Of a stretch of 64,000 nucleotides of DNA, positions 1 to 64,000 are shown one piece after another; the stretch's first letter is position 1, and each line of letters begins with the position of its first letter. The notes beneath the pieces are model-generated. The model saw only the letters and a list, made by a program, of their open reading frames with translations, was not told where the DNA came from and searched no databases. The position numbers and the translations under genes are program-made. The stretch is from Burkholderia sp. BCC0506 (lineage in GTDB: Bacteria; Pseudomonadota; Gammaproteobacteria; Burkholderiales; Burkholderiaceae), in contig NZ_CADFEN010000010.1 of assembly GCF_902833145.1 (NCBI RefSeq), positions 124,001 to 188,000 of the forward strand, written 5' to 3'.

Positions 1-103
1 GGCGGTGCGCGCCGCGCGCCGCCCGAACGCAACGGTTCCTGGTACTCACTTCGCCGTGCAGCCCTCACATTCCGCGCTGCACGACACTATCCGGAGACAT
101 CCC

Positions 104-2539
104 GTGAGCAATTTCCTGATTCGCAAGGTCGCCGTGCTGGGCGCCGGCGTGATGGGCGCGCAGATCGCCGCGCATCTCGTCAACGCGCGCGTGCCGGTGC
201 TGCTGTTCGACCTGCCGGCCAAGGAAGGCCCGAAAAACGCGATCGCGCTGAAGGCGATCGAGAACCTGAAGAAGCTGTCGCCCGCGCCGTTCGGCGTGAA
301 GGACGACGCGAAATACCTCGAAGCGGCGAACTACGAGGACGACATCGCGAAGCTCGCCGAATGCGACGTCGTGATCGAGGCGATCGCCGAGCGGATGGAC
401 TGGAAGCACGACCTGTACAAGAAGGTCGCACCGCACATCGCACCGAACGCGATCTTCGCGACCAACACGTCGGGCCTGTCGATCACGAAGCTGTCCGAAG
501 GTTTCTCGGACGAGCTGAAGGCGCGCTTCTGCGGCGTGCACTTCTTCAACCCGCCGCGCTACATGCACCTCGTCGAGCTGATCCCGACCGCGCATACGCG
601 TGCCGAGATCCTCGACCAGCTCGAAACCTTCCTGACGAGCGTCGTCGGCAAGGGCGTCGTGCGCGCGAAGGACACGCCGAACTTCATCGCGAACCGCGTC
701 GGCATCTTCTCGATCCTCGCGGTGATCACCGAGGCCGCGAAGTTCGGCCTGCGCTTCGACGAAGTCGACGACCTGACGGGCAGCCGCCTCGGCCGCGCGA
801 AGTCGGCGACGTTCCGCACCGCGGACGTGGTCGGCCTCGACACGATGGCGCACGTGATCAAGACGATGCAGGACAACCTCGCCGACGATCCGTTCTTCCC
901 GGTCTACCAGACGCCCGCCGTGCTCGCCGAACTGGTGAAGCAGGGCGCGCTCGGCCAGAAGACGGGCGGCGGGTTCTACAAGAAGGAAGGCAAGGCGATC
1001 AAGGTGCTCGACGCGAAGACGGGCACCTACGTCGATTCGGGCGCGAAGGCGGACGAAACCGTCGGCCGCATCCTGAAGCGCCCGCCGGCGGAGCGCCTGA
1101 AGCTGCTGCGCGAGACGGATCATCCGCATGCGCAGTTCCTGTGGTCGATCTTCCGCGACGTGTTCCACTACATCGGCGTGCATCTCGAATCGATCGCCGA
1201 CAACGCGCGCGACGTCGACCTCGCGATCCGCTGGGGCTTCGGCTGGAACGAAGGCCCGTTCGAAGGCTGGCAGGCCGCCGGCTGGAAGCAGGTCGCCGAG
1301 TGGGTGCAGGAAGACATCGCGGCCGGCAAGGCGCTCGCGAACGTGCCGCTGCCGTCGTGGGTGCTCGAAGGCCCGGTCGCCGAGAAAGGCGGCGTGCACA
1401 CGGCCGAAGGCTCGTGGGCGCCGGCCGCGAAGCGCTTCGTGCCGCGTTCGGACCTGGCCGTGTACGGCAAGCAGGTGTTCCGCGCGCCGCTCATCGGCGA
1501 AGCCGGTGCCGACCCGAAGACGTACGGCAAGACGCTGTTCGAGACCGACGCGGTGCGCGCATGGGTCGACGATCGTGCCGGTGAAGACGACGTCGTGATC
1601 GTGTCGTTCAAGTCGAAGATGAACACGATCGGACCGAGCGTGATCGACGGCCTCGTGCAGGCGATCGAACTCGCGGAAAAGGACTACAAGGGCGTGGTGA
1701 TCTGGCAGCCGACGTCGCTGAAGCTCGGCACGCCGGGCGGCCCGTTCTCGGCCGGCGCGAACCTCGAGGAGGCGATGCCCGCCTTCATGATGGGCGGTGC
1801 GAAAGGCATCGAGCCGTTCGTGAAGAAGTTCCAGGAAGGCATGCTGCGCGTGAAGTACGCGAACGTGCCGGTCGTCGCGGCCGTATCGGGCATCGCGCTC
1901 GGCGGCGGGTGCGAGCTGATGCTGCACAGCGCGAAGCGCGTCGTGCACGTCGAGAGCTACATCGGTCTCGTCGAAGTGGGCGTCGGCCTCGTGCCGGCCG
2001 GCGGCGGCCTGAAGGAAGCGGCGCTGCGCGCAGCGGAAGCGGCCACGGCCGCGAACGCGACCACCGACATCCTGAAGTTCGTCACGAAGTCGTTCGAGAA
2101 CGCGGCGATGGCGAAGGTGTCGTCGTCCGCGCACGATGCGCGTGCGATGGGCTACGTGAAGCCGTCCGACACGATCGTCTTCAACGTGTTCGAACTGCTC
2201 GACACCGCGAAGAAGGAAGCGCGCGCGCTGGCCGACACCGGCTACCGCGCCCCGCTGCGCGCGAAGGACGTGCCGGTTGCGGGCCGCTCGGCGATCGCGA
2301 CGATCAAGGCGCAGCTCGTCAACATGCGCGACGGCCGCTTCATCAGCGACCACGATTTCCTGATCGCGAGCCGCATCGCCGAAGCCGTGTGCGGCGGCGA
2401 CGTCGAAGCCGGCAGCCTCGTCGACGAGCAATGGCTGCTCGCGCTCGAGCGCCGCGCGTTCGTCGAGCTGCTCGGCACGCAGAAGACGCAGGAACGGATC
2501 ATGGGCATGTTGCAGACCGGCAAGCCGGTGCGTAACTGA
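104..2539 (+). CDS. 3-hydroxyacyl-CoA dehydrogenase / enoyl-CoA hydratase fusion (FadN-type)
   Basis: Bifunctional beta-oxidation enzyme of 811 residues that hydrates trans-2-enoyl-CoA and oxidises the L-3-hydroxyacyl-CoA with NAD. The N-terminus has the Rossmann motif GAGVMGAQIA; two HCDH C-terminal domains follow at about 195-430; a crotonase domain lies at about 510-700 with the oxyanion segment FSAGANL and GIALGGGCEL. Dehydrogenase first and hydratase last is the reverse of E. coli FadB/FadJ and matches Bacillus FadN (YusL). I chose the GTG at 104 because GGAGA lies six bases before it and the Rossmann fold begins directly after; the longer reading frame from base 5 has no ribosome site. 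The thiolase follows after 22 bp, so they form an operon. Confidence 0.9.
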   Translation: MSNFLIRKVAVLGAGVMGAQIAAHLVNARVPVLLFDLPAKEGPKNAIALKAIENLKKLSPAPFGVKDDAKYLEAANYEDDIAKLAECDVVIEAIAERMDWKHDLYKKVAPHIAPNAIFATNTSGLSITKLSEGFSDELKARFCGVHFFNPPRYMHLVELIPTAHTRAEILDQLETFLTSVVGKGVVRAKDTPNFIANRVGIFSILAVITEAAKFGLRFDEVDDLTGSRLGRAKSATFRTADVVGLDTMAHVIKTMQDNLADDPFFPVYQTPAVLAELVKQGALGQKTGGGFYKKEGKAIKVLDAKTGTYVDSGAKADETVGRILKRPPAERLKLLRETDHPHAQFLWSIFRDVFHYIGVHLESIADNARDVDLAIRWGFGWNEGPFEGWQAAGWKQVAEWVQEDIAAGKALANVPLPSWVLEGPVAEKGGVHTAEGSWAPAAKRFVPRSDLAVYGKQVFRAPLIGEAGADPKTYGKTLFETDAVRAWVDDRAGEDDVVIVSFKSKMNTIGPSVIDGLVQAIELAEKDYKGVVIWQPTSLKLGTPGGPFSAGANLEEAMPAFMMGGAKGIEPFVKKFQEGMLRVKYANVPVVAAVSGIALGGGCELMLHSAKRVVHVESYIGLVEVGVGLVPAGGGLKEAALRAAEAATAANATTDILKFVTKSFENAAMAKVSSSAHDARAMGYVKPSDTIVFNVFELLDTAKKEARALADTGYRAPLRAKDVPVAGRSAIATIKAQLVNMRDGRFISDHDFLIASRIAEAVCGGDVEAGSLVDEQWLLALERRAFVELLGTQKTQERIMGMLQTGKPVRN

Positions 2540-2561
2540 GCGAGCAGACAAGGAGTCTGAA

Positions 2562-3761
2562 ATGAGCAAACAACTGCAAGACGCATACATCGTCGCCGCC
2601 AGCCGCACCCCGATCGGCAAGGCCCCGCGCGGTGTCTTCAAGAACACGCGCCCCGACGAGCTGCTGGTTCACGCGATCAAGTCGGCGGTCGCGCAGGTGC
2701 CCGGTCTCGACACGAAGGTGATCGAGGACGCGATCATCGGCTGCGCGATTCCGGAAGCCGAGCAAGGGCTGAACGTGGCACGCATGGGCGCGCTGCTCGC
2801 CGGCCTGCCGCAGACGGTCGGCGGCGTGACCGTCAACCGCTTCTGCGCGTCGGGCATCACCGCGCTCGCGATGGCGGCTGACCGCATCCGCGTCGGCGAA
2901 TCGGACGCACTGCTCGCGGGCGGCTGCGAATCGATGAGCATGGTGCCGATGATGGGCAACAAGCCGTCGATGTCGCCGCACATCTTCGATCGCAGCGAAG
3001 ACTTCGGCATCGCGTACGGGATGGGCCTGACGGCCGAGCGCGTCGCCGAGCAGTGGAAGGTGAGCCGCGAGGACCAGGACGCGTTTTCGGTCGAATCGCA
3101 CCGCAAGGCGCTCGCCGCGCAGCAGGCCGGCGAGTTCGGCGACGAAATCGCCGCCTACACGGTTACCGAGCGCTTCCCGAACCTCGCGACCGGCGAGGTC
3201 GACGTGAAGACGCGCGAGATCAAGCTCGACGAAGGCCCGCGCGCGGATACGTCGCTCGAAGGCCTCGCGAAGCTGCGCACGGTGTTCGCGAACAAGGGCT
3301 CGGTCACGGCCGGCAACAGCTCGCAGACGTCGGACGGCGCCGGTGCGCTGCTCGTCGTGTCGGAGAAGGTGCTCAAGGAGTTCAACCTGACGCCGCTCGC
3401 GCGCTTCGTGAGCTTCGCGGTACGCGGCGTGCCGCCGGAAATCATGGGCATCGGTCCGAAGGAAGCGATTCCGGCCGCGCTGAAGGCCGCCGGCCTGAAG
3501 CAGGACGATCTCGACTGGATCGAGCTGAACGAGGCGTTCGCCGCGCAGTCGCTGGCGGTGATGCGCGACCTCGGCCTCGATCCGTCGAAGGTCAACCCGA
3601 TGGGCGGCGCGATCGCACTGGGCCACCCGCTCGGCGCGACCGGCGCGATCCGCGCGGCGACCGTCGTGCACGGCCTGCGCCGCCGCAACCTGAAGTACGG
3701 GATGGTCACGATGTGCGTCGGCACCGGCATGGGCGCCGCGGGCATCATCGAACGCCTGTAA
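2562..3761 (+). CDS. fadA: acetyl-CoA C-acyltransferase (thiolase)
   Basis: Thiolase of 399 residues, a normal family length, that cleaves 3-ketoacyl-CoA with CoA to give acetyl-CoA and a shortened acyl-CoA. Visible are the nucleophile segment NRFCASGITAL (Cys near residue 91), the GHPLGATGA histidine motif and the C-terminal CVGTGMGAA cysteine motif. AAGGAG precedes the ATG. It lies 22 bp behind the dehydrogenase/hydratase fusion, so the pair supplies three of the four beta-oxidation steps. The FadA/FadI name is by context; a catabolic acetyl-CoA acetyltransferase is the alternative. A Rho-independent terminator follows immediately. Confidence 0.9.
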   Translation: MSKQLQDAYIVAASRTPIGKAPRGVFKNTRPDELLVHAIKSAVAQVPGLDTKVIEDAIIGCAIPEAEQGLNVARMGALLAGLPQTVGGVTVNRFCASGITALAMAADRIRVGESDALLAGGCESMSMVPMMGNKPSMSPHIFDRSEDFGIAYGMGLTAERVAEQWKVSREDQDAFSVESHRKALAAQQAGEFGDEIAAYTVTERFPNLATGEVDVKTREIKLDEGPRADTSLEGLAKLRTVFANKGSVTAGNSSQTSDGAGALLVVSEKVLKEFNLTPLARFVSFAVRGVPPEIMGIGPKEAIPAALKAAGLKQDDLDWIELNEAFAAQSLAVMRDLGLDPSKVNPMGGAIALGHPLGATGAIRAATVVHGLRRRNLKYGMVTMCVGTGMGAAGIIERL

Positions 3762-3784
3762 GCGGGACGCGACGACAAGCGACG

Positions 3785-3820
3785 ACGGTGCGCGGGCCAC
3801 GAGCTCGCGCACCGTTTTTT
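3785..3820 (+). terminator. Rho-independent terminator after the thiolase gene
   Basis: A perfect 10-bp stem (ACGGTGCGCG pairing with CGCGCACCGT), an 11-base loop and then six T residues. It closes the two-gene beta-oxidation operon; the next gene on the same strand starts 33 bp later and so probably depends on readthrough or its own promoter. Confidence 0.85.
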
Positions 3821-3852
3821 CATTCCGGTAGAGACAGTCAAAGGAGACGGTT

Positions 3853-4620
3853 GTGGCCGACATTCAAGTGGAACGCGCCGACGGCGTGATGACGATCACG
3901 ATCGCGCGCCCGGCGAAGAAGAATGCGCTGACGGCGGCGATGTACCAGACGATGGCCGATGCGCTCGCCGACGCGCAGGAAGACAAGGCGACGCGCGTGA
4001 TCCTGCTGCGCGGCAGCGACGGCAATTTCAGCGCGGGCAACGATCTCGAGGATTTCCTGAAGGCGCCGCCGCAGGACGACACCGCATCGGTGTTCCAGTT
4101 CCTCGCGCGGATCAGCAGCGCGAGCAAGCCGGTCGTCGCCGCGGTGCCGGGCATCGCGGTCGGCGTCGGCGTGACGATGCTGCTGCACTGCGATCTGGTC
4201 TACGCGGCCGACACCGCGACGTTCTCGCTGCCGTTCGCGCAGCTCGGGCTGTGCCCGGAAGCCGCGTCCAGCGCGCTGCTGCCGCGCCTGGCCGGCCATC
4301 AGGTCGCCGCCGAGAAGCTGCTGCTGGGCGAGGCGTTCGACGCGCTGGAAGCGCACCGGATCGGCATCGTCAACCGCGTGCTGCCGGCGGCCGAGCTCGA
4401 CGCATTCGCGGCGAAGCAGGCGGCGAAGCTGGCGGCGCTGCCGGCGGCATCGCTGCGTGTGACGAAGGCGCTGCTCAAGGACACGGGCGGCGTGGCGACG
4501 CCCGCGCGGATGGCCGAGGAAGCGCGTCACTTCGCCGCGATGCTGCGCGCGCCGGAGGCGCGCGAGGCGATGACGGCGTTCTTCGAGAAGCGCAAGCCGG
4601 ATTTCCGTCAGTTCGACTGA
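3853..4620 (+). CDS. enoyl-CoA hydratase/isomerase family protein, likely delta3-delta2-enoyl-CoA isomerase
   Basis: Crotonase-fold protein of 255 residues. The oxyanion-hole segment reads FSAGNDLEDF and the active-site segment LPFAQLGLCPEAAS. The glutamate used by hydratases just after the QP position is replaced by Phe, while Glu136 in CPEAAS sits where ECI2/PECI-type delta3-delta2-enoyl-CoA isomerases carry their single catalytic glutamate. I therefore read it as an isomerase that would let the upstream operon degrade unsaturated fatty acids; that is inference from motifs. The start is GTG with GGAG seven bases upstream. A plain hydratase remains possible. Confidence 0.75.
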   Translation: MADIQVERADGVMTITIARPAKKNALTAAMYQTMADALADAQEDKATRVILLRGSDGNFSAGNDLEDFLKAPPQDDTASVFQFLARISSASKPVVAAVPGIAVGVGVTMLLHCDLVYAADTATFSLPFAQLGLCPEAASSALLPRLAGHQVAAEKLLLGEAFDALEAHRIGIVNRVLPAAELDAFAAKQAAKLAALPAASLRVTKALLKDTGGVATPARMAEEARHFAAMLRAPEAREAMTAFFEKRKPDFRQFD

Positions 4621-4629
4621 CGAAGCAGG

Positions 4630-4657
4630 GCGCGCCGGCGGTGGAGCGCCGGCGCGC
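4630..4657. terminator. GC hairpin between converging genes
   Basis: An 11-bp perfect inverted repeat (GCGCGCCGGCG / CGCCGGCGCGC) with a six-base loop in the 51-bp gap between the converging isomerase gene and fdhD. There is no T tract on either strand, so its role as a bidirectional terminator is inferred from position. Confidence 0.45.
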
Positions 4658-4671
4658 GGCCTGGAGCGCGA

Positions 4672-5496
4672 TCAGGCCGTGCCGTAATCGACGTGGCCCG
4701 TTTCGCGGCAGAAGCTGACGAGCCGCAGGCCGGCCGTCTTCGCGATCGCGATCGCGAGCGACGACGGCGCGGAAATGGTCGCGACCAGCGGGATGCCGAC
4801 CCGCGCGGCCTTGCGCACGAGCTCGTAGCTCGCGCGGCTCGACAGGAACACGAAGCCGTCGGTGGTATCGGCGCGAGACAGCACGAGCGAGCCGATGAGC
4901 TTGTCGAGCGCGTTGTGGCGGCCGACATCCTCGAATGCCGCGTGGATCGCGCCTGTTGCGTCGCACCACGCGGCCGCATGCAGGCCGCCAGTCAGCTTCG
5001 TCAGCGCCTGGTGCGCCGGCAGCGCATGTGCGGCATGCGTCAGCGCGTCGGGCGCGAGGCGCGCGAGAAAACCGGTATCGGGCACGCGTTCGGGCGCGAG
5101 GTCGAGCAGGTCGATGCTCTCGATGCCGCAGACGCCGCAGCCCGTGCGCCCCGCGAGCGCGCGGCGCCGGTCCTTCAGCGCGGCAAACGCCTGCTGGACG
5201 ACTTCCAGGTGGACTTCCGCATGCGGCAGCGGCGCGTCGGCGTGCAGGATCACCTCGATGTCCTTGATGTCGCTGCCGCGCGCGACGATGCCTTCCGAGA
5301 TCGCGAAGCCGACCGCGAACGCCTCGAGGTCGCAGGGCGTACACATCATCACCGCGTGCGAGATGCCGTTGAAGACGAGTGCGACCGGCCATTCCTGGCC
5401 GACGAAGTCGTGCGCGGTTTCGAGCGCGTCGCCGCGCGTGCGGTTGACGGGCAGTTCGATCGCGCCGCGCGGTTCGTCTGATTGGGTCGGATTCAC
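4672..5496 (-). CDS. fdhD: formate dehydrogenase accessory sulfurtransferase FdhD
   Basis: Protein of 274 residues, the usual length. FdhD moves sulfur from the cysteine desulfurase IscS to the bis-MGD molybdenum cofactor and is needed for active formate dehydrogenase. The sulfur-carrying pair is visible as Cys120-x-x-Cys123 in GCGVCGIESI, almost the same position as in E. coli (121/124), and MMCTPCDLEAFAVGF is the family's N-terminal signature. I chose the GTG at 5496, which has GGGAG upstream. No formate dehydrogenase structural gene lies in this window. The divergent neighbour belongs to a nitrate-reductase-associated family, so molybdoenzyme maturation is the likely theme. Confidence 0.92.
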   Translation of the reverse strand: MNPTQSDEPRGAIELPVNRTRGDALETAHDFVGQEWPVALVFNGISHAVMMCTPCDLEAFAVGFAISEGIVARGSDIKDIEVILHADAPLPHAEVHLEVVQQAFAALKDRRRALAGRTGCGVCGIESIDLLDLAPERVPDTGFLARLAPDALTHAAHALPAHQALTKLTGGLHAAAWCDATGAIHAAFEDVGRHNALDKLIGSLVLSRADTTDGFVFLSSRASYELVRKAARVGIPLVATISAPSSLAIAIAKTAGLRLVSFCRETGHVDYGTA

Positions 5497-5616
5497 GAGC
5501 ACTCCCGTTGGTTCGAAGCACGGCCGGCGACGATCGTGCCGCCGCCCGCGCGCAGAGGTTCTAAAATACCTCAGGCAAGCCGGCCGCGCCGGCATCCGCC
5601 ACGTCAGGTAACGACC

Positions 5617-6099
5617 ATGGGACTCAGCGACGCTCCGTTGCTCTTCAATTTCGAACACGATTCGTCGGAAAACTTCACGTACATCCCGATGATCGTGCGT
5701 TTCAATCTCGATCGCTTCGGCCTGCGCATTTCGCTCGAACAGTGGCAACTGCTGCCGCTCGAGGACCGCAAGCTGCTCGCGCGCTTTCCGGCCGACGACG
5801 ACACCGCGATCGAGCCCAACTTCGATCACGCGCTGTTCGAAATGCTGCGCACGCACGCCGATCTGGAGCCGTCATGGTTCCAGCCGGACGAGCAGCCGGC
5901 GTGGCGCGACGTCGACACGGTGCCGGCGTCGCTCGTGCAGCAAAGCGCGCTGGCCGGGCTGCCGGCGCCGGCGCTCGCGCAGTGGCAGCGGCTCGCGCCG
6001 TTCCAGCGCTACGTGCTGGTCAAGCTGTCGCGCAAGCCGAAGCTGAATCACGATTTCCTGCCCGCGATGCGGGAGTTCGGGCTCGCGGCCACGCACTGA
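5617..6099 (+). CDS. nitrate-reductase-associated family protein (NarM-like)
   Basis: Small soluble protein of 160 residues. It begins with FNFEHDSSENFTYIPMIVRF and continues with LDRFGLRISLEQWQLL, the pattern of the nitrate reductase associated family first noted in cyanobacteria beside nitrate reductase and molybdopterin genes. Its biochemical role is not established; a maturation or cofactor-insertion role is usually assumed. Here it is divergent from fdhD with a gap of about 120 bp, which fits a function with a molybdoenzyme although none is encoded nearby. The ATG at 5617 is preceded by AGGTAA; the frame stays open upstream but that part does not resemble the family. Confidence 0.75.
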   Translation: MGLSDAPLLFNFEHDSSENFTYIPMIVRFNLDRFGLRISLEQWQLLPLEDRKLLARFPADDDTAIEPNFDHALFEMLRTHADLEPSWFQPDEQPAWRDVDTVPASLVQQSALAGLPAPALAQWQRLAPFQRYVLVKLSRKPKLNHDFLPAMREFGLAATH

Positions 6100-6108
6100 C
6101 GGCCGCAT

Positions 6109-6126
6109 GCCGCGCTGCAGCGCGGC
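6109..6126. terminator. GC palindrome between converging genes
   Basis: A perfect 18-bp palindrome (GCCGCGC-TGCA-GCGCGGC) in the 36-bp gap between the converging NarM-like and thioesterase genes. It has no T tract; a terminator role is inferred from position only. Confidence 0.4.
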
Positions 6127-6135
6127 GCTTGCCCG

Positions 6136-6531
6136 TCAGAGCGGCGGCAGTTGCCGCGGCTTGCGGTCCGGGCCGGTCGCGACGTAGGTGAGCGTCGCTT
6201 CGGTCACTTTCACGACTTCGCCCATCAGGCGCATGCGCTGCGCGTACACCTCGACGTCGACCGTGATCGACGTGTTGCCGGTGCGCGTGATGGTGGCGTA
6301 GAAGCTCAGCAGGTCGCCGACGAATACCGGCTGCTTGAACACGAACGAGTTGACCGCCACCGTCGCGACGCGGCCGTTCGCGCGCTGGCTCGCGGGGATC
6401 GAGCCGGCGATGTCGACCTGCGACATGATCCAGCCGCCGAACACGTCGCCGTGGACGTTCGCGTCGTGCGGTTGCGGGACGACGCGCAGCGCGGGCTGCT
6501 TCTGCGGGAGTTCGAGGGTCGAATCGGTCAT
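6136..6531 (-). CDS. acyl-CoA thioesterase (YciA-type hotdog fold)
   Basis: Protein of 131 residues with a single hotdog domain. PHDANVHGDVFGGWIMSQVD is the acyl-CoA thioesterase signature, including the Asn-x-His-Gly-Asp active-site stretch and the following FGG turn. Such enzymes hydrolyse short- to medium-chain acyl-CoA to free acid and CoA in the cytoplasm. The ATG at 6531 gives the usual family N-terminus; an in-frame ATG at 6546 would add five residues and has AGG directly before it, so it cannot be excluded. The ABC transporter gene starts divergently about 175 bp away. Confidence 0.85.
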   Translation of the reverse strand: MTDSTLELPQKQPALRVVPQPHDANVHGDVFGGWIMSQVDIAGSIPASQRANGRVATVAVNSFVFKQPVFVGDLLSFYATITRTGNTSITVDVEVYAQRMRLMGEVVKVTEATLTYVATGPDRKPRQLPPL

Positions 6532-6705
6532 GGCGGGGGCTTTCATCCTGTAATAAACGGGCCGCCGCGCGCAGCCCGGCCGGCGAGGCCGCCGGCAGCG
6601 GCGCGTAGCGGCTTCTGCGACAATACAACGTTCGCAAATTGTACGAGAAAGCACGCGAGCCGACCGCCGCAGCACGCGTTTCGCACCGCCGCCGATCCTT
6701 CCCCC

Positions 6706-8577
6706 ATGCGCCGATTTCCCGCTTCCGGCGAGCCCGCGCCGGCTTCGACCGGGCCTCGCAACGACTGGCAGACCATCCGGTCGCTGCTGCCGTACCTGAC
6801 CACCTACAAATGGCGCGTCGCGCTCGCGCTCGGCTGCCTGATCGGTGCGAAGGTCGCGAACCTTGGCGTGCCGGTCGTGATGAAGCGCATCGTCGACCAC
6901 CTGTCCGCCGTGCAGCAGCTCACCGCGCTCGGCCGCGCCGAACAGTCGGCCGGCATCGTGCTCGCGGGCGGCGTCGGGCTGCTGGTCGTCGCGTATGCGC
7001 TCGTGCGGCTGTCGACGTCGCTGTTCACCGAGCTGCGCGAAATCCTGTTCTCGAAGGTCACCGAGAGCGCGGTGCGCCAGCTCGCGCTGCAGGTGTTCCG
7101 GCATCTGCACGGGCTGTCGCTGCGGTTTCATCTCGAACGCCAGACGGGCGGCATGTCGCGCGACATCGAGCGCGGCACGCGCGGCATCCAGCAACTGATT
7201 TCGTATTCGCTGTACAGCATCCTGCCGACGCTGGTCGAAGTCGGGCTCGTGCTCGGCTTCTTCGTGGTCAAGTACGACGCCTACTACGCGTACGTGACGT
7301 TCGCGGCGCTCGTCACGTACATCGTGTTCACCGTGAAGGTCACCAACTGGCGCACGCACTTTCGCCGCACGATGAACGAACTCGATTCGCGCGCGAACTC
7401 GCGGGCGATCGATTCGCTGATCAACTACGAGACGGTGAAGTACTTCGGCAACGAGGAGTGGGAGGCGCAGCGCTACGACGAGAACCTGAAGCGCTACCGG
7501 AAGGCCGCGATCCGCTCACAGAACTCGCTGTCGGTGCTGAACTTCGGCCAGCAGGCGATCATCGGCACGGGGCTCGTGTTCATCCTGTGGCGCGCGACGC
7601 AAGGCGTGCTCGCGGGCAGGCTGACGCTCGGCGATCTCGTGCTGATCAACACGTTCATGCTGCAGCTGTACATTCCGCTGAACTTCCTCGGCGTCGTCTA
7701 TCGCGAGCTGAAGCAGAGCCTGACCGACATGGACCGGATGTTCGGGCTGCTGTCGGCGCCGAAGGAAGTGGCCGACCGGCCGGATGCGCGGCCGCTCGCG
7801 GTGGCCGGCGCGCAGGTGCGCTTCGAGCACGTGAACTTCGCGTACGAGCCGTCGCGGCCGATCCTGCACGACGTGACGTTTACGATCGAGGCCGGCACGA
7901 CGACCGCGGTCGTCGGCCACAGCGGCTCGGGGAAATCGACGCTGTCGCGGCTGCTGTTCCGCTTCTACGACCTCGACCGGCAGACGGGCGGCGCGATCCG
8001 GATCGACGGCCAGGACATCCGCGACGTCACGCAGGATTCGCTGCGCGCGTCGATCGGGATCGTGCCGCAGGATACCGTGCTGTTCAACGACTCGATCTAC
8101 TACAACATCGCGTACGGCCGGCCGAGCGCGACCCGCGACGAAGTGATCGCGGCCGCGCGCGCCGCGCACATCCACGATTTCATCGAGAGCCTGCCGAAGG
8201 GCTATGACACGCCCGTCGGCGAGCGCGGGCTGAAGCTGTCCGGCGGCGAGAAGCAGCGCGTCGCGATTGCGCGCACGCTGCTGAAGGACCCGCCCGTGCT
8301 GCTGTTCGACGAAGCGACGTCGGCGCTCGATTCGCGGTCGGAGCGCGCGATTCAGCACGAACTCGACCAGATCGCGCGGCATCGCACGACGCTCGTGATC
8401 GCGCACCGGCTGTCGACGGTCGTGCATGCGCAGCAGATCCTCGTGATGGACCATGGGCGGATCGTCGAGCGCGGCACGCACGACGAACTCGTGCGCGCCG
8501 ACGGGTTGTATGCGCAGATGTGGGCGCTGCAGCAGCAGCGCGCGGCAGCTGGCGGGGAAGAGGCCGAGGCCGCGTAA
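6706..8577 (+). CDS. ABC exporter, fused permease and ATPase (Atm1/heavy-metal type)
   Basis: Half-transporter of 623 residues that should work as a homodimer in the inner membrane. The first 330 or so residues form the six-helix membrane domain; LNFGQQAIIGTGLVFI and ETVKYFGNE are typical of the Atm1/ABCB7 subgroup. The ATPase domain shows Walker A GHSGSGKST, signature LSGGEKQR, Walker B VLLFDEATS and the switch histidine in VIAHRLSTV. Bacterial Atm1 proteins export glutathione-linked compounds and help against heavy metals; that substrate is family knowledge and not visible here. The longer upstream frame is antisense to the thioesterase gene and was not used. Confidence 0.88.
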   Translation: MRRFPASGEPAPASTGPRNDWQTIRSLLPYLTTYKWRVALALGCLIGAKVANLGVPVVMKRIVDHLSAVQQLTALGRAEQSAGIVLAGGVGLLVVAYALVRLSTSLFTELREILFSKVTESAVRQLALQVFRHLHGLSLRFHLERQTGGMSRDIERGTRGIQQLISYSLYSILPTLVEVGLVLGFFVVKYDAYYAYVTFAALVTYIVFTVKVTNWRTHFRRTMNELDSRANSRAIDSLINYETVKYFGNEEWEAQRYDENLKRYRKAAIRSQNSLSVLNFGQQAIIGTGLVFILWRATQGVLAGRLTLGDLVLINTFMLQLYIPLNFLGVVYRELKQSLTDMDRMFGLLSAPKEVADRPDARPLAVAGAQVRFEHVNFAYEPSRPILHDVTFTIEAGTTTAVVGHSGSGKSTLSRLLFRFYDLDRQTGGAIRIDGQDIRDVTQDSLRASIGIVPQDTVLFNDSIYYNIAYGRPSATRDEVIAAARAAHIHDFIESLPKGYDTPVGERGLKLSGGEKQRVAIARTLLKDPPVLLFDEATSALDSRSERAIQHELDQIARHRTTLVIAHRLSTVVHAQQILVMDHGRIVERGTHDELVRADGLYAQMWALQQQRAAAGGEEAEAA

Positions 8578-8669
8578 CGGTGTGGGGCGTGGGGCCCGGC
8601 GCGTGCTGCGTGCCGTGGCGCGCAGCGCGACGGCGGCCCGACGGGTGCGTGGCCGCCCGGCGGCTCTGG

Positions 8670-9389
8670 TCAGCCCGCGGCGCGCAGCCGCGCGTCGAGT
8701 TCCCCGAGCTGCGCGGGCGTGCCGACGTTTTCCCAGATACCTTCGTACAGTTCGCCGCTCGCGTGGCCGGTTTCGATCGCCGCGCGATAGTACGGCGTCA
8801 GCGCGCGCCGCGTGCCGGGCGCGAGGTCGCGGAACATCCGCGTGTCGTACAGGCCGATGTTGCCGAACGTGACGCGCGCCGCGCCGTCGAGCGCGAGACG
8901 GCCGTCGTCGCCGAGCGCGAAGTCGCCGGCCGGGTGGAACGGCGGGTTCGGCACCATCACGAGATGCATCGCCGGCGTGTCGAGCGCGGCCATCCGGGCG
9001 GCGCGCGGCGCGAGCGTCCGGTAGTCGAATGCGCAGTACACGTCGCCGCTGACGGCCGCGAACACGGTCGGTTGCCCGTCGCGTTCGATGAGCGGCAGCG
9101 CCTGCGCGATGCCGCCCGCGGTTTCCAGCGCTTCACCCTCGGCCGAATACGCGAGCCGCACGCCCCAGCGCGAACCGTCGCCGAGCGCGGCCTCGATCTG
9201 CTCGCCGAGCCATGCGTGGTTGATCACGATCGTCTCGATGCCCGCACGCGCGAGCGCCTCGATCTGCCACACGATCAGCGGTTTGCCGCCGGCTTCGAGC
9301 AGCGGCTTCGGGCGGGTGTCGGTCAGCGGGCGCATCCGTTCGCCGCGTCCGGCGGCGAAGATCATCGCCGTGGTCAGGGTCGTGCTCAT
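8670..9389 (-). CDS. murU: N-acetylmuramate alpha-1-phosphate uridylyltransferase
   Basis: Nucleotidyltransferase of 239 residues. IFAAGRGERMRPLTDTRPKP is the sugar-nucleotide pyrophosphorylase signature and VSGDVYC supplies the metal-binding aspartate. MurU makes UDP-MurNAc from MurNAc-1-phosphate, the last step of the cell-wall recycling route that bypasses MurA and so gives intrinsic fosfomycin tolerance. It lies 22 bp behind the kinase gene amgK, and the pair is divergent from lptD-surA-pdxA-rsmA, the same arrangement described in Pseudomonas; this supports the specific name over a generic NTP transferase. Confidence 0.88.
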   Translation of the reverse strand: MSTTLTTAMIFAAGRGERMRPLTDTRPKPLLEAGGKPLIVWQIEALARAGIETIVINHAWLGEQIEAALGDGSRWGVRLAYSAEGEALETAGGIAQALPLIERDGQPTVFAAVSGDVYCAFDYRTLAPRAARMAALDTPAMHLVMVPNPPFHPAGDFALGDDGRLALDGAARVTFGNIGLYDTRMFRDLAPGTRRALTPYYRAAIETGHASGELYEGIWENVGTPAQLGELDARLRAAG

Positions 9390-9411
9390 GGTCGACTGGG
9401 TGTGAGGGCGC

Positions 9412-10461
9412 TCAGAACGTATAGCCGACGTCGGCCGGCGCATTGCCCTCGAGCTCGTCGAGCAGCTTCGCGAACGGTACGAGCGGGCGATAGCGCAGCG
9501 CGACCTTGCGCGCGTACGCGAGGAAGCGCGGCAGGTCGTTCAGGTAGTGCGGCTTGCCGTCGCGGTAGTTGATGCGCGCGAACAGGCCGAGGATCTTGAT
9601 GTGGCGCTGCAGACCCATCCATTCGAGCTGGCGGTAGAACTCGCCGAAATCGGGATCGACCGGCAGGCCGGCCTTTTTCGCCTTTTCCCAGTAGTACGCG
9701 AAGCAGTCGAGCTCGAACGCTTCGTCCCAGCTGATGAACGCGTCGCGCAGCAGCGACACGACGTCGTACGTCAGCGGCCCGTACACGGCGTCCTGGAAGT
9801 CGAGCACGCCCGGGTTCGGCTCGCAGACCATCAGGTTGCGCGGCATGAAGTCGCGCAGCATGAAGCCTTGCGGCTGCGCGTGCGCGCTCGCGACCAGCAC
9901 CGCGAAGGTGCGCTCGAGCGTGCCGCGCATCGCGTCGGTGACCGGCTTGCCGAGGTGGCGGCCGACGAACCATTCGGGCAGCAACTCCATTTCGCGGCGC
10001 AGGAACGCTTCGTCGAACGGCGGCAGCACGTCGGGCTTCGACGCGAGCTGGAAGCGGATCAGCGCGTCGAGCGCGTCGCGCATCAGCGGACGGGCCGCGA
10101 CCGGGTCGGCCGGATCGAGCACCGAGATGTACGACGTGCGGCCGAGGTCGGTCACGAGCATGAAGCCCGCGTCGAAATCGTGGGCCAGCACGTCCGGCAC
10201 GTGGTCGCCGGCCGCGGCGAGCAACTGCGCGACCTGGACGAACTCGCGGCACTTCTCGGGCGGCGGCGCATCGACCGCGATCAGCGTGCCGCCGGGGCTC
10301 GTGGCCGACGCGACGCGGAAATACCGGCGGAAACTGGCGTCCGACGACGCGGGCGCGAGGGTCGACAGATCGAGGGCGTAGCGCCCGGCGAGCGGCTGCA
10401 GCCACGCGGTGAGCGCTTCGAGGCGGGCGTCGGGCTGGGATGCGGCGGATGGGGGTGTCAT
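9412..10461 (-). CDS. amgK: N-acetylmuramate/N-acetylglucosamine anomeric kinase
   Basis: Kinase of 349 residues with the aminoglycoside-phosphotransferase fold. It phosphorylates the anomeric hydroxyl of recovered MurNAc or GlcNAc. Visible are the catalytic-loop region FMLRDFMPRNLMV and the metal-binding LDFQDAVYGP, with SSDASFRRYFRV at the N-terminus as in AmgK. Its product feeds MurU, encoded 22 bp downstream. The start codon is ATG at 10461. The divergent lptD gene begins about 220 bp away, and a TATAAT hexamer sits in between. Confidence 0.88.
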   Translation of the reverse strand: MTPPSAASQPDARLEALTAWLQPLAGRYALDLSTLAPASSDASFRRYFRVASATSPGGTLIAVDAPPPEKCREFVQVAQLLAAAGDHVPDVLAHDFDAGFMLVTDLGRTSYISVLDPADPVAARPLMRDALDALIRFQLASKPDVLPPFDEAFLRREMELLPEWFVGRHLGKPVTDAMRGTLERTFAVLVASAHAQPQGFMLRDFMPRNLMVCEPNPGVLDFQDAVYGPLTYDVVSLLRDAFISWDEAFELDCFAYYWEKAKKAGLPVDPDFGEFYRQLEWMGLQRHIKILGLFARINYRDGKPHYLNDLPRFLAYARKVALRYRPLVPFAKLLDELEGNAPADVGYTF

Positions 10462-10492
10462 GAAACTCGGCGGAGGGGGGAACGTCTTGCCA

Positions 10493-10498
10493 TATAAT
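10493..10498 (+). promoter_or_regulatory. possible -10 element in the amgK-lptD divergent region
   Basis: TATAAT matches the sigma-70 -10 consensus exactly and stands out in this GC-rich DNA. It points toward lptD, about 185 bases upstream of its start codon. No good -35 lies 17 bp before it. Confidence 0.4.
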
Positions 10499-10682
10499 AC
10501 CCCACGACTTTTTTGACGCGCCCCGCGTCAGCTTCCGCCGTGCAGGCTCGCCGCCTGTCGCGCCGTCCGCCCGATCGCCTCCCCGGTTTGCGAAGAGCCG
10601 CAGTCGCGGCCCGACGGCGCGGCCCGCCGCGCGAAGGTGCCGTGCAGGCGCGGTTGACAAGGGGCGATTCGCCAAACGATAG

Positions 10683-13043
10683 ATGCCGCCCAAACCGCTA
10701 TTCCCGAATGTTTTCCCCGGTGACGGGGCGCCGCGCAAACGGCGGCTCGCGCTCGCGCTCCTGGCCGTGCCCGGCCTCGTGCCGGCCGTGTCGTACGCGC
10801 AGCTGTCGGGCGCGGCCGCGCAGCCGCAGCCGCTCGACTCGCCGTGGGATCTGCGTCTCGCGCCCCAGCTCGAGGATCATCCGCTGAAGGACGGCGCGAA
10901 GCCGGCCGCCTTCGTGATCGCCGACCACACGAGCGGCACCGCCGAGCAGGACCTCGCCGCGAAGGGCTCCGCCGAGCTGCGGCGCGGCGACGCCGTCGTG
11001 AAGGCCGACGCGATCCACTACGATCAGGATACCGACATGGCCGATGCGTACGGCCAGGTCAAGGTGATCAATGGCGGCACGTCGTTCGCGGGCCCCGAGG
11101 CGCACCTGAAGATCGAGGCGAACCAGGGTTTCATGACCGCGCCGAAGTACCACTTCAACGTGACGGGCGGGTCGGGCAGCGCGGAGCGCGTCGACATGGT
11201 CGACAACGAGCGCTCGGTGTTCGTCAACGGCACGTACACGGCGTGCCAGTGCTCGACGAATCCCGCGTGGTACATCAAGGGCAGCCGCTTCGATTTCGAT
11301 ACGGGCGCCGACGAGGGCACCGCGCGCAACGGCGTGCTGTTCTTCCAGGGCGTGCCGATCTTCGCGAGCCCGTGGATGACGTTCCCGCTGTCGGGCGAGC
11401 GGCGCAGCGGCCTGCTGCCGCCGACGTTCTCGATGAACTCGAGCAACGGCTTCGAGCTGTCGCTGCCGTACTACTTCAACATCGCGCCGAACCGCGACCT
11501 GACGCTCACGCCGCGCATCATCTCGCGGCGCGGCGTGATGACCGAGGCGACGTTCCGCTACCTGTCGCCGTCGTATTCGGGCACCTTTACGGCCAATTAC
11601 CTGCCGGATGACCGGCTCGCGCACCGCAACCGCTACGCGATCTACTGGCAGCACCAGCAGAACTTCGGCGGCGGCTTCGGCGGCTACGTCTATTACAACA
11701 AGGTCTCGGACAACACGTATCCGGAAGACCTCGGGTCGGCGAACCAGTTCATCAACGGGACGCAGACGCTGTACCAGCAGGAAGCCGGCCTCACGTACAA
11801 CAACGGCCCGTGGTCGGTGCTCGCGCGCTACCAGCACTGGCAGACGCTGCCGCCGTCGATCGCGCCGTACAGCCGCGAGCCGCAGTTGAACGTAAAGTAC
11901 ACGAAGTACAACGTCGGCGGCTTCGACTTCGGCGCGGAAGCCGACTATTCGCGGTTCCGCATCACGACCGCGGATGCGACCGAAGGCGACCGGATCGTCT
12001 TCAACCCGTACATCTCGTACGGCGTGTACGGCCCCGGCTACTTCGTCGTGCCGAAGGTCCAGTACCACTTCGCGTCGTACGACCTGAACTATCTGTCGTC
12101 GACCACGCCGAACAGCCCGAAGCGCTTCACCGAGTCGATCCCGACCGTGACCTTCGACACGGGCCTGATCTTCGACCGTTCGGTGCGCCTGTTCGGCCAG
12201 GACTTCATCCAGACCCTCGAGCCGCGCCTGTACTACGTGTACACGCCGTATCGCGACCAGTCGAACGCGCCGCTGTTCGACACCGCGGAATCGGACTTCG
12301 GCCTCGCGGAGATCTACCAGCCGAACACGTTCGTCGGCAACGACCGGATCGCCGACGCGAACCGGATCACGGCCGGCCTCACGTCGCGCTTCATCGATCC
12401 GCGCACCGGCGACGAGCGCGCGCGCTTCGTGATCGCGCAGCAGTACTACTTCGCCGACCAGCGCGTCACGCTGACCCCCGGGCAGAGCGCCGTGCTGGCG
12501 CGCCACTCGGACCTGATCGTCGGCGCCGCGCTGAAGCTCGGCTCGGGCTTCATGTCGGAAACGGCGTTCCAGTACAACCAGAACAACAATCAGCTCGTGA
12601 AGTCGAGCGTCGGTTTCGGCTACAGCCCGGGCGAGCGCCGCGTGATCAACGTCGGCTACCGCTATACGCGCGCGAACACGACGCTCGACAACCAGCCGAT
12701 CAACCAGTTCCTGGTGTCCGCGCAATGGCCGCTCACGCGCCGCCTGTATGCGATCGGCCGCTTCAACTACGACCTCGCCGGCGATCGCGTGGTCGACGGT
12801 CTGGTCGGCTTACAATACGACGCGGATTGCTGGGCGCTCGGAGTCGGGGTGCAGCGGGCCGCGAACGGCATCAACACGTCGGGGCAGCAGAACTCGTCGA
12901 CGCGATTCATGATGCAGCTGACGCTCAAGGGCTTGTCGACCATCGACAACGGCCTCGTGTCCGCATTCCGCGCCGGGGTGCCGGGCTACACGCCGTTGCC
13001 GCCGCCGCCGCCGCCGATGTCCCGCTTCAGCAACTACGAGTAA
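10683..13043 (+). CDS. lptD: LPS-assembly outer-membrane protein LptD
   Basis: Outer-membrane beta-barrel of 786 residues that, with LptE, inserts lipopolysaccharide into the outer leaflet. A basic, hydrophobic signal peptide ([20 protein letters not shown]) is followed by a periplasmic OstA/LptA-like domain (about 85-175) and the barrel. Cysteines are at 188, 190 (ACQCS) and 716 (DADCW), so the disulfide set differs slightly from E. coli, which has four. A proline-rich tail ends the protein. The codon before the ATG is a TAG stop, and no Shine-Dalgarno is present; a TTGACA lies 24 bp before the ATG. It is the first gene of lptD-surA-pdxA-rsmA. Confidence 0.93.
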
Positions 13044-13088
13044 CGCCGGCATGTCTGCACCGGTCAGCACGATTTCAATGGAGTTTCA

Positions 13089-14453
13089 GTGGCAATGAAG
13101 AAAACCCTTCGTTTCGCGGCAGTCGTGTCCAGCCTCGCCGCGTCCGCCGCGCTGCTCGCCGCCGCGCCGGCCGCGGCGCAGGCGCTCGGTTCGCCAGGTG
13201 CACAGCTCGCCGACGAAGTCGTCGCGGTCGTCAACAACGACGTGATCACGGGCCGCGAACTCGACCAGCGCGTCGGCCTGATCGCGCGCCGGCTGCAGCA
13301 GCAGAACGCGCCGGTGCCGCCGGCCGACCAGCTGCGCGCGCAGGTGCTGAACCAGATGGTGCTCGAACGCATCCAGGTGCAGAAGGCCAAGGACGACGGG
13401 ATCCGCATCGACGACGCGACCGTGCAGGCCACGCTGCAGCGTCTCGCGCAGGCGAACGGGATGACGCTCGACCAGTACCGTGCGCGTCTCGAGGCGCAAG
13501 GCGTGCCGTGGAGCATCTTCACGAGCGACGCGCGCACCGAGCTGATGCTGTCGAAGCTGCGCGAGCGCGAGGTCGACGGCAAGATCACGGTGTCGGACGC
13601 CGAGGTCGCGAACTACATCGCGAGCCAGCGCGGGCCGAACGCATCGCAGCAGCAGGACCTGCGCTTCCAGCACATCTTCATCAAGGCGCCGACCAACGCG
13701 CCGCAGGCCGACATCGAGGCCGCGCAGAAGAAGGCCGAAGCGCTGCTGCAGCAGGCGAAGTCGGGCGCCGATTTCGAGCGCCTCGCGAAGAACAACTCCG
13801 AAGCGAACGACGCGAAGAAGGGCGGCGATCTCGGCTTCAAGTCGCCGAGCGCGCTGCCGCCCGACGTCGTCGACGCCGCGTCGAAGCTGCGCCCGGGCCA
13901 GGTCAACCCGACGCTGATCCGCGTGCCGGACGGCTTCGAGATCGTGCGTCTCGTCGATCGCCGCCAGAGCCAGGGCGCGAGCGCTGCCGCGCCGAAGATC
14001 GTCCAGACGCACGTGCGCCACATCCTGCTGCGCGTCGGCGAGGGCAAGTCGGAAGGCCAGGCGCGCCAGCAACTGATCGACATCCGCAAGCAGGTCGAGG
14101 CCGGCGGCGATTTCGCGAAGTTCGCGCGCACCTACTCGCAGGACGGCTCCGCGTCGCAGGGCGGCGATCTCGGCTGGATCAGCCCGGGCGAGACCGTGCC
14201 GGAATTCGAGCGCGCGATGAACAGCCTGCAGGACGGCCAGATCAGCCAGCCGATCCGTACCGAGTACGGCTACCACCTGATCCAGGTGCTGGACCGCCGC
14301 GAGGCGGAAGGGTCGGTGCAGCAGCAGATGGACATCGCCCGTCAGGCGATCGGCCAGCGCAAGGCCGAACAGGCATATGCCGACTGGCTGCGCGAGCTGC
14401 GCGATTCGTCGTACGTGCAGTACAAGATCGGCGGCGTCGGCCCGGCGAACTGA
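13089..14453 (+). CDS. surA: periplasmic chaperone and peptidyl-prolyl isomerase SurA
   Basis: Protein of 454 residues with a signal peptide ending near AAPAAAQA, an N-terminal chaperone region (about 40-180) and two parvulin PpiC domains beginning near residues 190 ([10 protein letters not shown]) and 305 ([10 protein letters not shown]). SurA escorts unfolded outer-membrane proteins, LptD among them, to the BAM complex. The GTG at 13089 has GGAG five bases upstream, better spaced than the ATG at 13095; both give the same mature protein. It lies 45 bp after lptD and 11 bp before pdxA. Confidence 0.93.
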
Positions 14454-14464
14454 GCGAGCACCGG

Positions 14465-15454
14465 ATGACCACGCCCGCGCTGCAGATCGCGATCACGACC
14501 GGCGAACCCGCGGGGGTCGGCCCGGAACTGACCGTGCAGGCGCTGCGTGACGCCGCGCAGCGCTGGCCCGACGCGCATTTCACCGTGCTCGGCGATGCGG
14601 CGCTGCTCGACGCGCGGGCGGCGGCGGTCGGCGTCGATCCGGCCACGCTGGCCGGTGGCGCGCCGGTGTCGGTCGCGCATCACGCGCTGGCCGTGCCCGC
14701 GCGGGCGGGCAAGCTGGATGCGGCGAACGGCCGCTACGTGCTCGGGCTGCTCGACGCGGCGATCGACGGCGCGCTGGCGGGCCGGTACGACGCGATCGTC
14801 ACCGCACCGCTGCAGAAGAGCACGATCAACGACGCGGGCGTGCCGTTCACCGGCCATACCGAATACCTAGCCGAACGCACGCATACGCCGCGCGTCGTGA
14901 TGATGCTGGCCGGCACCGGCCACCGGCCGCTGCGCGTCGCGCTCGCGACCACGCACCTGCCGCTGAAGGACGTATCGGCCGCGCTGACGATCGACGGGCT
15001 CGTCGAGACGCTCGCGATCATCGATCGCGACCTGCGGCGCGACTTCGGTCTCGCCGCGCCGCGCATCCTCGTGACGGGCCTGAACCCGCACGCGGGCGAG
15101 AACGGTTATCTCGGTCGCGAGGAGATCGACGTGATCTCGCCGGCGCTGGCCCGCGCGAACGCGCAACGCATCGACGCGCGCGGCCCGTATCCGGCCGACA
15201 CGCTGTTCCAGCCGCGCCATCTGGCCGATGCCGATTGCGTGCTGGCGATGTTCCATGACCAGGGCCTGCCCGTGCTGAAGTACGCGACGTTCGGCGAGGG
15301 CATCAACGTGACGCTCGGGTTGCCGATCATCCGCACGTCGGTCGATCACGGCACCGCGCTCGATCTGGCCGGCACGGGCCGCGCGGATCCGGGCAGCATG
15401 ATCGCCGCGCTCGATACGGCCGTCACGATGGCGCGCCATCGCCGCGCAGCCTGA
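14465..15454 (+). CDS. pdxA: 4-hydroxythreonine-4-phosphate dehydrogenase
   Basis: Protein of 329 residues of the DXP-dependent pyridoxal phosphate pathway. It oxidises 4-phosphohydroxy-L-threonine with NAD(P), and the product decarboxylates to a substrate of Pdx[14 protein letters not shown] at the N-terminus, the substrate and metal histidine in GHTEYLA, and [11 protein letters not shown] and [12 protein letters not shown] are diagnostic; the zinc ligands include the histidines of GHTEY and FHDQG. It lies 11 bp after surA in the conserved lptD-surA-pdxA-rsmA operon. Confidence 0.94.
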
Positions 15455-15501
15455 CGCTGCCGGCTTACCCCATTCGTCGTATTTTTCGTTTTACTCAGTC
15501 G

Positions 15502-16329
15502 ATGTCGAACAGCAGACAGCACCAAGGGCATTTCGCGCGCAAGCGCTTCGGGCAGAATTTTCTCGTCGATCACGGCGTGATCGACTCGATCGTCGCGACG
15601 ATCGGCCCCGCGCGCGGCCAGCGGATGGTCGAGATCGGCCCCGGGCTCGGCGCGCTGACCGAGCCGTTGATCGAGCGCCTCGCGACGCCCGAGTCGCCGC
15701 TGCACGCGGTCGAGCTCGACCGCGACCTGATCGGGCGCCTGCAGCAACGCTTCGGCGCGCTGCTGGAGCTGCACGCGGGCGACGCGCTCGCGTTCGACTT
15801 CCGCTCGCTCGCGGCGCCCGGCGACAAGCCGTCGCTGCGGATCGTCGGCAACCTGCCGTACAACATTTCGAGCCCGCTGCTGTTTCATCTGATGACGTTC
15901 GCCGATGCGGTCATCGACCAGCATTTCATGCTGCAGAACGAAGTCGTCGAGCGGATGGTCGCGGAGCCGGGCACGAAGGCGTTTTCGCGGCTGTCGGTGA
16001 TGCTGCAGTACCGCTACGTGATGGAAAAGATGCTCGACGTGCCGCCGGAATCGTTCCAGCCGCCGCCGAAGGTCGATTCCGCGATCGTCCGGATGATCCC
16101 GTACGAGCCGCACGAACTGCCGGACGTCGATCCCGTGCTACTCGGCGAAGTGGTCACCGCCGCGTTCTCGCAGCGCCGCAAGATGCTGCGCAATACGCTC
16201 GGCGATTACCGCGAGACGATCGATTTCGATGCGCTCGGCTTCGATCTCGCGCGCCGTGCGGAGGACGTGAGCGTGGCCGAATACGTCGGCGTCGCGCAGG
16301 CGCTGGCGGCGGTGCGCAAGGCAGGATGA
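15502..16329 (+). CDS. rsmA: 16S rRNA dimethyladenosine methyltransferase RsmA/KsgA
   Basis: Protein of 275 residues that dimethylates the two adjacent adenines in the 3' terminal hairpin of 16S rRNA (A1518/A1519) with S-adenosylmethionine, a late checkpoint in 30S assembly. Motifs are KRFGQNFL at the N-terminus, the SAM loop EIGPGLGAL, the acidic VELDRDL and the catalytic NLPYNIS. It is the last gene of the operon, 47 bp behind pdxA, and a U-tract terminator follows. Confidence 0.95.
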
Positions 16330-16370
16330 CGCGCGTGGCGTAACGCCACCTGCCGGCTGTATCGAACAGG

Positions 16371-16393
16371 GCTGCCCGACGGGCAGCTTTTTT
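16371..16393 (+). terminator. Rho-independent terminator after rsmA
   Basis: A 7-bp stem GCTGCCC/GGGCAGC with a three-base loop, followed by six T residues. It ends the lptD-surA-pdxA-rsmA transcript. Confidence 0.88.
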
Positions 16394-16420
16394 ATTGCCC
16401 GCGCATCTGGGCGCCGGTCG

Positions 16421-17356
16421 TCACGCCCGCCGGCGCGGCGGCGCGTTGACGAGCGCGATGCCGGTCAGCACGAGCGCGGCCGCGGACATGAAGCGCCAGC
16501 CGACCGATTCGCCGAGCAGCAGCACGCCGAACGCGACGCCGAACAGCGGCGACAGGAACGTGAAGACGGACAGGCGGGACGCGCTGTAGCGCGTCAGCAG
16601 CCAGAACCACGACAGGTAGCTGACGAACGCGACGATCACCGACTGGTACGCGAGGCTCGCCAGCGCGACCGGCGTCACGTGCGCGAACGACATCTGGCCG
16701 AACAGCGCGGCGAGCGCGACCAGCATGAGCGCCGATACCGCGAGCTGGTAGAACAGCGTCTTGCTCGCGCTGGCCCGGGCGAGCGCCGTCGAGCGCACGA
16801 CGACCGTCGTCGCGGCCCACATCGCGCCGCCGAGGATTCCGAGCGCGTCGCCGGCGAGCCCGGCCAGCACGGACGCGCCGGGCGCGCGCGGCTGCAGGAA
16901 GCCGTCCGCGAACGCGAGCGCGATGCCGGCGAACGCGACGCCCACGCCGACCCATTGCATGCGCTGGAGCCGCTCGCCCGGTGCGAACAGGTGCAGGCCG
17001 AGCGTGGTGAAGCACGGCGCGGTGTACAGGAAGATCGCCATGTGCGACGCGCTCGTCAGCGTCAGCCCGAAGAACACGCAGATGAATTCGCCGGCGAACA
17101 ACGCACCGGCCGCGAGCCCCGCGCCGAACGTGCCGTCCGCCTGGAACAGCGGCGTGCCGCGCGTGCGGGCCCAGCCCCATAGCAGCAGCGCGGCGATCGC
17201 CGAGCGCAGCCCGGCCTGGAACATCGGTGCGATCGCGGCGTTCGTGCTCTTGATCGCGACCTGCTGGAAGCCCCAGATCGCGCACAGCAGCAGCATCAGG
17301 CCGACGGCGCGCGTATCGAGTGCGCGGCGCACGGGGGTGGCGGCACGTGCGGTCAT
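16421..17356 (-). CDS. DMT-superfamily (EamA) transporter
   Basis: Integral membrane protein of 311 residues with about ten hydrophobic segments arranged as two EamA repeats (about 15-145 and 165-300). LLCAIWGFQQVAIK at the N-terminus and FLSPLFGVAFGVLLLGE near the end are typical of this family of metabolite and amino-acid exporters. The substrate cannot be read from the sequence. The gene is monocistronic and converges on rsmA. Confidence 0.85.
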   Translation of the reverse strand: MTARAATPVRRALDTRAVGLMLLLCAIWGFQQVAIKSTNAAIAPMFQAGLRSAIAALLLWGWARTRGTPLFQADGTFGAGLAAGALFAGEFICVFFGLTLTSASHMAIFLYTAPCFTTLGLHLFAPGERLQRMQWVGVGVAFAGIALAFADGFLQPRAPGASVLAGLAGDALGILGGAMWAATTVVVRSTALARASASKTLFYQLAVSALMLVALAALFGQMSFAHVTPVALASLAYQSVIVAFVSYLSWFWLLTRYSASRLSVFTFLSPLFGVAFGVLLLGESVGWRFMSAAALVLTGIALVNAPPRRRA

Positions 17357-17707
17357 GGACGGGCCTCGCGGGGGCGGTCCGGTGGCAGCGAGGTCAGGCG
17401 GGAGGCGCGTTCGGCGCGCTCGAATCGGCGGTTTCGCACGGGCAGCGTGGCGTAGGCAAGCGTGGGTGGTCGCGATCGGGCGGCGGAACGCATGCCCGAT
17501 TTTGGTGCGAGGTGGAAGGATGTTACCCGATCGGCACGGCGGCCGGGCGCGCCGGATCGCACCGTTTTCGGGCGTTGCGCCGAGTCAACCGGATACGCCG
17601 CACGGCCGCGCCCCGGCTAAGGCGCCCCCGGCTAGGCGCCCCCGGCGAAGTTCACCCGACTCTGGTAGAGTTTCCGGTTCTGGAAAGTCCCCACAGGAGT
17701 ACAACAC
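17357..17707. other. 351-bp intergenic region with a short tandem repeat
   Basis: No credible gene on either strand. At 17608-17646 there are about two and a half copies of a 14-bp unit close to GCGCCCCCGGCTAG. The gap should hold the promoters of the divergent DMT transporter and gloA genes, but I see no clear -35/-10 pair. AGGAG at 17695-17699 is the gloA ribosome site. Confidence 0.6.
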
Positions 17708-18091
17708 ATGCGTTTGCTGCATACGATGCTGCGAGTCGGCGATCTCGACCGCTCGATCAAGTTCTACACCGAATTGCTCGGCATGAAGCTGCTGCGTCGC
17801 GAGGATTATCCGGAAGGCAAGTTCACGCTCGCGTTCGTCGGCTATGAAGACGAGAGCACGGGCACCGTGATCGAGCTGACCCACAACTGGGAGACGCCGT
17901 CCTACGATCTCGGCAACGGCTTCGGCCATCTGGCGGTGGCGGTCGACGATGCCTACGCGGCCTGCGAGAAGATCAAGGCCCAGGGCGGCAAGGTCACGCG
18001 CGAGGCGGGCCCGATGAAGCACGGCACGACGGTGATCGCGTTCGTCGAGGATCCGGACGGCTACAAGATCGAATTCATCCAGAAGAAGTAA
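17708..18091 (+). CDS. gloA: lactoylglutathione lyase (glyoxalase I)
   Basis: Protein of 127 residues that isomerises the methylglyoxal-glutathione hemithioacetal to S-lactoylglutathione. All four metal ligands of the Ni-dependent bacterial class are present at the E. coli positions: His5, Glu56, His74 and Glu122. AGGAG stands nine bases before the ATG. The gene is monocistronic and converges on the metallopeptidase gene, with a strong hairpin in between. Confidence 0.95.
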
Positions 18092-18137
18092 GCGCCGGGT
18101 GAACCGGGCTGCGGTGTGCGATGTGCGCCGCGGCAGC

Positions 18138-18173
18138 AAAAAAGGGCGGTGCGGGGTAACCCGCACCGCCCTT
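18138..18173 (-). terminator. Rho-independent terminator for the glyQ-glyS-gmhB-plsC-metallopeptidase operon
   Basis: A perfect 14-bp stem (18142-18155 with 18160-18173) and a four-base loop. On the minus strand it is followed by a run of six T, so it serves the minus-strand operon; the hairpin itself may also stop gloA transcripts coming the other way. Confidence 0.88.
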
Positions 18174-18199
18174 GTTCGTTGGCGCCGGCGTTGTGCGCG

Positions 18200-19087
18200 T
18201 CAAAGCGACGGCAGCAGCTCGGGCGGGTGATGCTTGAGCGTGTGCCGCGCCTCGCGGAACTCGGGGAAGATCGATTCGACGGTCTGCCAGAAGGCCGGGC
18301 TGTGGTTCATCTCGCGCAGGTGCGACAGCTCGTGCGCGACGACGTAGTCGATGATCGACATCGGGAAATGGATCAGCCGCCAGTTCAGGCGGATCTTGCC
18401 GTCGCTCGAGCAACTGCCCCAACGCGTCGCGGCCGACGACAGCGCGACCATCGAATACGTGACGCCGAGCTTTTCCGCGTAGACCGCGAGCCGTTCGCCG
18501 AAGATGCGTTTCGCTTCGCCCTGCAGCCAGCCCTGCACGCGATCCTTGATCTGCTGCATGTCGGCCTGCACGGGCAGCGGCAGCGACAGCCGCAGCGCAT
18601 CGGCGTCGAACGCGACGGCGCCCGCGCCGAGCGCGATCGTCACCGTCTTGCCGAGATACGGCAACTGCGCGCCGTCGCGCCAGTCGATTTGCGGCAGCGC
18701 GCGCTGCTCGGCGCGCGTCTTCCACTCCGCGAGCTTCGCGAAGATCCAGCGTTGTTTCTCGGCGATCGCGGCTTCGATGTCGGCGAGCGTGACCCAGCGC
18801 GGCGCGGTGATCGACAGCCCGCTGCCGTCGATCGTGAAGCCGATCGTGCGGCGCGCCGAGCGTTTCAGCCGGTATTCGAGCACGCGGCTGTCGAGCGCGA
18901 ACGTGCGCACGCGCGAGCGATCGGGCGGCGGGCCCGGATCGAGCGGCGCGGCGGGCGCGACTTCGGGCGGCGTCGGCGGGGCGGCAGGCGCCGACGGCGC
19001 CGCGGCCGGCCCGTCGAAGAGCGGCAGATCCATCTGGCGATGATCGAGGGCCACGACGGCAGGCCGTGGCCGCGGACGCTGTTTCAT
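18200..19087 (-). CDS. YgjP-like zinc metallopeptidase (DUF45)
   Basis: Protein of 295 residues. The zinc motif HELSHLREMNHSPAFW carries His-Glu-x-x-His plus a third histidine, as in the YgjP/M48-like family; TRWGSCSSDGKIRLNW just before it is also diagnostic. The first 75 residues are rich in Pro and Ala and look disordered. I preferred the ATG at 19087 (MKQRPRPRP) to one 12 codons upstream. It is the last gene of the run that starts with glyQ. YgjP proteins are cytoplasmic and their substrate is unknown. Confidence 0.82.
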   Translation of the reverse strand: MKQRPRPRPAVVALDHRQMDLPLFDGPAAAPSAPAAPPTPPEVAPAAPLDPGPPPDRSRVRTFALDSRVLEYRLKRSARRTIGFTIDGSGLSITAPRWVTLADIEAAIAEKQRWIFAKLAEWKTRAEQRALPQIDWRDGAQLPYLGKTVTIALGAGAVAFDADALRLSLPLPVQADMQQIKDRVQGWLQGEAKRIFGERLAVYAEKLGVTYSMVALSSAATRWGSCSSDGKIRLNWRLIHFPMSIIDYVVAHELSHLREMNHSPAFWQTVESIFPEFREARHTLKHHPPELLPSL

Positions 19088-19132
19088 CAGTTCGCTTCTT
19101 TTTGTCGTACGCAACGGCTGCAATCCGGGGCT

Positions 19133-19897
19133 TCAGGCGCGCGCGGCATCGCGTGTGCCGGCGGTGCCCGCCTGACGATAGGCATCGGGATCGATGCGGC
19201 GCATTTCCGCTTCGATCCATGCTTCGACCTGCGAGTTCAATACGTCGGGCGTCTTGCCTTCGACCGGAATCGGCTTGCCGATCGACACGGTCACGACGCC
19301 CGGGAATTTCGTAAACGAGTTGCGCGGCCACACACGACCTGCATTGTGCGCGATCGGCACGACCGGCGTGCCGGTTTCGATCGCGAAGCGCGCGCCGCCC
19401 GTCTTGTACTTGCCCTGCTTGCCGACCGGCGTGCGCGTGCCTTCGGGGAACATGATCATCCATGCGCCTTCCGACAGGCGCTTCTTGCCCTGCCGGATCA
19501 CCGAATTGAACGCGTTCTTGCCTTCCTTGCGATTGATGTTGACCATGTGCAGCAGCCCGAGCGCCCAGCCGAAGAACGGCACGTACAGCAGCTCGCGCTT
19601 GAACACGTAGCAGAGCGGCTTGGGCATCAGCGCCGGAAACGCGAGCGTCTCCCACGCGGACTGATGTTTCGACAGCAGCACGGCCGGGCCGTCGGGCAGG
19701 TTCTCCATCCCCTCGATCCGGTAGCGGATGCCGTTCAGCCAGCGCACGACCCACAGCGTCGACTTGCACCAGCCGGCCGCCATCCAGTAGCGTGCGTCGG
19801 GGCGCATGAACGGGAACGCGATGAAGCACGCGGTGGCGTACGGCACCGTGTACAGGATGAAGTAGATCAGCAGCAGCAGGGAACGGACGAAGCGCAT
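19133..19897 (-). CDS. plsC: 1-acyl-sn-glycerol-3-phosphate acyltransferase
   Basis: Inner-membrane acyltransferase of 254 residues that makes phosphatidic acid from lysophosphatidic acid. An N-terminal hydrophobic helix (about 4-30) is followed by the catalytic block KHQSAWET, in which the usual His-x4-Asp reads His-x4-Glu, and by FPEGTRT, the substrate-binding block. The acidic change in the first block occurs in other betaproteobacterial PlsC proteins. The gene follows gmhB by 43 bp. Confidence 0.88.
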   Translation of the reverse strand: MRFVRSLLLLIYFILYTVPYATACFIAFPFMRPDARYWMAAGWCKSTLWVVRWLNGIRYRIEGMENLPDGPAVLLSKHQSAWETLAFPALMPKPLCYVFKRELLYVPFFGWALGLLHMVNINRKEGKNAFNSVIRQGKKRLSEGAWMIMFPEGTRTPVGKQGKYKTGGARFAIETGTPVVPIAHNAGRVWPRNSFTKFPGVVTVSIGKPIPVEGKTPDVLNSQVEAWIEAEMRRIDPDAYRQAGTAGTRDAARA

Positions 19898-19940
19898 CGG
19901 CGTGAGTCTGGCGTTGGGGAGGATGCGCGCGGCAGCCGCA

Positions 19941-20504
19941 TCACTCGTGTTCGTGTGAAAGAAAATCGAGCGCGAAGGCGCGCAGATCGTCGTGGACCTT
20001 CGTGCCGTCCGGCAGATTGCCCGCGGCGAGCGTCTTCTTGCCCTTGCCGGTCAGCACGAGGTGCGGCTGGAAGCCGACCGCGACGCCGGCCAGCAGGTCG
20101 CGCAGCGAATCGCCGACGACCGGCGTGTGATCGGGATCGGTCTCGAAGCGCTCGGCGATCATCTGCATCATGCCGGGTTTCGGCTTGCGGCAGTCGCAGT
20201 GATCCTCGGCCGTGTGCGGGCAGAAGAACACCGCGTCGATGCGCGCACCGACCGCGGCCGCCGCGCGATGCATCTTCAGGTGCATCTCGTTCAACGCGGC
20301 CATGTCGAACAGCCCGCGACCGATGCCGGACTGGTTGGTCGCGACGACCACGCGATAGCCCGCGTGGTTGAGCCGCGCGATCGCCTCGAAACTGCCGGGC
20401 AGCGCGATCCATTCGTCGGGCGTCTTGATGAACGCATCCGAATCGACGTTGATCACGCCGTCCCGGTCGAGGACGACGAGCTTTCGGTTGGGGCTGGTCG
20501 GCAT
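19941..20504 (-). CDS. gmhB: D-glycero-beta-D-manno-heptose-1,7-bisphosphate 7-phosphatase
   Basis: HAD-family phosphatase of 187 residues in the ADP-heptose pathway for the LPS inner core. The nucleophile motif is VLDRDGVIN, the zinc-binding cysteine cluster is CPHTAEDHCDCRKPKP, and the last motif is VVGDSLRDLLAG. The zinc loop separates GmhB from other HAD enzymes. It starts 10 bp after glyS and precedes plsC, so envelope and tRNA-charging genes share a transcript. Confidence 0.92.
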   Translation of the reverse strand: MPTSPNRKLVVLDRDGVINVDSDAFIKTPDEWIALPGSFEAIARLNHAGYRVVVATNQSGIGRGLFDMAALNEMHLKMHRAAAAVGARIDAVFFCPHTAEDHCDCRKPKPGMMQMIAERFETDPDHTPVVGDSLRDLLAGVAVGFQPHLVLTGKGKKTLAAGNLPDGTKVHDDLRAFALDFLSHEHE

Positions 20505-20514
20505 CGTGCGGCCC

Positions 20515-22614
20515 TTATGCGGCGAGCTTCGAGATGTCGGCGACGCAGTTCATCTGCTGGTGCAGCGCGGACAGCAGCGCGAGCCGGTTCGCGCGCAGCG
20601 CCGGATCTTCCGCGTTGACCATCACGTCGTTGAAGAACGTGTCGACCGGTGCGCGCAGCGCCGCGAGCGCCGACAGCGCACCCGTGTACGCACGCGCCTC
20701 GAGCTGCGACTGCACGTGCGGCGTGACGGCCGCGAGCTGTTCGTGCAGCGCCTTCTCGGCGGCCTCGACGAGCAGTGTCGGCTGCACCGCGCCGTTCGCG
20801 CCGCCTTCCGACTTCTTCAGGATGTTCGAGATCCGCTTGTTCGCGGCCGCGAGCGCTTCGGCTTCCGCGAGGCGCGTGAATTCGCGCACCGCGTCGAGGC
20901 GCGCGACGAGATCGTCGAGGCGCGTCGGGTTCAGGCTCAGCACCGCGTCGATTTCGCCGGCCGAATAGCCGCGCTCGCGCAGCAGGCCGCGCAGGCGATC
21001 CAGGAAGAACGCGAAGATCGCGTCGGTCGATTCCGCGACGCCCGGCACGCCGTCAAAGCGTGCATGGGCCGTGCGCAGCAGCGACACGAGATCGAGCGGC
21101 AGCTGCTTTTCGAGCAGCAGGCGCAGCACGCCGAGCGCGTGGCGGCGCAGCGCGAACGGATCCTTTTCGCCGGTCGGCGCGAGGCCGATGCCCCAGATGC
21201 CGACGATCGTTTCGAGCTTGTCCGCGAGCGCGACGGCGGTCGAGACCGGCGTGGTCGGCAGCGCGTCGCCGGAGAAGCGCGGCTGGTAGTGCTCGGCGCA
21301 CGCGAGTGCGACGTCGTCGGCTTCGCCGTCATGGCGCGCGTAGTACGTGCCCATCGTGCCCTGCAGTTCCGGGAACTCGCCGACCATGTCGGTCAGCAGG
21401 TCGGCCTTCGCGAGACGCGCGGCGCGCTTCGCGTGCGCGGTATCGGCGCCGATCGCCGGGGCGATCTCGCCGGCCAGCGCCTCGAGGCGCTCGACGCGTG
21501 CGAGCGCCGAACCGAGCTTGTTGTGATAGACGACATTCGCGAGCTGCGGCACGCGCTCGGCGAGCGGCTTCTTCTTGTCCTGCTCGAAGAAGAACTTCGC
21601 GTCCGCAAGACGCGGGCGCACGACGCGCTCGTTGCCTTCGATAATCTCGCCCGGCGTCTTCGTCTCGATGTTCGACACGATCAGGAAGCGCGAGCGCAGC
21701 TTGCCGGCGACGTCGGTCAGCGCGAAATACTTCTGGTTCGTCTGCATCGTGAGGATCAGGCATTCCTGCGGCACCTGCAGGAATTCGTCCTCGAAGCGGC
21801 ACGGATAGACGACCGGCCACTCGACCAGCGACGTCACTTCGTCGAGCAGCGCTTCGGGCATCACGACCGTGTCGCCGTTCGCATGTTCGTTCAGCTGCGT
21901 GCGGATCGTTTCGCGACGATCGGCGAAGTGCGCGATCACGCGGCCCTTGTCGCGCAGCGTGTCGGCATACGCGTGCGCATGCTGGATCGCGACGAGGCCG
22001 TCGGACAGGAAGCGGTGGCCGAGCGTCGTGTCGCCGGCATCGACGCCGAACGCGGTGACGGGCACGACGCGGTCGTCGTGCAGCACCGTCAGGCGATGCA
22101 CCGGGCGCACGAACTTCACGTCCGAGCCGTCCGGGCGCTGGTACGTCATGAATTTCGGGATCGGCAGCTTCGCGAGCGCCTCGTCGAGCGCGGCCTGCAG
22201 GCCGTCGGCGAGCGTGACGCCGGCCGCCGAATAATTGATGAAGAACGCTTCGGCCTTGCCGTCCTGCGCGCGTTCGAGATCGGCGATCGACGCGTTCGGG
22301 TGGCCGAGCGCCGCGAGCTTCTTCGCGAGCGGGGCCGTCGGCTTGCCTTCGGCGTCGAGCGCGACCGACACGGGCAGGACCTTTTCGCGGACCTGTTTGT
22401 CGGGCGCGACGGCGCGCACGTTCTGCACGACGACCGCGAGGCGGCGCGGCGTGGCGTAGCGTTCGAACACGAGTTCGCCTTCGACGAGGTCGCGTGCCGC
22501 GAGGCGTTGCGCGAGACCTTCGGCGAATGCGTCGCCGAGACGCGCGAGGGCCTTCGGCGGCAGCTCTTCGGTCAGCAGTTCGACGAGAAGGGGGGCGGGA
22601 TGATTGTGCGTCAT
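20515..22614 (-). CDS. glyS: glycyl-tRNA synthetase beta subunit
   Basis: Protein of 699 residues, the standard length of the bacterial beta subunit. [15 protein letters not shown] at the N-terminus is the family signature, with the HD-like and anticodon-binding regions in the C-terminal half. It forms an alpha2-beta2 enzyme with GlyQ, encoded 22 bp upstream, and charges tRNA-Gly. Confidence 0.95.
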
Positions 22615-22636
22615 GGTTGGATTGAATCTCGTCTCG

Positions 22637-23641
22637 TCAGTCCTGATCGATCTTGCGTTCGACCTTGAGCGGCGGCGCCCATGCCGGCTGTGCGGCGTCC
22701 TGGGCGTCGGTGGTGAGGCCCGGCACGCCCGGCGGGTTGCCGAGCATCGGGAAGCCGAGCTTCTCGCGCGAGTCGTAGTAAGCCTGCGCGACGAGACGCG
22801 ACAGCGCGCGGATGCGGCCGATGTACGCGGCCCGCTCGGTGACCGAGATCGCGCCGCGCGCGTCGAGCAGGTTGAACGTGTGGCCGGCCTTCAGCACGAG
22901 CTCGTACGCGGGCAGCGCGAGCTGCGCGTCGATCATCTTCTTCGCTTCCGCTTCGTAGCTGTTGAAGAACGTGAACAGCAGGTCGACGTTCGCGTGCTCG
23001 AAGTTGTAGGTCGACTGCTCGACCTCGTTCTGGTGGTACACGTCGCCATACGACAGGCGGCGCAGCTCGGGGCCGTTCGGGCCTTGCTCTTCCCACTCGG
23101 TCCACACGAGGTCGTACACGTTCTCGACCTTCTGCAGGTACATCGCGAGGCGCTCGAGGCCGTACGTGATCTCGCCGAGCACCGGCTTGCATTCGAGGCC
23201 GCCGACTTCCTGGAAATACGTGAACTGCGTGACTTCCATCCCGTTCAGCCACACTTCCCAGCCGAGCCCCCACGCGCCGAGCGTCGGGTTTTCCCAGTCG
23301 TCCTCGACGAAGCGCACGTCGTTCTGCTTCAGGTCGAAGCCGAGCGCCTCGAGCGAGCCGAGGTACAGGTCGAGGATATTTTCCGGCGCCGGCTTGAGCA
23401 CGACCTGATACTGGTAGTAGTGCTGCAGGCGGTTCGGGTTTTCGCCGTAGCGGCCGTCCTTCGGACGGCGCGACGGCTGCACGTACGCGGCGCGCCACGG
23501 CTCGGGGCCGACCGCGCGCAGGAACGTGTGGACGTGCGACGTGCCCGCGCCGACTTCCATGTCGATGGGCTGGAGCAGAGCGCAACCCTGCTTGTCCCAG
23601 TAGGACTGCAGCGTCAGGATGATTTGCTGAAACGTAAGCAT
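22637..23641 (-). CDS. glyQ: glycyl-tRNA synthetase alpha subunit
   Basis: Protein of 334 residues holding the class II catalytic core. [36 protein letters not shown] and the motif-2 segment [20 protein letters not shown] are diagnostic. A longer in-frame reading extends upstream, but the family begins at this ATG. It is the first gene of a minus-strand operon (glyQ, glyS, gmhB, plsC, metallopeptidase). Confidence 0.95.
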
Positions 23642-23747
23642 GAAGAGCCTTCGTGGCGCAGGCGCTCCGTTGCGGGCGGCGCTCCGGGCAGCGCCCGGAG
23701 GGTCGGCTCGCGCGGCGGCGCGGCTTGTTAGTGTGCAGAAACGCGTA

Positions 23748-23753
23748 ATTTTA
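23748..23753 (-). promoter_or_regulatory. candidate -10 for the glyQ operon
   Basis: TAAAAT on the minus strand, about 107 bases before the glyQ start, is the only AT-rich spot in the 286-bp gap between glyQ and the divergent TPR gene. I saw no convincing -35. Confidence 0.3.
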
Positions 23754-23927
23754 CCGGATCGGCGACCGGATGCGGCCGGAAGGCGGATGCGGGCACCGCC
23801 GCACCGTTCCGGCGGCCGGCGTATACCGGCGCCGCGCCCCTGCCGCGGCGCTTCGCGCGGGCGGTAAGATGCGCGTATTGCGGCGCGCGCCACGCGTGCC
23901 GCGTCACCGCTTGCCGACGCCGACTGC

Positions 23928-25592
23928 ATGGACGAACCGACCGACATCCTGATTCCGCTGCTTCCGCCGTTCCTCGCGCTGCTCGGGCAGGCCGCCGACG
24001 CGCAGGCGCGCGGCGAGCGCGCCGCGCACGATCTGTGGCTGGCCGCCGCCGCCCATCTGCATGCGGTCGATGCCGACGCACTGGTGCGGCTCACGGCGAC
24101 GCTCGTCGCGCGGCAGCGCACGGCCGACGCGCTCGCGCTCGCCGAATGCGCGGTACGCGTGCAGCCGGGCGCGGCCACGCACTTCAATCACGGCTACGTG
24201 CTGCAGATGGCCGACCGTCACGCGGACGCGGTCGCGCCGTACCGCGCGGCGCTCGCGATCGATGCCGGCTGGCCGTCGCTGCGCAACAACCTCGCGATCG
24301 CGCTGCGATTGTCGGGCGGCGACCGCGCGGAAGAGATCGCGCTGCTCGACGCGGCCGTGAAGCACGATCCGCGCGACGTGCAGGCGTGGATCAACCTCGT
24401 CGTCGCGCGGATCGCGACACACGACCTGGACGGCGCGCTCGCGTGCGCCGCGCGGCTCGTCGAGCTCGCACCCGAGAACGCACTCGCGATGAACAACGTC
24501 GCGATGGCGATGAAGGAGGCGCAGCGCTGGGACGATGCCGAGCGCCATGCGGCGCGTGCATGCGAGCTCGCGCCCGACGATGCGTCGTTCCGCTTCAATC
24601 TGGCGATCATCCAGCTCGTGCGCGGCAACCACGCGGCCGGCTGGCGCGGTCACGAGGCGCGCTGGGACGGCGCGGGCGAATTGCGCGGCCGCCGGCCGGC
24701 GCTGCCGGGCCCGCGCTGGCAGGGCGAGCCGCTCGCCGGCAAGACGCTGCTGGTGTGGGGAGAACAGGGGCTCGGCGACGTGCTGCAGTTCTGCCGCTTC
24801 GTCGTGCCGCTCGCCGAGCGCGTGCATCGCGAGGGCGGCCGGCTCGCGTGGAATACGTTTCCGGCGCTCGGCACGCTGATGCAGCGCAGCCTCGGCGCGC
24901 ATGCGGACGTGTTCGGCGCGGGCGGCGGCGTCGACACGCTGCCGGCGTTCGATTACGAAGTGCCGCTGATCGGCCTGCCGCTGATGCTCGGCATGGAGGC
25001 GTCGACGCTCGCCGCGTCGGTGCCGTACCTGCGGGCCGAGCCGGGCGCACGCGACGCCTGGCGCGCGCGGCTCGCGGGCGACCGCCCGCTGAAGGTCGGG
25101 CTCGTGTGGACGGGCAGCGCGGGCCACCAGCGCAATCCGTTCCGGCGCGTCGGGCTCGAGCGCTATGCCGACGCGTTTCGCGGCATCGACGGTGTCACGT
25201 TCTATTCGCTGCAGCCGGGGGCGGACGCGGATGTCGCCGCCGCGCGCGCGGCCGGTTTCGCGATCGAAGACTACACGGCCGAACTGAAGAGCTTCGACGA
25301 TACGGCCGCGTTCATCGGCGCGCTGGATCTCGTGATCACCGTATGCACGTCGGTCGCACACCTGGCCGGCGCGCTCGGCGCGCGCACCTGGGTGCTGCTC
25401 GACGTGAATCCGCACTGGCCGTGGCTGCTCGATCGCCGGGACAGTCCGTGGTATCCGACCGCGACGTTGTACCGGCAGCCGACGTTCGGCGCGTGGGCGC
25501 CGGTAATGGAGGAAGTGAGTCGCGACCTGCGGGGCTTCGCCGCGCAGCCGGATCGGCTGGATCAGCCGCGCCGGTCGTCCCGGCAGGCCTGA
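23928..25592 (+). CDS. TPR-repeat protein with a C-terminal glycosyltransferase-like domain
   Basis: Protein of 554 residues. About residues 35-230 form tandem tetratricopeptide-like helical repeats (for example [25 protein letters not shown]). The C-terminal 300 residues resemble glycosyltransferase family 9/41-type domains: [20 protein letters not shown], then [24 protein letters not shown] and [15 protein letters not shown]. Proteins of this build occur widely in betaproteobacteria, often near flagellar or surface-glycan genes; here no such gene is adjacent. The target is unknown. The gene is monocistronic and converges on lnt. Confidence 0.75.
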
Positions 25593-25611
25593 ACGGCCGG
25601 CCGGTTCACGG

Positions 25612-25638
25612 CGGGCCGCCGCGCGCGGCAGCGGCCCG
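25612..25638. terminator. GC hairpin between converging genes
   Basis: An 8-bp inverted repeat CGGGCCGC/GCGGCCCG with an 11-base loop in the 51-bp gap between the converging TPR gene and lnt. There is no T tract; termination is inferred from position. Confidence 0.35.
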
Positions 25639-25643
25639 TTGCG

Positions 25644-27344
25644 TCATGCCGCTTCGCCGCCGCCGGGCCGCCGGCCGTTGCGCCGGCGCAGCCCGGGCCC
25701 GAACGTGAAGCCGAACGCGAGCAGCACGAGCGACACCGCGAGCACGATGTTGTTGCCGCTCGTCACGTACGGCGTGAAGCCGCTCGTGCCTTCGATCCGC
25801 ACGTCGAGCGAGCCGATCGTGAACGGCTTGAGCTGGCCGAGCACGCGGCCGTGCGCGTCGATCGCGGCCGTCATCCCGGTATTAGTCGAACGCAGCATCG
25901 GCCGGCCCGTTTCGAGCGAGCGCATCCGCGCGATCTGCAGATGCTGGTCGAGCGCGATCGTGTCGCCGAACCACGCGAGGTTCGTCACGTTGACGAGCAC
26001 GCCGGGCGGTTGCGGGTTGTCGCGGATCGTCGCGGCGATTTCCTCGCCGAACAAGTCCTCGTAGCAGATGTCGGCCATCACCGGCTGGTTGTGCACGAGG
26101 AACGGCTTCTGCACCGGCGCGCCGCGCGCGAAGTCGCCGAGCGGCATCTTCATCAGGTTGACGAACCAGCGGAAGCCCCACGGGATGAATTCGCCGAAGG
26201 GCACGAGGTGGTGCTTGTCGTAGTGATAGATGTCGCGCGAATTCGGCGTCACGCCGTACAGGCTGTTCGTGTAGTCGACGTAGCGGCCGTCCTCGGTCAC
26301 CGACGCGCCGACCGCGCCGAACAGCACGGCCGAGCCGGTCGTGTCGCTGAACTTGCGGATCGCGACGGCGAACGGCTCGGGCAGCTCCTGGATCATCACC
26401 GCGATCGCGGTCTCGGGCGTGACGATCAGGTCGGCCGGCTTCTCGACGATCATCTGCGTGTACATCTTGATCGCCGCGTCGATGCCTTCCTGCTCGAACT
26501 TGATGTCCTGCTTCACGTTGCCCTGCAGCAGCCGCACGGTGAGCGGCGCGTTCGCGGGCACGGTCCACGTGAGCTGCGACAGCCCGAGGCCGGCCGCGAC
26601 GAGCGCGACGGCGATGCCGGCCGGCGCGGCGATGCGCACGCGGGCGTCGCCGCCCGATGCGCCGGCTGCGCCGTCACGCACCGGCGACGGGCGCGCGGCG
26701 GCGAGCGCCTGCACGACCAGTGCGGCGAACAGCGCGAGCACCCACGCGATTCCGTACACGCCGACCACCGGCGCAAAGCCCGCGAACGGGCCGTCGACCT
26801 GCGGGTAGCCGCTCGCGAGCCACGGGAAGCCGGTAAACACGGTGCCGCGCAGCCATTCGCCGAGCGCCCACGCGCTCGCGAACGCAAACGCGCCGTGCCA
26901 GGTGGGCGAGAACGGCCGCGGGTCGGGCTCGCGGCGATGCCACGCGTGGCCCGCGCAGAACGACCACAACCCGGCCGAGAACGCCGGGTACAACGACAGG
27001 TACAGCGCGAACAGCACGAGCGCGCCGCCCGCGAGCGGCGCGGCCATCTCGCCGTACACGTGCATGCTGATGTAGAGCCACCAGACGCCGGTGATGAAGT
27101 TGCCGAAGCCGAACGCGCCGCCGGTGAGCGCGGCGCCGCGCCAGCTCGACGTGCGCGTCAGTTGCGCGAAAAACCAGACGAATACGACGAGCTGCAGCCA
27201 GCCGCCATGCGGCGTGGGCGCGAAGCTGAGCGTATTGGCCGCGCCGGCGAGCAGCGCGGCCGGATAGTGCCAGCGCGGCAGCGTGCGGCCGGGCGCCGGC
27301 GCGAGCAGGCCGCCAGCCGGGCGGGACGGGATCGGATCGTCCAT
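25644..27344 (-). CDS. lnt: apolipoprotein N-acyltransferase
   Basis: Inner-membrane enzyme of 566 residues that adds the third acyl chain to lipoproteins. The N-terminal half has about seven hydrophobic segments; the C-terminal nitrilase-like domain shows the Glu-Lys-Cys triad region as VTPETAIAVM, DKHHLVPFGEFIPWG and ICYEDLFG. I chose the ATG at 27344 because the upstream continuation overlaps the end of corC and does not look like the family. It follows corC by 52 bp; corC-lnt is a common pairing. Confidence 0.93.
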   Translation of the reverse strand: MDDPIPSRPAGGLLAPAPGRTLPRWHYPAALLAGAANTLSFAPTPHGGWLQLVVFVWFFAQLTRTSSWRGAALTGGAFGFGNFITGVWWLYISMHVYGEMAAPLAGGALVLFALYLSLYPAFSAGLWSFCAGHAWHRREPDPRPFSPTWHGAFAFASAWALGEWLRGTVFTGFPWLASGYPQVDGPFAGFAPVVGVYGIAWVLALFAALVVQALAAARPSPVRDGAAGASGGDARVRIAAPAGIAVALVAAGLGLSQLTWTVPANAPLTVRLLQGNVKQDIKFEQEGIDAAIKMYTQMIVEKPADLIVTPETAIAVMIQELPEPFAVAIRKFSDTTGSAVLFGAVGASVTEDGRYVDYTNSLYGVTPNSRDIYHYDKHHLVPFGEFIPWGFRWFVNLMKMPLGDFARGAPVQKPFLVHNQPVMADICYEDLFGEEIAATIRDNPQPPGVLVNVTNLAWFGDTIALDQHLQIARMRSLETGRPMLRSTNTGMTAAIDAHGRVLGQLKPFTIGSLDVRIEGTSGFTPYVTSGNNIVLAVSLVLLAFGFTFGPGLRRRNGRRPGGGEAA

Positions 27345-27396
27345 GTGAAGCGGAAGTGGGCGAGCGGTTGAAGGAAGCGCGGCTGGCGCGGAACGG

Positions 27397-28284
27397 TCAG
27401 TCTTCGTGCGAGGCTTCGGCGCGACGGCTGGCGAGCGGGTTGCGGCGCACCAGCAGCACGTGAACCTGGCGCGCATCGCCGCGCTGGATCTCGAACACGA
27501 GGTTGCCGAGCTGCAGCTTCTCGCCGCGGTGCGGCACGCGGCCGAAATGATGGGTGATCAGCCCGCCGATCGTGTCGACTTCGTCGTCGGGGAAATCGGT
27601 GCCGAATACCTCGTTGAACTGCTCGATCTCGGTGAGCGCGCGCACGCGGTAGCGGCCGTCCGGCCCCGAGATGATGTTGCCGGCTTCCTCGTCGAAGTCG
27701 TATTCGTCCTCGATGTCGCCGACGATCTGTTCGAGCACGTCCTCGATCGTGATCAGGCCCGCGACGCCGCCGTATTCGTCGACGACGATCGCCAGGTGGT
27801 TGCGGTTCACGCGGAAGTCGTGCAGCAGCACGTTCAGGCGCTTCGATTCCGGAATGAACACGGCCGGGCGCAGCATCCCGCGCACGTCGAACTCTTCCTC
27901 GGCGTAGAAGCGCAGCAGATCCTTCGCGAGCAGCACGCCGATCACGTTGTCACGGTTTTCCTCGTACACGGGATAGCGCGAGTGCGCCTTTTCGAGGACG
28001 AACGGGATGAAATCCTCGGGCTTGTCGGCGATGTTGATCGCGTCCATCTGCGCGCGCGGCACCATGATGTCGCGGGCGCACAGATCGGATACCTGGAACA
28101 CGCCTTCGATCATCGACAGCGAATCGGCGTCGATCAGGTTGCGTTCGTGGGCGTCCTGGAGGATTTCCAGCAACTCGCCGCGGGATTCGGGCTCGGGCGA
28201 GATGAAGTCGGTCAGGCGCTCGAGCAGCGAGCGCTTTTCTTGCGGTTTGTCGGTTGGCTTACGACTGGGATACGAATCGTTCAT
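27397..28284 (-). CDS. corC: CorC/HlyC-family CBS-domain protein
   Basis: Soluble protein of 295 residues. Two CBS domains (about 70-190) include VPRAQMDAINI and VVDEYGGVAGLITIEDVLEQIVGDIEDEYD, followed by the CorC_HlyC domain (about 205-285). There are no membrane helices, which separates it from the longer CNNM-type homologues. It has been linked to Mg/Co efflux with CorA, but its place beside lnt and ybeY is widely conserved and may point to an envelope role. Confidence 0.88.
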   Translation of the reverse strand: MNDSYPSRKPTDKPQEKRSLLERLTDFISPEPESRGELLEILQDAHERNLIDADSLSMIEGVFQVSDLCARDIMVPRAQMDAINIADKPEDFIPFVLEKAHSRYPVYEENRDNVIGVLLAKDLLRFYAEEEFDVRGMLRPAVFIPESKRLNVLLHDFRVNRNHLAIVVDEYGGVAGLITIEDVLEQIVGDIEDEYDFDEEAGNIISGPDGRYRVRALTEIEQFNEVFGTDFPDDEVDTIGGLITHHFGRVPHRGEKLQLGNLVFEIQRGDARQVHVLLVRRNPLASRRAEASHED

Positions 28285-28331
28285 GGTGGTGCGCCCGGGT
28301 CATGCCGGGGCGCGCGGTCACGGAGTAGGCA

Positions 28332-28343
28332 AGGATACACCAA
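28332..28343 (-). promoter_or_regulatory. candidate promoter core before corC (12-mer shared with ybeY)
   Basis: The second copy of the 12-mer TTGGTGTATCCT on the minus strand, in the 285-bp gap between the small lipoprotein gene and corC. That gap has no other gene. The repeat suggests a shared promoter or regulator site for ybeY and corC-lnt. Confidence 0.35.
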
Positions 28344-28569
28344 GGGCACGACGCGACCGTGTCACCCCGGCCGCACGGCCAGGATGGGCGGCTCGCGCGG
28401 ACCCCGCTCGCGGACGGCCGCGCCGGGCGCGACGCCGTCCTCGGGTCCATCCTATCGCAGAAAGGGGCGGCGGCCAAAAAACGGTGGCGGCGCGGCGGCG
28501 GCGCCCGACGCGGGAAATCGGCCGTGACGGCGGCATTCTGCCGCATGCGGGGCGCCGCCGGCGCGCGGT

Positions 28570-28719
28570 TCAGAACCGCATGCCGGCCGAGCAGCCGCCG
28601 GCGGCCGCGCCGTTGGTCGCGGCGCCGCCGCAGCCGAGTATTCCGCAGCCGGACAGCGCGACGCTCGCGGCGACGAGCAGCGCGGCGATCCTGCAACGCG
28701 ACCGGCGTGACGGTTTCAT
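28570..28719 (-). CDS. small lipoprotein, 49 residues
   Basis: A short gene on the minus strand with a basic start (MKPSRRSRCR), a hydrophobic stretch and the lipobox ALSGC, so the mature protein would begin at Cys25 with only about 25 residues, rich in Gly, Ala and Cys (four cysteines in all). GAGGA stands eight bases before the ATG. It sits between chaC and corC in the ybeY-lnt run. I do not recognise the family; it resembles the tiny hypothetical lipoproteins of the entericidin kind only in general build. Confidence 0.65.
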   Translation of the reverse strand: MKPSRRSRCRIAALLVAASVALSGCGILGCGGAATNGAAAGGCSAGMRF

Positions 28720-28762
28720 CGGGTGTGTCCTCGTGCGGATGCGCGGGCGGCGCGGTGTCGGA

Positions 28763-29395
28763 TCATCGGCATCGCGCGAGCAGCCCTTCCAGCGCGCGGT
28801 CGGGAATGCCGCTCGCGCGCAGCGCGTCGACCGTGCGGCTCACGTAATCGAGCGTCGTGCCGTAGCGGCCGGCCGCGCAGCCGAACACTTCCTTCACGAC
28901 CGAGTCGGCCAGCTTGCCCGTATAGGTCGGCGCGTCGCGGCGCATCACGAACGCGAGCGCGTTCACGCGTTCGCCGGTCTCGAGCGAACACGGCAGCCAC
29001 GCGGGCCGGTACGAGCCCATCGGCATCTCGCGCTTCCACAGCGTCTCGAGATGCGGCTGCGCGGTCGGGCCGGCGAGCCGGAATGCGATGCCCGAGCACG
29101 AGCCGCCGCGATCGAGCGCGAGCACGAGGCCCGGCCGTTCGGGCGTGCCGCGGTTCACGCGCGACCACAGGTAGAGCCCGCGGTGATAGCCGTGCACCTT
29201 GGCGCGCACGGCGGCGACGGTCGGCAGCCCGGGGTTCCAGATCAGCGAGCCATAACCGAACAGCCAGAGATCCTGCCGGCCGTCCCAGTCGCGCATCGTA
29301 TGCGCGAGCGACGCCGCGAGCTCGTCTTCCGTCAGCAGACGGCCTTCGCCGATCGACGGCGGGTAGGCGGGCGGCAGCATCGCGGGGTGACGCAT
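28763..29395 (-). CDS. chaC: ChaC-type gamma-glutamylcyclotransferase
   Basis: Protein of 210 residues with the gamma-glutamylcyclotransferase fold. LWLFGYGSLIWNPG is the substrate-binding signature; the catalytic glutamate should lie in the central ETLWKREM stretch. Enzymes of this family split glutathione into 5-oxoproline and Cys-Gly in the cytoplasm. It starts only 12 bp after ybeY ends and is surely co-transcribed with it. Confidence 0.9.
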   Translation of the reverse strand: MRHPAMLPPAYPPSIGEGRLLTEDELAASLAHTMRDWDGRQDLWLFGYGSLIWNPGLPTVAAVRAKVHGYHRGLYLWSRVNRGTPERPGLVLALDRGGSCSGIAFRLAGPTAQPHLETLWKREMPMGSYRPAWLPCSLETGERVNALAFVMRRDAPTYTGKLADSVVKEVFGCAAGRYGTTLDYVSRTVDALRASGIPDRALEGLLARCR

Positions 29396-29407
29396 CGGGC
29401 GGACGGC

Positions 29408-30184
29408 TTACTGGTAAGGGTTCGGGAAACCCAGCTTCGCGAGGATGTCGACTTCGAGCGCTTCCATTTCGGCCGCATCCTCGTCGCTGGTCTCGTGGTC
29501 GTAGCCCTGCGCGTGCAGCGCGCCGTGCACCAGCAGGTGCGCGTAATGGGCCATGAGCGGCTTGTCCTGGTCGTGCGCTTCCTTCTCGACGACCGGGCAG
29601 CACAGCACGAGGTCGCCGATCACGGTGCCGTCGGGCGCCGCGTCGTACGCGAAGGTCAGCACGTTGGTCGGATAGTCCTTGTGGCGGTAGCCGGCGTTCA
29701 GCGTACGGCCTTCGTTTTCGCCGACGAAGCGCACGGTGAGCTGCGCGCTCGCGAACAGCGCCGGCTCGAGCCATTCGGCGATCAGCTTGCGTTTGGGCAG
29801 CGTCTTGCGCACGTCGCTCGTGATCTCGTCGCCGTACTGCACGGACAGGTCGAGTTCCAGCGCGCGCGGCTCGTTTTCGGGGTCGTCCTCGCGCGGCGCG
29901 AACTCGGCGCCGACGTGCAGCGTCACGCTGTCGTAGTGCTCGGGTTGCAGCGCGAGCTTCGCGCGCATCGCCGGATCGCTGTGCTGCGCGACGATCGCGA
30001 CCGCCGCGTCGCCCGAGCTGCCCGACAGGTCGAACATCAGGCTGCGGCCGTCCGGGAAGTCGATCCGCAGCCCTTGCGCGTTGACGGTGCGGGCTTTGCC
30101 CTTCGCGTCGAACAGCGAAAGGCGGGGGGATTCGGGCGCGGCGGACTGGGCGCGACCGGACTTGCGGGAACGGGAGGATTTCAT
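29408..30184 (-). CDS. ybeY: endoribonuclease/rRNA maturation factor YbeY with N-terminal extension
   Basis: Zinc endoribonuclease for 16S rRNA 3' end maturation and ribosome quality control. The zinc motif is [11 protein letters not shown], in full His-x3-His-x5-His. The YbeY domain occupies only the C-terminal 150 residues or so of this 258-residue reading. Ahead of it is an extra, plausibly folded segment (about 20-100: [18 protein letters not shown] and onward). Starting at Met73 would give about 186 residues, close to the family norm. I kept the long form because its composition looks coding and it begins behind a candidate promoter, but the start is uncertain. It is the core partner of PhoH, encoded upstream. 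Confidence 0.85.
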
Positions 30185-30211
30185 GACGCGTGCGGCGATT
30201 GGGACGCGTTG

Positions 30212-30223
30212 AGGATACACCAA
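30212..30223 (-). promoter_or_regulatory. candidate promoter core before ybeY (12-mer shared with corC)
   Basis: The minus strand reads TTGGTGTATCCT 28-39 bases before the ybeY start. The identical 12-mer occurs at 28332-28343, 48-59 bases before corC. TATCCT could be a -10 hexamer in both. It lies just downstream of the phoH terminator, where a new promoter would be needed. Confidence 0.35.
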
Positions 30224-30265
30224 ACGGCCGATCGCGCCCGAATTCGACCGGGCGGCGCGCGGCCG

Positions 30266-30300
30266 AAAAAAAGCCCGGCGCGCCGTCTGGCGGGCCGGGC
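30266..30300 (-). terminator. Rho-independent terminator after phoH
   Basis: A 12-bp stem with one mismatch and a four-base loop, followed on the minus strand by seven T. It should separate miaB-phoH from ybeY at least partly. Confidence 0.82.
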
Positions 30301-30333
30301 CGGCTAGCCGGGCAGCGCGTGGCGCGCCGCCGC

Positions 30334-31380
30334 TCAGCCGTCCTGGTGCTGCGCGTGGAATTCGTCGTACGCCTCGACGATGCGCGCGACGAGCGGATGG
30401 CGCACCACGTCCGCGCTCGTGAAGCGCGTGAGCGCGATGCCGCGCACGCCGCCGAGCACCTGCTGCGCCTCGACGAGGCCGCTCTTGTGGCCGCGCGGCA
30501 GGTCGACCTGGCTCGTGTCGCCGGTCACGACCGCCTTCGAGCCGAAGCCGATCCGCGTGAGGAACATCTTCATCTGCTCGGGCGTCGTGTTCTGCGCCTC
30601 GTCGAGGATGATGAACGCGTGGTTCAGCGTGCGGCCGCGCATGTACGCGAGCGGTGCGATCTCGATCATCTGGCGCTCGAACATCTTGGCCGTCTTGTCG
30701 AAGCCGAGCAGGTCGTACAGCGCGTCGTACAGCGGGCGCAGGTACGGGTCGACCTTCTGCGCGAGATCGCCCGGCAGGAAGCCGAGCCGCTCGCCGGCCT
30801 CGACGGCCGGGCGCGTCAGCACGATCCGCTTGACCTGGTCGCGCTCGAGCGCGTCGACCGCGCACGCGACCGCGAGGTAGGTCTTGCCGGTGCCGGCCGG
30901 CCCGATGCCGAACGTCACGTCGTGCGACAGGATCTGCTTCAGGTATTCACGCTGGGCGGGCGTGCGCCCGCGCAGGTCGGCGCGCCGCGTGTAGAGCTTC
31001 GGTGCCGGCTCTTCGTCCGGCTCGTCGGCGTCGAGGTGCACGACGGGCTCGTCGAACGGATGGTCGGGGTCGCCGCGAAAGCGCACGTCGAGCGTGTCCT
31101 GGCGGCCGTTGCCGGCCGTGTGGCGCACTTCGACCAGCGCGAGCTGGATGTCGTCGACCGACAGCGGATCGCGCGCGCGGTTGTAGAAGTTTTCGAGCGC
31201 GGCGAGCGCGAGCTTGGCGCCGCGCCCGCGGATCGTGATCCGGTGGCCGCGCCGCGCGAGCGTGACGTCGAGCGCCTGTTCGATCTGCCGCAGGTTTTCG
31301 TCGAGCGGGCCGCAGAGGTTGGCGAGGCGCGCGTTGTCGTCGCGCGGGGCGGTGAATTCCAGTGCTTGGACGGTCTTCAA
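30334..31380 (-). CDS. PhoH-family ATPase (PhoL/YbeZ)
   Basis: Cytoplasmic P-loop ATPase of 348 residues. A KH-like N-terminal region is followed by the ATPase with Walker [12 protein letters not shown] and Walker [10 protein letters not shown]. In E. coli the homologue YbeZ works with YbeY in ribosome and RNA metabolism, which fits the neighbour. The start codon is TTG at 31380; no ATG or GTG lies close, and AGGAG is about 12 bases upstream, longer than usual. It lies 36 bp behind miaB. Confidence 0.9.
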
Positions 31381-31416
31381 AGTAGCGTCGGGCTCCTGTC
31401 GGGCGTCGGTCGGGCG

Positions 31417-32790
31417 TCAGTGGGTGGCCGCGCTCGCGTCGTCGCTGACGAGCACGAGCTCGCCGCGCAGCGAGTGCGGGTACGCATGGTTGATCTTCAC
31501 GTCGATCATCTGGCCGATCAGGCGCGGGTGCGACGCGAGCGGCGCCGGGAAATTCACGACCCGGTTGTTCTCGGTGCGGCCCGCGAGCTCGTTCGGGTCC
31601 TTGCGCGACGGGCCCTCGACGAGGATCCGCTCGACCTTCCCGACCATCGACTGGCTGATGCGCGCGACGTTCTCCTCGATCGTCGCCTGCAGATGTTGCA
31701 GGCGTTTGAGCTTCACTTCGCGCGGCGTGTCGTCGGCGAGGTTCGCGGCCGGCGTGCCGGGGCGCGGGCTGTAGATGAACGAGAAGCTGGTGTCGTAGCC
31801 CATCTCGTGCACGAGCGCCATCATCTTGTCGAAATCCTCCTCGGTCTCGCCGGGGAAGCCGACGATCATGTCGGTCGACAGCGACAGGTCGGGGCGGATC
31901 GCGCGCAGCTTGCGGATCACCGACTTGTATTCGAGCACCGTGTAGCCGCGCTTCATCGCCATCAGGATGCGGTCGGAGCCATGCTGGACCGGCAGGTGCA
32001 GGTGGCTCACGAGCTTCGGCACCTTCGCGTACGTGTCGATCAGGCGCTGCGTGAATTCCTTCGGATGCGACGTCGTGTAGCGGATCCGCTCGATGCCGGG
32101 GATGTCGGCCACATATTCGATCAGCGTCGCGAAATCGGCGATCTCGGACGAGCCGGCCGCCAGCGCGCCGCGGTAGGCGTTCACGTTCTGGCCGAGCAGC
32201 GTGACTTCGCGCACGCCCTGGTCGGCAAGGCCGGCCACTTCGGTCAGCACGTCGTCGAGCGGGCGCGACACTTCATCGCCGCGCGTGTACGGCACGACGC
32301 AGTAGCTGCAGTACTTCGAGCAGCCTTCCATGATCGACACGAACGCGCTCGGCCCCTCGACGCGCGCGGGCGGCAGGTGGTCGAACTTCTCGATTTCGGG
32401 GAACGTGATGTCGACCTGCGCGCGGCCGCTCGCGCGGCGCGCGTCGATCATCTGCGGCAGGCGGTGCAGGGTCTGCGGGCCGAACACGAGGTCGACGTAC
32501 GGCGCGCGCGACACGATCGACGCGCCTTCCTGGCTCGCCACGCAGCCGCCGACGCCGATCAGCAGGCCCGGCTTCGCTTCCTTCAGCTCGCGCACGCGGC
32601 CGAGATCGGAGAACACCTTCTCCTGCGCTTTTTCACGCACCGAGCACGTGTTGAACAGGATGATGTCCGCGTCTTCGGGCGTGTCGGTCTTTTCGAGGCC
32701 TTCGGCCGCATTGAGCACGTCCACCATCTTGTCCGAGTCGTACTCGTTCATCTGGCAGCCGAAGGTCTTTACGTAAACTTTCTTGGTCAT
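31417..32790 (-). CDS. miaB: tRNA-2-methylthio-N6-dimethylallyladenosine synthase
   Basis: Radical-SAM methylthiotransferase of 457 residues that completes ms2i6A at tRNA position 37. The N-terminal cluster cysteines are in [21 protein letters not shown] and VGGCVA; the radical-SAM triad is CSKYCSYC; a TRAM domain ends the protein. It is the first gene of the long minus-strand run that ends at lnt. Confidence 0.95.
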
Positions 32791-33002
32791 GGGGATTCGC
32801 CGTTCGCAGTGGTTGACCTGGGGGCGTCGTCAAGGGTGAGTCGGGACGGCCGCGCGCGGCACGCGAATCGCGCGCGGCGGGCGGAAAGAGGCCGTCGGGA
32901 AAGCCTTCCATTATAGCTTTTCACGCCGAGACGGACGGGTGGCCGGTTGCGGGCGCACCACGCGCGATCGAGGGTTTCGACCCCTCGATGGCAGGCCGGC
33001 CG

Positions 33003-33935
33003 TCATCGGCACGCGTTCAGCAGGTCGTCGAGCGCGGCTTCCTCGCGCGCGAAGCGTTCGGCGAGAAAGTCGAGCAGCACGCGCACGCGCGGCGCCATGT
33101 AGCGCTTGCTGTGATAGATCGCGTGCAGCGGCGCGTCCTGGTGCCGCCACTCGGGCAGCAGCACGCGCAGCCGGCCCGCACGGACGTCGTCGGCGATGTC
33201 CCACAGCGATTTCAGCGCAATGCCGTGGCCGCGCAGCGTCCATTCGCGCGTGAGGCCGCCGTCGTTGGTCTCGAATGCGGTCGACACGGGCACCGTGTGG
33301 ATCTGCACTTCGTCGCCGCGCGTGAAGTGCCAGGTGTTCATCGGGCCGGACGCGATCGTGATCACGTTGCACGGAAAGCGGGCCAGATCGTGCGGATCGG
33401 CCGGCACGCCATGGCGCTCGACGAACGACGGCGCCGCGCACAGCACGCGCCGGTTGGCCGCGAGCCGGCGGGCGATCAGCGCGCCGTCGGGCGGCGCGGC
33501 GAAGCGGATCGCGAGGTCGATCTCGTCCTGCCACAGATTCGACGACGAATCGGACGCCGTCAGCGAGAACGTGACGCCCGGATGCAGCGTCGTGAATTCG
33601 TCGAGCCAGTCGAGCAGCTGGTGGCGGCCGAAATCGGACGTCGACGACAGGCGCACCTTGCCGCTCACGACGTTGCGGCCTTCCTGCAGCATCGCGTCCG
33701 CGTCGTCGAGCGCCTGCAGCGCCTGGCGGCAGCAGTTCAGGTACAGCTTGCCTTCGTCGGTGAGCCGCAATTGCCGCGTCGAGCGTTCGAACAGCCGCGT
33801 CGCGATCTTCGCCTCGAGCTTCGCGAGCCGCGCGCTCGCGGCGGCCGGCGTGAGGTTCAGCTTGCGTCCGGCGGCGGACAGGCTGCCCAGTTCCGCCGCC
33901 TCGACGAACAGCCGGATGTCGCCCAGTCGGTCCAT
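33003..33935 (-). CDS. LysR-family transcriptional regulator
   Basis: Regulator of 310 residues with an N-terminal winged helix-turn-helix (DIRLFVEAAELGSLSAAGRKLNLTPAAASARLAKLE) and a periplasmic-binding-type effector domain. It is divergent from an MFS transporter gene 145 bp away and very likely controls it. I chose the ATG at 33935 rather than one 15 codons upstream, because the longer form would run through a perfect inverted repeat that looks like the operator. The effector is unknown. Confidence 0.85.
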   Translation of the reverse strand: MDRLGDIRLFVEAAELGSLSAAGRKLNLTPAAASARLAKLEAKIATRLFERSTRQLRLTDEGKLYLNCCRQALQALDDADAMLQEGRNVVSGKVRLSSTSDFGRHQLLDWLDEFTTLHPGVTFSLTASDSSSNLWQDEIDLAIRFAAPPDGALIARRLAANRRVLCAAPSFVERHGVPADPHDLARFPCNVITIASGPMNTWHFTRGDEVQIHTVPVSTAFETNDGGLTREWTLRGHGIALKSLWDIADDVRAGRLRVLLPEWRHQDAPLHAIYHSKRYMAPRVRVLLDFLAERFAREEAALDDLLNACR

Positions 33936-33951
33936 GCGATTTTCCAGAAAT

Positions 33952-33970
33952 ATTTGAAAATGGTTCAAAT
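33952..33970. promoter_or_regulatory. candidate LysR operator
   Basis: A perfect inverted repeat ATTTGAA-AATGG-TTCAAAT containing a T-N11-A core as expected for LysR proteins. It lies 17 bases before the regulator start and about 110 before the transporter gene. A further partial half-site (ATCAAATA) is about 15 bases on. Confidence 0.55.
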
Positions 33971-34080
33971 GACGCGCCAATTATCAAATATAGGCGTCTT
34001 CGGGACAATGCGCGCACATCCCGCTTTCTTGTGCGGTGCGGCACCGATCGGGCGCCGGCCGCCGCCTTCCGGAGAACGTC

Positions 34081-35256
34081 ATGCCCATTCCGTTACTGGC
34101 GCTCGCGATCAGCGCCTTCGCCATCGGCACCACCGAATTCATCATCATGGGCCTGCTGCCCGAAGTCGCGCACGACCTGGCCGTGTCGCTGCCGTCGGCC
34201 GGCCTGCTCGTCACCGGCTACGCGCTCGGCGTCGCGGTCGGCGCGCCGCTGCTCGCGGTGCTGACGAGCCGCATGCCGCGCAAGGCCGCGCTGCAGTTGC
34301 TGATGGCGATCTTCATCGTCGGCAACGTGCTGTGCGCGACCGCGTCCGGCTACGCGATGCTGATGGTCGCGCGCGTCGTCACGTCGTTCGCGCACGGCTC
34401 GTTCTTCGGCATCGGCGCGGTGGTCGCCGCGTCGCTCGTGCCGGCCGACAAGCGCGCGAGCGCGATCGCGCTGATGTTCACCGGGCTCACGCTGTCGAAC
34501 GTGCTCGGCGTGCCGTTCGGCACGTTCGTCGGCCAGGTGCTCGGCTGGCGCGCGTCGTTCTGGATCGTCGCCGCGCTCGGCGTGCTCGCGCTCGGCGGCG
34601 TGGCCGCGCTGGTGCCGAACCGCCACGACAGCGGGCCGGTCGGCCTCGGCCACGAAGTGCGCGTGCTGAAGGAGCCGCAGGTGTGGCTCGCGCTGCTGAT
34701 GACCGTGCTCGGCTTCGGCGGCGTGTTCGTCGTGTTCACCTACATCGCGCCGATTCTCGAGACCGTATCGGGCTATTCGCCGCGCGCGGTCGCGCTGATC
34801 CTCGTGCTGTTCGGCGCGGGGCTGACGGTCGGCAACACGATCGGCGGCAAGCTCGCCGATCGCGCGCTGATGCCGTCGCTGATCGCGATCCTCGTCGCGC
34901 TGATGGCCGTGATGGCCGTGTTCGCGAAGACGAGCCACCTGCCGGTCGCGGCCGCCGTCACCGTATTCGTCTGGGGGATCGCCGCGTTCGCGACGGTGCC
35001 GCCGCTGCAGGCGCGCGTGGTCGAGAAGGCCGCGAGCGCGCCGCATCTCGCGTCGACGCTGAACATCGGCGCGTTCAACGTCGGCAATGCGGGCGGCGCG
35101 TGGCTCGGGGGCCTCGCGCTGGAACACGGCTTCGCGCTCGATGCGCTGCCGTGGGTCGCGGTCGCGGTGACGTTCGCGGCGCTGGTCGTCACGTGGCTCG
35201 CGATGCGGCTCGACGCACGCGGCCCGGCACGCGGCGCGGCGCCGGCGGCGCAGTGA
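34081..35256 (+). CDS. MFS transporter, DHA1 drug/metabolite:H+ antiporter type
   Basis: Inner-membrane protein of 391 residues with twelve predicted hydrophobic segments. FAIGTTEFIIMGLLPEVA in helix 1 and ARVVTSFAHGSFFGIG in helix 4 are typical of the AraJ/YdeA/YdhP subgroup of sugar, nucleoside and drug exporters. GGAGAACGTC precedes the ATG. It is probably regulated by the divergent LysR protein. The substrate cannot be read from the sequence. Confidence 0.85.
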   Translation: MPIPLLALAISAFAIGTTEFIIMGLLPEVAHDLAVSLPSAGLLVTGYALGVAVGAPLLAVLTSRMPRKAALQLLMAIFIVGNVLCATASGYAMLMVARVVTSFAHGSFFGIGAVVAASLVPADKRASAIALMFTGLTLSNVLGVPFGTFVGQVLGWRASFWIVAALGVLALGGVAALVPNRHDSGPVGLGHEVRVLKEPQVWLALLMTVLGFGGVFVVFTYIAPILETVSGYSPRAVALILVLFGAGLTVGNTIGGKLADRALMPSLIAILVALMAVMAVFAKTSHLPVAAAVTVFVWGIAAFATVPPLQARVVEKAASAPHLASTLNIGAFNVGNAGGAWLGGLALEHGFALDALPWVAVAVTFAALVVTWLAMRLDARGPARGAAPAAQ

Positions 35257-35474
35257 GCGGCGCCACGGCGCGCTGACGGCGACGCCATAGCGGCGGGAAA
35301 AGGTTCGCGAGAAACGCATTCCTCCGCGATGCTGATAACGGTGTGAAGATAACTTCGTTTGCCCGTGCCAGGCCGGGTGATAGCGTCTCGATACGCGCCA
35401 ATGACCGGCGCAACCCGATTCCGATTCCGGCTTACCCCCTACGCAGGGCCGCACGGCGGCCCGGAGGCAATGCT

Positions 35475-36161
35475 ATGTCTTCATCCCTGGCGCTCGTGCG
35501 CGACGTGTCTTCCTTCGAGTCCGGTAATGCCGCCGACCTGCGCGCGTCCGCGTCGCTCGACGCGCTCGAGCAGGTCGTCGGCGTGAACCTCGCGCGCTTG
35601 CGCGCCGAGCGGCAACTGTCGCTCGATGCGCTCGCGCGGTTGTCCGGCGTGTCCCGCGCGATGCTCGCGCAGATCGAATCGGCGCGCAGCGTGCCGTCGA
35701 TCAAGGTGCTCTGCAAGATCGCCGCGGCGCTGAAGGTGTCGGTCGCCGCGTTCCTGCGGCGCCACGCGGTGAACGGTTTCGAGCACCTGGCGGCCGAGCG
35801 CGCGTCGCGCGTCGTCAGCTCGAACGGCCGCTTCTCGGCCCGTGCGCTGTACCCGGAAGGCGAGCCGGCCGCGGCCGAATTCCACGAACTGCGGATCGCG
35901 CCGTTGCATACGGAGCCCGGCGCGCGCCGCGCACCGGGCACGACGGTCAACCTGGTCGTCAGCGAAGGCACGCTCGAAGTGAGCGTGCACGATCGCCGCC
36001 AGTTGCTCGCGACGGGCGATGCGATCGTGTTCGATGCCGACCAGCCGTACAGCCTGCGCAACCCGGGCGACAGCGAAGCGCGGGCGTTCCGCGTGACGGT
36101 GAGCCCCGAGGTGCCGCCGCGCTGGCTCGTGCCCGACGCGGCGCACGCGGCTGCCAACTGA
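35475..36161 (+). CDS. XRE-family regulator with C-terminal cupin sensor
   Basis: Protein of 228 residues. A lambda-repressor-type helix-turn-helix occupies about 35-95 (LSLDALARLSGVSRAMLAQI) and a small cupin barrel about 140-215 (GDAIVFDADQPYSLRNPGD). Such proteins sense a small molecule and often control amine, amino-acid or transporter genes. GGAGG stands seven bases before the ATG. There is no obvious partner: the MFS gene is 218 bp upstream on the same strand and the ribB riboswitch is downstream, so its target may be itself or elsewhere. Confidence 0.85.
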   Translation: MSSSLALVRDVSSFESGNAADLRASASLDALEQVVGVNLARLRAERQLSLDALARLSGVSRAMLAQIESARSVPSIKVLCKIAAALKVSVAAFLRRHAVNGFEHLAAERASRVVSSNGRFSARALYPEGEPAAAEFHELRIAPLHTEPGARRAPGTTVNLVVSEGTLEVSVHDRRQLLATGDAIVFDADQPYSLRNPGDSEARAFRVTVSPEVPPRWLVPDAAHAAAN

Positions 36162-36353
36162 TCGTGCAGGCCGCGCGAAGCGACTGCGTTCCCGGGTTGT
36201 CGCGGGATCGCGGGGCGGTCCGCCGGCCATGCGGACGATGCCGTTAGACGGAGTCGTCAGTCAGGTTTTACGGGTAGCGGGCTGCGCGTCGCGCGCGGCT
36301 GTTGTATGCTTGGCCCGCCGGTCACGGGGCGTTCCCGTCCGGCAATCAGTGCG

Positions 36354-36495
36354 TCTTCAGGGCGGGGCGAAATTCCCCACCGGCGGTAGGCTGGCGTAAG
36401 CCGGCGAGCCCGCGAGCGCCCGCGCATTCCGCGCGGGGTCAGCAGATCTGGTCGAATGCCAGAGCCGACGGTCACAGTCCGGATGAGAGAAGATG
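36354..36495 (+). ncRNA. FMN riboswitch (RFN element)
   Basis: The conserved RFN blocks are all present in order: GGGCGGGGCGAAATTCCCCA and CCGGCGGTA at the 5' side, GCCCGCGAGCGC, GGTCAGCAGATCTGGT, GCCAGAGCCGACGGTCA, and the closing AGTCCGGATGAGAGAAGA. It lies 120 bases before ribB and should switch the gene off when FMN is plentiful. Confidence 0.95.
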
Positions 36496-36519
36496 TGCAG
36501 ATAGTCATGTCCGTCAGGG

Positions 36520-36560
36520 CCGCTTCGCGCTGCGTGCGAAGCGGGTTGTCGTTCTGTCTG
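36520..36560 (+). terminator. probable riboswitch-controlled terminator before ribB
   Basis: A 9-bp stem CCGCTTCGC/GCGAAGCGG with a seven-base loop (36520-36544), followed by a T-rich stretch rather than a pure T run. It is placed 25 bases after the FMN aptamer, where an expression platform is expected, and upstream of the ribB ribosome site GAGGAG. Confidence 0.6.
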
Positions 36561-36616
36561 TTTGCAATGCCCTGAAACGTTTTTCGCCCAAATCGTATTT
36601 GCGAGGAGCGTTTCAC

Positions 36617-37327
36617 ATGTCCTTGATGTCCGTTTCGTCGGCACCCGCCGACGCCTTTGCCGATCTCCCGTTGCTGGATTCCGAACCGGTGCCGCCGCGC
36701 ATCGCCGCCGCGCTCGACGCGATGCGCGCGGGCCGCGCGGTCGTGCTGCAGGACGACCACGACCGCGAGAACGAGGCCGACCTGATCGTCGCCGCCGAGC
36801 GCATCACGCCCGAGACGATGGCGCTGCTGATTCGCGAGTGCAGCGGCATCGTGTGCCTGTGCTTGACCGACGACACGGTGCGCGCGCTCGAGCTGCCGCC
36901 GATGGTGCAGACCAACGAAAGCCGTAATGGCACCGCGTTCACGGTGTCGATCGAGGCGCGCGAAGGCGTGCATACCGGCGTGTCGGCCGCCGATCGCGTG
37001 ACGACGATCCGCGCGGCGATCGCCGACGGCGCGAAGCCGCACGACATCGTGCGCCCCGGCCACGTGTTTCCGTTGCGTGCGCAACCGGGCGGCGTGCTGG
37101 CGCGCCGCGGGCACACCGAAGGCACGGTCGACCTGTCGATCCTCGCGGGCCTGAAGCCGGCCGGCGTGCTGTGCGAGCTGATGAATCCGGACGGCACGAT
37201 GACGCGCGGCGACGATGTCGAACGCTTCGCGCAACGTCACGGGCTGCCGATGCTGACGATTGCCGAACTCGTCGAATTCCGCGAAGCGCTGGCGGCGGCG
37301 CGCGAATGCTGCGTCAGCGAGGCGTGA
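36617..37327 (+). CDS. ribB: 3,4-dihydroxy-2-butanone 4-phosphate synthase
   Basis: Protein of 236 residues of riboflavin synthesis that turns ribulose 5-phosphate into dihydroxybutanone phosphate and formate. The metal and substrate loop is [11 protein letters not shown], and [17 protein letters not shown] carries the catalytic histidine. There is no GTP cyclohydrolase II domain, so this is a stand-alone RibB, presumably an FMN-regulated second copy beside the ribBA of the main rib operon (inference). The start is the ATG at 36617, with GAGGAG upstream. Confidence 0.93.
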
Positions 37328-37506
37328 CGCGGCGAGCGGATCGTGGCGACGGCCCCGTGCGTCGCGCAAGGCACGGATGCGGGCGCACCGCCATGCAGGC
37401 CGGCGTACGCAAAATGGACATTCGGTGATGTTCGTCGCCCGGATCGCTACCTAGACTCTCCACTCCCGAGGACGTCGACACGTTGTCCGCCGACTTTGGG
37501 AGCGTG

Positions 37507-37526
37507 GCCGGCACGCGCGTGCCGGC
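37507..37526. repeat. perfect 20-bp palindrome upstream of the double-glycine peptide gene
   Basis: GCCGGCAC-GCGC-GTGCCGGC, 28 bases before the ATG of the small peptide gene. There is no T tract, so it is not a standard terminator; it could be an operator or an mRNA hairpin near the ribosome site. Confidence 0.5.
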
Positions 37527-37554
37527 GATCATTCAATCGATGGAGAGAAGACTC

Positions 37555-37746
37555 ATGCGTGAAATTCGCGATGCGGAGTGCCGCTACGTATCCGGCGGCG
37601 TCGACATGTCGGGTGTCCGGCCAACGCCGATGCCTACCGCGCGGCCGAGCCCGCTCGGCGACATTCTGGCGAAGATCGGCAATTGGCTGAACGGTCGGGC
37701 AAGCGGTACTAGCCGGCCCCCCGTTCGCCCGATCGGCAAGATCTGA
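37555..37746 (+). CDS. 63-residue peptide with a double-glycine leader (putative bacteriocin/microcin-like or signalling peptide)
   Basis: The N-terminus MREIRDAECRYVSGG fits the M-R-E-[IL]...V-S-G-G leader of class II bacteriocins and of peptides exported by C39-peptidase ABC transporters. The predicted core after Gly15 has 48 residues, net charge about +5, eight prolines grouped near both ends (RPTPMPTARPSP; RPPVRPIGK) and an amphipathic-looking middle (LGDILAKIGNWLNG). GGAG stands nine bases before the ATG. No C39 peptidase transporter, modification enzyme or immunity gene lies in this window, so it is an orphan. It could be an antimicrobial, a signalling peptide or a relict. I know no named family. 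Confidence 0.6.
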   Translation: MREIRDAECRYVSGGVDMSGVRPTPMPTARPSPLGDILAKIGNWLNGRASGTSRPPVRPIGKI

Positions 37747-37852
37747 CGAATCGGCGGCCTGACGGCGGCTACCGGCAGTTTCCCGCGGGTACCATTGCAC
37801 GCCGCCGGGCCCGTCGGCGCGCGGCGGCGCGCCATTCGACCGCCGCCGCGTA

Positions 37853-38539
37853 TCAGGACTGCACGTCGCCGAATTCGCCGCGCATGCCGGCTTCGACGAG
37901 CGCCGGCAGTTCGTCCATGTTGCGCATGATCCGCGTGATGCCCATCGCGCGCAGCGCGTCCGCGTAGTTGTCGGGGATGTGGCTCGCGCCGACGAACGCG
38001 ATCGTCTTCATCCCGGCCGCGCGCGCGGCATTCAATCCCGAGATGCTGTCCTCGACGACGACGCAGCGCGCCGGCGCGACGCCGAGCGTCTGCGCCGCGT
38101 GCAGGTAGACGTCGGGGTAGGGCTTCGGCCGCGCGACCTGTTCGGAGCTGAACACCCGCTCGCCGAAGATCTCGGTGAGCGACGCGCGCTTGAGCGAGCT
38201 GCGCACGCGCACGAGCCGGCTGTTCGACACGACGGCGGCCGGCAGCGTGACCTTCAGCAGTGCGTCGCGCACGCCGCCGATCGGCGCGAGCGATTGCGCG
38301 AGCGCGACTTCGATGTTGTGCTCGATGGTCTCGATGAAGTTGGCGGGCATCTCGATTCCGAAGCGGGCTTCGATGCCGGTGAGGAAACGCGACGTCTGCT
38401 GCCCGAATGCCGACTTCGCGGCGGCTTCGAAATCGAGGTTCGGGAACGTGGCGGACAGCGTGTCGAGCAGCACGCGGTCGGCGATGACTTCGCTGTCGAC
38501 GAGCACGCCGTCGCAGTCGCAGATGAGGTGATCGAGCAT
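37853..38539 (-). CDS. HAD-superfamily phosphatase (beta-phosphoglucomutase/phosphatase type)
   Basis: Protein of 228 residues. The HAD motifs are complete: nucleophile DCDGVLVDSE, VVSNS, the lysine in ARPKPYPDVY and VVEDSISGL. It belongs to the subgroup with a helical cap that acts on sugar or polyol phosphates. It is the last gene of the isomerase-isomerase-dehydrogenase run on the minus strand, 191 bp behind the dehydrogenase; no gene was seen in that gap. A role in clearing a phosphorylated intermediate is inference. Confidence 0.82.
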   Translation of the reverse strand: MLDHLICDCDGVLVDSEVIADRVLLDTLSATFPNLDFEAAAKSAFGQQTSRFLTGIEARFGIEMPANFIETIEHNIEVALAQSLAPIGGVRDALLKVTLPAAVVSNSRLVRVRSSLKRASLTEIFGERVFSSEQVARPKPYPDVYLHAAQTLGVAPARCVVVEDSISGLNAARAAGMKTIAFVGASHIPDNYADALRAMGITRIMRNMDELPALVEAGMRGEFGDVQS

Positions 38540-38730
38540 GGTGATGAAAACGCGGGATATCGGCGGCGCCGATCGATTCGCCATCATACGTGCTTTCACG
38601 CGCATGCCGCGCGACGCGGCGGCAAAAGTGCCCGATGCGGCCGTGCGGTTGCCGCATGCCGTACCGGCGTGCCGCCGCTCGCGTGGCCGCCTCGCTCCGC
38701 TTGCCCGGATCGCTGTCGCCGTTCGCGGCG

Positions 38731-39717
38731 TCACAGCTCGATCACGCGCCCCGTTTTCCACGACGTCATCGCGGCGTCGGCCAGTTCGAGCGCGGCGAGC
38801 CCGTCGTCGATCGTCGTCCTGACCGGCGTGCCGTCGCGCAGCGCGTCGACGAAGTGCGCGATCTCGGCCGCGTACGCGTGCCGGTAGCGTTCGAGGAAGA
38901 ACGGCTCCGGCACGTCTGTCGCGATGCCGCCCGCGCACCACGCGCTCACCTCGGTCGGCCGCACGTTGCCGGCCTGCAGCATCCCATGGCTGCCGAGCAG
39001 TTCGAAGCGCTGGTCGTAGCCGTAGGCCGCGCGCCGCGACGTGTTGATCTGGCACAGCAAGCCGCGCCGCGTGCGGATCGTCACGGCCGTCGAATCGATG
39101 TCGCCCGCGTCGCGCACGGCCGGATCGGTCAGGCAACTGCCCGTCGCATGCAGCGTCTGCGCCTCGTCGCCGAGGATCCAGCGGAACACGTCGAAGTCGT
39201 GGATCAGCATGTCCTTGAAAATGCCGCCTGAACTGCGGATGTAGTCGGCCGGCGGCGCGCCCGGGTCGCGGCTCGTCACGATCAGCATTTCGGGCGCGCC
39301 GATCTCGCCCCGCGCGACGCGTGCCTTCAGCGCCGCGAAGGTCGGGTCGAAGCGGCGCTGGAAGCCGATCATGCAGGTCACGCCGGTGCGCCGCACGACG
39401 TCCGCGCACGCGCGCGAGCGTTCGACGGTCAGGTCGACCGGCTTCTCGCAGAACACCGCCTTGCCCGCGTTCGCGGCCGCGACGATGAGGTCCGCATGCG
39501 TGTCGGTGCTCGACGCGATCACGACGGCCTGCACCGCCGCATCGCCGAGCGCGCGCTCGATGTCGGCGACCTGCGCGCCGTGCGCGTGCGCGAGCGCTTG
39601 CGCCGACGGCGCATGGCGGTCGATCACGTACTTCAGTTTCGCGCCCGGATGGCGCGCGAGATTCGCCGCATGGATCTTGCCGATCCGGCCCGCGCCGAAC
39701 AAAGCGAATTCGATCAT
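38731..39717 (-). CDS. iolG: Gfo/Idh/MocA-family dehydrogenase, inositol 2-dehydrogenase-like
   Basis: NAD-dependent oxidoreductase of 328 residues. The Rossmann motif is LFGAGRIGKIHAANLA; FCEKPVDLT carries the conserved lysine; and GGIFKDMLIHDFDVFRWILG holds the catalytic Asp-His pair. These are the features of myo-inositol dehydrogenases and of MocA. It lies 74 bp behind a TIM-barrel isomerase gene. The exact cyclitol or sugar cannot be settled by sequence alone, so the symbol marks the family. Confidence 0.82.
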   Translation of the reverse strand: MIEFALFGAGRIGKIHAANLARHPGAKLKYVIDRHAPSAQALAHAHGAQVADIERALGDAAVQAVVIASSTDTHADLIVAAANAGKAVFCEKPVDLTVERSRACADVVRRTGVTCMIGFQRRFDPTFAALKARVARGEIGAPEMLIVTSRDPGAPPADYIRSSGGIFKDMLIHDFDVFRWILGDEAQTLHATGSCLTDPAVRDAGDIDSTAVTIRTRRGLLCQINTSRRAAYGYDQRFELLGSHGMLQAGNVRPTEVSAWCAGGIATDVPEPFFLERYRHAYAAEIAHFVDALRDGTPVRTTIDDGLAALELADAAMTSWKTGRVIEL

Positions 39718-39791
39718 TCCGTTCTCCTGTGGATTCTGTTGTCTTGCCGATGCGCGACCCGCGTGAGTCGCGCACCGTCACGGCGGTCCGC

Positions 39792-40619
39792 TCAGCGATC
39801 CGCCAGCTCCCCGCGCACGTAGTCGATGCTCGCGCGCAGCCGGTCCTCGATGTCGCCGGCTTCGGCGATTTCGCTCGCGAACGGCTCGAACGACAACGCG
39901 CCGCGGTAGCCGCGCGCGAGCAGTTCGCGCAGTTGCCGGACGTTGCCGAGCCGGTCCGCGCCGCCGACCAGCACGCGGTGGCCGTCGCGCATCCGCTCGA
40001 TTGGCAGGTCGGCTTCCTCGACGCCCGAGAGGTGCACGAGGCCCGTCAGGTTCGGGAAGAAGATGTCCTCGCCGGCGAGGTGATGATGGAACGTGTCGTG
40101 CACGAGCCGGAACACCGGCTCGCCTGCGGCCGCGTAGATGCCCTTCACCGCGTCCGACTTGCGGCGCAGCGCGCACTCTTCGAAGCCGAGCGGCTCGATG
40201 AAGCCGAGCAGGCCGCGGGCTTCGAGGGTCGGCTTCAGCGCCTTCAGTGCGGTCACGAGATCCGCATGGCGGGCGTCTGCGCTGCGCGTGTCGCCGCGGC
40301 TGTTGGTCGGGCACAGCACCAGCGCGCGTGCGCCGCATTGCGACGCGTAGTCGGCCAGCACGGTCGCCTCGTCCGCGCGCTCGGCATTCCACTGCTCGAA
40401 GCGCTGCAGCGCGTTGATCGTCAGGATCGTCACGCCGCCGGCTTCGGCCGTCGCGCGGACGGCGGCGGCCGGCGTGCCGTCGGCGATCTCGACGCCGTCG
40501 AGGTCGTTGCGGATCTCGATCGTATCGACGCCGAGACGCCGGCACAGCGCGACGTAGCGGTCGAGCGGCAAGCGCGGCGCGCTCATCCGGTTCAGCGAAA
40601 AGTGGAAGGCTTGCGTCAT
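39792..40619 (-). CDS. TIM-barrel sugar isomerase (IolI/inosose isomerase-like)
   Basis: AP-endonuclease-2-fold protein of 275 residues. GFIEPLGFEEC and LVHDTFHHHLAG give metal ligands as in IolI and related isomerases; SFEPFASEI supplies the last glutamate. Such enzymes shift keto groups on inosose or epimerise sugars. It sits between a second TIM-barrel gene (37 bp upstream) and the dehydrogenase. Inosose isomerase is the best guess by context. Confidence 0.78.
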   Translation of the reverse strand: MTQAFHFSLNRMSAPRLPLDRYVALCRRLGVDTIEIRNDLDGVEIADGTPAAAVRATAEAGGVTILTINALQRFEQWNAERADEATVLADYASQCGARALVLCPTNSRGDTRSADARHADLVTALKALKPTLEARGLLGFIEPLGFEECALRRKSDAVKGIYAAAGEPVFRLVHDTFHHHLAGEDIFFPNLTGLVHLSGVEEADLPIERMRDGHRVLVGGADRLGNVRQLRELLARGYRGALSFEPFASEIAEAGDIEDRLRASIDYVRGELADR

Positions 40620-40656
40620 CGTTCTGTCCTTGGGGCTTGGGTGGGACGGGTCCGAA

Positions 40657-41676
40657 TCAGGTGCCGGCGCGCGCGGCGAGTGCTTGCCACGTGTCGCGCA
40701 GCCAGTGCGCGCACGCGACGTTGTTGTCGAAGATCGAGTAGCGCGCGCCGCCGCCGTAGTCGGGAAACGGGATGAACTCGCAACTGATCTGCTCGAGTCG
40801 TGCCGGGTGCGCATGAGCGGGAGCGCGAACCTGCGTCTGCGCTTGCAGCAACTGGCGCAGCGCGGCTTTCCACGTGTCGAGCGCATCCGCGCGCCATTGG
40901 CCGTGATAGGCGCCCGGTGCGGGTGCGACGAACGGGTACTGGATGCCGCGGCCGGGCCGGCCGTCCGCGCGGCGCATCCAGCGGTTGACGGGGTTGTCCG
41001 GGCTCACGCTGCGCGCATGCGCATGCCGGACCCAGCCGCGCGCGATCCAGTCGGCGTAGATCGCGGCGGGTGAAGCGGGGTCGAGCATCGCGCGGCCACC
41101 GTCGGCCGATTCGCGCACGCCCGACGCGTCGAGTTCGGCGCGGTTGCCGATCTTGAACAGCAGGTGCGCATGATCGAGCGTGATCCGGAACGGCGCGCCG
41201 GCCTGCTCGACATGCCGCGCGACGCGCGCCACGCGCGCGAAATCCTCGCTCCACATGTCGACGTGCACTTCGAGGCTCGGCAGGCAGCCGACCGGATCGC
41301 CGCATTCATAGGCGCGCAGGTAGAAATCGGCGACCTCGCGATCGGACAGCGGATGGCCGTCCGCGTGATGCGCGAACAGCTGGCAGTTGAGCACCGTGCT
41401 GCCGAAGCGTGCGCCTGCCGCGACGATCTCGGCGACATGCGCTTCGTCGCGGCCCGCGCGCCAGATGCCGCCGATCACGCGAATCGGCAGCGCGTGGCGC
41501 TCGACCAGCGCGAAATACGGCGACAGGTCCTCGCCGCGCGCCGGGTTCTTTTCGATGTAGTCGAACACGCCGGCGGCGGCGACCCGCCGGAAGCGCTCGG
41601 CGGGCGTGGGCGGCGGCAGCCCGTCGTGTTCGAGCACGCCGTCGAGGTTCACGCCGATGAGGATCGGTTCGGCCAT
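40657..41676 (-). CDS. TIM-barrel sugar isomerase/epimerase family protein
   Basis: Protein of 339 residues, first gene of the operon. LEVHVDMWSEDF, FRITLDHAHLLFKIG and the late CEFIPFPDYGGG stretch fit the xylose-isomerase-like TIM-barrel superfamily with a metal site, though it is longer and more divergent than IolE, IolI or MocC. The product is unknown; by position it may handle the first cyclitol intermediate. A perfect palindrome, the likely operator of the LacI-type regulator, lies 72 bases before the ATG. Confidence 0.68.
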   Translation of the reverse strand: MAEPILIGVNLDGVLEHDGLPPPTPAERFRRVAAAGVFDYIEKNPARGEDLSPYFALVERHALPIRVIGGIWRAGRDEAHVAEIVAAGARFGSTVLNCQLFAHHADGHPLSDREVADFYLRAYECGDPVGCLPSLEVHVDMWSEDFARVARVARHVEQAGAPFRITLDHAHLLFKIGNRAELDASGVRESADGGRAMLDPASPAAIYADWIARGWVRHAHARSVSPDNPVNRWMRRADGRPGRGIQYPFVAPAPGAYHGQWRADALDTWKAALRQLLQAQTQVRAPAHAHPARLEQISCEFIPFPDYGGGARYSIFDNNVACAHWLRDTWQALAARAGT

Positions 41677-41747
41677 CGTCTCCTGTCCGTTGTCGTTCGT
41701 GGATGGCTGATCAATGTACGGATGCGCGGCACGCGCCGCATGACAAA

Positions 41748-41769
41748 CGTTGGCGAAAAATCGCCAACG
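41748..41769. promoter_or_regulatory. candidate LacI-type operator before the isomerase operon
   Basis: A perfect inverted repeat CGTTGGCGA-AAAA-TCGCCAACG. Its core TTGGCGA-N4-TCGCCAA recurs with a few changes at 42945-42962 beside the regulator gene. A -35-like TTGTCA (minus strand, 41741-41746) lies right next to it. Confidence 0.7.
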
Positions 41770-41819
41770 CGACGGTCGATTTTTTCGCCGCGAGCACGCG
41801 GCCCGCCGCGCGGCGCGAT

Positions 41820-42884
41820 TCACGGCTGCAGGTACGCGCTCGTCCTCACGTTCGCCGGACAGAACACGCGGAATTCGACCGGATCGTCCGGCGGCGGCTG
41901 CTCGACGATGCCGCACGCATGCAGCACGTGCTGCAATGCGGAAATCGCCTGACCGTCGGGATCCTGGTCGATCGCGAGATCCATCGCGCCCGCTTCGATG
42001 AAGGTGCGGTGCAGGTCGATCATCTCGTGGCCGATCCACACGACGCGCCCGACCGCGCCGGCCTTGCGCAGCGCGGCTTCGATGCCGGCCGACCCGGCGC
42101 CGCTGTTGTAGATCGCGACCACGTCGTCGTGCGCCTGCAGCGCCTTCGACACCGCGCGGTAGCAGCGGTCGTCCTGGTCGAGCGTCTCGATCGGTTCGTC
42201 GTCGCAGCGCAGGGCGGCGAATGCGTCGGCGAGCTGGTCGCGGCAGCCGGCCATCCGGTCGGCGTGGGCGCGGTAGCCCATCCGCCCGCCAAGCAGCAGC
42301 ACGCGGCCGGCGCGCGCGGCAAGGCGGCCGATGTAGTAGCCGGCCGTGCGCCCCGCGCGATAGTTGTCGATGCCGGCGAAGTGCGCGCGGTCGATGCCGC
42401 CGATGTCGGTGACCATCGTGACGACGGTCTCGCCCCGCGCGATCGCGCCGGCCAGTGCGTCGCGTATGCGGGCCGTGTCGTGCGCGGTAACGATCAGCGC
42501 CGCGCGCCGGTAAGCGGGCCGCTCGATCAGCGCGGCGGCGCGCGCGTCGTCCGCGGCGGGCAGGATCGTCCGGTGCACGACCACGCGCCGGTCGAGCATC
42601 TGCAGCGAGCGCTGCAGCGCCTGCTGCAATCGTCGGAAGAACGGCGCGTCGGTGTCCGGCAGCAGTACGTCGACATGGATCAGCCCGTGCCGCGTGTCGG
42701 GCAGCTGGCGCGGCACGCCGAGTTGCCGCGCGGCCGCCACCACGCGTTCGCGTGCCTGCGCGGAGACGCTGCCGCGCTCGTTCAGCACGCGGTCGACGGT
42801 CGTCGTGCTGACGCCGGCGAGCGCGGCGATTTCGTCGAAGCGCGCGGTGCGCTTGCGCCAGCGCGGCCCGGATTCACCTGCCAT
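41820..42884 (-). CDS. LacI-family transcriptional regulator
   Basis: Regulator of 354 residues with the N-terminal LacI helix-turn-helix and hinge (RFDEIAALAGVSTTTVDRVL) and a periplasmic-binding-fold effector domain. It lies between the isomerase/dehydrogenase operon, on the same strand, and the divergent oxygenase operon. I chose the ATG at 42884, which has GGAG seven bases upstream, over two upstream Met codons. Its own promoter appears to contain one of the two operators, which suggests autorepression and control of both flanking operons. Confidence 0.87.
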   Translation of the reverse strand: MAGESGPRWRKRTARFDEIAALAGVSTTTVDRVLNERGSVSAQARERVVAAARQLGVPRQLPDTRHGLIHVDVLLPDTDAPFFRRLQQALQRSLQMLDRRVVVHRTILPAADDARAAALIERPAYRRAALIVTAHDTARIRDALAGAIARGETVVTMVTDIGGIDRAHFAGIDNYRAGRTAGYYIGRLAARAGRVLLLGGRMGYRAHADRMAGCRDQLADAFAALRCDDEPIETLDQDDRCYRAVSKALQAHDDVVAIYNSGAGSAGIEAALRKAGAVGRVVWIGHEMIDLHRTFIEAGAMDLAIDQDPDGQAISALQHVLHACGIVEQPPPDDPVEFRVFCPANVRTSAYLQP

Positions 42885-42933
42885 GGTCGTCTCCATCGTG
42901 AGGGTCGCCATCGATCGCGTGGCGTTGTCGGGC

Positions 42934-42962
42934 ACGCTAAAGCGATGGCGAAATCTCGTCAA
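42934..42962 (-). promoter_or_regulatory. promoter of the LacI-type regulator with embedded operator
   Basis: On the minus strand TTGACG (42957-42962), a 17-base spacer and TAGCGT (42934-42939). The operator-like ATGGCGA-N4-TCGTCAA at 42945-42962 covers the -35, so binding would block the promoter. It matches the palindrome at 41750-41767 in most positions. Confidence 0.6.
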
Positions 42963-42970
42963 CGTTTCGA

Positions 42971-42999
42971 TTGAGGCGGGGTGGCCGCTCGCCTAATTT
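42971..42999 (+). promoter_or_regulatory. candidate promoter of the oxygenase operon
   Basis: TTGAGG (42971-42976), a 17-base spacer and TAATTT (42994-42999), ending 51 bases before the start codon of the membrane oxygenase gene. The shared operator ends eight bases upstream of the -35. Confidence 0.45.
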
Positions 43000-43050
43000 C
43001 GCTCTTGTGGCGAAGCGCGTCCCGCGCACAAGGCACTCCAGGAGACAGAC

Positions 43051-44133
43051 GTGACCCATATCGACGACCCGGCACGCGAGCACACGGCGGCGCGCCGTCG
43101 GGCATACCGAATGATCGGCGGCGCCGGCGAGCGCGCGCAGGCCGCCGGGCTCGTCAACGCTGCGTGGTACCGGTGCGCGGTGCCGCGGCCGTTGATGAAG
43201 CAACTGATGCAGCGCAGCGATGCGCGTGCGATTCGCGACACGCTGATCTGGTACGCGGCGATCGCGATCACGGGCGCGCTCGCGTGGCTGGCGTGGCGCG
43301 CGCATTCGGCGTGGGCGATCCCTGCGTTCTTCGTGTACGGCACGCTGTACTGCAGCCCGGCCGATTCGCGCTGGCACGAATGCGGGCACGGCACCGCGTT
43401 CCGCACACGCTGGATGAACGACGTGCTGTACCAGGTCGCCTCGTTCCAGGTGTTCCGCCGCGCGACCGCATGGCGCTGGAGCCATGCACGCCATCACACC
43501 GATACGCTCGTCGTCGGGCGCGATCCGGAAATCGCCGCGCCGAAGCCGACCGACTGGCTCGCGCTCGCGCTGAACGTCGTCGCGCTCAAGCACGCGGCCG
43601 GCGAGCTGCGCAAGATGGTCGCGGTATCGTTGACCGGCCGGCTCGACGACGAGGAACGCACGTACGTGCCCGAAGCGGAATGGCCGAAGGTCGTGCGCGA
43701 GTCGCGCATCCATCTCGCGATCCACGCGCTCGTGACGGGCGCCGCGCTCTACTGGCACACGATCCTGCCGCTGCTCTACATCGGCCTGCCGAGCCTCTAC
43801 GGCGCATGGCTGTACCTGTACTTCGGGCTCACGCAGCACGCGGGCATGCCCGAGAACGTGCTCGATCACCGGCGCAACTGCCGGACCGTGATGATGAATC
43901 CGGTATTCCGCTTCCTGTACTGGAACATGAACTATCACGTCGAGCACCACATGTTCCCGATGGTGCCGTTCCATGCGCTGCCGAAGCTGCACGAAGCCGT
44001 GAAGGCCGACATGCCGCCGCCGTACCGCAGCACGCTTGCGGCGTACGCGGAGATCGTGCCGGCGCTGGTCCGGCAGACGCGCGACCCGTCCGCTTGCGTC
44101 GTGCGGCCGGTGCCCGATGCCGCGCGCGCCTAG
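43051..44133 (+). CDS. membrane di-iron oxygenase of the fatty-acid desaturase family (MocD-like)
   Basis: Protein of 360 residues with hydrophobic segments at about 63-100 and 225-275 and the three histidine boxes of membrane di-iron enzymes: HECGH (109-113), HARHH (145-149) and HVEHH (296-300). Together with the Rieske ferredoxin and the ferredoxin reductase that follow, it matches the MocDEF set of rhizopine catabolism, where MocD is thought to remove the O-methyl group of methyl-scyllo-inosamine. Here the substrate may be a methylated inositol; that is inference from neighbours. A lipid desaturase is less likely because the dedicated electron chain is of the ring/ether oxygenase type. The start is GTG with AGGAGA upstream. 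Confidence 0.78.
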   Translation: MTHIDDPAREHTAARRRAYRMIGGAGERAQAAGLVNAAWYRCAVPRPLMKQLMQRSDARAIRDTLIWYAAIAITGALAWLAWRAHSAWAIPAFFVYGTLYCSPADSRWHECGHGTAFRTRWMNDVLYQVASFQVFRRATAWRWSHARHHTDTLVVGRDPEIAAPKPTDWLALALNVVALKHAAGELRKMVAVSLTGRLDDEERTYVPEAEWPKVVRESRIHLAIHALVTGAALYWHTILPLLYIGLPSLYGAWLYLYFGLTQHAGMPENVLDHRRNCRTVMMNPVFRFLYWNMNYHVEHHMFPMVPFHALPKLHEAVKADMPPPYRSTLAAYAEIVPALVRQTRDPSACVVRPVPDAARA

Positions 44134-44169
44134 CCGTTATCGAATATCCCGACGAAGGAGACACACACC

Positions 44170-44478
44170 ATGACGCAATGGATCGACACCGGCGCGCTCG
44201 ACGACATCGACGACGAAGACGTCGCGCGCTTCGATCATGCCGGCCACACGTATGCGATCTACCGGATCGACGGCCAGGTTTATGCGAGCGACGGCCTGTG
44301 CACCCACGAGCAGGTGCATCTCGCGGACGGGCTCGTGATGGATCACGTGATCGAATGCCCGAAGCACAACGGCCGCTTCGACGTGCGCGACGGCCGGCCG
44401 CTGTCGGCACCCGCGTGCGAGAAGCTGCGCACGTACCGTGCGAAGATCGAGGACGGTCGCATCCTGATCGAGGTGTGA
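44170..44478 (+). CDS. Rieske [2Fe-2S] ferredoxin (MocE-like)
   Basis: Soluble protein of 102 residues with one Rieske domain. The cluster ligands are Cys44-x-His46 (CTHEQ) and Cys63-x-x-His66 (CPKHNGRF). It should pass electrons from the reductase encoded 4 bp downstream to the membrane oxygenase encoded 36 bp upstream. GGAGA precedes the ATG. Confidence 0.88.
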   Translation: MTQWIDTGALDDIDDEDVARFDHAGHTYAIYRIDGQVYASDGLCTHEQVHLADGLVMDHVIECPKHNGRFDVRDGRPLSAPACEKLRTYRAKIEDGRILIEV

Positions 44479-44482
44479 CGCG

Positions 44483-45733
44483 ATGACCAGCGACCGGGTG
44501 ATGGCGATCGTCGGCGCGGGCCATGCGGGCGGGCGTGCCGCGCAGGTGCTGCGCGCGTCCGGCTGGCGCGGGCGCATCGTGCTGATCGGGGCGGAGCCGC
44601 ATGGGCCGTACGAGCGGCCGCCGTTGTCGAAGGGCGTGCTGACGGGCGAGCGCAGCGCGGCGCAATGCCGGCTGCGCGATACCGAAGCCTGGGCGGCCGA
44701 CCGCATCGAGCGGATCGTCGGGACCGTCGAGCGCATCGATCCGCGCGCACGCGAGGTGCGCGTGTCGGGCGGGCACGTGTTCGGCTACGACGCGCTGCTG
44801 CTGGCCACCGGCGGCCGCGCGCGCCGTCTGGCCGTTCCGGGCGCGGCGCTCGACGGCGTGGTCGCGTTGCGCACGCTCGACGACGCGGCCGCGCTCGGCG
44901 CGCGGCTCGTGCCCGACGCGCGGATCGTGCTGGTCGGCGGCGGCTTCATCGGTCTCGAAGTCGCGGCGTCGGCGCGGCAGCGCGGCTGCCGCGTGACCGT
45001 GCTCGATGCGGCGCCGCGGCTGCTCGGCCGCGCGGTGCCCGAAGCCATCGCGATGCGCGTGCAGTCGCTTCATGACGAGCGGGGCGTGGCGATCCGCCTG
45101 AACCGGACGCCGGTTGCGATCGAGCGGGCATCGGGCGGTGCACTGGCCGTCGTGCTCGACGACGGCGACACGCTGCTCGCCGACACGGTCGTAACCGGCA
45201 TCGGCATCGAGCCGGCTGACGAGCTGGCGCGCGATGCGGGCCTCGCGGTCGAGCGCGGCATCGTCGTGAACGCGCAGCTCGAGACGTCGGCGCGCGGGGT
45301 CTTCGCGGCGGGCGACGTCGCCGTGTTCCCGAGCGTGTTATCGGGGCGGCCGGTTCGACAGGAGACGTGGCACGGCGCCGACACGCAGGCGCACGTCGCC
45401 GCCCGCAACATGCTCGGTGCGGGCGAGCCGTATCGCGACATGCCGTGGTTCTGGTCCGATCAATACGATGCGCAATTGCAGGTGGCCGGGGAGCCGGCGC
45501 TCGGCACGCGGTCGGTCGCGCGCGTGCTCGGCGACGACGCGGAAATCCATTTCCATTTCGATGCGCTCGCGCGGCTCGTCGCGGCGAGCGGCTTCGGCCG
45601 TGCAGCGGGATTCGTGAAGGACATGCGCGTGGCGCGCATGCTGGTCGAGCGCGGGATCGACGTGACGCCGGCGGCGCTCGCGGACGTCGGCGTGAAGCTG
45701 AAGTCGCTGGTGACGGCCGCGAACGGCCGGTAG
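44483..45733 (+). CDS. NAD(P)H:ferredoxin reductase, FAD-dependent (MocF-like)
   Basis: Protein of 416 residues of the oxygenase-coupled ferredoxin reductase type. The FAD-binding motif is IVGAGHAGGRAAQVL, followed by YERPPLSK; the NAD(P)H motif is VLVGGGFIGLEVAASARQRG; the second FAD motif is GVFAAGDVA. It completes the three-component oxygenase: reductase, Rieske ferredoxin, di-iron oxygenase. It converges on glpF. Confidence 0.88.
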   Translation: MTSDRVMAIVGAGHAGGRAAQVLRASGWRGRIVLIGAEPHGPYERPPLSKGVLTGERSAAQCRLRDTEAWAADRIERIVGTVERIDPRAREVRVSGGHVFGYDALLLATGGRARRLAVPGAALDGVVALRTLDDAAALGARLVPDARIVLVGGGFIGLEVAASARQRGCRVTVLDAAPRLLGRAVPEAIAMRVQSLHDERGVAIRLNRTPVAIERASGGALAVVLDDGDTLLADTVVTGIGIEPADELARDAGLAVERGIVVNAQLETSARGVFAAGDVAVFPSVLSGRPVRQETWHGADTQAHVAARNMLGAGEPYRDMPWFWSDQYDAQLQVAGEPALGTRSVARVLGDDAEIHFHFDALARLVAASGFGRAAGFVKDMRVARMLVERGIDVTPAALADVGVKLKSLVTAANGR

Positions 45734-45752
45734 AAGCAAGGAAGGGCGTGAA

Positions 45753-45777
45753 GCGCGCGGCAGGGAAGGCCGCGCGC
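45753..45777. terminator. GC hairpin between converging genes
   Basis: A 9-bp perfect stem GCGCGCGGC/GCCGCGCGC with a seven-base loop in the 60-bp gap between the converging reductase gene and glpF. There is no T tract; the role is inferred from position. Confidence 0.4.
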
Positions 45778-45793
45778 GTCGTTCAAACCGCGA

Positions 45794-46510
45794 TCAGGCC
45801 ATCGCGTGCAGGCGCAGATACAGCCCGGCCGCCGCGGCGCCGCCGAGCAGCGGGCCGATCACCGGCACCCATGCATAGCGCCAGTCGCTGTCGCGCTTGC
45901 CGGGAATCGGCAGCAGCGCATGCATGATGCGCGGCGACAGGTCGCGCGCGGGGCTCATCGCATAGCCGGTCGGGCCGCCGAGCGAGATGCCGATGCCGAG
46001 CACGAGCAGGCCGACGGGCAGCGCATCGAGTGCGCCGAGGCCGACCTGCGGCGACGCGAGATACAGCACGCCGAGGATCAGCACGAACGTGCAGATCGCT
46101 TCGGTCAGCACGTTGTGCGTGACGCTGCGGATCGCCGGCGCGGTGCAGAACACCGCGAGCTTCAGGTCCGCATCGGCTTCCTTCGCGAAGTGCTGGCGAT
46201 ACGCGAGCCACACGAGCAAGGCGCCCGCCATCCCGCCGAGCATCTGCGCGAGCACGTAGCCGCCGACTTTCGACCACGCGAACTTGCCCGCGAGCGCGAG
46301 GCTGATCGTGACGATCGGGTTCAGGTGCGCGCCGCTGAACGACGCGGTCACGTAGACCGCGACGAACACCGCCATCGCCCAGCCCATCACGATCACGATC
46401 AGGTCCGCGCCTTTGCCCTTGGTCTTTGCAAGCAGCACGTTTGCGACCGCGCCGTTGCCGAGCAGCACGAGGATCGCGGTGCCGATGAATTCTGCAATAT
46501 AAGGTGACAT
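45794..46510 (-). CDS. glpF: glycerol uptake facilitator (aquaglyceroporin)
   Basis: Channel of 238 residues with six membrane helices. The two half-helices that normally carry Asn-Pro-Ala read HLNPIVTI and GYAMSPARDLSPR, so the first box is NPI and the second SPA. The conserved ARD after the second box marks the glycerol-conducting subgroup. It follows glpK by 79 bp and is the last gene of glpD-glpK-glpF. Confidence 0.88.
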   Translation of the reverse strand: MSPYIAEFIGTAILVLLGNGAVANVLLAKTKGKGADLIVIVMGWAMAVFVAVYVTASFSGAHLNPIVTISLALAGKFAWSKVGGYVLAQMLGGMAGALLVWLAYRQHFAKEADADLKLAVFCTAPAIRSVTHNVLTEAICTFVLILGVLYLASPQVGLGALDALPVGLLVLGIGISLGGPTGYAMSPARDLSPRIMHALLPIPGKRDSDWRYAWVPVIGPLLGGAAAAGLYLRLHAMA

Positions 46511-46589
46511 GATTGTCTCTCGAAGTCACGGCGGACTCGCGCGCTGCGCGGTCCGCCGGTGTTGTTGTATGTCGTTTGGTGTCTTTCGA

Positions 46590-48107
46590 TTACTGGGTGT
46601 CGTCGGCCCATGCCTTGGCCGCGCGCACCGCACGCTGCCAGCCGGCCATGCGCTGCTCGACCTGGTCCTTCGGCATCGACGGTGCGAAGCGGCGATCGAG
46701 CTGCCACTGGTTGCGCACTTCGTCGAGGTTCTTCCAGTAGCCGATCGCGAGGCCCGCGAGGTAGGCCGCGCCGAGCGCGGTCGTCTCGGTGATCTGCGGA
46801 CGCACCGCGTCGACGCCGAGCAGGTCGGCCTGGAACTGCATCAGCAGGTCGTTCGCGCTCGCGCCGCCGTCCACGCGCAGCTCGCCGATGCTGATGCCCG
46901 AATCGGCTTCCATCGCGGCCAGCACGTCGAGCGACTGGTACGCGATCGCATCGAGCGCCGCGCGGGCCAGATGAGCGGCGGTCGTCCCGCGCGTGACGCC
47001 GAACACCGAGCCGCGCGCCCGCGCGTTCCAGTGCGGCGCGCCGAGGCCGGCGAAGGCGGGCACGAGATACACGCCGTCGGTATGCGGCACGCTGGCCGCG
47101 AGCGCTTCGATCTCGGCGGCCGTCTTGATGAGCCCGACGCCGTCGCGCAGCCACTGCACGACCGCGCCCGCGATGAAGATGCTGCCCTCGAGCGCGTACT
47201 GCACGTCGTCGCCGATCTGCCACGCGATCGTCGTGACGAGGTTGTTCTTCGACTCGATCGGCTTGTCGCCGGTGTTCATCATCAGGAAGCAGCCGGTGCC
47301 GTAGGTGTTCTTCACCATGCCCGAGGTCGTGCACATCTGGCCGAACAGCGCGGCGTGCTGGTCGCCGGCGATGCCCGCGAGCGGGATCTTCGACGCGAAC
47401 ACGGTGGTCTTCGTGTGGCCGTAGATTTCCGACGACGCCTTCACCTCCGGCAGCATGCTGCGCGGAATGTCGAGCAGTTCGAGCAGCTCGCTGTCCCACT
47501 CGCGCGTGTGGATGTTGAACAGCATCGTGCGCGACGCGTTGGTCACGTCGGTCACGTGCAGTTCGTGCTTCGTGAAGTTCCACACGAGCCAGCTGTCGAC
47601 GGTGCCGAACGCGAGCTTGCCCTGGCGCGCCTTGTCGCGCGCGCCCGGCACGTTGTCGAGGATCCAGCGGATCTTCGTCGCGGAGAAGTACGAGTCGATC
47701 GGCAGGCCGGTCTTCGCGCGCACCTTCGCTTCGAGGCCCTGTGCCTTCAGCGAATCGCAGAAGTCGGCGGTGCGGCGATCCTGCCAGACGATCGCGTTGT
47801 AGACGGGCTGGCCCGTCTCGCGATCCCACACGATCGTGGTTTCTCGCTGGTTCGTGATGCCGATCGCGGCGATCGACGTGCCGTTCAGGCCCGTGCGCGT
47901 GACGGCTTCGGCGGCGACGCCGGCTTGCGTCGACCAGATTTCCTGCGGGTCGTGCTCGACCCAGCCGGGTTGCGGGTAGATCTGTTCGAATTCCTTCTGG
48001 GCGATCGATACGATATTGCCCTGGCGATCGAACAGCATCGCGCGGGAACTCGTGGTGCCCTGGTCAAGCGCGAGGATGTACTGGTCCTGCATGTCTCTCA
48101 TCTCCAT
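46590..48107 (-). CDS. glpK: glycerol kinase
   Basis: FGGY-family kinase of 505 residues that makes glycerol 3-phosphate with [20 protein letters not shown] is the nucleotide-binding start; [13 protein letters not shown] near the end and RDRRTADF-like glycerol-site motifs ([11 protein letters not shown]) are typical. It lies between glpD (96 bp upstream) and glpF. Confidence 0.95.
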
Positions 48108-48131
48108 CCGTGGATTGGCTTAGTTGTGATG

Positions 48132-48154
48132 CGCGCCGCATGTCGGGCGGCGCG
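48132..48154. repeat. intergenic hairpin between glpD and glpK
   Basis: An 8-bp stem CGCGCCGC/GCGGCGCG with a seven-base loop in the 96-bp gap. There is no T tract; it may act as an mRNA-stabilising or attenuating hairpin. Confidence 0.35.
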
Positions 48155-48203
48155 TCGGTGAATCAACGTCGGTCAGGCAACTGCTGCTGCAACTGCATTC
48201 GAA

Positions 48204-49727
48204 TCAGGCATGCGGCGCATGCGCGGCGGCGAACCACGCGTCGACCGCGGCGGTCACCGCATCGAGCGAGCCGGGCGCGACGTGCAGGCCGAGCTTCGAG
48301 CGGCGCCACAGCACGTCCTGCGCGCAGGTCGCCCATTCGGCGTCGCGCAGGTAGCGCAGTTCGGCGTCGTGGATGCCCGGTGCGATTTCGGCGCCGAGAT
48401 CGGCGAGCGATTTCGCGCCGTCGATCACGCGTTCCGCACGCGTGCCGTACGCACGCGCATAGCGGCGCGCGAGCGCGGCGGGCAGCCACGGGTGGCGTTG
48501 CGCGAATGCGTTGGCGAACACGTCGAACTTCGCGTCCGCGATGTCGCCGCCCGGCAGCGCGACGCCGGCCGTCCAGGTCTTCGCGTCGCGGCCGAGCGCG
48601 CGGCACAGCATGTCGCCGGCTTCTTCCGCGAGCTTGCGGAACGTCGTGATCTTGCCGCCGAACACCGACAGCAGCGGGGCGCCCGCGCCGTCGTCGAGTT
48701 CGAGGCGATAGTCGCGCGTGACGGCCGACGCGTTCGCCGCGTTTTCGTCCTCCAGCAGCGGGCGCACGCCCGAATAGGTCCAGTGCACGTCGGCCGGCGA
48801 GATCTTGCGCTTGAAGTAGCGGTTGATCGAATCGCACAGGTACTGCGTCTCGTCGCGATCGATCGCGACCTTCGCGGGATCGCTCGTGTATTCGACGTCG
48901 GTCGTGCCGATCAGCGTGAAGTCGTGTTCGTACGGAATCGCGAAGATGATCCGCTTGTCCGGGTTCTGAAAGATGTACGCGTGATCGTGATCGAACAGGC
49001 GGCGCGTGATGATGTGGCTGCCCTTCACGAGCCGCACGCTGTGGTGCGCGCCGCGCCCGAGCGCGCCGTGCAGCACTTCGCCGACCCACGGGCCGGCCGC
49101 GTTCGCGATCGCGCGTGCATGCACGACGCGGATCGAACCGTCGGGCTGCTGCAGCCGCGCTTCCCATTCGTCGCCGCGGCGCTCGGCGGAAACGAGCTTC
49201 GTGCGCGTGAGGATCTCGGCGCCGCGCTCCTTCGCATCCATCGCGTTCAGCACGACGAGGCGGGCATCGTCGACCCAGCCGTCGGAGTACACGAAGCCGC
49301 GCTTGATCGAATCGATCAGCGGCGCGCCGGCCGCATGGCGGCGCATGTCGATGCCGCGCGAGCCGGGCAGCAGTTCGCGTTTCGCGAGGTGATCGTAGAG
49401 GAACAGGCCGATGCGGATCAGCCAGGCCGGGCGCAGGTTCGGCATGTGCGGCATCACGAAGCGCAGCGGCCACATGATGTGCGGCGCCGCGCGCAGCAGC
49501 GTTTCGCGTTCCTGCAGCGCCTTGCGCACCAGCCCGAACTCGTTGTACTCGAGGTAACGCAGGCCGCCGTGAATCAGCTTCGTGCTGGACGACGACGTAT
49601 GCGACGCGAGGTCGTCCTGCTCGCAGAGCATGACCGACAGGCCGCGGCCGGCCGCATCGCGCGCGATCCCCGCGCCGTTGATGCCGCCGCCGACGACGAG
49701 CAGATCGTAGCGATTCGGTTGGGTCAC
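48204..49727 (-). CDS. glpD: aerobic glycerol-3-phosphate dehydrogenase
   Basis: FAD-dependent membrane-associated dehydrogenase of 507 residues that oxidises glycerol 3-phosphate to dihydroxyacetone phosphate and feeds the quinone pool. The FAD motif is LLVVGGGINGAGIARDAAGRG-like at the N-terminus; SSSTKLIHGGLRYLEYNEF is the family signature. The start is GTG with AAGGA upstream. The 160-bp region before it carries many CGAA/TTCG half-sites, the likely GlpR operator. Confidence 0.94.
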   Translation of the reverse strand: MTQPNRYDLLVVGGGINGAGIARDAAGRGLSVMLCEQDDLASHTSSSSTKLIHGGLRYLEYNEFGLVRKALQERETLLRAAPHIMWPLRFVMPHMPNLRPAWLIRIGLFLYDHLAKRELLPGSRGIDMRRHAAGAPLIDSIKRGFVYSDGWVDDARLVVLNAMDAKERGAEILTRTKLVSAERRGDEWEARLQQPDGSIRVVHARAIANAAGPWVGEVLHGALGRGAHHSVRLVKGSHIITRRLFDHDHAYIFQNPDKRIIFAIPYEHDFTLIGTTDVEYTSDPAKVAIDRDETQYLCDSINRYFKRKISPADVHWTYSGVRPLLEDENAANASAVTRDYRLELDDGAGAPLLSVFGGKITTFRKLAEEAGDMLCRALGRDAKTWTAGVALPGGDIADAKFDVFANAFAQRHPWLPAALARRYARAYGTRAERVIDGAKSLADLGAEIAPGIHDAELRYLRDAEWATCAQDVLWRRSKLGLHVAPGSLDAVTAAVDAWFAAAHAPHA

Positions 49728-49757
49728 CTGCTGTCCTTATCGTCTGTTGAAATAGGG

Positions 49758-49818
49758 CGAACACGAAATGTTCGAATTCGAAATTTAACGAACGAAATCG
49801 AAAAAGTAAAGTTCGAAA
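49758..49818. promoter_or_regulatory. candidate GlpR operator cluster before glpD
   Basis: An AT-rich patch of about 60 bp with repeated CGAA and TTCG half-sites, including the perfect palindrome TTCGAATTCGAA (49771-49782) and TTCGAA at 49812-49817. TTCG/CGAA half-sites are what GlpR proteins of the DeoR family bind. The region could serve glpD and the divergent lipoprotein gene. Confidence 0.6.
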
Positions 49819-49889
49819 AAGCGGGGCCAGTAGCGCGCGGCACGATCCCGGACGATACTGACGGAATCGACCGTTTCGCGAGGTGAATC

Positions 49890-50258
49890 ATGCGTATTGG
49901 GATGTGGGCCGGCGTGTGTGCGGTCCTTCTGGCGGGCTGCAGCGCGGGTGCGCCGCCGCTCGCCGGCAACTGGCGAGCGCCGTCGTTCATCGACCTGCAG
50001 ACGTCGTGCGGCGGCGCCGCGCGCGATTGGGGCGCGGACGCACAGCCGGTCTACTCGACGCTGTACGACGCGTACGTGGCGAAACGGTATCGCGGGCTGA
50101 CCGAAGCGAACTATTGTGCGTTCGTAAACGAACTTTCGACCCGCTATGCGGCGCCCGACGCGGCGGCACGGGCCGGCTGGATCGCCTACTTCAACGGCGC
50201 ACGCGCGCAGGCCATCAGCTGGCGGGCGGCGGTCGACCCGACGCTGCGCGGCGGTTGA
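49890..50258 (+). CDS. small lipoprotein of unknown function, 122 residues
   Basis: The start MRIGMWAGVCAVLLAGC is a lipoprotein signal with lipobox LLAGC, so Cys17 would be acylated. The rest is a soluble domain of about 105 residues without known motif; conserved-looking parts are IDLQTSCGG and TEANYCAFVNEL. GAGG precedes the ATG. It is divergent from glpD and shares its operator region, so co-regulation with glycerol is possible but unproven. Confidence 0.75.
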   Translation: MRIGMWAGVCAVLLAGCSAGAPPLAGNWRAPSFIDLQTSCGGAARDWGADAQPVYSTLYDAYVAKRYRGLTEANYCAFVNELSTRYAAPDAAARAGWIAYFNGARAQAISWRAAVDPTLRGG

Positions 50259-50352
50259 GGCCGGCGGCGGCGAACGGACGGAAGGGAGGGCAGGAACGAC
50301 CGCGCGGCCGGATGGCGGCCGCGCGATCAGGTCGGGTCAGGGACAGCGGGGC

Positions 50353-50550
50353 TTACGAATAGCGGTACTTGATGGATCGCAGCGCGGCGTCGCCGGTCTC
50401 GGTCACGCAGTATTTGCGCCCCGAGCCGAGCCCTTCCAGGCGGACGAGCTGTTGTTCGAGCAGGATGTCCAGTTCATCCCGATCCATGTCGCGCTGATCA
50501 GGCGCGTCCTTCACAAGCAAGAGCGTGGCGAATTCATGCGGACTCAGCAT
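50353..50550 (-). CDS. 65-residue protein, small winged-helix-like
   Basis: A short protein beginning MLSPHEFATLLLVKDAP and containing ELDILLEQQLVRLEGLGSGR and YCVTETGDAALRSI. The pattern helix-helix-helix-hairpin resembles a winged-helix fragment of the MarR/PadR kind. GGAG stands seven bases before the ATG. I do not recognise a named family. A CsoR-like palindrome lies 56 bp upstream. Confidence 0.65.
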   Translation of the reverse strand: MLSPHEFATLLLVKDAPDQRDMDRDELDILLEQQLVRLEGLGSGRKYCVTETGDAALRSIKYRYS

Positions 50551-50850
50551 CGTTCTCTCCGTGGCAATCAGACTGCCCGCGCGGCCGGCGCACCGCCGAC
50601 GCGCGATACCCCGCGGGGGTATGGCTTGGGGGGGAAAGCTGCATTCGCCGGCCTGCGATTCGCACCGCCCTGGCACAGGCGGATCGGCGAACGGGCCGGG
50701 GAACTGGAGTCTAGTCGAGTGCGCAGGCAACGACAAATCGTGCCCCGTTAATTTTCCGTTTGACAGAAGCGCACACCGCAAGCGGTTCGCGCGCGGCGCC
50801 AACTTCTTGATTTCACTTGAAGTTCGAGGTGCGGTGCAGCATCGCAACCG
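50551..50850. other. 300-bp intergenic region with a CsoR-like palindrome
   Basis: No gene is supported in this stretch between the 65-residue protein and the end of glpR. It holds the palindrome listed separately and an A/T-richer part near 50745-50770. Open frames through it lack ribosome sites and coding character. Confidence 0.5.
50606..50622. promoter_or_regulatory. palindrome resembling a CsoR-family (copper) operator
   Basis: ATACCCCGCGGGGGTAT, an inverted repeat of ATACCCC and GGGGTAT around GCG. CsoR/RcnR/FrmR proteins bind TACCC(N)GGGGTA-type sites. No CsoR-like gene or copper ATPase is in reach; the nearest start codon is that of the 65-residue protein. Confidence 0.4.
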
Positions 50851-51630
50851 TCATTCCGCGACGTACACCTGCGTGCCGGCGGCGGCCACCGTATCGGCCA
50901 TGTCGGGCGGCAGCGGCTTGTCGGTGAAGAGTGCGTGCACCTGGCTCAGATGGCCCTGGCGCACCAGCGCCGGGCGGCCGACCTTCGAATGGTCGGTCAC
51001 GAGGTACACCGTGCGCGCGTGCTGCATGATCGCCTCGGCGACGCGCACCTCGCGCGTGTCGAAATCGCGCAGCGTGCCGTCGGCCTCGATCGCCGACGTG
51101 CCGATGATCGCGTAGTCGACCTTGAACTGGCGGATGAAGTCGATCGCGAGCTCGCCGACGATGCCCTTGTCCCACGGCCGCACGATGCCGCCCGTGATCA
51201 GCACCTCGCAGTCGGGGTAGCCGCTCATCATCGATGCGACGTTCAGGTTGTTCGTGATCACGTGCAGCCCGTGATGGCGGTTCAGCGCACGCGCGACTTC
51301 CTCGGTCGTCGTGCCGAGGTTGATGAACAGCGACGCCTGGTCGGGGATGTGCGACGCCGCGAGCGCCGCGATGCGCCGCTTCTCGTCGTGGAACATCCGC
51401 TGACGCGCCGTATACGACACGTTCTCCGAGCTGGTCGGCAGGCTCGCGCCGCCGTGATAGCGGCGCAGCAGGTTCAGGTCGGCGAGCCAGTTCACGTCGC
51501 GGCGGATCGTCTGCGGCGTCACCGCGAAGTGCGCGGCGAGATCGTCGACGGTCACGAAGCCGTCGCGCTGCACCCATTCGAGCAATTCCTGCTGGCGCGC
51601 GTTGAGGGTGAGGCGGGGATCTCGGGTCAT
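50851..51630 (-). CDS. glpR: DeoR-family repressor GlpR
   Basis: Regulator of 259 residues. DeoR helix-turn-helix (FVTVDDLAAHFAVTPQTIRRDVNWL) at the N-terminus, then the sugar-phosphate-binding DeoRC domain with NLGTTTEEVARAL. The effector in this family is glycerol 3-phosphate. It lies about 1.1 kb upstream of glpD on the same strand, with a lipoprotein gene and the 65-residue gene in between. The ATG at 51630 gives the standard N-terminus. Confidence 0.9.
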   Translation of the reverse strand: MTRDPRLTLNARQQELLEWVQRDGFVTVDDLAAHFAVTPQTIRRDVNWLADLNLLRRYHGGASLPTSSENVSYTARQRMFHDEKRRIAALAASHIPDQASLFINLGTTTEEVARALNRHHGLHVITNNLNVASMMSGYPDCEVLITGGIVRPWDKGIVGELAIDFIRQFKVDYAIIGTSAIEADGTLRDFDTREVRVAEAIMQHARTVYLVTDHSKVGRPALVRQGHLSQVHALFTDKPLPPDMADTVAAAGTQVYVAE

Positions 51631-51841
51631 GGCTCGATGGTCGTGTCGTGAGACGGAGCGGGTATTGTAAGGGCGGCAACGGCGTTCGGCCGGCCTGCCG
51701 GGCATCGGCGCGCACAATTCATGCGCGAATCGCATGGATTCATGTGACAAATGAATTTGTACGATCGCGCTGATCGCGCTGCAATGGCGGATTGCCCGCT
51801 CACCCGGGCACGTTCATCCAGCTTTCGACGAGGTGGTATCG

Positions 51842-53482
51842 ATGAGTGGCTTCAACTGGCACAACCCGTATCCGACGACCCGCATTCCGGTGTTCGCGCG
51901 CAACGTCGTGTCGACGTCGCACCCGCTGGCCGCGCAGGCCGGGCTGCGGATGCTGTGGAAGGGCGGCAACGCGGTGGATGCGGCGCTGGCCGCGGCCGCC
52001 GCGATCACGGTCGTCGAGCCCGTGTCGTGCGGCCTCGGCGGCGATGCGTTCGCGCTCGTGTGGGACGGCGAGCGGCTGTCCGGGCTGAACGCATCGGGCG
52101 TCGCGCCGGCCGCATGGAACGTCGACTACTTCCGCCAGCGTCACGGCGAGGACGCGCGCGGCATCGCGAACAAGCCGACGCGCGGCTGGGACACCGTCAC
52201 CGTGCCGGGCGTGATCGCGGGCTGGGAAGCACTACACGCGAAGTTCGGTTCGCTGCCGTTCGCGGACCTGCTCGAACCGGCGATCGAGATCGCGGAGCGC
52301 GGCTATGCGGTGCCGCCGATCGTCGCGCACAAGTGGGCGGCGGCCATTCCCGAACTGCAGGGCCTGCCGGGCTTCGCGGACACCTTCATGCCGCGCGGCC
52401 GCGCACCGCTCGTCGGCGAACGCGTGTGCCTGCCCGGTCACGCGCGGACGCTGCGCACGCTCGCGAAGGACGGCGCCCGTGCGTTCTACGAAGGTGCGCT
52501 CGCCGAGCGTGTCGCCGCGTTCGCGCGCGAAGGCGGCGGCGCGCTGACCGAAGCCGACCTGCGCGCGTACCGGCCGGAATGGGTCGAGCCGATCGGCAAG
52601 CGCTTCGGCCGCCATACGATTCACGAGATCCCGCCGAACGGGCAGGGCATCGCCGCGCTGATCGCGCTCGGCATCGCCGAGCATGCGGGCGTGACCGAAT
52701 GGCCGGTCGACTCCGTCGATTCGCAGCATTTGCAGATCGAGGCGATGAAGCTCGCGTTCGCCGACGTCTATCGCTACGTCGCCGATCCGCGCGCGATGGA
52801 CGTCACGCCCGAACAGATGCTCGACGACGCGTATCTCGCCGAACGCGCGAAGCTGATCGATCGCGCGCGGGCGACGCACTTCGCCGCCGGCCGCCCGCAT
52901 TCCGGCGGCACGATCTACCTGTCGGCGGCCGACGAGCGCGGGATGATGGTGAGCTTCATCCAGTCGAACTACATGGGCTTCGGTTCGGGGCTCGTCGTGC
53001 CCGGCACGGGCATTGCGCTGCAGAACCGCGGGCACGGCTTCTCGATGGACCCGGCTTCGCCGAACGTCGTCGCGGGCGGCAAGCGGCCGTTCCACACGAT
53101 CATCCCGGCGTTCGTCACCGAGGAAGCCAACGGCCGCACCGAGGCCGTGATGAGCTTCGGCGTGATGGGCGGCGACATGCAGCCGCAGGGCCACCTGCAG
53201 ACCATCGTGCGGATGCTCGGCTATGGCCAGCAGCCGCAGGCCGCGTGTTGCGCGCCGCGCTGGAAGGTCAACCGCGACTTCACGCTCGACGTCGAGGCGA
53301 CGATGAACCGCGCGACCGTCGACGCGCTCGCCGCCCGCGGCCATACGATCCAGTCGATCGACGATCCTTACATGGATTTCGGTTCGGGGCAGTTCGTGTG
53401 GCGCCTCGATCCCGACGATCCCGAGCGCGGCTACGTGGCCGCGAGCGACAGCCGGCGCGACGGGCTGGCGGCCGGTTTCTGA
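51842..53482 (+). CDS. gamma-glutamyltransferase family protein
   Basis: N-terminal nucleophile hydrolase of 546 residues. The conserved N-terminus VVSTSHPLAAQAGLRML and GGNAVDAALAAAAAITVVEP are typical; the cleavage and nucleophile threonine should be in HSGGTIYLSAAD, after which the small subunit begins. FMPRGRAPLVGE and GFSMDPASPNV also fit. No clear signal peptide is visible, so it is probably the cytoplasmic YwrD-like branch rather than periplasmic Ggt. GAGG stands nine bases before the ATG. A hairpin terminator follows. Confidence 0.87.
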   Translation: MSGFNWHNPYPTTRIPVFARNVVSTSHPLAAQAGLRMLWKGGNAVDAALAAAAAITVVEPVSCGLGGDAFALVWDGERLSGLNASGVAPAAWNVDYFRQRHGEDARGIANKPTRGWDTVTVPGVIAGWEALHAKFGSLPFADLLEPAIEIAERGYAVPPIVAHKWAAAIPELQGLPGFADTFMPRGRAPLVGERVCLPGHARTLRTLAKDGARAFYEGALAERVAAFAREGGGALTEADLRAYRPEWVEPIGKRFGRHTIHEIPPNGQGIAALIALGIAEHAGVTEWPVDSVDSQHLQIEAMKLAFADVYRYVADPRAMDVTPEQMLDDAYLAERAKLIDRARATHFAAGRPHSGGTIYLSAADERGMMVSFIQSNYMGFGSGLVVPGTGIALQNRGHGFSMDPASPNVVAGGKRPFHTIIPAFVTEEANGRTEAVMSFGVMGGDMQPQGHLQTIVRMLGYGQQPQAACCAPRWKVNRDFTLDVEATMNRATVDALAARGHTIQSIDDPYMDFGSGQFVWRLDPDDPERGYVAASDSRRDGLAAGF

Positions 53483-53521
53483 CGGATCGCTTCCAGCTTG
53501 CGTTGCAGTTTCCCGGCATCG

Positions 53522-53551
53522 CGGGCGGCCCGGCGGCCGCCCGTTTCGTTT
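53522..53551 (+). terminator. probable terminator after the gamma-glutamyltransferase gene
   Basis: A 9-bp stem CGGGCGGCC/GGCCGCCCG with a four-base loop, then TTTCGTTT. The rest of the 327-bp gap to the next gene (to 53809) holds no gene; it contains a 14-bp palindrome GTGCTCTGGAGCAC at 53651-53664 and a TATAAA at 53718-53723 that may be a -10 for the next gene. Confidence 0.6.
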
Positions 53552-53809
53552 GGCGCGGCCGCCCATCGTCGAACCCGCGCAAGCGGTTTGAAGGGCTCGT
53601 CTAACGAACGGCAACAGACGCCGTGGAACTGCGCCTGTCGGGTATGGTCAGTGCTCTGGAGCACGAACGTCAAAGTCCGGCTAAGATGCCAGGAATGGTT
53701 CGGCCGGACCAACTCACTATAAACGCAAGTAAAACGCCGCCTGCGGACCGGCTGGCGCCTGTGCCCAGGCACGGGCCGGCCCCCGCGCGACGACTGGGAG
53801 CGCACCACC

Positions 53810-54637
53810 ATGGACATGAAAACGACGCATGTGATGCCGTGGCGTATCGAGGACATCGACCTGAACCGGATCGATCGTCAGCGTGCCGCCGCGAACGAGG
53901 ATCTGTTGCTGCTGCTGTGCGCGTCGTCGTTCATCGAAAGCGGCTCGGATCTCTATACGAGCAATCTGAGCGAATTCTTCAATGACGATCCGGAAGTCTC
54001 CGCATGGCTCAACAATGCATGGGAGCCCGAAGAATTGCAGCACGGCCGCGCGCTGAAGGCGTACATCGCGCACGTGTGGCCGGAGTTCGACTGGGATACC
54101 GCGTTCGCGAATTTCTTTGCCGAGTATTCGAAGACCTGCTCGGTCGAGGCGTTCGAAAAAACCCGCGCGCTCGAAATGGTCGCACGCTGCGTCGTCGAGA
54201 CGGGCACGGCCACGCTCTACCGCGCGATCAACGAGTGCTCGGACGAGCCGGTGCTCAAGGAAATCACCGACAACATCCGCACGGACGAAGTGCGCCACTA
54301 CAAGCACTTCTTCAAGTTCTTCAAGAAGTACAACCAGGTCGAAGGCAACGGCCGGCTCGCGGTGCTCGGCGCGCTCGCGCGCCGCGTGATGGAAATCAAG
54401 AACGAGGATTCCGAGATCGCGCTGCGCCACGTTTTCGCGATCCGCTATCCGGACCGCGTCGGCGACAGCCAGTACAACCGCGAGCGCGCCGCACGCATCA
54501 ATTCGCTCGTCCGGCGCAACCTGTCGGCCGACATGTGCGTGAAGATGCTGCTCAAGCCGCTCGACCTGCCCGCGAAGATCCAGCCGGGCGTCCACTACCC
54601 GCTCACGAAGATCACGCGGCACGTTTTCCTGCGCTGA
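53810..54637 (+). CDS. ferritin-like di-iron protein, function unknown
   Basis: Soluble helical protein of 275 residues. A full four-helix di-iron ligand set is visible: Glu43, Glu75-x-x-His78 (EELQH), Glu130 and Glu160-x-x-His163 (DEVRHYKHF). This places it with ferritin-like oxidases and acyl-ACP-desaturase relatives. No partner oxygenase component is near. The ATG at 53810 has GGGAG nine bases upstream; an ATG at 53816 is equally in frame. Possible roles are substrate oxidation or N-oxygenation; the sequence does not tell which. Confidence 0.72.
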   Translation: MDMKTTHVMPWRIEDIDLNRIDRQRAAANEDLLLLLCASSFIESGSDLYTSNLSEFFNDDPEVSAWLNNAWEPEELQHGRALKAYIAHVWPEFDWDTAFANFFAEYSKTCSVEAFEKTRALEMVARCVVETGTATLYRAINECSDEPVLKEITDNIRTDEVRHYKHFFKFFKKYNQVEGNGRLAVLGALARRVMEIKNEDSEIALRHVFAIRYPDRVGDSQYNRERAARINSLVRRNLSADMCVKMLLKPLDLPAKIQPGVHYPLTKITRHVFLR

Positions 54638-54707
54638 TCGCCGCGGCACGGCCCGTCGCGCGTATGCTGATGCATCCTCATCCGTCCCGCACCCGCGCCA
54701 CGCCATC

Positions 54708-55214
54708 ATGACCGATACCCATCGCCACGCGCTCGAACAATGGACGTTCGACGCGTGGCCGCCTGCCGTCGTGTCGCTGTTCGACGGCACCGCGCTCGAG
54801 CGTCATGCCGACGTCGCCGCGTCGCTGATCGTCGCGACCGACGACGGCCAGTTGCGCACGACGCTGCTCGGCGTCGGCGAGATCTACGCGCGCGATGCGC
54901 GCACGCTGCTGATCGCGCTGTGGCCGCAGTCGCGGGCGGCGCGCGCGATCGCGCAGCGGCGCACGGCCGCGCTGACGCTCGTCGCCGACGGTGCGTTCCT
55001 TCAGGCGCAACTGGAGATGGCGCCGCTCGAAGGAGACTTCGGCGGGCTGGCCGGATTCGCCGCGACGATCGCGCACGGCGATGCGCAGCGGGTCGGCTAT
55101 GCGCGTCTCGCGACCGGCGTCACGTTCACGCTGGAAGGGGAGCGCGCCGCGGTGCTCGCACGCTGGCAACGCCAGATCGAGCACCTGCGGCGCGCGGCCG
55201 CGCGGCTTCAGTGA
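54708..55214 (+). CDS. conserved hypothetical protein, possibly PNPOx-like split barrel
   Basis: Protein of 168 residues starting [19 protein letters not shown]. The strand pattern ([27 protein letters not shown], then [18 protein letters not shown]) resembles flavin-binding split-barrel proteins, but no diagnostic motif is present. Its last bases overlap the end of rhlE by seven on the other strand. The assignment is tentative. Confidence 0.6.
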
Positions 55215-56647
55215 CCGCGCTGGCCGCTGCGCGACGAACGGTTGCGGTTCGGGTGCGCGGCGTTGCCGTTCGCCGGGCGGGCGCCGTTGCCACCGCCTGC
55301 CGGACGCGCGCCGCCATTGCCGCCGGCGCCGCCTTGCGGGCGCGGCTTCGCGGCCTTCTGCTGCGCGGCCTTCGGTTGCGCGTTGCCGTCGCGTTTCGCG
55401 GCCGGATGGCCTGAACCGCCGGCGCGCGGCTGGCGATTGCCGCCGCCACCGCCGCGCGGCTGCTGCTGCCCGCGGCGCTGCTGGATCGGCTCCGGCTTCG
55501 CGTTCGGGTCGGGTTCGAAGCCCGCGATCACTTCCTGCGGGATCTCGCGCTTGATCAGCCGCTCGATGTCGCGCAGCAACTGCTTCTCGTCGACGCACAC
55601 GAGCGACACCGCTTCGCCGGTCGCGCCCGCGCGGCCCGTGCGGCCGATCCGGTGCACGTAATCCTCGGGTACGTTCGGCAGGTCGAAGTTGACGACGTGC
55701 GGCAACTGGTCGATGTCGATCCCGCGCGCGGCGATATCGGTCGCGACGAGCACCTGCAGCGTGCTGTTCTTGAACTCGGCCAGCGCGCGCGTGCGGGCCG
55801 ACTGGCTCTTGTTGCCGTGGATCGCCATCGCGCTGATGCCGTCCTTCGTCAGTTGCTCGGCGAGCCGGTTCGCGCCGTGCTTGGTACGCGTGAACACGAG
55901 CACCTGGAACCAGTTGTGTTCGCGGATCAGGTGGGTGAGCAGCTCGCGCTTGCGGTCGCGGTCGACCGGGTGGATCTTTTGCGCGACGCTCTCGGCGGTC
56001 GTGTTGCGGCGAGCGACCTCGATCAGCGCGGGCGAGTCGAGCAGGCTGTCGGCGAGCGCCTTGATTTCGTCGGAGAAGGTGGCCGAAAACAGCAGGTTCT
56101 GGCGCTGCGGCGGCAGCTTCGCGAGCACGCGCTTGATGTCGTGGATGAAGCCCATGTCGAGCATCCGGTCGGCTTCGTCGAGCACGAGGATGTCGAGATC
56201 CGACAGGTCGATGGTCTTCTGCTGCATGTGGTCGAGCAGGCGCCCCGGCGTCGCGACGACGATGTCGACGCCGCGCTTGAGCGCGTCGATCTGCGGATTG
56301 ATGCTGACGCCGCCGAACATCACGGTCGAGCGCAGCTTCAGGTACTTGCTGTATGCACGGACGCTTTCCTCGACCTGGGCGGCGAGTTCGCGCGTCGGCG
56401 TGAGGATCAGCGCGCGCACCGCGCGCTTCGCGCCACGGTGTTCGGCGTAGAACGTGTGCAGGCGTTGCAGGATCGGCAGCGTGAAGCCGGCGGTCTTGCC
56501 GGTGCCCGTTTGTGCGCCGGCGAGCAGGTCGCCGCCGCCGAGGACGGCCGGGATGGCCTGTTGCTGGATCGGGGTCGGCGACGTGTAGCCGAGCTCGTTG
56601 ACCGCCTTGACCAGCGGTTCGGCCAGGCCGAGAGATTCGAAAGACAT
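55208..56647 (-). CDS. rhlE: DEAD-box RNA helicase RhlE
   Basis: ATP-dependent RNA helicase of 479 residues. Motifs are Q ([14 protein letters not shown]), I (AQTGTGKT), II (VLDEADRML), III (SAT) and VI ([10 protein letters not shown]). The last 90 residues or so are low-complexity, rich in Gly, Arg, Asn, Gln and Pro, as in RhlE proteins, and probably bind RNA. I start at the ATG at 56647 (MSFESLGL); a GTG three codons earlier is possible. Confidence 0.92.
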
Positions 56648-56729
56648 AGATACCACTCTTGAGTTTTATGATCGGCGATGCATCGCGCGGCCCGCGCGGC
56701 AAACCTGCATCGCAAAACAGCCAAAAAGC

Positions 56730-56765
56730 AAAAGGGCGCGGCCGCGGTTTCCCGCAGCCGCGCCC
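56730..56765 (-). terminator. Rho-independent terminator of the cytochrome operon
   Basis: A 14-bp stem with one mismatch (56734-56747 with 56752-56765) and a four-base loop. On the minus strand it continues into TTTTGCTTTTT. It lies 20 bases after the stop of the tri-haem cytochrome gene. Confidence 0.82.
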
Positions 56766-56784
56766 CGTTTGTGTGAGCCGCTTC

Positions 56785-58083
56785 TTAGTCGAGCGGCGCG
56801 GAACGCAGGTCGCTCACCTGTTGCGGCGAGATCGGCGTACCGTTGTTACCCCAGGACATCCGGATATACGTGACGACTGCCGCGACTTCCTGGTTCGACA
56901 GCGACTGTGCGAACGGCGGCATCCCGTACGGACGCGGATTCTTGAACGTGCTCGGCGGGTAGCCGCCATTCAGCACCATGCGGATCGGGTTGACGGCCGA
57001 TTCCATCATGATCGAGTGGTTGCCCGCGAGCGGCGGATAGGCCGGCGGCTTGCCGGCGCCGGTTTCGGCGTGGCAGGTCGCGCAGTTGTCCGCGTAGATC
57101 TTCTTGCCCTGTTCGAACAGCGCGTTGCCGAACTGCTTCGACGGCTCGTACTGCATGTTCTTCGGCGCTTCAGCCTTCTGCGGGATCGACTTCAGGTACG
57201 TCGACATCGCGCGCGTATCTTCGTCGGTCATGTACTGCAGGCTGTTGTGGACCACGTCCGCCATCGGGCCGAACACCGCGCCCTTCTGCGACACGCCGGC
57301 CTGCAGCAGGTCGGACAGCTCCTGCACGTGCCAGTCGCCGAGGCCGAGTTCCTTGTCGTTCGTCAGCGACGGCGCGTACCAGTTCTGCAGCGGGATCAGG
57401 CCGCCGGCGAACGCCGACGAGTTCACCGGGCCGCCCATCATGTTGATCGACGTGTGGCACATCGAGCAGTGGCCGAGGCCTTCGACGAGATACGCGCCGC
57501 GGTTCCATTCGACCGACTTCGTCGGATCCGGCTTGTACTCGCCTTCCTTGAAGAACAGCGTGCGCCAGCCGATCAACAGGTTGCGGTTGTTGAACGGGAA
57601 CTTCAGTTCGTGCGGACGGCTCGGCACCGACACCGGCGGGACCGAACGCAGGTACGCGTAGATCGCGTCCGAATCGGCGCGCGTGACCTTCGTGTAGCTC
57701 GCGAACGGGAAGCCCGGGTACAGCAGGCTGCCGTCCTTCGAGCGGCCCGTGTGCATCGCGCGGTAGAAGTCGTCCGACGTCCACTTGCCGATACCGTTCT
57801 GGTCGTCCGGCGTGATGTTCGGCGTGTACATCGTGCCGAACGGCGTCGCCATCGGCAGGCCGCCCGCGAACGACTTGCCGCCGCGCACGGTGTGGCACGC
57901 GATACAGTCGCCGACGCGCGCGAGGTATTCGCCCTTCTTGATCAGCGCGGCCTGATCGGCCGGCGTGGCCGCGACGGCGGCGGCGCCGTGCAGCGTGTCG
58001 TTGCCCGGCCACAGGACCGGCACGAGGGCGGCAGCCGCGACGATCGCGACGGCCGAGAGTGCAAACAGGGACTTGCGTTTCAT
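56785..58083 (-). CDS. tri-haem cytochrome c, subunit type of membrane alcohol/gluconate dehydrogenases
   Basis: Exported protein of 432 residues with an uncleaved or cleaved N-terminal signal (MKRKSLFALSAVAIVAAAAL). Three haem motifs are present: CIACH, CSMCH and CATCH. The spacing and the motifs GEYLARVGDCIACHTV and YTPNITPD match the cytochrome subunit that carries electrons from FAD- or PQQ-dependent dehydrogenases to ubiquinone. No dehydrogenase gene lies beside it; its partner is a di-haem cytochrome encoded 19 bp upstream. Confidence 0.88.
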   Translation of the reverse strand: MKRKSLFALSAVAIVAAAALVPVLWPGNDTLHGAAAVAATPADQAALIKKGEYLARVGDCIACHTVRGGKSFAGGLPMATPFGTMYTPNITPDDQNGIGKWTSDDFYRAMHTGRSKDGSLLYPGFPFASYTKVTRADSDAIYAYLRSVPPVSVPSRPHELKFPFNNRNLLIGWRTLFFKEGEYKPDPTKSVEWNRGAYLVEGLGHCSMCHTSINMMGGPVNSSAFAGGLIPLQNWYAPSLTNDKELGLGDWHVQELSDLLQAGVSQKGAVFGPMADVVHNSLQYMTDEDTRAMSTYLKSIPQKAEAPKNMQYEPSKQFGNALFEQGKKIYADNCATCHAETGAGKPPAYPPLAGNHSIMMESAVNPIRMVLNGGYPPSTFKNPRPYGMPPFAQSLSNQEVAAVVTYIRMSWGNNGTPISPQQVSDLRSAPLD

Positions 58084-58102
58084 TGTGTCTGTCTCCCTTG
58101 CC

Positions 58103-58867
58103 TTATTGCGGTTCGCTGCCGCAGGCGAGCGGAGTCTTCATCGAACGCGCCGGGGCCGGCACGGGGTTGGCGGGCGCCGGTTGCGCGGCGAGCCATGCGG
58201 TCACGGCCGTCACGTCTTCGTCGGAAAGCTTCGCGGCGATGTCGTGCATGCAATCGGGCGCCTTCGCGTGGCGGTTGCCCGAGCGCCATGCGCCGAGCTG
58301 GGCGCTCAGGTAATCGGCGTGCAGGCCGACGAGGCCCGGGATCGCCGGCTGCATGCCGGTCAGCCCTGCGCCGTGGCAGGCCACGCAGGCCGGCAGCTTG
58401 CGCGACGGGTCGCCCTGCGTGACGAGCTGCTTGCCGCGTGCGAGCGTCGAGGCCGGCAGCGTCGGCTTCGCGGGCGTCGGGTACGGCGGACGTTCGGCCG
58501 AGAAGTGCTCGGCGATTTCGCGCAGGTAGTCGTCGTTCAGGTACGTCAGCAGATAGTTCATCGGCGGGTACTTGCGCCGGCCGTCGCGGAAGTTGACGAG
58601 CTGGTTGTACAGGTACTCGGCCGGCTTGCCGGCAAGACGCGGGAAGTAGTCGTTGTCGGTGCCCTGGCCGTGGACGCCGTGGCATGCGGTACAGCCGCGC
58701 ACGCGCTCGGCCATGGTATCGGGTGCCTTGAGCGGCGCCTGCTGGGCGTGCGCTTGCTCCGTGGGCTTGGTCTGCGCTTGGGCAGCGCTCATAAGGCCCG
58801 CGCCGCCGATCATCAGAACGGCGAGCAGCGGACGGAAGAGGCGTCTTGAAGACACACGAGACTCCAT
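58103..58867 (-). CDS. di-haem cytochrome c (c4-like)
   Basis: Periplasmic protein of 254 residues with a signal peptide (LFRPLLAVLMIGGAGLMSAAQA) and two haem motifs, CTACH and CVACH, in two c4-like domains. FPRLAGKPAEYLYNQLVNFRDG and IPGLVGLHADYLSAQL are the paired c4 signatures. It is the first gene of the two-gene cytochrome operon and probably passes electrons to a terminal oxidase. Confidence 0.87.
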   Translation of the reverse strand: MESRVSSRRLFRPLLAVLMIGGAGLMSAAQAQTKPTEQAHAQQAPLKAPDTMAERVRGCTACHGVHGQGTDNDYFPRLAGKPAEYLYNQLVNFRDGRRKYPPMNYLLTYLNDDYLREIAEHFSAERPPYPTPAKPTLPASTLARGKQLVTQGDPSRKLPACVACHGAGLTGMQPAIPGLVGLHADYLSAQLGAWRSGNRHAKAPDCMHDIAAKLSDEDVTAVTAWLAAQPAPANPVPAPARSMKTPLACGSEPQ

Positions 58868-59242
58868 GTTTATTCGTCGGGGACCTTGTCCGGGCTACGA
58901 TCGGCTCGGCGCATGGACGGCAGGACAGCCGGGCTGCTGCGACGCGGCATTCTATCATCGATGGGTAATGACGGCTATTTGACGAAAGGACATCGGTTCC
59001 TGTTCGTTTGCGACTTGCGACAATTTGACGCGCATGGCGGCCCGGTCGTGTGAACCGGCGTGCGTTTTCACCCTCGAAGACCGTACACTCGCGGGTCGCG
59101 CGGCGCCTGCGCCGCGGATCCAGTCATTTCTCCCGTTTCCGGATTCATCGATGACGTTTTCTACCGTGCCGTTGCCTGCCTCACGCTGTCCGTTCCGTTG
59201 CCGCCGCGCTGCCGGCCTGCCGCTTGCGGGAGGGTGCGCGCG
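58868..59242. other. 375-bp divergent intergenic region
   Basis: Lies between the divergent cytochrome operon and copD. No CopC-like gene and no other credible gene were seen. The part around 58960-59030 is less GC-rich (for example GGCTATTTGACG and ACAATTTGACG) and is the likeliest place for promoters, but I could not define one. Confidence 0.5.
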
Positions 59243-60175
59243 ATGAAATTCGACAGCTTGTGGATCGGCCAGGTCGCGCTCGCGGCGCTGATGGATGCGG
59301 CGTTCGCGATGGCGGTCGGTTCGGCGCTGCTCAAGGCATGGCTCGGCAAGGACGGCGCGCGGCCGGTCGTCGCGCCGTCGCACCCCGCGTGGCTGCGCGC
59401 GCAACATTCGCTGGTCGCGGCGGCGCTGGCGCTGGTGCTCGCCGACCTCGGCTGGCTCGTCTACGAGGCCGCGACGATGAGCGGCGCGGGGCTCGGCGGC
59501 GCGTTCGCCGCGATTCCCGTCATGCTGACGCAGACGCACACGGGCTTTGCGTGGAGCGTCGCGTTCGCCGGCGCGGCGGTGCTCGCGATCGTCGCGCTCG
59601 CGAAGCCGGACGGCCCGCTCGCGCATGCGGTGCTGTGGCTCGCGGTGATCGTGGTCGCGGCCGGCAAGGCCTCGCTCGGCCATGCGGCCGATAGCGGCGT
59701 GCTGTCCGCGGCGGTCGGCGTGCAGACGCTGCACCTGCTGGCCACCGCCGTGTGGGGCGGCCTCGTGCTCGCGGGCGGGCTCGCGGTGCTGCCGGCGCTC
59801 GGCTCGTCGGTCGCGCGCGGCGCGCTGATCCGCATCGGCCAGCAGCTGTCGCGCACGTCGATCGTCGCGGTCGTCTTCGTGCTCGGCACCGGCGTGCTCA
59901 ACGCGATCCGCGGGCTCGGCGGCTCGCTCGCGCCGCTCGACGGCAGCACGTGGGGGCGCGTGTTGCTGCTGAAGCTGCTGCTCGTCGCGCTGGCGCTCGT
60001 GCTCGGCGGGCTCAACCGGTTCTCGGCGCTGCCGCGCCTGCGCCGCACCGCGTCGACCGAGGATGCGCACACGTTCCGCAACATCCTGCATCTCGAAGGG
60101 ATGACGATGATCGGCGTGTTCGTCGCGGCGGCCGTGCTGTCGTTCAGCGTGCCGGGGTTCGCGGCGCTCGGCTGA
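59243..60175 (+). CDS. copD: CopD-domain membrane protein
   Basis: Inner-membrane protein of 310 residues with about eight hydrophobic helices. The C-terminal half is the CopD copper-resistance domain (LHLLATAVWGGLVLAGGLAVLPAL; LLLKLLLVALALVLGGLNRF), with histidines suited to metal contact. The usual partner CopC is absent nearby. GGGAGG lies upstream of the ATG at 59243. A role in copper import or tolerance is family knowledge. Confidence 0.82.
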   Translation: MKFDSLWIGQVALAALMDAAFAMAVGSALLKAWLGKDGARPVVAPSHPAWLRAQHSLVAAALALVLADLGWLVYEAATMSGAGLGGAFAAIPVMLTQTHTGFAWSVAFAGAAVLAIVALAKPDGPLAHAVLWLAVIVVAAGKASLGHAADSGVLSAAVGVQTLHLLATAVWGGLVLAGGLAVLPALGSSVARGALIRIGQQLSRTSIVAVVFVLGTGVLNAIRGLGGSLAPLDGSTWGRVLLLKLLLVALALVLGGLNRFSALPRLRRTASTEDAHTFRNILHLEGMTMIGVFVAAAVLSFSVPGFAALG

Positions 60176-60320
60176 CGGCCGAACGCCGCGGCGCGGGGCG
60201 CCGGCGCGCGCCGCTCGCATGGCGCGGATGCAAGAACGGCCGCCTGGTGCGGGCGGCCGTGTCGAACGTGTGGCGCGGCGCGCGTGCCGCACCGCGCATC
60301 TTGCTTATCTCACGCGTTCA

Positions 60321-61469
60321 TCACCACTCGGCAACGCTGCCGTCCGCGTGACGCCACACCGGGTTGCGCCAGCGATGGCCCGTCTTCGCCATCTCGCGCA
60401 CCTTTTCCTCGTTCACGTCGATGCCGAGCCCCGGGCCCTGCGGGATCGCGACGAAGCCGTCCTCGTAACGGAATACCTCGGGATTGCGCAGGTAGTCGAG
60501 CAGGTCGTTGCCCTGGTTGTAGTGGATGCCGAGGCTCTGTTCCTGGATGAACGCGTTGTAGCTGACCGCGTCGAGCTGCAGGCACGCGGCGAGCGCGATG
60601 GGGCCGAGCGGGCAGTGCAGCGCGAGCGCGACGTCGTAGCTTTCCGCGAGCGTCGCGATCTTGCGGCACTCGGTGATGCCGCCCGCGTGCGACGCGTCCG
60701 GCTGGATGATGTCGACGTAGCCGCCCGCGAGGATGTGCTTGAAGTCCCAGCGCGAGTAGAGCCTTTCGCCGAGCGCGATCGGCGTGTTGGTCTGGTTGAC
60801 GATGTCGCGCAGCGCCTCGGCGTTCTCCGACAGCACCGGCTCCTCGATGAACATCAGCTTGTACGGATCGAGTTCCTTCGCGAGCACCTTCGCCATCGGC
60901 TTGTGCACGCGGCCGTGGAAGTCGACGCCGATCCCGACGTGCGGGCCGACCGCGTCGCGTACCGCCGCGACGTTCGCGATCACCTGCTCGACCTTGTCGT
61001 AGGTGTCGACGATCTGCAGCTCCTCGGAGCCGTTCATCTTCACGGCCTTGAAGCCGCGCTCGACCACCGCGCGCGCATTGTTCGCGACGTCGCTCGGCCG
61101 GTCGCCGCCGATCCACGAATACACCTTGATGCGCTCGCGCACCTGGCCGCCGAGCAGCGCGTGCACGGGCACGCCGTGATGCTTGCCCTTGATGTCCCAC
61201 AGCGCCTGGTCGACGCCCGCGATCGCGCTCATCGTGATCGGCCCGCCGCGGTAGAAGCCCGCGCGGTACATGACCTGCCAGTGATCCTCGATCAGGAGCG
61301 GGTCGCGCCCGACGAGGTAGTCGGCCAGTTCCTGCACGGCGGCCTCGACCGTATGCGCGCGGCCTTCGACGATCGGCTCGCCCCAGCCGACGATGCCCTC
61401 GTCGGTTTCGATCTTGAGGAACAACCAGCGGGGCGGGACGACGAACGTTTCGAGGCGGGTGATTTTCAT
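60321..61469 (-). CDS. dgoD: D-galactonate dehydratase
   Basis: Enolase-superfamily enzyme of 382 residues, exactly the length of E. coli DgoD, that dehydrates D-galactonate to 2-keto-3-deoxygalactonate. The metal ligands are in [16 protein letters not shown] and ALGERLYSR, and the catalytic histidine in [11 protein letters not shown]. The N-terminus [20 protein letters not shown] is typical. GGAG stands nine bases before the ATG at 61469. It is divergent from a GntR regulator. The kinase, aldolase and transporter of the pathway are not in this window. Confidence 0.93.
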
Positions 61470-61565
61470 GACGCGAGTCTCCATGATTGACGGGCGCGGC
61501 CGCTTGGGGCCGGCGCACGATCCGTGCTTTCGCGGTTATCCTAGCGTAGTCGAATAAAAAATAGT

Positions 61566-61580
61566 ATTAATAGCATTAAT
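61566..61580. promoter_or_regulatory. candidate operator between dgoD and its regulator
   Basis: ATTAAT-AGC-ATTAAT, a perfect 6-3-6 inverted repeat within the only AT-rich stretch of the 149-bp divergent gap. It is the likely binding site of the GntR protein and overlaps probable promoter sequences for both genes. Confidence 0.5.
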
Positions 61581-61618
61581 GTGCAGATAGTGGGCAGCCC
61601 GCCCGACGGAGAACGATC

Positions 61619-62299
61619 ATTCAACGCGACCTGCATGGACAGACGGCCTTCCGGCTCGCGACGGCGATCCTGCGCGGCGACTATCCGCCCGAATCGCTGC
61701 TGCCGAGGGAGCCCGACCTGATGGAGATGTACGGCGTGAGCCGCACGGTGATGCGCGAGGCGCTGCGCACGCTGACGTCGAAGGGGCTGGTCGAGTCGCG
61801 GCCGAAGGTCGGCACGCGCGTGCGGCCGCGCCGCGCGTGGAACCTGCTCGATGCCGACCTGCTCGACTGGTATGCGCGCGTCGCGCCGCCGCTCGCGTTC
61901 GCACTGAAGCTGCAGGAGATGCGCGAGATGATCGAGCCGCACGCGGCCGCGCTGGCCGCGCGCACCCATACACCCGAAGCGTTCGACGCGATCGACGGCG
62001 CGGTGCGCGCGATGGCCGCCGCGCGCAACGTCGACGAATGGGTGCGCGCCGACCTGCGCTTTCACCTGAGCGTGCTGGAGGCCGGCGGCAACGAGCTGCT
62101 GGTGCCGCTCGGCGCGCTGATCGACCGCACGCTCGAGGCGCAACTGCAGCTGAATGCGCGCCGGGCGGACGTGTACAACGCGTCGCTTGCCGAGCATACG
62201 GCCGTCAGCGACGCGATCCGCGTGCGCGACGAGGACGGCGCGCGCCGCGCGATGGCGACACTGCTCGCGGTGACGCGCGCGCGGATCGAGACGTCGTGA
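61619..62299 (+). CDS. dgoR: GntR/FadR-family regulator of galactonate use, with apparent ATT start
   Basis: Regulator of 226 residues: winged helix-turn-helix (about 10-75; AILRGDYPPESLLPREPDL, then GVSRTVMREALRTLTSKGL) and the all-helical FCD effector domain. The frame has no ATG, GTG or TTG between the stop at 61577 and the ATG at 61721, but that ATG lies inside the DNA-binding domain. GGAG at 61608-61611 stands seven bases before an ATT at 61619, which gives the expected N-terminus, so I annotate ATT as start. A point change of an original ATG, or a defective gene, are alternatives. It is divergent from dgoD. Confidence 0.75.
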   Translation: MQRDLHGQTAFRLATAILRGDYPPESLLPREPDLMEMYGVSRTVMREALRTLTSKGLVESRPKVGTRVRPRRAWNLLDADLLDWYARVAPPLAFALKLQEMREMIEPHAAALAARTHTPEAFDAIDGAVRAMAAARNVDEWVRADLRFHLSVLEAGGNELLVPLGALIDRTLEAQLQLNARRADVYNASLAEHTAVSDAIRVRDEDGARRAMATLLAVTRARIETS

Positions 62300-62333
62300 C
62301 GGAAGCAGGGCGGGCGGCGCCGTGCCCGCGCCG

Positions 62334-62579
62334 TCAGGCGCTCGCGCAGCCGCCCGGCTTGTGGATGCGTTTCGTCGACGGCGGGTACTTCGCGAGCAGG
62401 CTCGCCGGCCGCCGCGGGCGGGCGACCAGGTCGCCGCCACAGTTCGGGCAGCGGCCCTTCAGCACGTCGTCCGCGCACGTCGCGCAAAACGTACACTCGA
62501 ACGTGCAGATGCGGGCGTCCGCCGAATCGGGCGGCAGGTCCTTGTCGCAGCATTCGCAGCCGGGGCGCAGTTCGAGCAT
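62334..62579 (-). CDS. DUF1272 small cysteine-rich protein
   Basis: Protein of 81 residues with ten cysteines, most in the pattern CECC, CTFECTFCATC and CPNC, which fits a zinc-ribbon or treble-clef-like domain of the DUF1272 family (MLELRPGCECCDKDLPP at the start is diagnostic). AGGAGA precedes the ATG. The function is unknown. It is a single gene, divergent from the GFA protein. Confidence 0.85.
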   Translation of the reverse strand: MLELRPGCECCDKDLPPDSADARICTFECTFCATCADDVLKGRCPNCGGDLVARPRRPASLLAKYPPSTKRIHKPGGCASA

Positions 62580-62726
62580 GATGGTCTCCTGGGTCGATGA
62601 GGGATGGCGCCGCCCGCACATTGCGTGCGGCGCATGCGAGCGCTACTGTACGCGTTTGGATCGGCCCGGCCAACGGTGTCCCGCCCGGGCGCCGGCGCTG
62701 CGCACGGGCTGCACCGGGAGACGACC

Positions 62727-63074
62727 ATGCTTTATCGCGGAAGCTGTCACTGCGGAGACGTGACGTTCGAGGCGGAAGGCGAGCTGCAGGGCGTGATGGC
62801 CTGCAACTGCTCGATCTGCCGGCGCAAGGGCGCGCTGATGTGGTTCGTGCCGCGCGACCACATGAAGCTGCTGACGCCCGACGAGCACCTCGCGAGCTAC
62901 ATGTTCAACAAGCACGTGATCCGCCATCGCTTCTGCAAGCGCTGCGGGATTCACACGTTCGGCGAAGGTGTCGATCCGAAGGGCGCCGCGATGGCCGCGA
63001 TCAACGTGCGCTGCCTCGAGGGTGTCGACCTCGACGCGCTGCCCGTCACGCATTACGACGGCCGCTCGCACTGA
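62727..63074 (+). CDS. GFA-family protein (Gfa/CENP-V fold)
   Basis: Zinc-binding protein of 115 residues with the beta-tent fold of glutathione-dependent formaldehyde-activating enzyme relatives. Cysteine motifs are SCHCGDV, CNCSICRRKG and FCKRCGIHTF. The family name does not prove formaldehyde activity; many members are of unknown role. GGGAGA stands before the ATG at 62727. Confidence 0.85.
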   Translation: MLYRGSCHCGDVTFEAEGELQGVMACNCSICRRKGALMWFVPRDHMKLLTPDEHLASYMFNKHVIRHRFCKRCGIHTFGEGVDPKGAAMAAINVRCLEGVDLDALPVTHYDGRSH

Positions 63075-63116
63075 GCGCGGCGCCGGCGCGGGCACCCCCG
63101 CGCGGCGGCGATCGGG

Positions 63117-64000
63117 TCAGGACGGTTGCACGGCCGCCGCACCCGGCGCAGGCGTTTCCGCCTGCGGCGCCGGGCCCGCGGTGCGCGTGCCGGCGTCGGC
63201 CGGGCGCTCGATCAGCGGCGCGAGCGCCGGCGCCATCGACTTCAGCAACTGCACGGCCATCGCGCTCGTGAAGTCGTAGCGCGCCGCATACGGCTCGTGC
63301 GCGGTCGCCGTCAGCACCCCGAAGAACCGGTCGCCGATCGCGAACACGAAGGTGCCGCTGCGGTTGACCTTGCGCGACTCGATCAGCCGCGCGCCGCGCG
63401 CGTACACGTTGAAGCGCTGGTCGCCCGTCCCCGTCTTGCCGTACACGTCGAGCGTCTTGCCGTCGGGCAGCGTGAGCCCGCCCGCGAGGCGGCGCGCGGT
63501 GCCGTGGAGCACGACGTCGCGCAGCAGCGTGCGCGTCACGTTGACGACCTCCGGCGACAGCATCGGCTGCGGCTGAGCGGGCGCGCGCACGAAGCGGGTT
63601 TCGTACGGCGTGCCCTTCGCGAAATCGAGCCGGGTGATCGTCTCGGTCGGCGCCTTCTGGCCGCCGTTCGCGATCAGGCCGATCAGTTTCGCGAGCGCGT
63701 CGGGCTGGTCGCCCGATGCGCCGATCGCGGCCGCATACGATGGCGTCACTTCCGCGAACGGGTAGCCGAGCGCGCGCCACGACTTCGTGATCTCCGCGTA
63801 CGCGCGCAGCTCGACCATGCGGCGGATGCGCCGGTCCTGCGTCGCGTGGTAGCGGGTCTTGTACAGCCACGAATACGTGTAGAAACGCGCATCGCGACTG
63901 TCGCGCTGAACCTCGGCGAGCGACGCGCCGGGGTGCGCGCGCAGATAGTTGAGCGTCCACAACGCGAGCGGATGGATGCTCGCGATATAGCCGCGGTCGT
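63117..64000 (-). CDS. penicillin-binding protein/transglycosylase-transpeptidase, C-terminal part
   Basis: The gene continues beyond the right edge; about 294 C-terminal residues are visible. The transpeptidase KTG box is YGKTGTGDQRFNVYA, and GYIASIHPLALW near the edge plus RMVELRAYAEITKSWRALGYPF fit the C-terminal region of class A-type PBPs with a long linker. An Ala/Pro/Glu-rich tail ends the protein. The catalytic serine and glycosyltransferase domain should lie outside the window. The frame is open to base 64000, so no start is given. Confidence 0.75.
   Translation of the reverse strand, partial: DRGYIASIHPLALWTLNYLRAHPGASLAEVQRDSRDARFYTYSWLYKTRYHATQDRRIRRMVELRAYAEITKSWRALGYPFAEVTPSYAAAIGASGDQPDALAKLIGLIANGGQKAPTETITRLDFAKGTPYETRFVRAPAQPQPMLSPEVVNVTRTLLRDVVLHGTARRLAGGLTLPDGKTLDVYGKTGTGDQRFNVYARGARLIESRKVNRSGTFVFAIGDRFFGVLTATAHEPYAARYDFTSAMAVQLLKSMAPALAPLIERPADAGTRTAGPAPQAETPAPGAAAVQPS

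Follow-up and report, generated by a model that had tools for sequence, protein, structure and literature searches.

Rhizobial mocDEF genes serve the catabolism of the rhizopine 3-O-methyl-scyllo-inosamine. In related rhizobial clusters, such as that on pRL11 of R. johnstonii 3841, a FixV-like LacI regulator lies divergent to mocDEF with an IolI-like (Msi119-like) TIM barrel gene adjoining, and passages of PMC3538637 call these rhizopine genes while already suggesting inositol-derivative catabolism for them. Pseudomonas syringae carries mocDEF followed by a xylose-isomerase-like gene, xylA2 (PMC5132102, in extract). In Bacillus subtilis, a dehydrogenase and inosose isomerase pair, IolG and IolI, acts on D-chiro-inositol (PMC3176187, in extract). 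The locus described here lies in a window of 64,000 nucleotides, the whole stretch of Burkholderia sp. BCC0506 DNA that was analysed, and is a variant of the published rhizobial LacI-TIM barrel-mocDEF and P. syringae mocDEF-xylA2 layouts. Its features are as follows:

37853-38539, minus strand: HAD phosphatase gene (71.5 bits to HAD_2; start assigned by eye)
38731-39717, minus strand: iolG, inositol 2-dehydrogenase, P0002 (TIGR04380, 411.9 bits against a cut-off of 355)
39792-40619, minus strand: IolI-like TIM barrel, P0003, proposed inosose isomerase (AP_endonuc_2, 80.8 bits)
40657-41676, minus strand: TIMx, P0004, divergent TIM barrel (predicted fold, xylose-isomerase-like TIM barrel)
41750-41767, no strand: operator-like palindrome TTGGCGA-AAAA-TCGCCAA between lacI and TIMx (14 of 14 positions match, this site being the template of the scan; window chance test run)
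41820-42884, minus strand: LacI-family regulator, P0005 (LacI PF00356 and Peripla_BP_4 PF13407; reading frame open to 42962, start set to match the annotated homologue on plasmid L051)
42945-42962, no strand: second operator-like site, between lacI and mocD (12 of 14 positions match)
43051-44133, plus strand: mocD-like membrane di-iron oxygenase, P0006 (FA_desaturase PF00487, 134 bits)
44170-44478, plus strand: mocE-family Rieske [2Fe-2S] ferredoxin, P0007 (TIGR02377, 141.5 bits against a cut-off of 136.15)
44483-45733, plus strand: mocF-like NAD(P)H ferredoxin reductase, P0008 (Pyr_redox_2, 221.8 bits, and Reductase_C)

The gene order at 35-49 kb is XRE-cupin, ribB, HAD, iolG, iolI-like, TIMx, lacI, mocDEF-like, glpF, glpK and glpD, where the flanking names come from sequence reading and the eight locus genes from domain search. 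Domain and family searches bore out the gene content and positions given in the initial annotation, as well as its view that one TIM barrel protein is divergent. TIMx had no match in Pfam or NCBIfam at E 0.001 and did not reach the PF01261 gathering score.

The oxygenase arm resembles rhizobial mocDEF in holding MocD-, MocE- and MocF-type genes in that order. MocD is approximately 52% identical to rhizobial plasmid homologues and has the histidine boxes HECGH, HARHH and HVEHH, while MocE carries a CxH...CxxH motif. As in a moc locus, the MocE-family ferredoxin (TIGR02377) adjoins a membrane oxygenase (PF00487) and a ferredoxin reductase (Pyr_redox_2/Reductase_C). These homologues, and the name given to the rhizobial LacI-mocDEF clusters, are consistent with rhizopine catabolism, in which the substrate would be 3-O-methyl-scyllo-inosamine. 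However, no mocA, mocB, mocC or mocR type genes were found from ribB to glpD, the extent of this search (P0002 is IolG by TIGR04380). The regulator is LacI instead of MocR, and the divergent arm holds IolG, the IolI-like protein and TIMx. A rhizopine substrate is improbable on this evidence. Where the initial annotation proposed a methylated cyclitol, either a rhizopine or a plant O-methyl inositol, the context favors the methylated cyclitol, but the locus lends no support to the rhizopine. The rhizobial LacI-TIM barrel-mocDEF clusters also differ from this locus, with a PanB-like gene after mocF in place of TIMx and a LacI only about 27-28% identical to that of Burkholderia. The two R. leguminosarum-type stretches examined (L054, L056) lack the IolG found here.

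Conservation across Burkholderia links the two arms. LacI, TIMx and the IolI-like gene occurred together in 21 of 21 loci, with mocD and mocE alongside in 20; the remaining locus, L016, is cut by a contig end. IolG was whole or nearly whole in 18 of the 21 and truncated or split in three (L024, L027, and L028). Among 61 Burkholderia genomes, mocD (at least 87% identity) and TIMx (at least 82%) were present in an identical set of 31, a count that is statistically weak, since kinship among the genomes makes them non-independent. The iolI-like gene was found in these 31 and also in G405, G445, and G452, which keep lacI and the iolI-like gene without mocD or TIMx (the G405 stretch showed no IolG). 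This pattern suggests that TIMx goes with the oxygenase. TIMx as a plain second IolI was considered and rejected on the same three genomes and on the finding that 0 of 61 genomes held TIMx without mocD. The set also lies on a B. cenocepacia plasmid and is rearranged yet linked in Aquabacterium and Hydrogenophaga, where it sits within inositol clusters of IolC-like, ABC, RpiR, and IolG genes (named by reading). On a Caballeronia plasmid (L053, the one examined of three such plasmid matches), MocD (76%) and MocE are present in a stretch without TIMx, mocF, or IolG.

Co-occurrence, common operator-like sites and the linkage kept in two other genera support the oxygenase arm and the isomerase/dehydrogenase arm as one unit. 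The initial annotation had joined the two arms and called for a comparison with relatives, in which the oxygenase genes and the isomerase operon proved to be linked. Its inclusion of the HAD phosphatase in the operon did not hold. Of 61 Burkholderia genomes, 60 carry the HAD gene, those lacking mocD among them, and it keeps its place between glpF and ribB even in genomes that lack the unit; it is a resident neighbor and was rejected as a pathway enzyme. The same comparison bears on whether the oxygenase instead desaturates or hydroxylates lipids, its inositol-unit neighborhood being coincidental, a prospect that had been raised against the cyclitol reading. P0006 does belong to the FA_desaturase family, but it scored only 40.5 of 500 bits with DesB and 20.3 of 500 bits with DesA, far under the cut-offs of these curated NCBIfam lipid-desaturase models. 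Moreover, mocD occupies the same 31 genomes as TIMx, and the arms share operator-like sites and stay linked despite rearrangement. The context disfavors a lipid substrate, which we consider very improbable.

The regulator has a LacI head, and each of the 20 Burkholderia loci scanned has operator-like palindromes ahead of the two arms. The scan used the window's own site as its template and a simple base shuffle as its control, and the scores of L023 (lacI-mocD) and L013 (lacI-TIMx) merely equaled the best of 100 shuffles. The sequence TTGGCGA-AAAA-TCGCCAA occurs just once without mismatch in the 7.29 Mb genome. With up to two mismatches, 17 genome sites were found compared with 19 in the reversed control, so the second site is recognized only by its position and conservation. 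In Hydrogenophaga, an operator-like site sits at the beginning of the gene for a LacI protein 53% identical to P0005. From these sites, LacI is predicted to bind the palindromes and control both arms.

We infer that the locus is a LacI-controlled unit that demethylates an O-methylated cyclitol, with D-pinitol as the leading candidate, and delivers the product to inositol breakdown, with TIMx on the one-carbon side. We assign this reading a probability of roughly 0.6. LacI would sit on the palindromes before both arms, and an inducer would free mocDEF and TIMx-iolI-iolG together. The reductase would draw electrons from NAD(P)H and hand them to the Rieske ferredoxin, which in turn would supply the membrane di-iron oxygenase. 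That enzyme would hydroxylate the O-methyl group, and the hemiacetal would break into free inositol and formaldehyde. IolG would oxidize the freed inositol, and the IolI-like protein would convert the keto-inositol to scyllo-inosose. The remaining steps would be carried out by the chromosomal iol cluster (IolE, IolD, IolC, MmsA, and an ABC transporter). TIMx may be a metal-dependent enzyme of the demethylation half, with the hydroxymethyl intermediate or formaldehyde as its substrate.

D-pinitol (3-O-methyl-D-chiro-inositol) leads because its demethylation would yield D-chiro-inositol, which the IolG and IolI pair takes to scyllo-inosose. Legumes and conifers are rich in O-methyl-inositols such as pinitol. 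In Mimosa root exudate, pinitol is the most concentrated component (PMC5789663, in extract). The literature searched yielded no account of a bacterial pathway that demethylates O-methyl-inositols, and this locus is a compact candidate for one, complete with a regulator and operator-like sites. P0002 is the only one of six TIGR04380 matches in its own genome above the cut-off, and its best PDB match is 4hkt, an inositol 2-dehydrogenase. Its score on the bifunctional D-chiro model was only 134.3 of 540, so any chiro specificity is tentative. The pair recalls the B. subtilis IolG/IolI branch, but that branch has no oxygenase, and in a profile search of the PDB P0003 was far closer to 4hgx and 2q02 (uncharacterized by name) than to IolI 1i60, which followed at E 3.9e-12. 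The genome that holds the window bears an iol cluster with IolE over its cut-off and an ABC transporter, and the transport role absent from the operon may fall to the latter.

A search for MocD gave 41 places, and the 34 with at least 45% identity were examined, excluding the window's own and six weaker ones. IolG was present in only 10 of these 34 loci and an IolI-like gene in 3, so MocDEF is not tied to inositol genes everywhere. A sugar-binding protein was present in 10, a PanB-like gene in 14 and TIM12, a second TIM barrel, in 7; 20 control windows, hand-placed at round positions in eight of the genomes, gave 0 for IolG, 1 for the sugar-binding protein and 0 for each of the other two. In other bacteria, a hydroxymethyltransferase-like (PanB-like) gene or TIM12 often trails the moc genes. 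The two did not overlap beside MocD (P 0.014, a weak result, as related genomes are not independent, a limit that applies equally to the Fisher values). MocD was present in 16 of 17 genomes with this PanB-like protein and, sample-wide, in 31 of 398 genomes. PurU follows mocF in Nitratireductor and follows the PanB-like gene in L113. Of the TIM12 places away from these MocD genes, 11 of 12 were examined (G390 was left out); among plasmid records, 5 of the 53 that matched TIMx and 6 of the 286 that matched MocD were examined. The xylA2 of P. syringae is taken to be the TIM12 type seen after mocF in other genomes, a type only remotely like TIMx (hhalign probability 58, E 9.8e-5). The idea that MocDEF is invariably paired with a formaldehyde dehydrogenase found no support, FrmA adjoining MocD in 0 of 34 loci. 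The sole MocD locus with FrmA that we saw, G453, lies outside this set, and there FrmA follows TIM12.

TIMx had no sequence match in the PDB, and a profile search returned one chance-level match (E 0.74). Its AF2 model (pLDDT 87.8, pTM 0.89) has a xylose-isomerase-like TIM-barrel fold, for which Foldseek returned UlaE 3cqj as the best match (E 2.9e-8, TM-score 0.54/0.64) and also IolE 9zmu (E 3.0e-7). Distant TIMx relatives were accompanied by Ndm-type genes in 21 of 23 loci (20 with NdmC and NdmD) and by FrmA in 15 of 23, counts taken over loci that are not independent, several being near-identical (e.g., L041/L042 and L039/L040). The methylxanthine ndmABCDE/Alx cluster has a TIMx relative (31-35% identity), often with formaldehyde genes close by. 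It differs in using Rieske oxygenases where this locus has a membrane di-iron oxygenase, and no inositol genes were found there. Domain search found no NdmA/B/C Rieske oxygenase or NdmD reductase among the eight window genes, leaving only TIMx in common. In E. coli, five ndm genes are enough to convert caffeine to xanthine (PMC4463537, in extract), so TIMx would be dispensable for N-demethylation in that host; the five-gene caffeine systems work without a TIMx-type protein (PMC4463537 and PMC13237722, both in extract).

These neighborhoods also weigh on a route without formaldehyde, in which MocDEF would hydroxylate a cyclitol ring, for example turning a deoxy-inositol (quercitol) into an inositol, and TIMx would isomerize or epimerize the product. 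By fold, TIMx has sugar epimerases and isomerases as its neighbors, one arm is devoted to cyclitol oxidation, and domain search found no known formaldehyde genes within the window operon. Ring hydroxylation nevertheless appears unlikely, as TIMx relatives adjoin N-demethylases, which yield formaldehyde, among other products, but no sugar (PMC4408171, in extract), TIM12 adjoins FrmA in G453, and PanB-like and PurU genes come after moc genes elsewhere.

Within the demethylation reading, we tentatively propose that TIMx and TIM12 could be two branches of an undescribed metal-dependent TIM-barrel family. They would be partners of unrelated oxidative demethylases (MocDEF di-iron O-demethylases, FA_hydroxylase-type oxygenases, and caffeine Rieske N-demethylases), acting on the hydroxymethyl intermediate or formaldehyde, with a PanB-like hydroxymethyltransferase homologue substituting in other bacteria. 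If true, this would be a new enzyme class for one-carbon metabolism and caffeine breakdown. In any case, the locus highlights a family of yet unstudied function with members next to genes for O- and N-demethylation, ndm clusters among them.

The initial annotation had counted TIMx among the cyclitol isomerases, which it probably is not: no Burkholderia genome examined has it without mocD, and most of its relatives adjoin caffeine-type N-demethylases. Demethylation could still proceed as proposed with TIMx isomerizing the product of a particular methyl-inositol, its caffeine-cluster relatives differing in function. H222 and E302 of Moc-linked TIMx are replaced by Q and D in the 10 Ndm-linked rows (position 302 from the alignment); with these metal-site differences, the two groups may differ in function, and outside inositol loci the relatives share just 31-42% identity. 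Such an isomerase role is less likely, however, as the family adjoins two unrelated kinds of oxidative demethylase, and one member lies beside FrmA in Aminobacter.

The window (contig C10:124001-188000 of the 7.29 Mb Burkholderia genome) has eight genes between ribB and glpF:

minus strand: HAD hydrolase, IolG, IolI-like TIM barrel (P0003), TIMx (P0004), LacI
plus strand: MocD-like membrane di-iron oxygenase, MocE-family Rieske ferredoxin, ferredoxin reductase

IolG and MocE exceeded curated NCBIfam cut-offs, and only P0002 (the IolG of this locus) among six matches in the genome passed the inositol 2-dehydrogenase cut-off. No family model matched TIMx, which is a TIM barrel. The two arms form one unit. 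A P0004 scan of one genome per species returned 39 loci, 21 from Burkholderia; the closest locus, from B. latens, had a 99% identical TIMx. LacI, TIMx and the IolI-like gene were present in all 21 Burkholderia loci, and MocD with MocE in 20; the exception, L016, ends at a contig edge. Eighteen loci had an intact or nearly intact IolG; in L024, L027 and L028 it was truncated or split, and mocF was fragmentary in L015. About 1.3 kb of extra sequence separated iolI-like from iolG in L019, L022 and L023. In L022 (11965-13143) and L023 (12069-13190) this stretch was a Gram-negative porin gene (Porin_4), whose product may let the substrate through the outer membrane. A B. cenocepacia plasmid predicted to be conjugative (L051) carried the same gene set with HAD absent, and a B. 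latens-like genome (G423) held two copies, L157 and L158 (loci L028 and L021), with iolG truncated in one. In Aquabacterium and Hydrogenophaga, the gene order was rearranged, with the genes still together inside inositol clusters. These clusters also contain ABC transporter genes, more IolG genes, an IolC-like fusion and an RpiR regulator, the flanking names coming from reading the sequences.

Co-occurrence gave the same picture. mocD (at least 87% identity) was found in 31 of 61 sampled Burkholderia genomes and TIMx (at least 82%) in the identical 31, with a nominal probability of 4e-18 that exaggerates the evidence, since the species are related. In this sample, G453 carried a 42% MocD and lacked TIMx. 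The initial annotation's joining of the oxygenase genes to an isomerase-dehydrogenase operon was thus upheld by gene order across Burkholderia, by two other genera and by co-occurrence. Its inclusion of the HAD phosphatase in that operon was not, since HAD is a resident gene, present in 60 of the 61 genomes and kept where the unit is missing. In all four unit-less stretches examined (L151, L153, L155 and L156), glpF, HAD and ribB adjoined and a remnant of the mocF end, about 100-240 bases, was retained, so these lineages have lost the unit.

Three genomes (G445, G452 and G405) kept lacI and iolI-like, with iolG as well in the first two. No match to mocD or TIMx was found in these genomes, nor were mocE and mocF found in their stretches, where the G445 contig begins just before lacI. 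The unit thus divides naturally into two halves: mocDEF and TIMx for demethylation, and lacI, iolI-like and iolG for the cyclitol. Both gaps beside lacI, toward TIMx and toward mocD, contained a TTGRCGAAATTTCGYCAA-like palindrome in 20 of 20 scanned Burkholderia loci, scoring 11-14 out of 14, where shuffled sequence averaged 8.0-8.6 and peaked at 10-12. The window sites are:

41750-41767: operator-like site, lacI/TIMx gap
42945-42962: operator-like site, lacI/mocD gap

The former was the sole exact site in the whole genome; at two mismatches there was no excess (17 sites per strand vs 19 in a reversed control). In Hydrogenophaga, a LacI gene of 53% identity has the palindrome at its start. In three loci that retain lacI and iolI-like without mocDEF or TIMx (L152, L154 and L189), the palindrome was changed, with TTGCCGA in one or both halves, and LacI identity was 77-81% vs 85-98% in full Burkholderia loci, as if the putative operator and LacI had shifted jointly.

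A MocD search at E <= 1e-40 was positive in 31 of the 398 Pseudomonadota genomes sampled. We compared 34 other MocD places (identity at least 45%, 10.6-19 kb each) with 20 control windows taken from eight of the genomes in which these places lie. IolG was found in 10/34 vs 0/20, IolI-like in 3/34 vs 0/20, a sugar-binding protein in 10/34 vs 1/20, a ketopantoate hydroxymethyltransferase-like (PanB-like) protein in 14/34 vs 0/20 and the second TIM-barrel type, TIM12, in 7/34 vs 0/20; the formaldehyde gene FrmA was found in neither set (0/34, 0/20). Five loci (L093-L096 and L103) joined mocD with LacI, a sugar-binding protein, IolG and a short-chain dehydrogenase. The immediate same-strand neighbour of the PanB-like gene (representative matching PF02548) or of TIM12 was mocE or mocF, except in L102, where no mocE was found and the neighbour was mocD. 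The two never occurred together, and 13 of the 34 places had neither. The PanB-like protein was present in 17 of the 398 genomes, and MocD accompanied it in 16 of these. PurU followed mocF in Nitratireductor, and mocD, mocE, PanB-like and PurU were consecutive in L113 (G123:C22, minus strand, from about 6959-9055 onwards), possibly a formaldehyde-to-formate route through tetrahydrofolate. The order in G453 was mocD, mocE, mocF, TIM12, FrmA; no panel protein matched in its mocE/mocF gap of ~1.1 kb (L159, about 10465-11619).

TIM12 was found at 19 places in 18 of 398 genomes, seven adjoining MocD. We examined 11 of the other 12. An FA_hydroxylase-type oxygenase was grouped with TIM12 in four (L178, L179, L181 and L188), with MocE and MocF in the last three and LacI in L178, L179 and L188, which suggests further demethylase-like systems with this oxygenase in place of MocD. 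A distant FA_desaturase gene adjoined TIM12 in five (L182, L183, L185, L186 and L187), a PhyH oxygenase lay one gene away in L180, and no oxygenase was recognised near TIM12 in L184. TIM12 showed remote likeness to TIMx over most of its length (hhalign probability 58, E 9.8e-5), and E-x-H, D-x-S-H, H and C-E elements matched by eye.

The predicted TIMx model was a TIM barrel (pLDDT 87.8, pTM 0.89) whose top PDB fold matches were sugar epimerases/isomerases and IolE. We examined distant TIMx relatives (31-42% identity) in 23 loci, several near-identical to one another. Caffeine-type N-demethylase (Ndm) oxygenase or reductase genes were present in 21, counting L049 on a 26% oxygenase match only; NdmC and NdmD were both present in 20, and FrmA in 15 of the 23. 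Pseudomonas strains S31 and S37, the sources of two of these loci, are listed in PMC8055839 as ndmABCDE carriers. In the two loci without Ndm genes, the TIMx relative adjoined FrmA (Aminobacter) or had a MocF-like reductase immediately after it (L126). The latter pair (G196:C43, 9011-11295) lay upstream of genes reading as sugar-acid genes, and no oxygenase was recognised near this relative. From families and context, there is close to an even chance that TIMx acts on the one-carbon side. Against a simple reading of the family, 10 Ndm-linked rows of the alignment had Q in place of H222 and D in place of E302, which we presume by analogy to be metal-site residues. Also against it, E. coli can demethylate caffeine with five ndm genes and no TIMx relative (PMC4463537).

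Taken with the gene families, this context indicates that the substrate of the unit is probably a methyl-cyclitol (roughly 0.7). Acting on an O-methyl-inositol, MocF, MocE and MocD would oxidise its methyl group, with release of formaldehyde; IolG and the IolI-like protein would convert the inositol to scyllo-inosose, and the chromosomal iol cluster, which contains an ABC transporter and IolE, would carry out the remaining steps. D-pinitol is the leading candidate, tentatively and at somewhat less than even odds, because IolG and IolI together are the pair known to process D-chiro-inositol (PMC3176187) and pinitol exceeded all other measured components of Mimosa root exudate in concentration (PMC5789663). 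Earlier papers describe mocDEF for rhizopine (Bahar 1998, as cited in PMC10107442 and PMC5132102), a rhizobial LacI-TIM-mocDEF layout with a proposed inositol derivative (PMC3538637) and mocDEF adjoining xylA2 in P. syringae (PMC5132102). Among the best matches in the open-access literature, no paper was found on this Burkholderia unit, TIMx or bacterial pinitol demethylation. The inositol cluster of the genome that contains the window (G000:C3:56-73 kb; L139 and L140) holds several Gfo/Idh/MocA and TIM-barrel genes.
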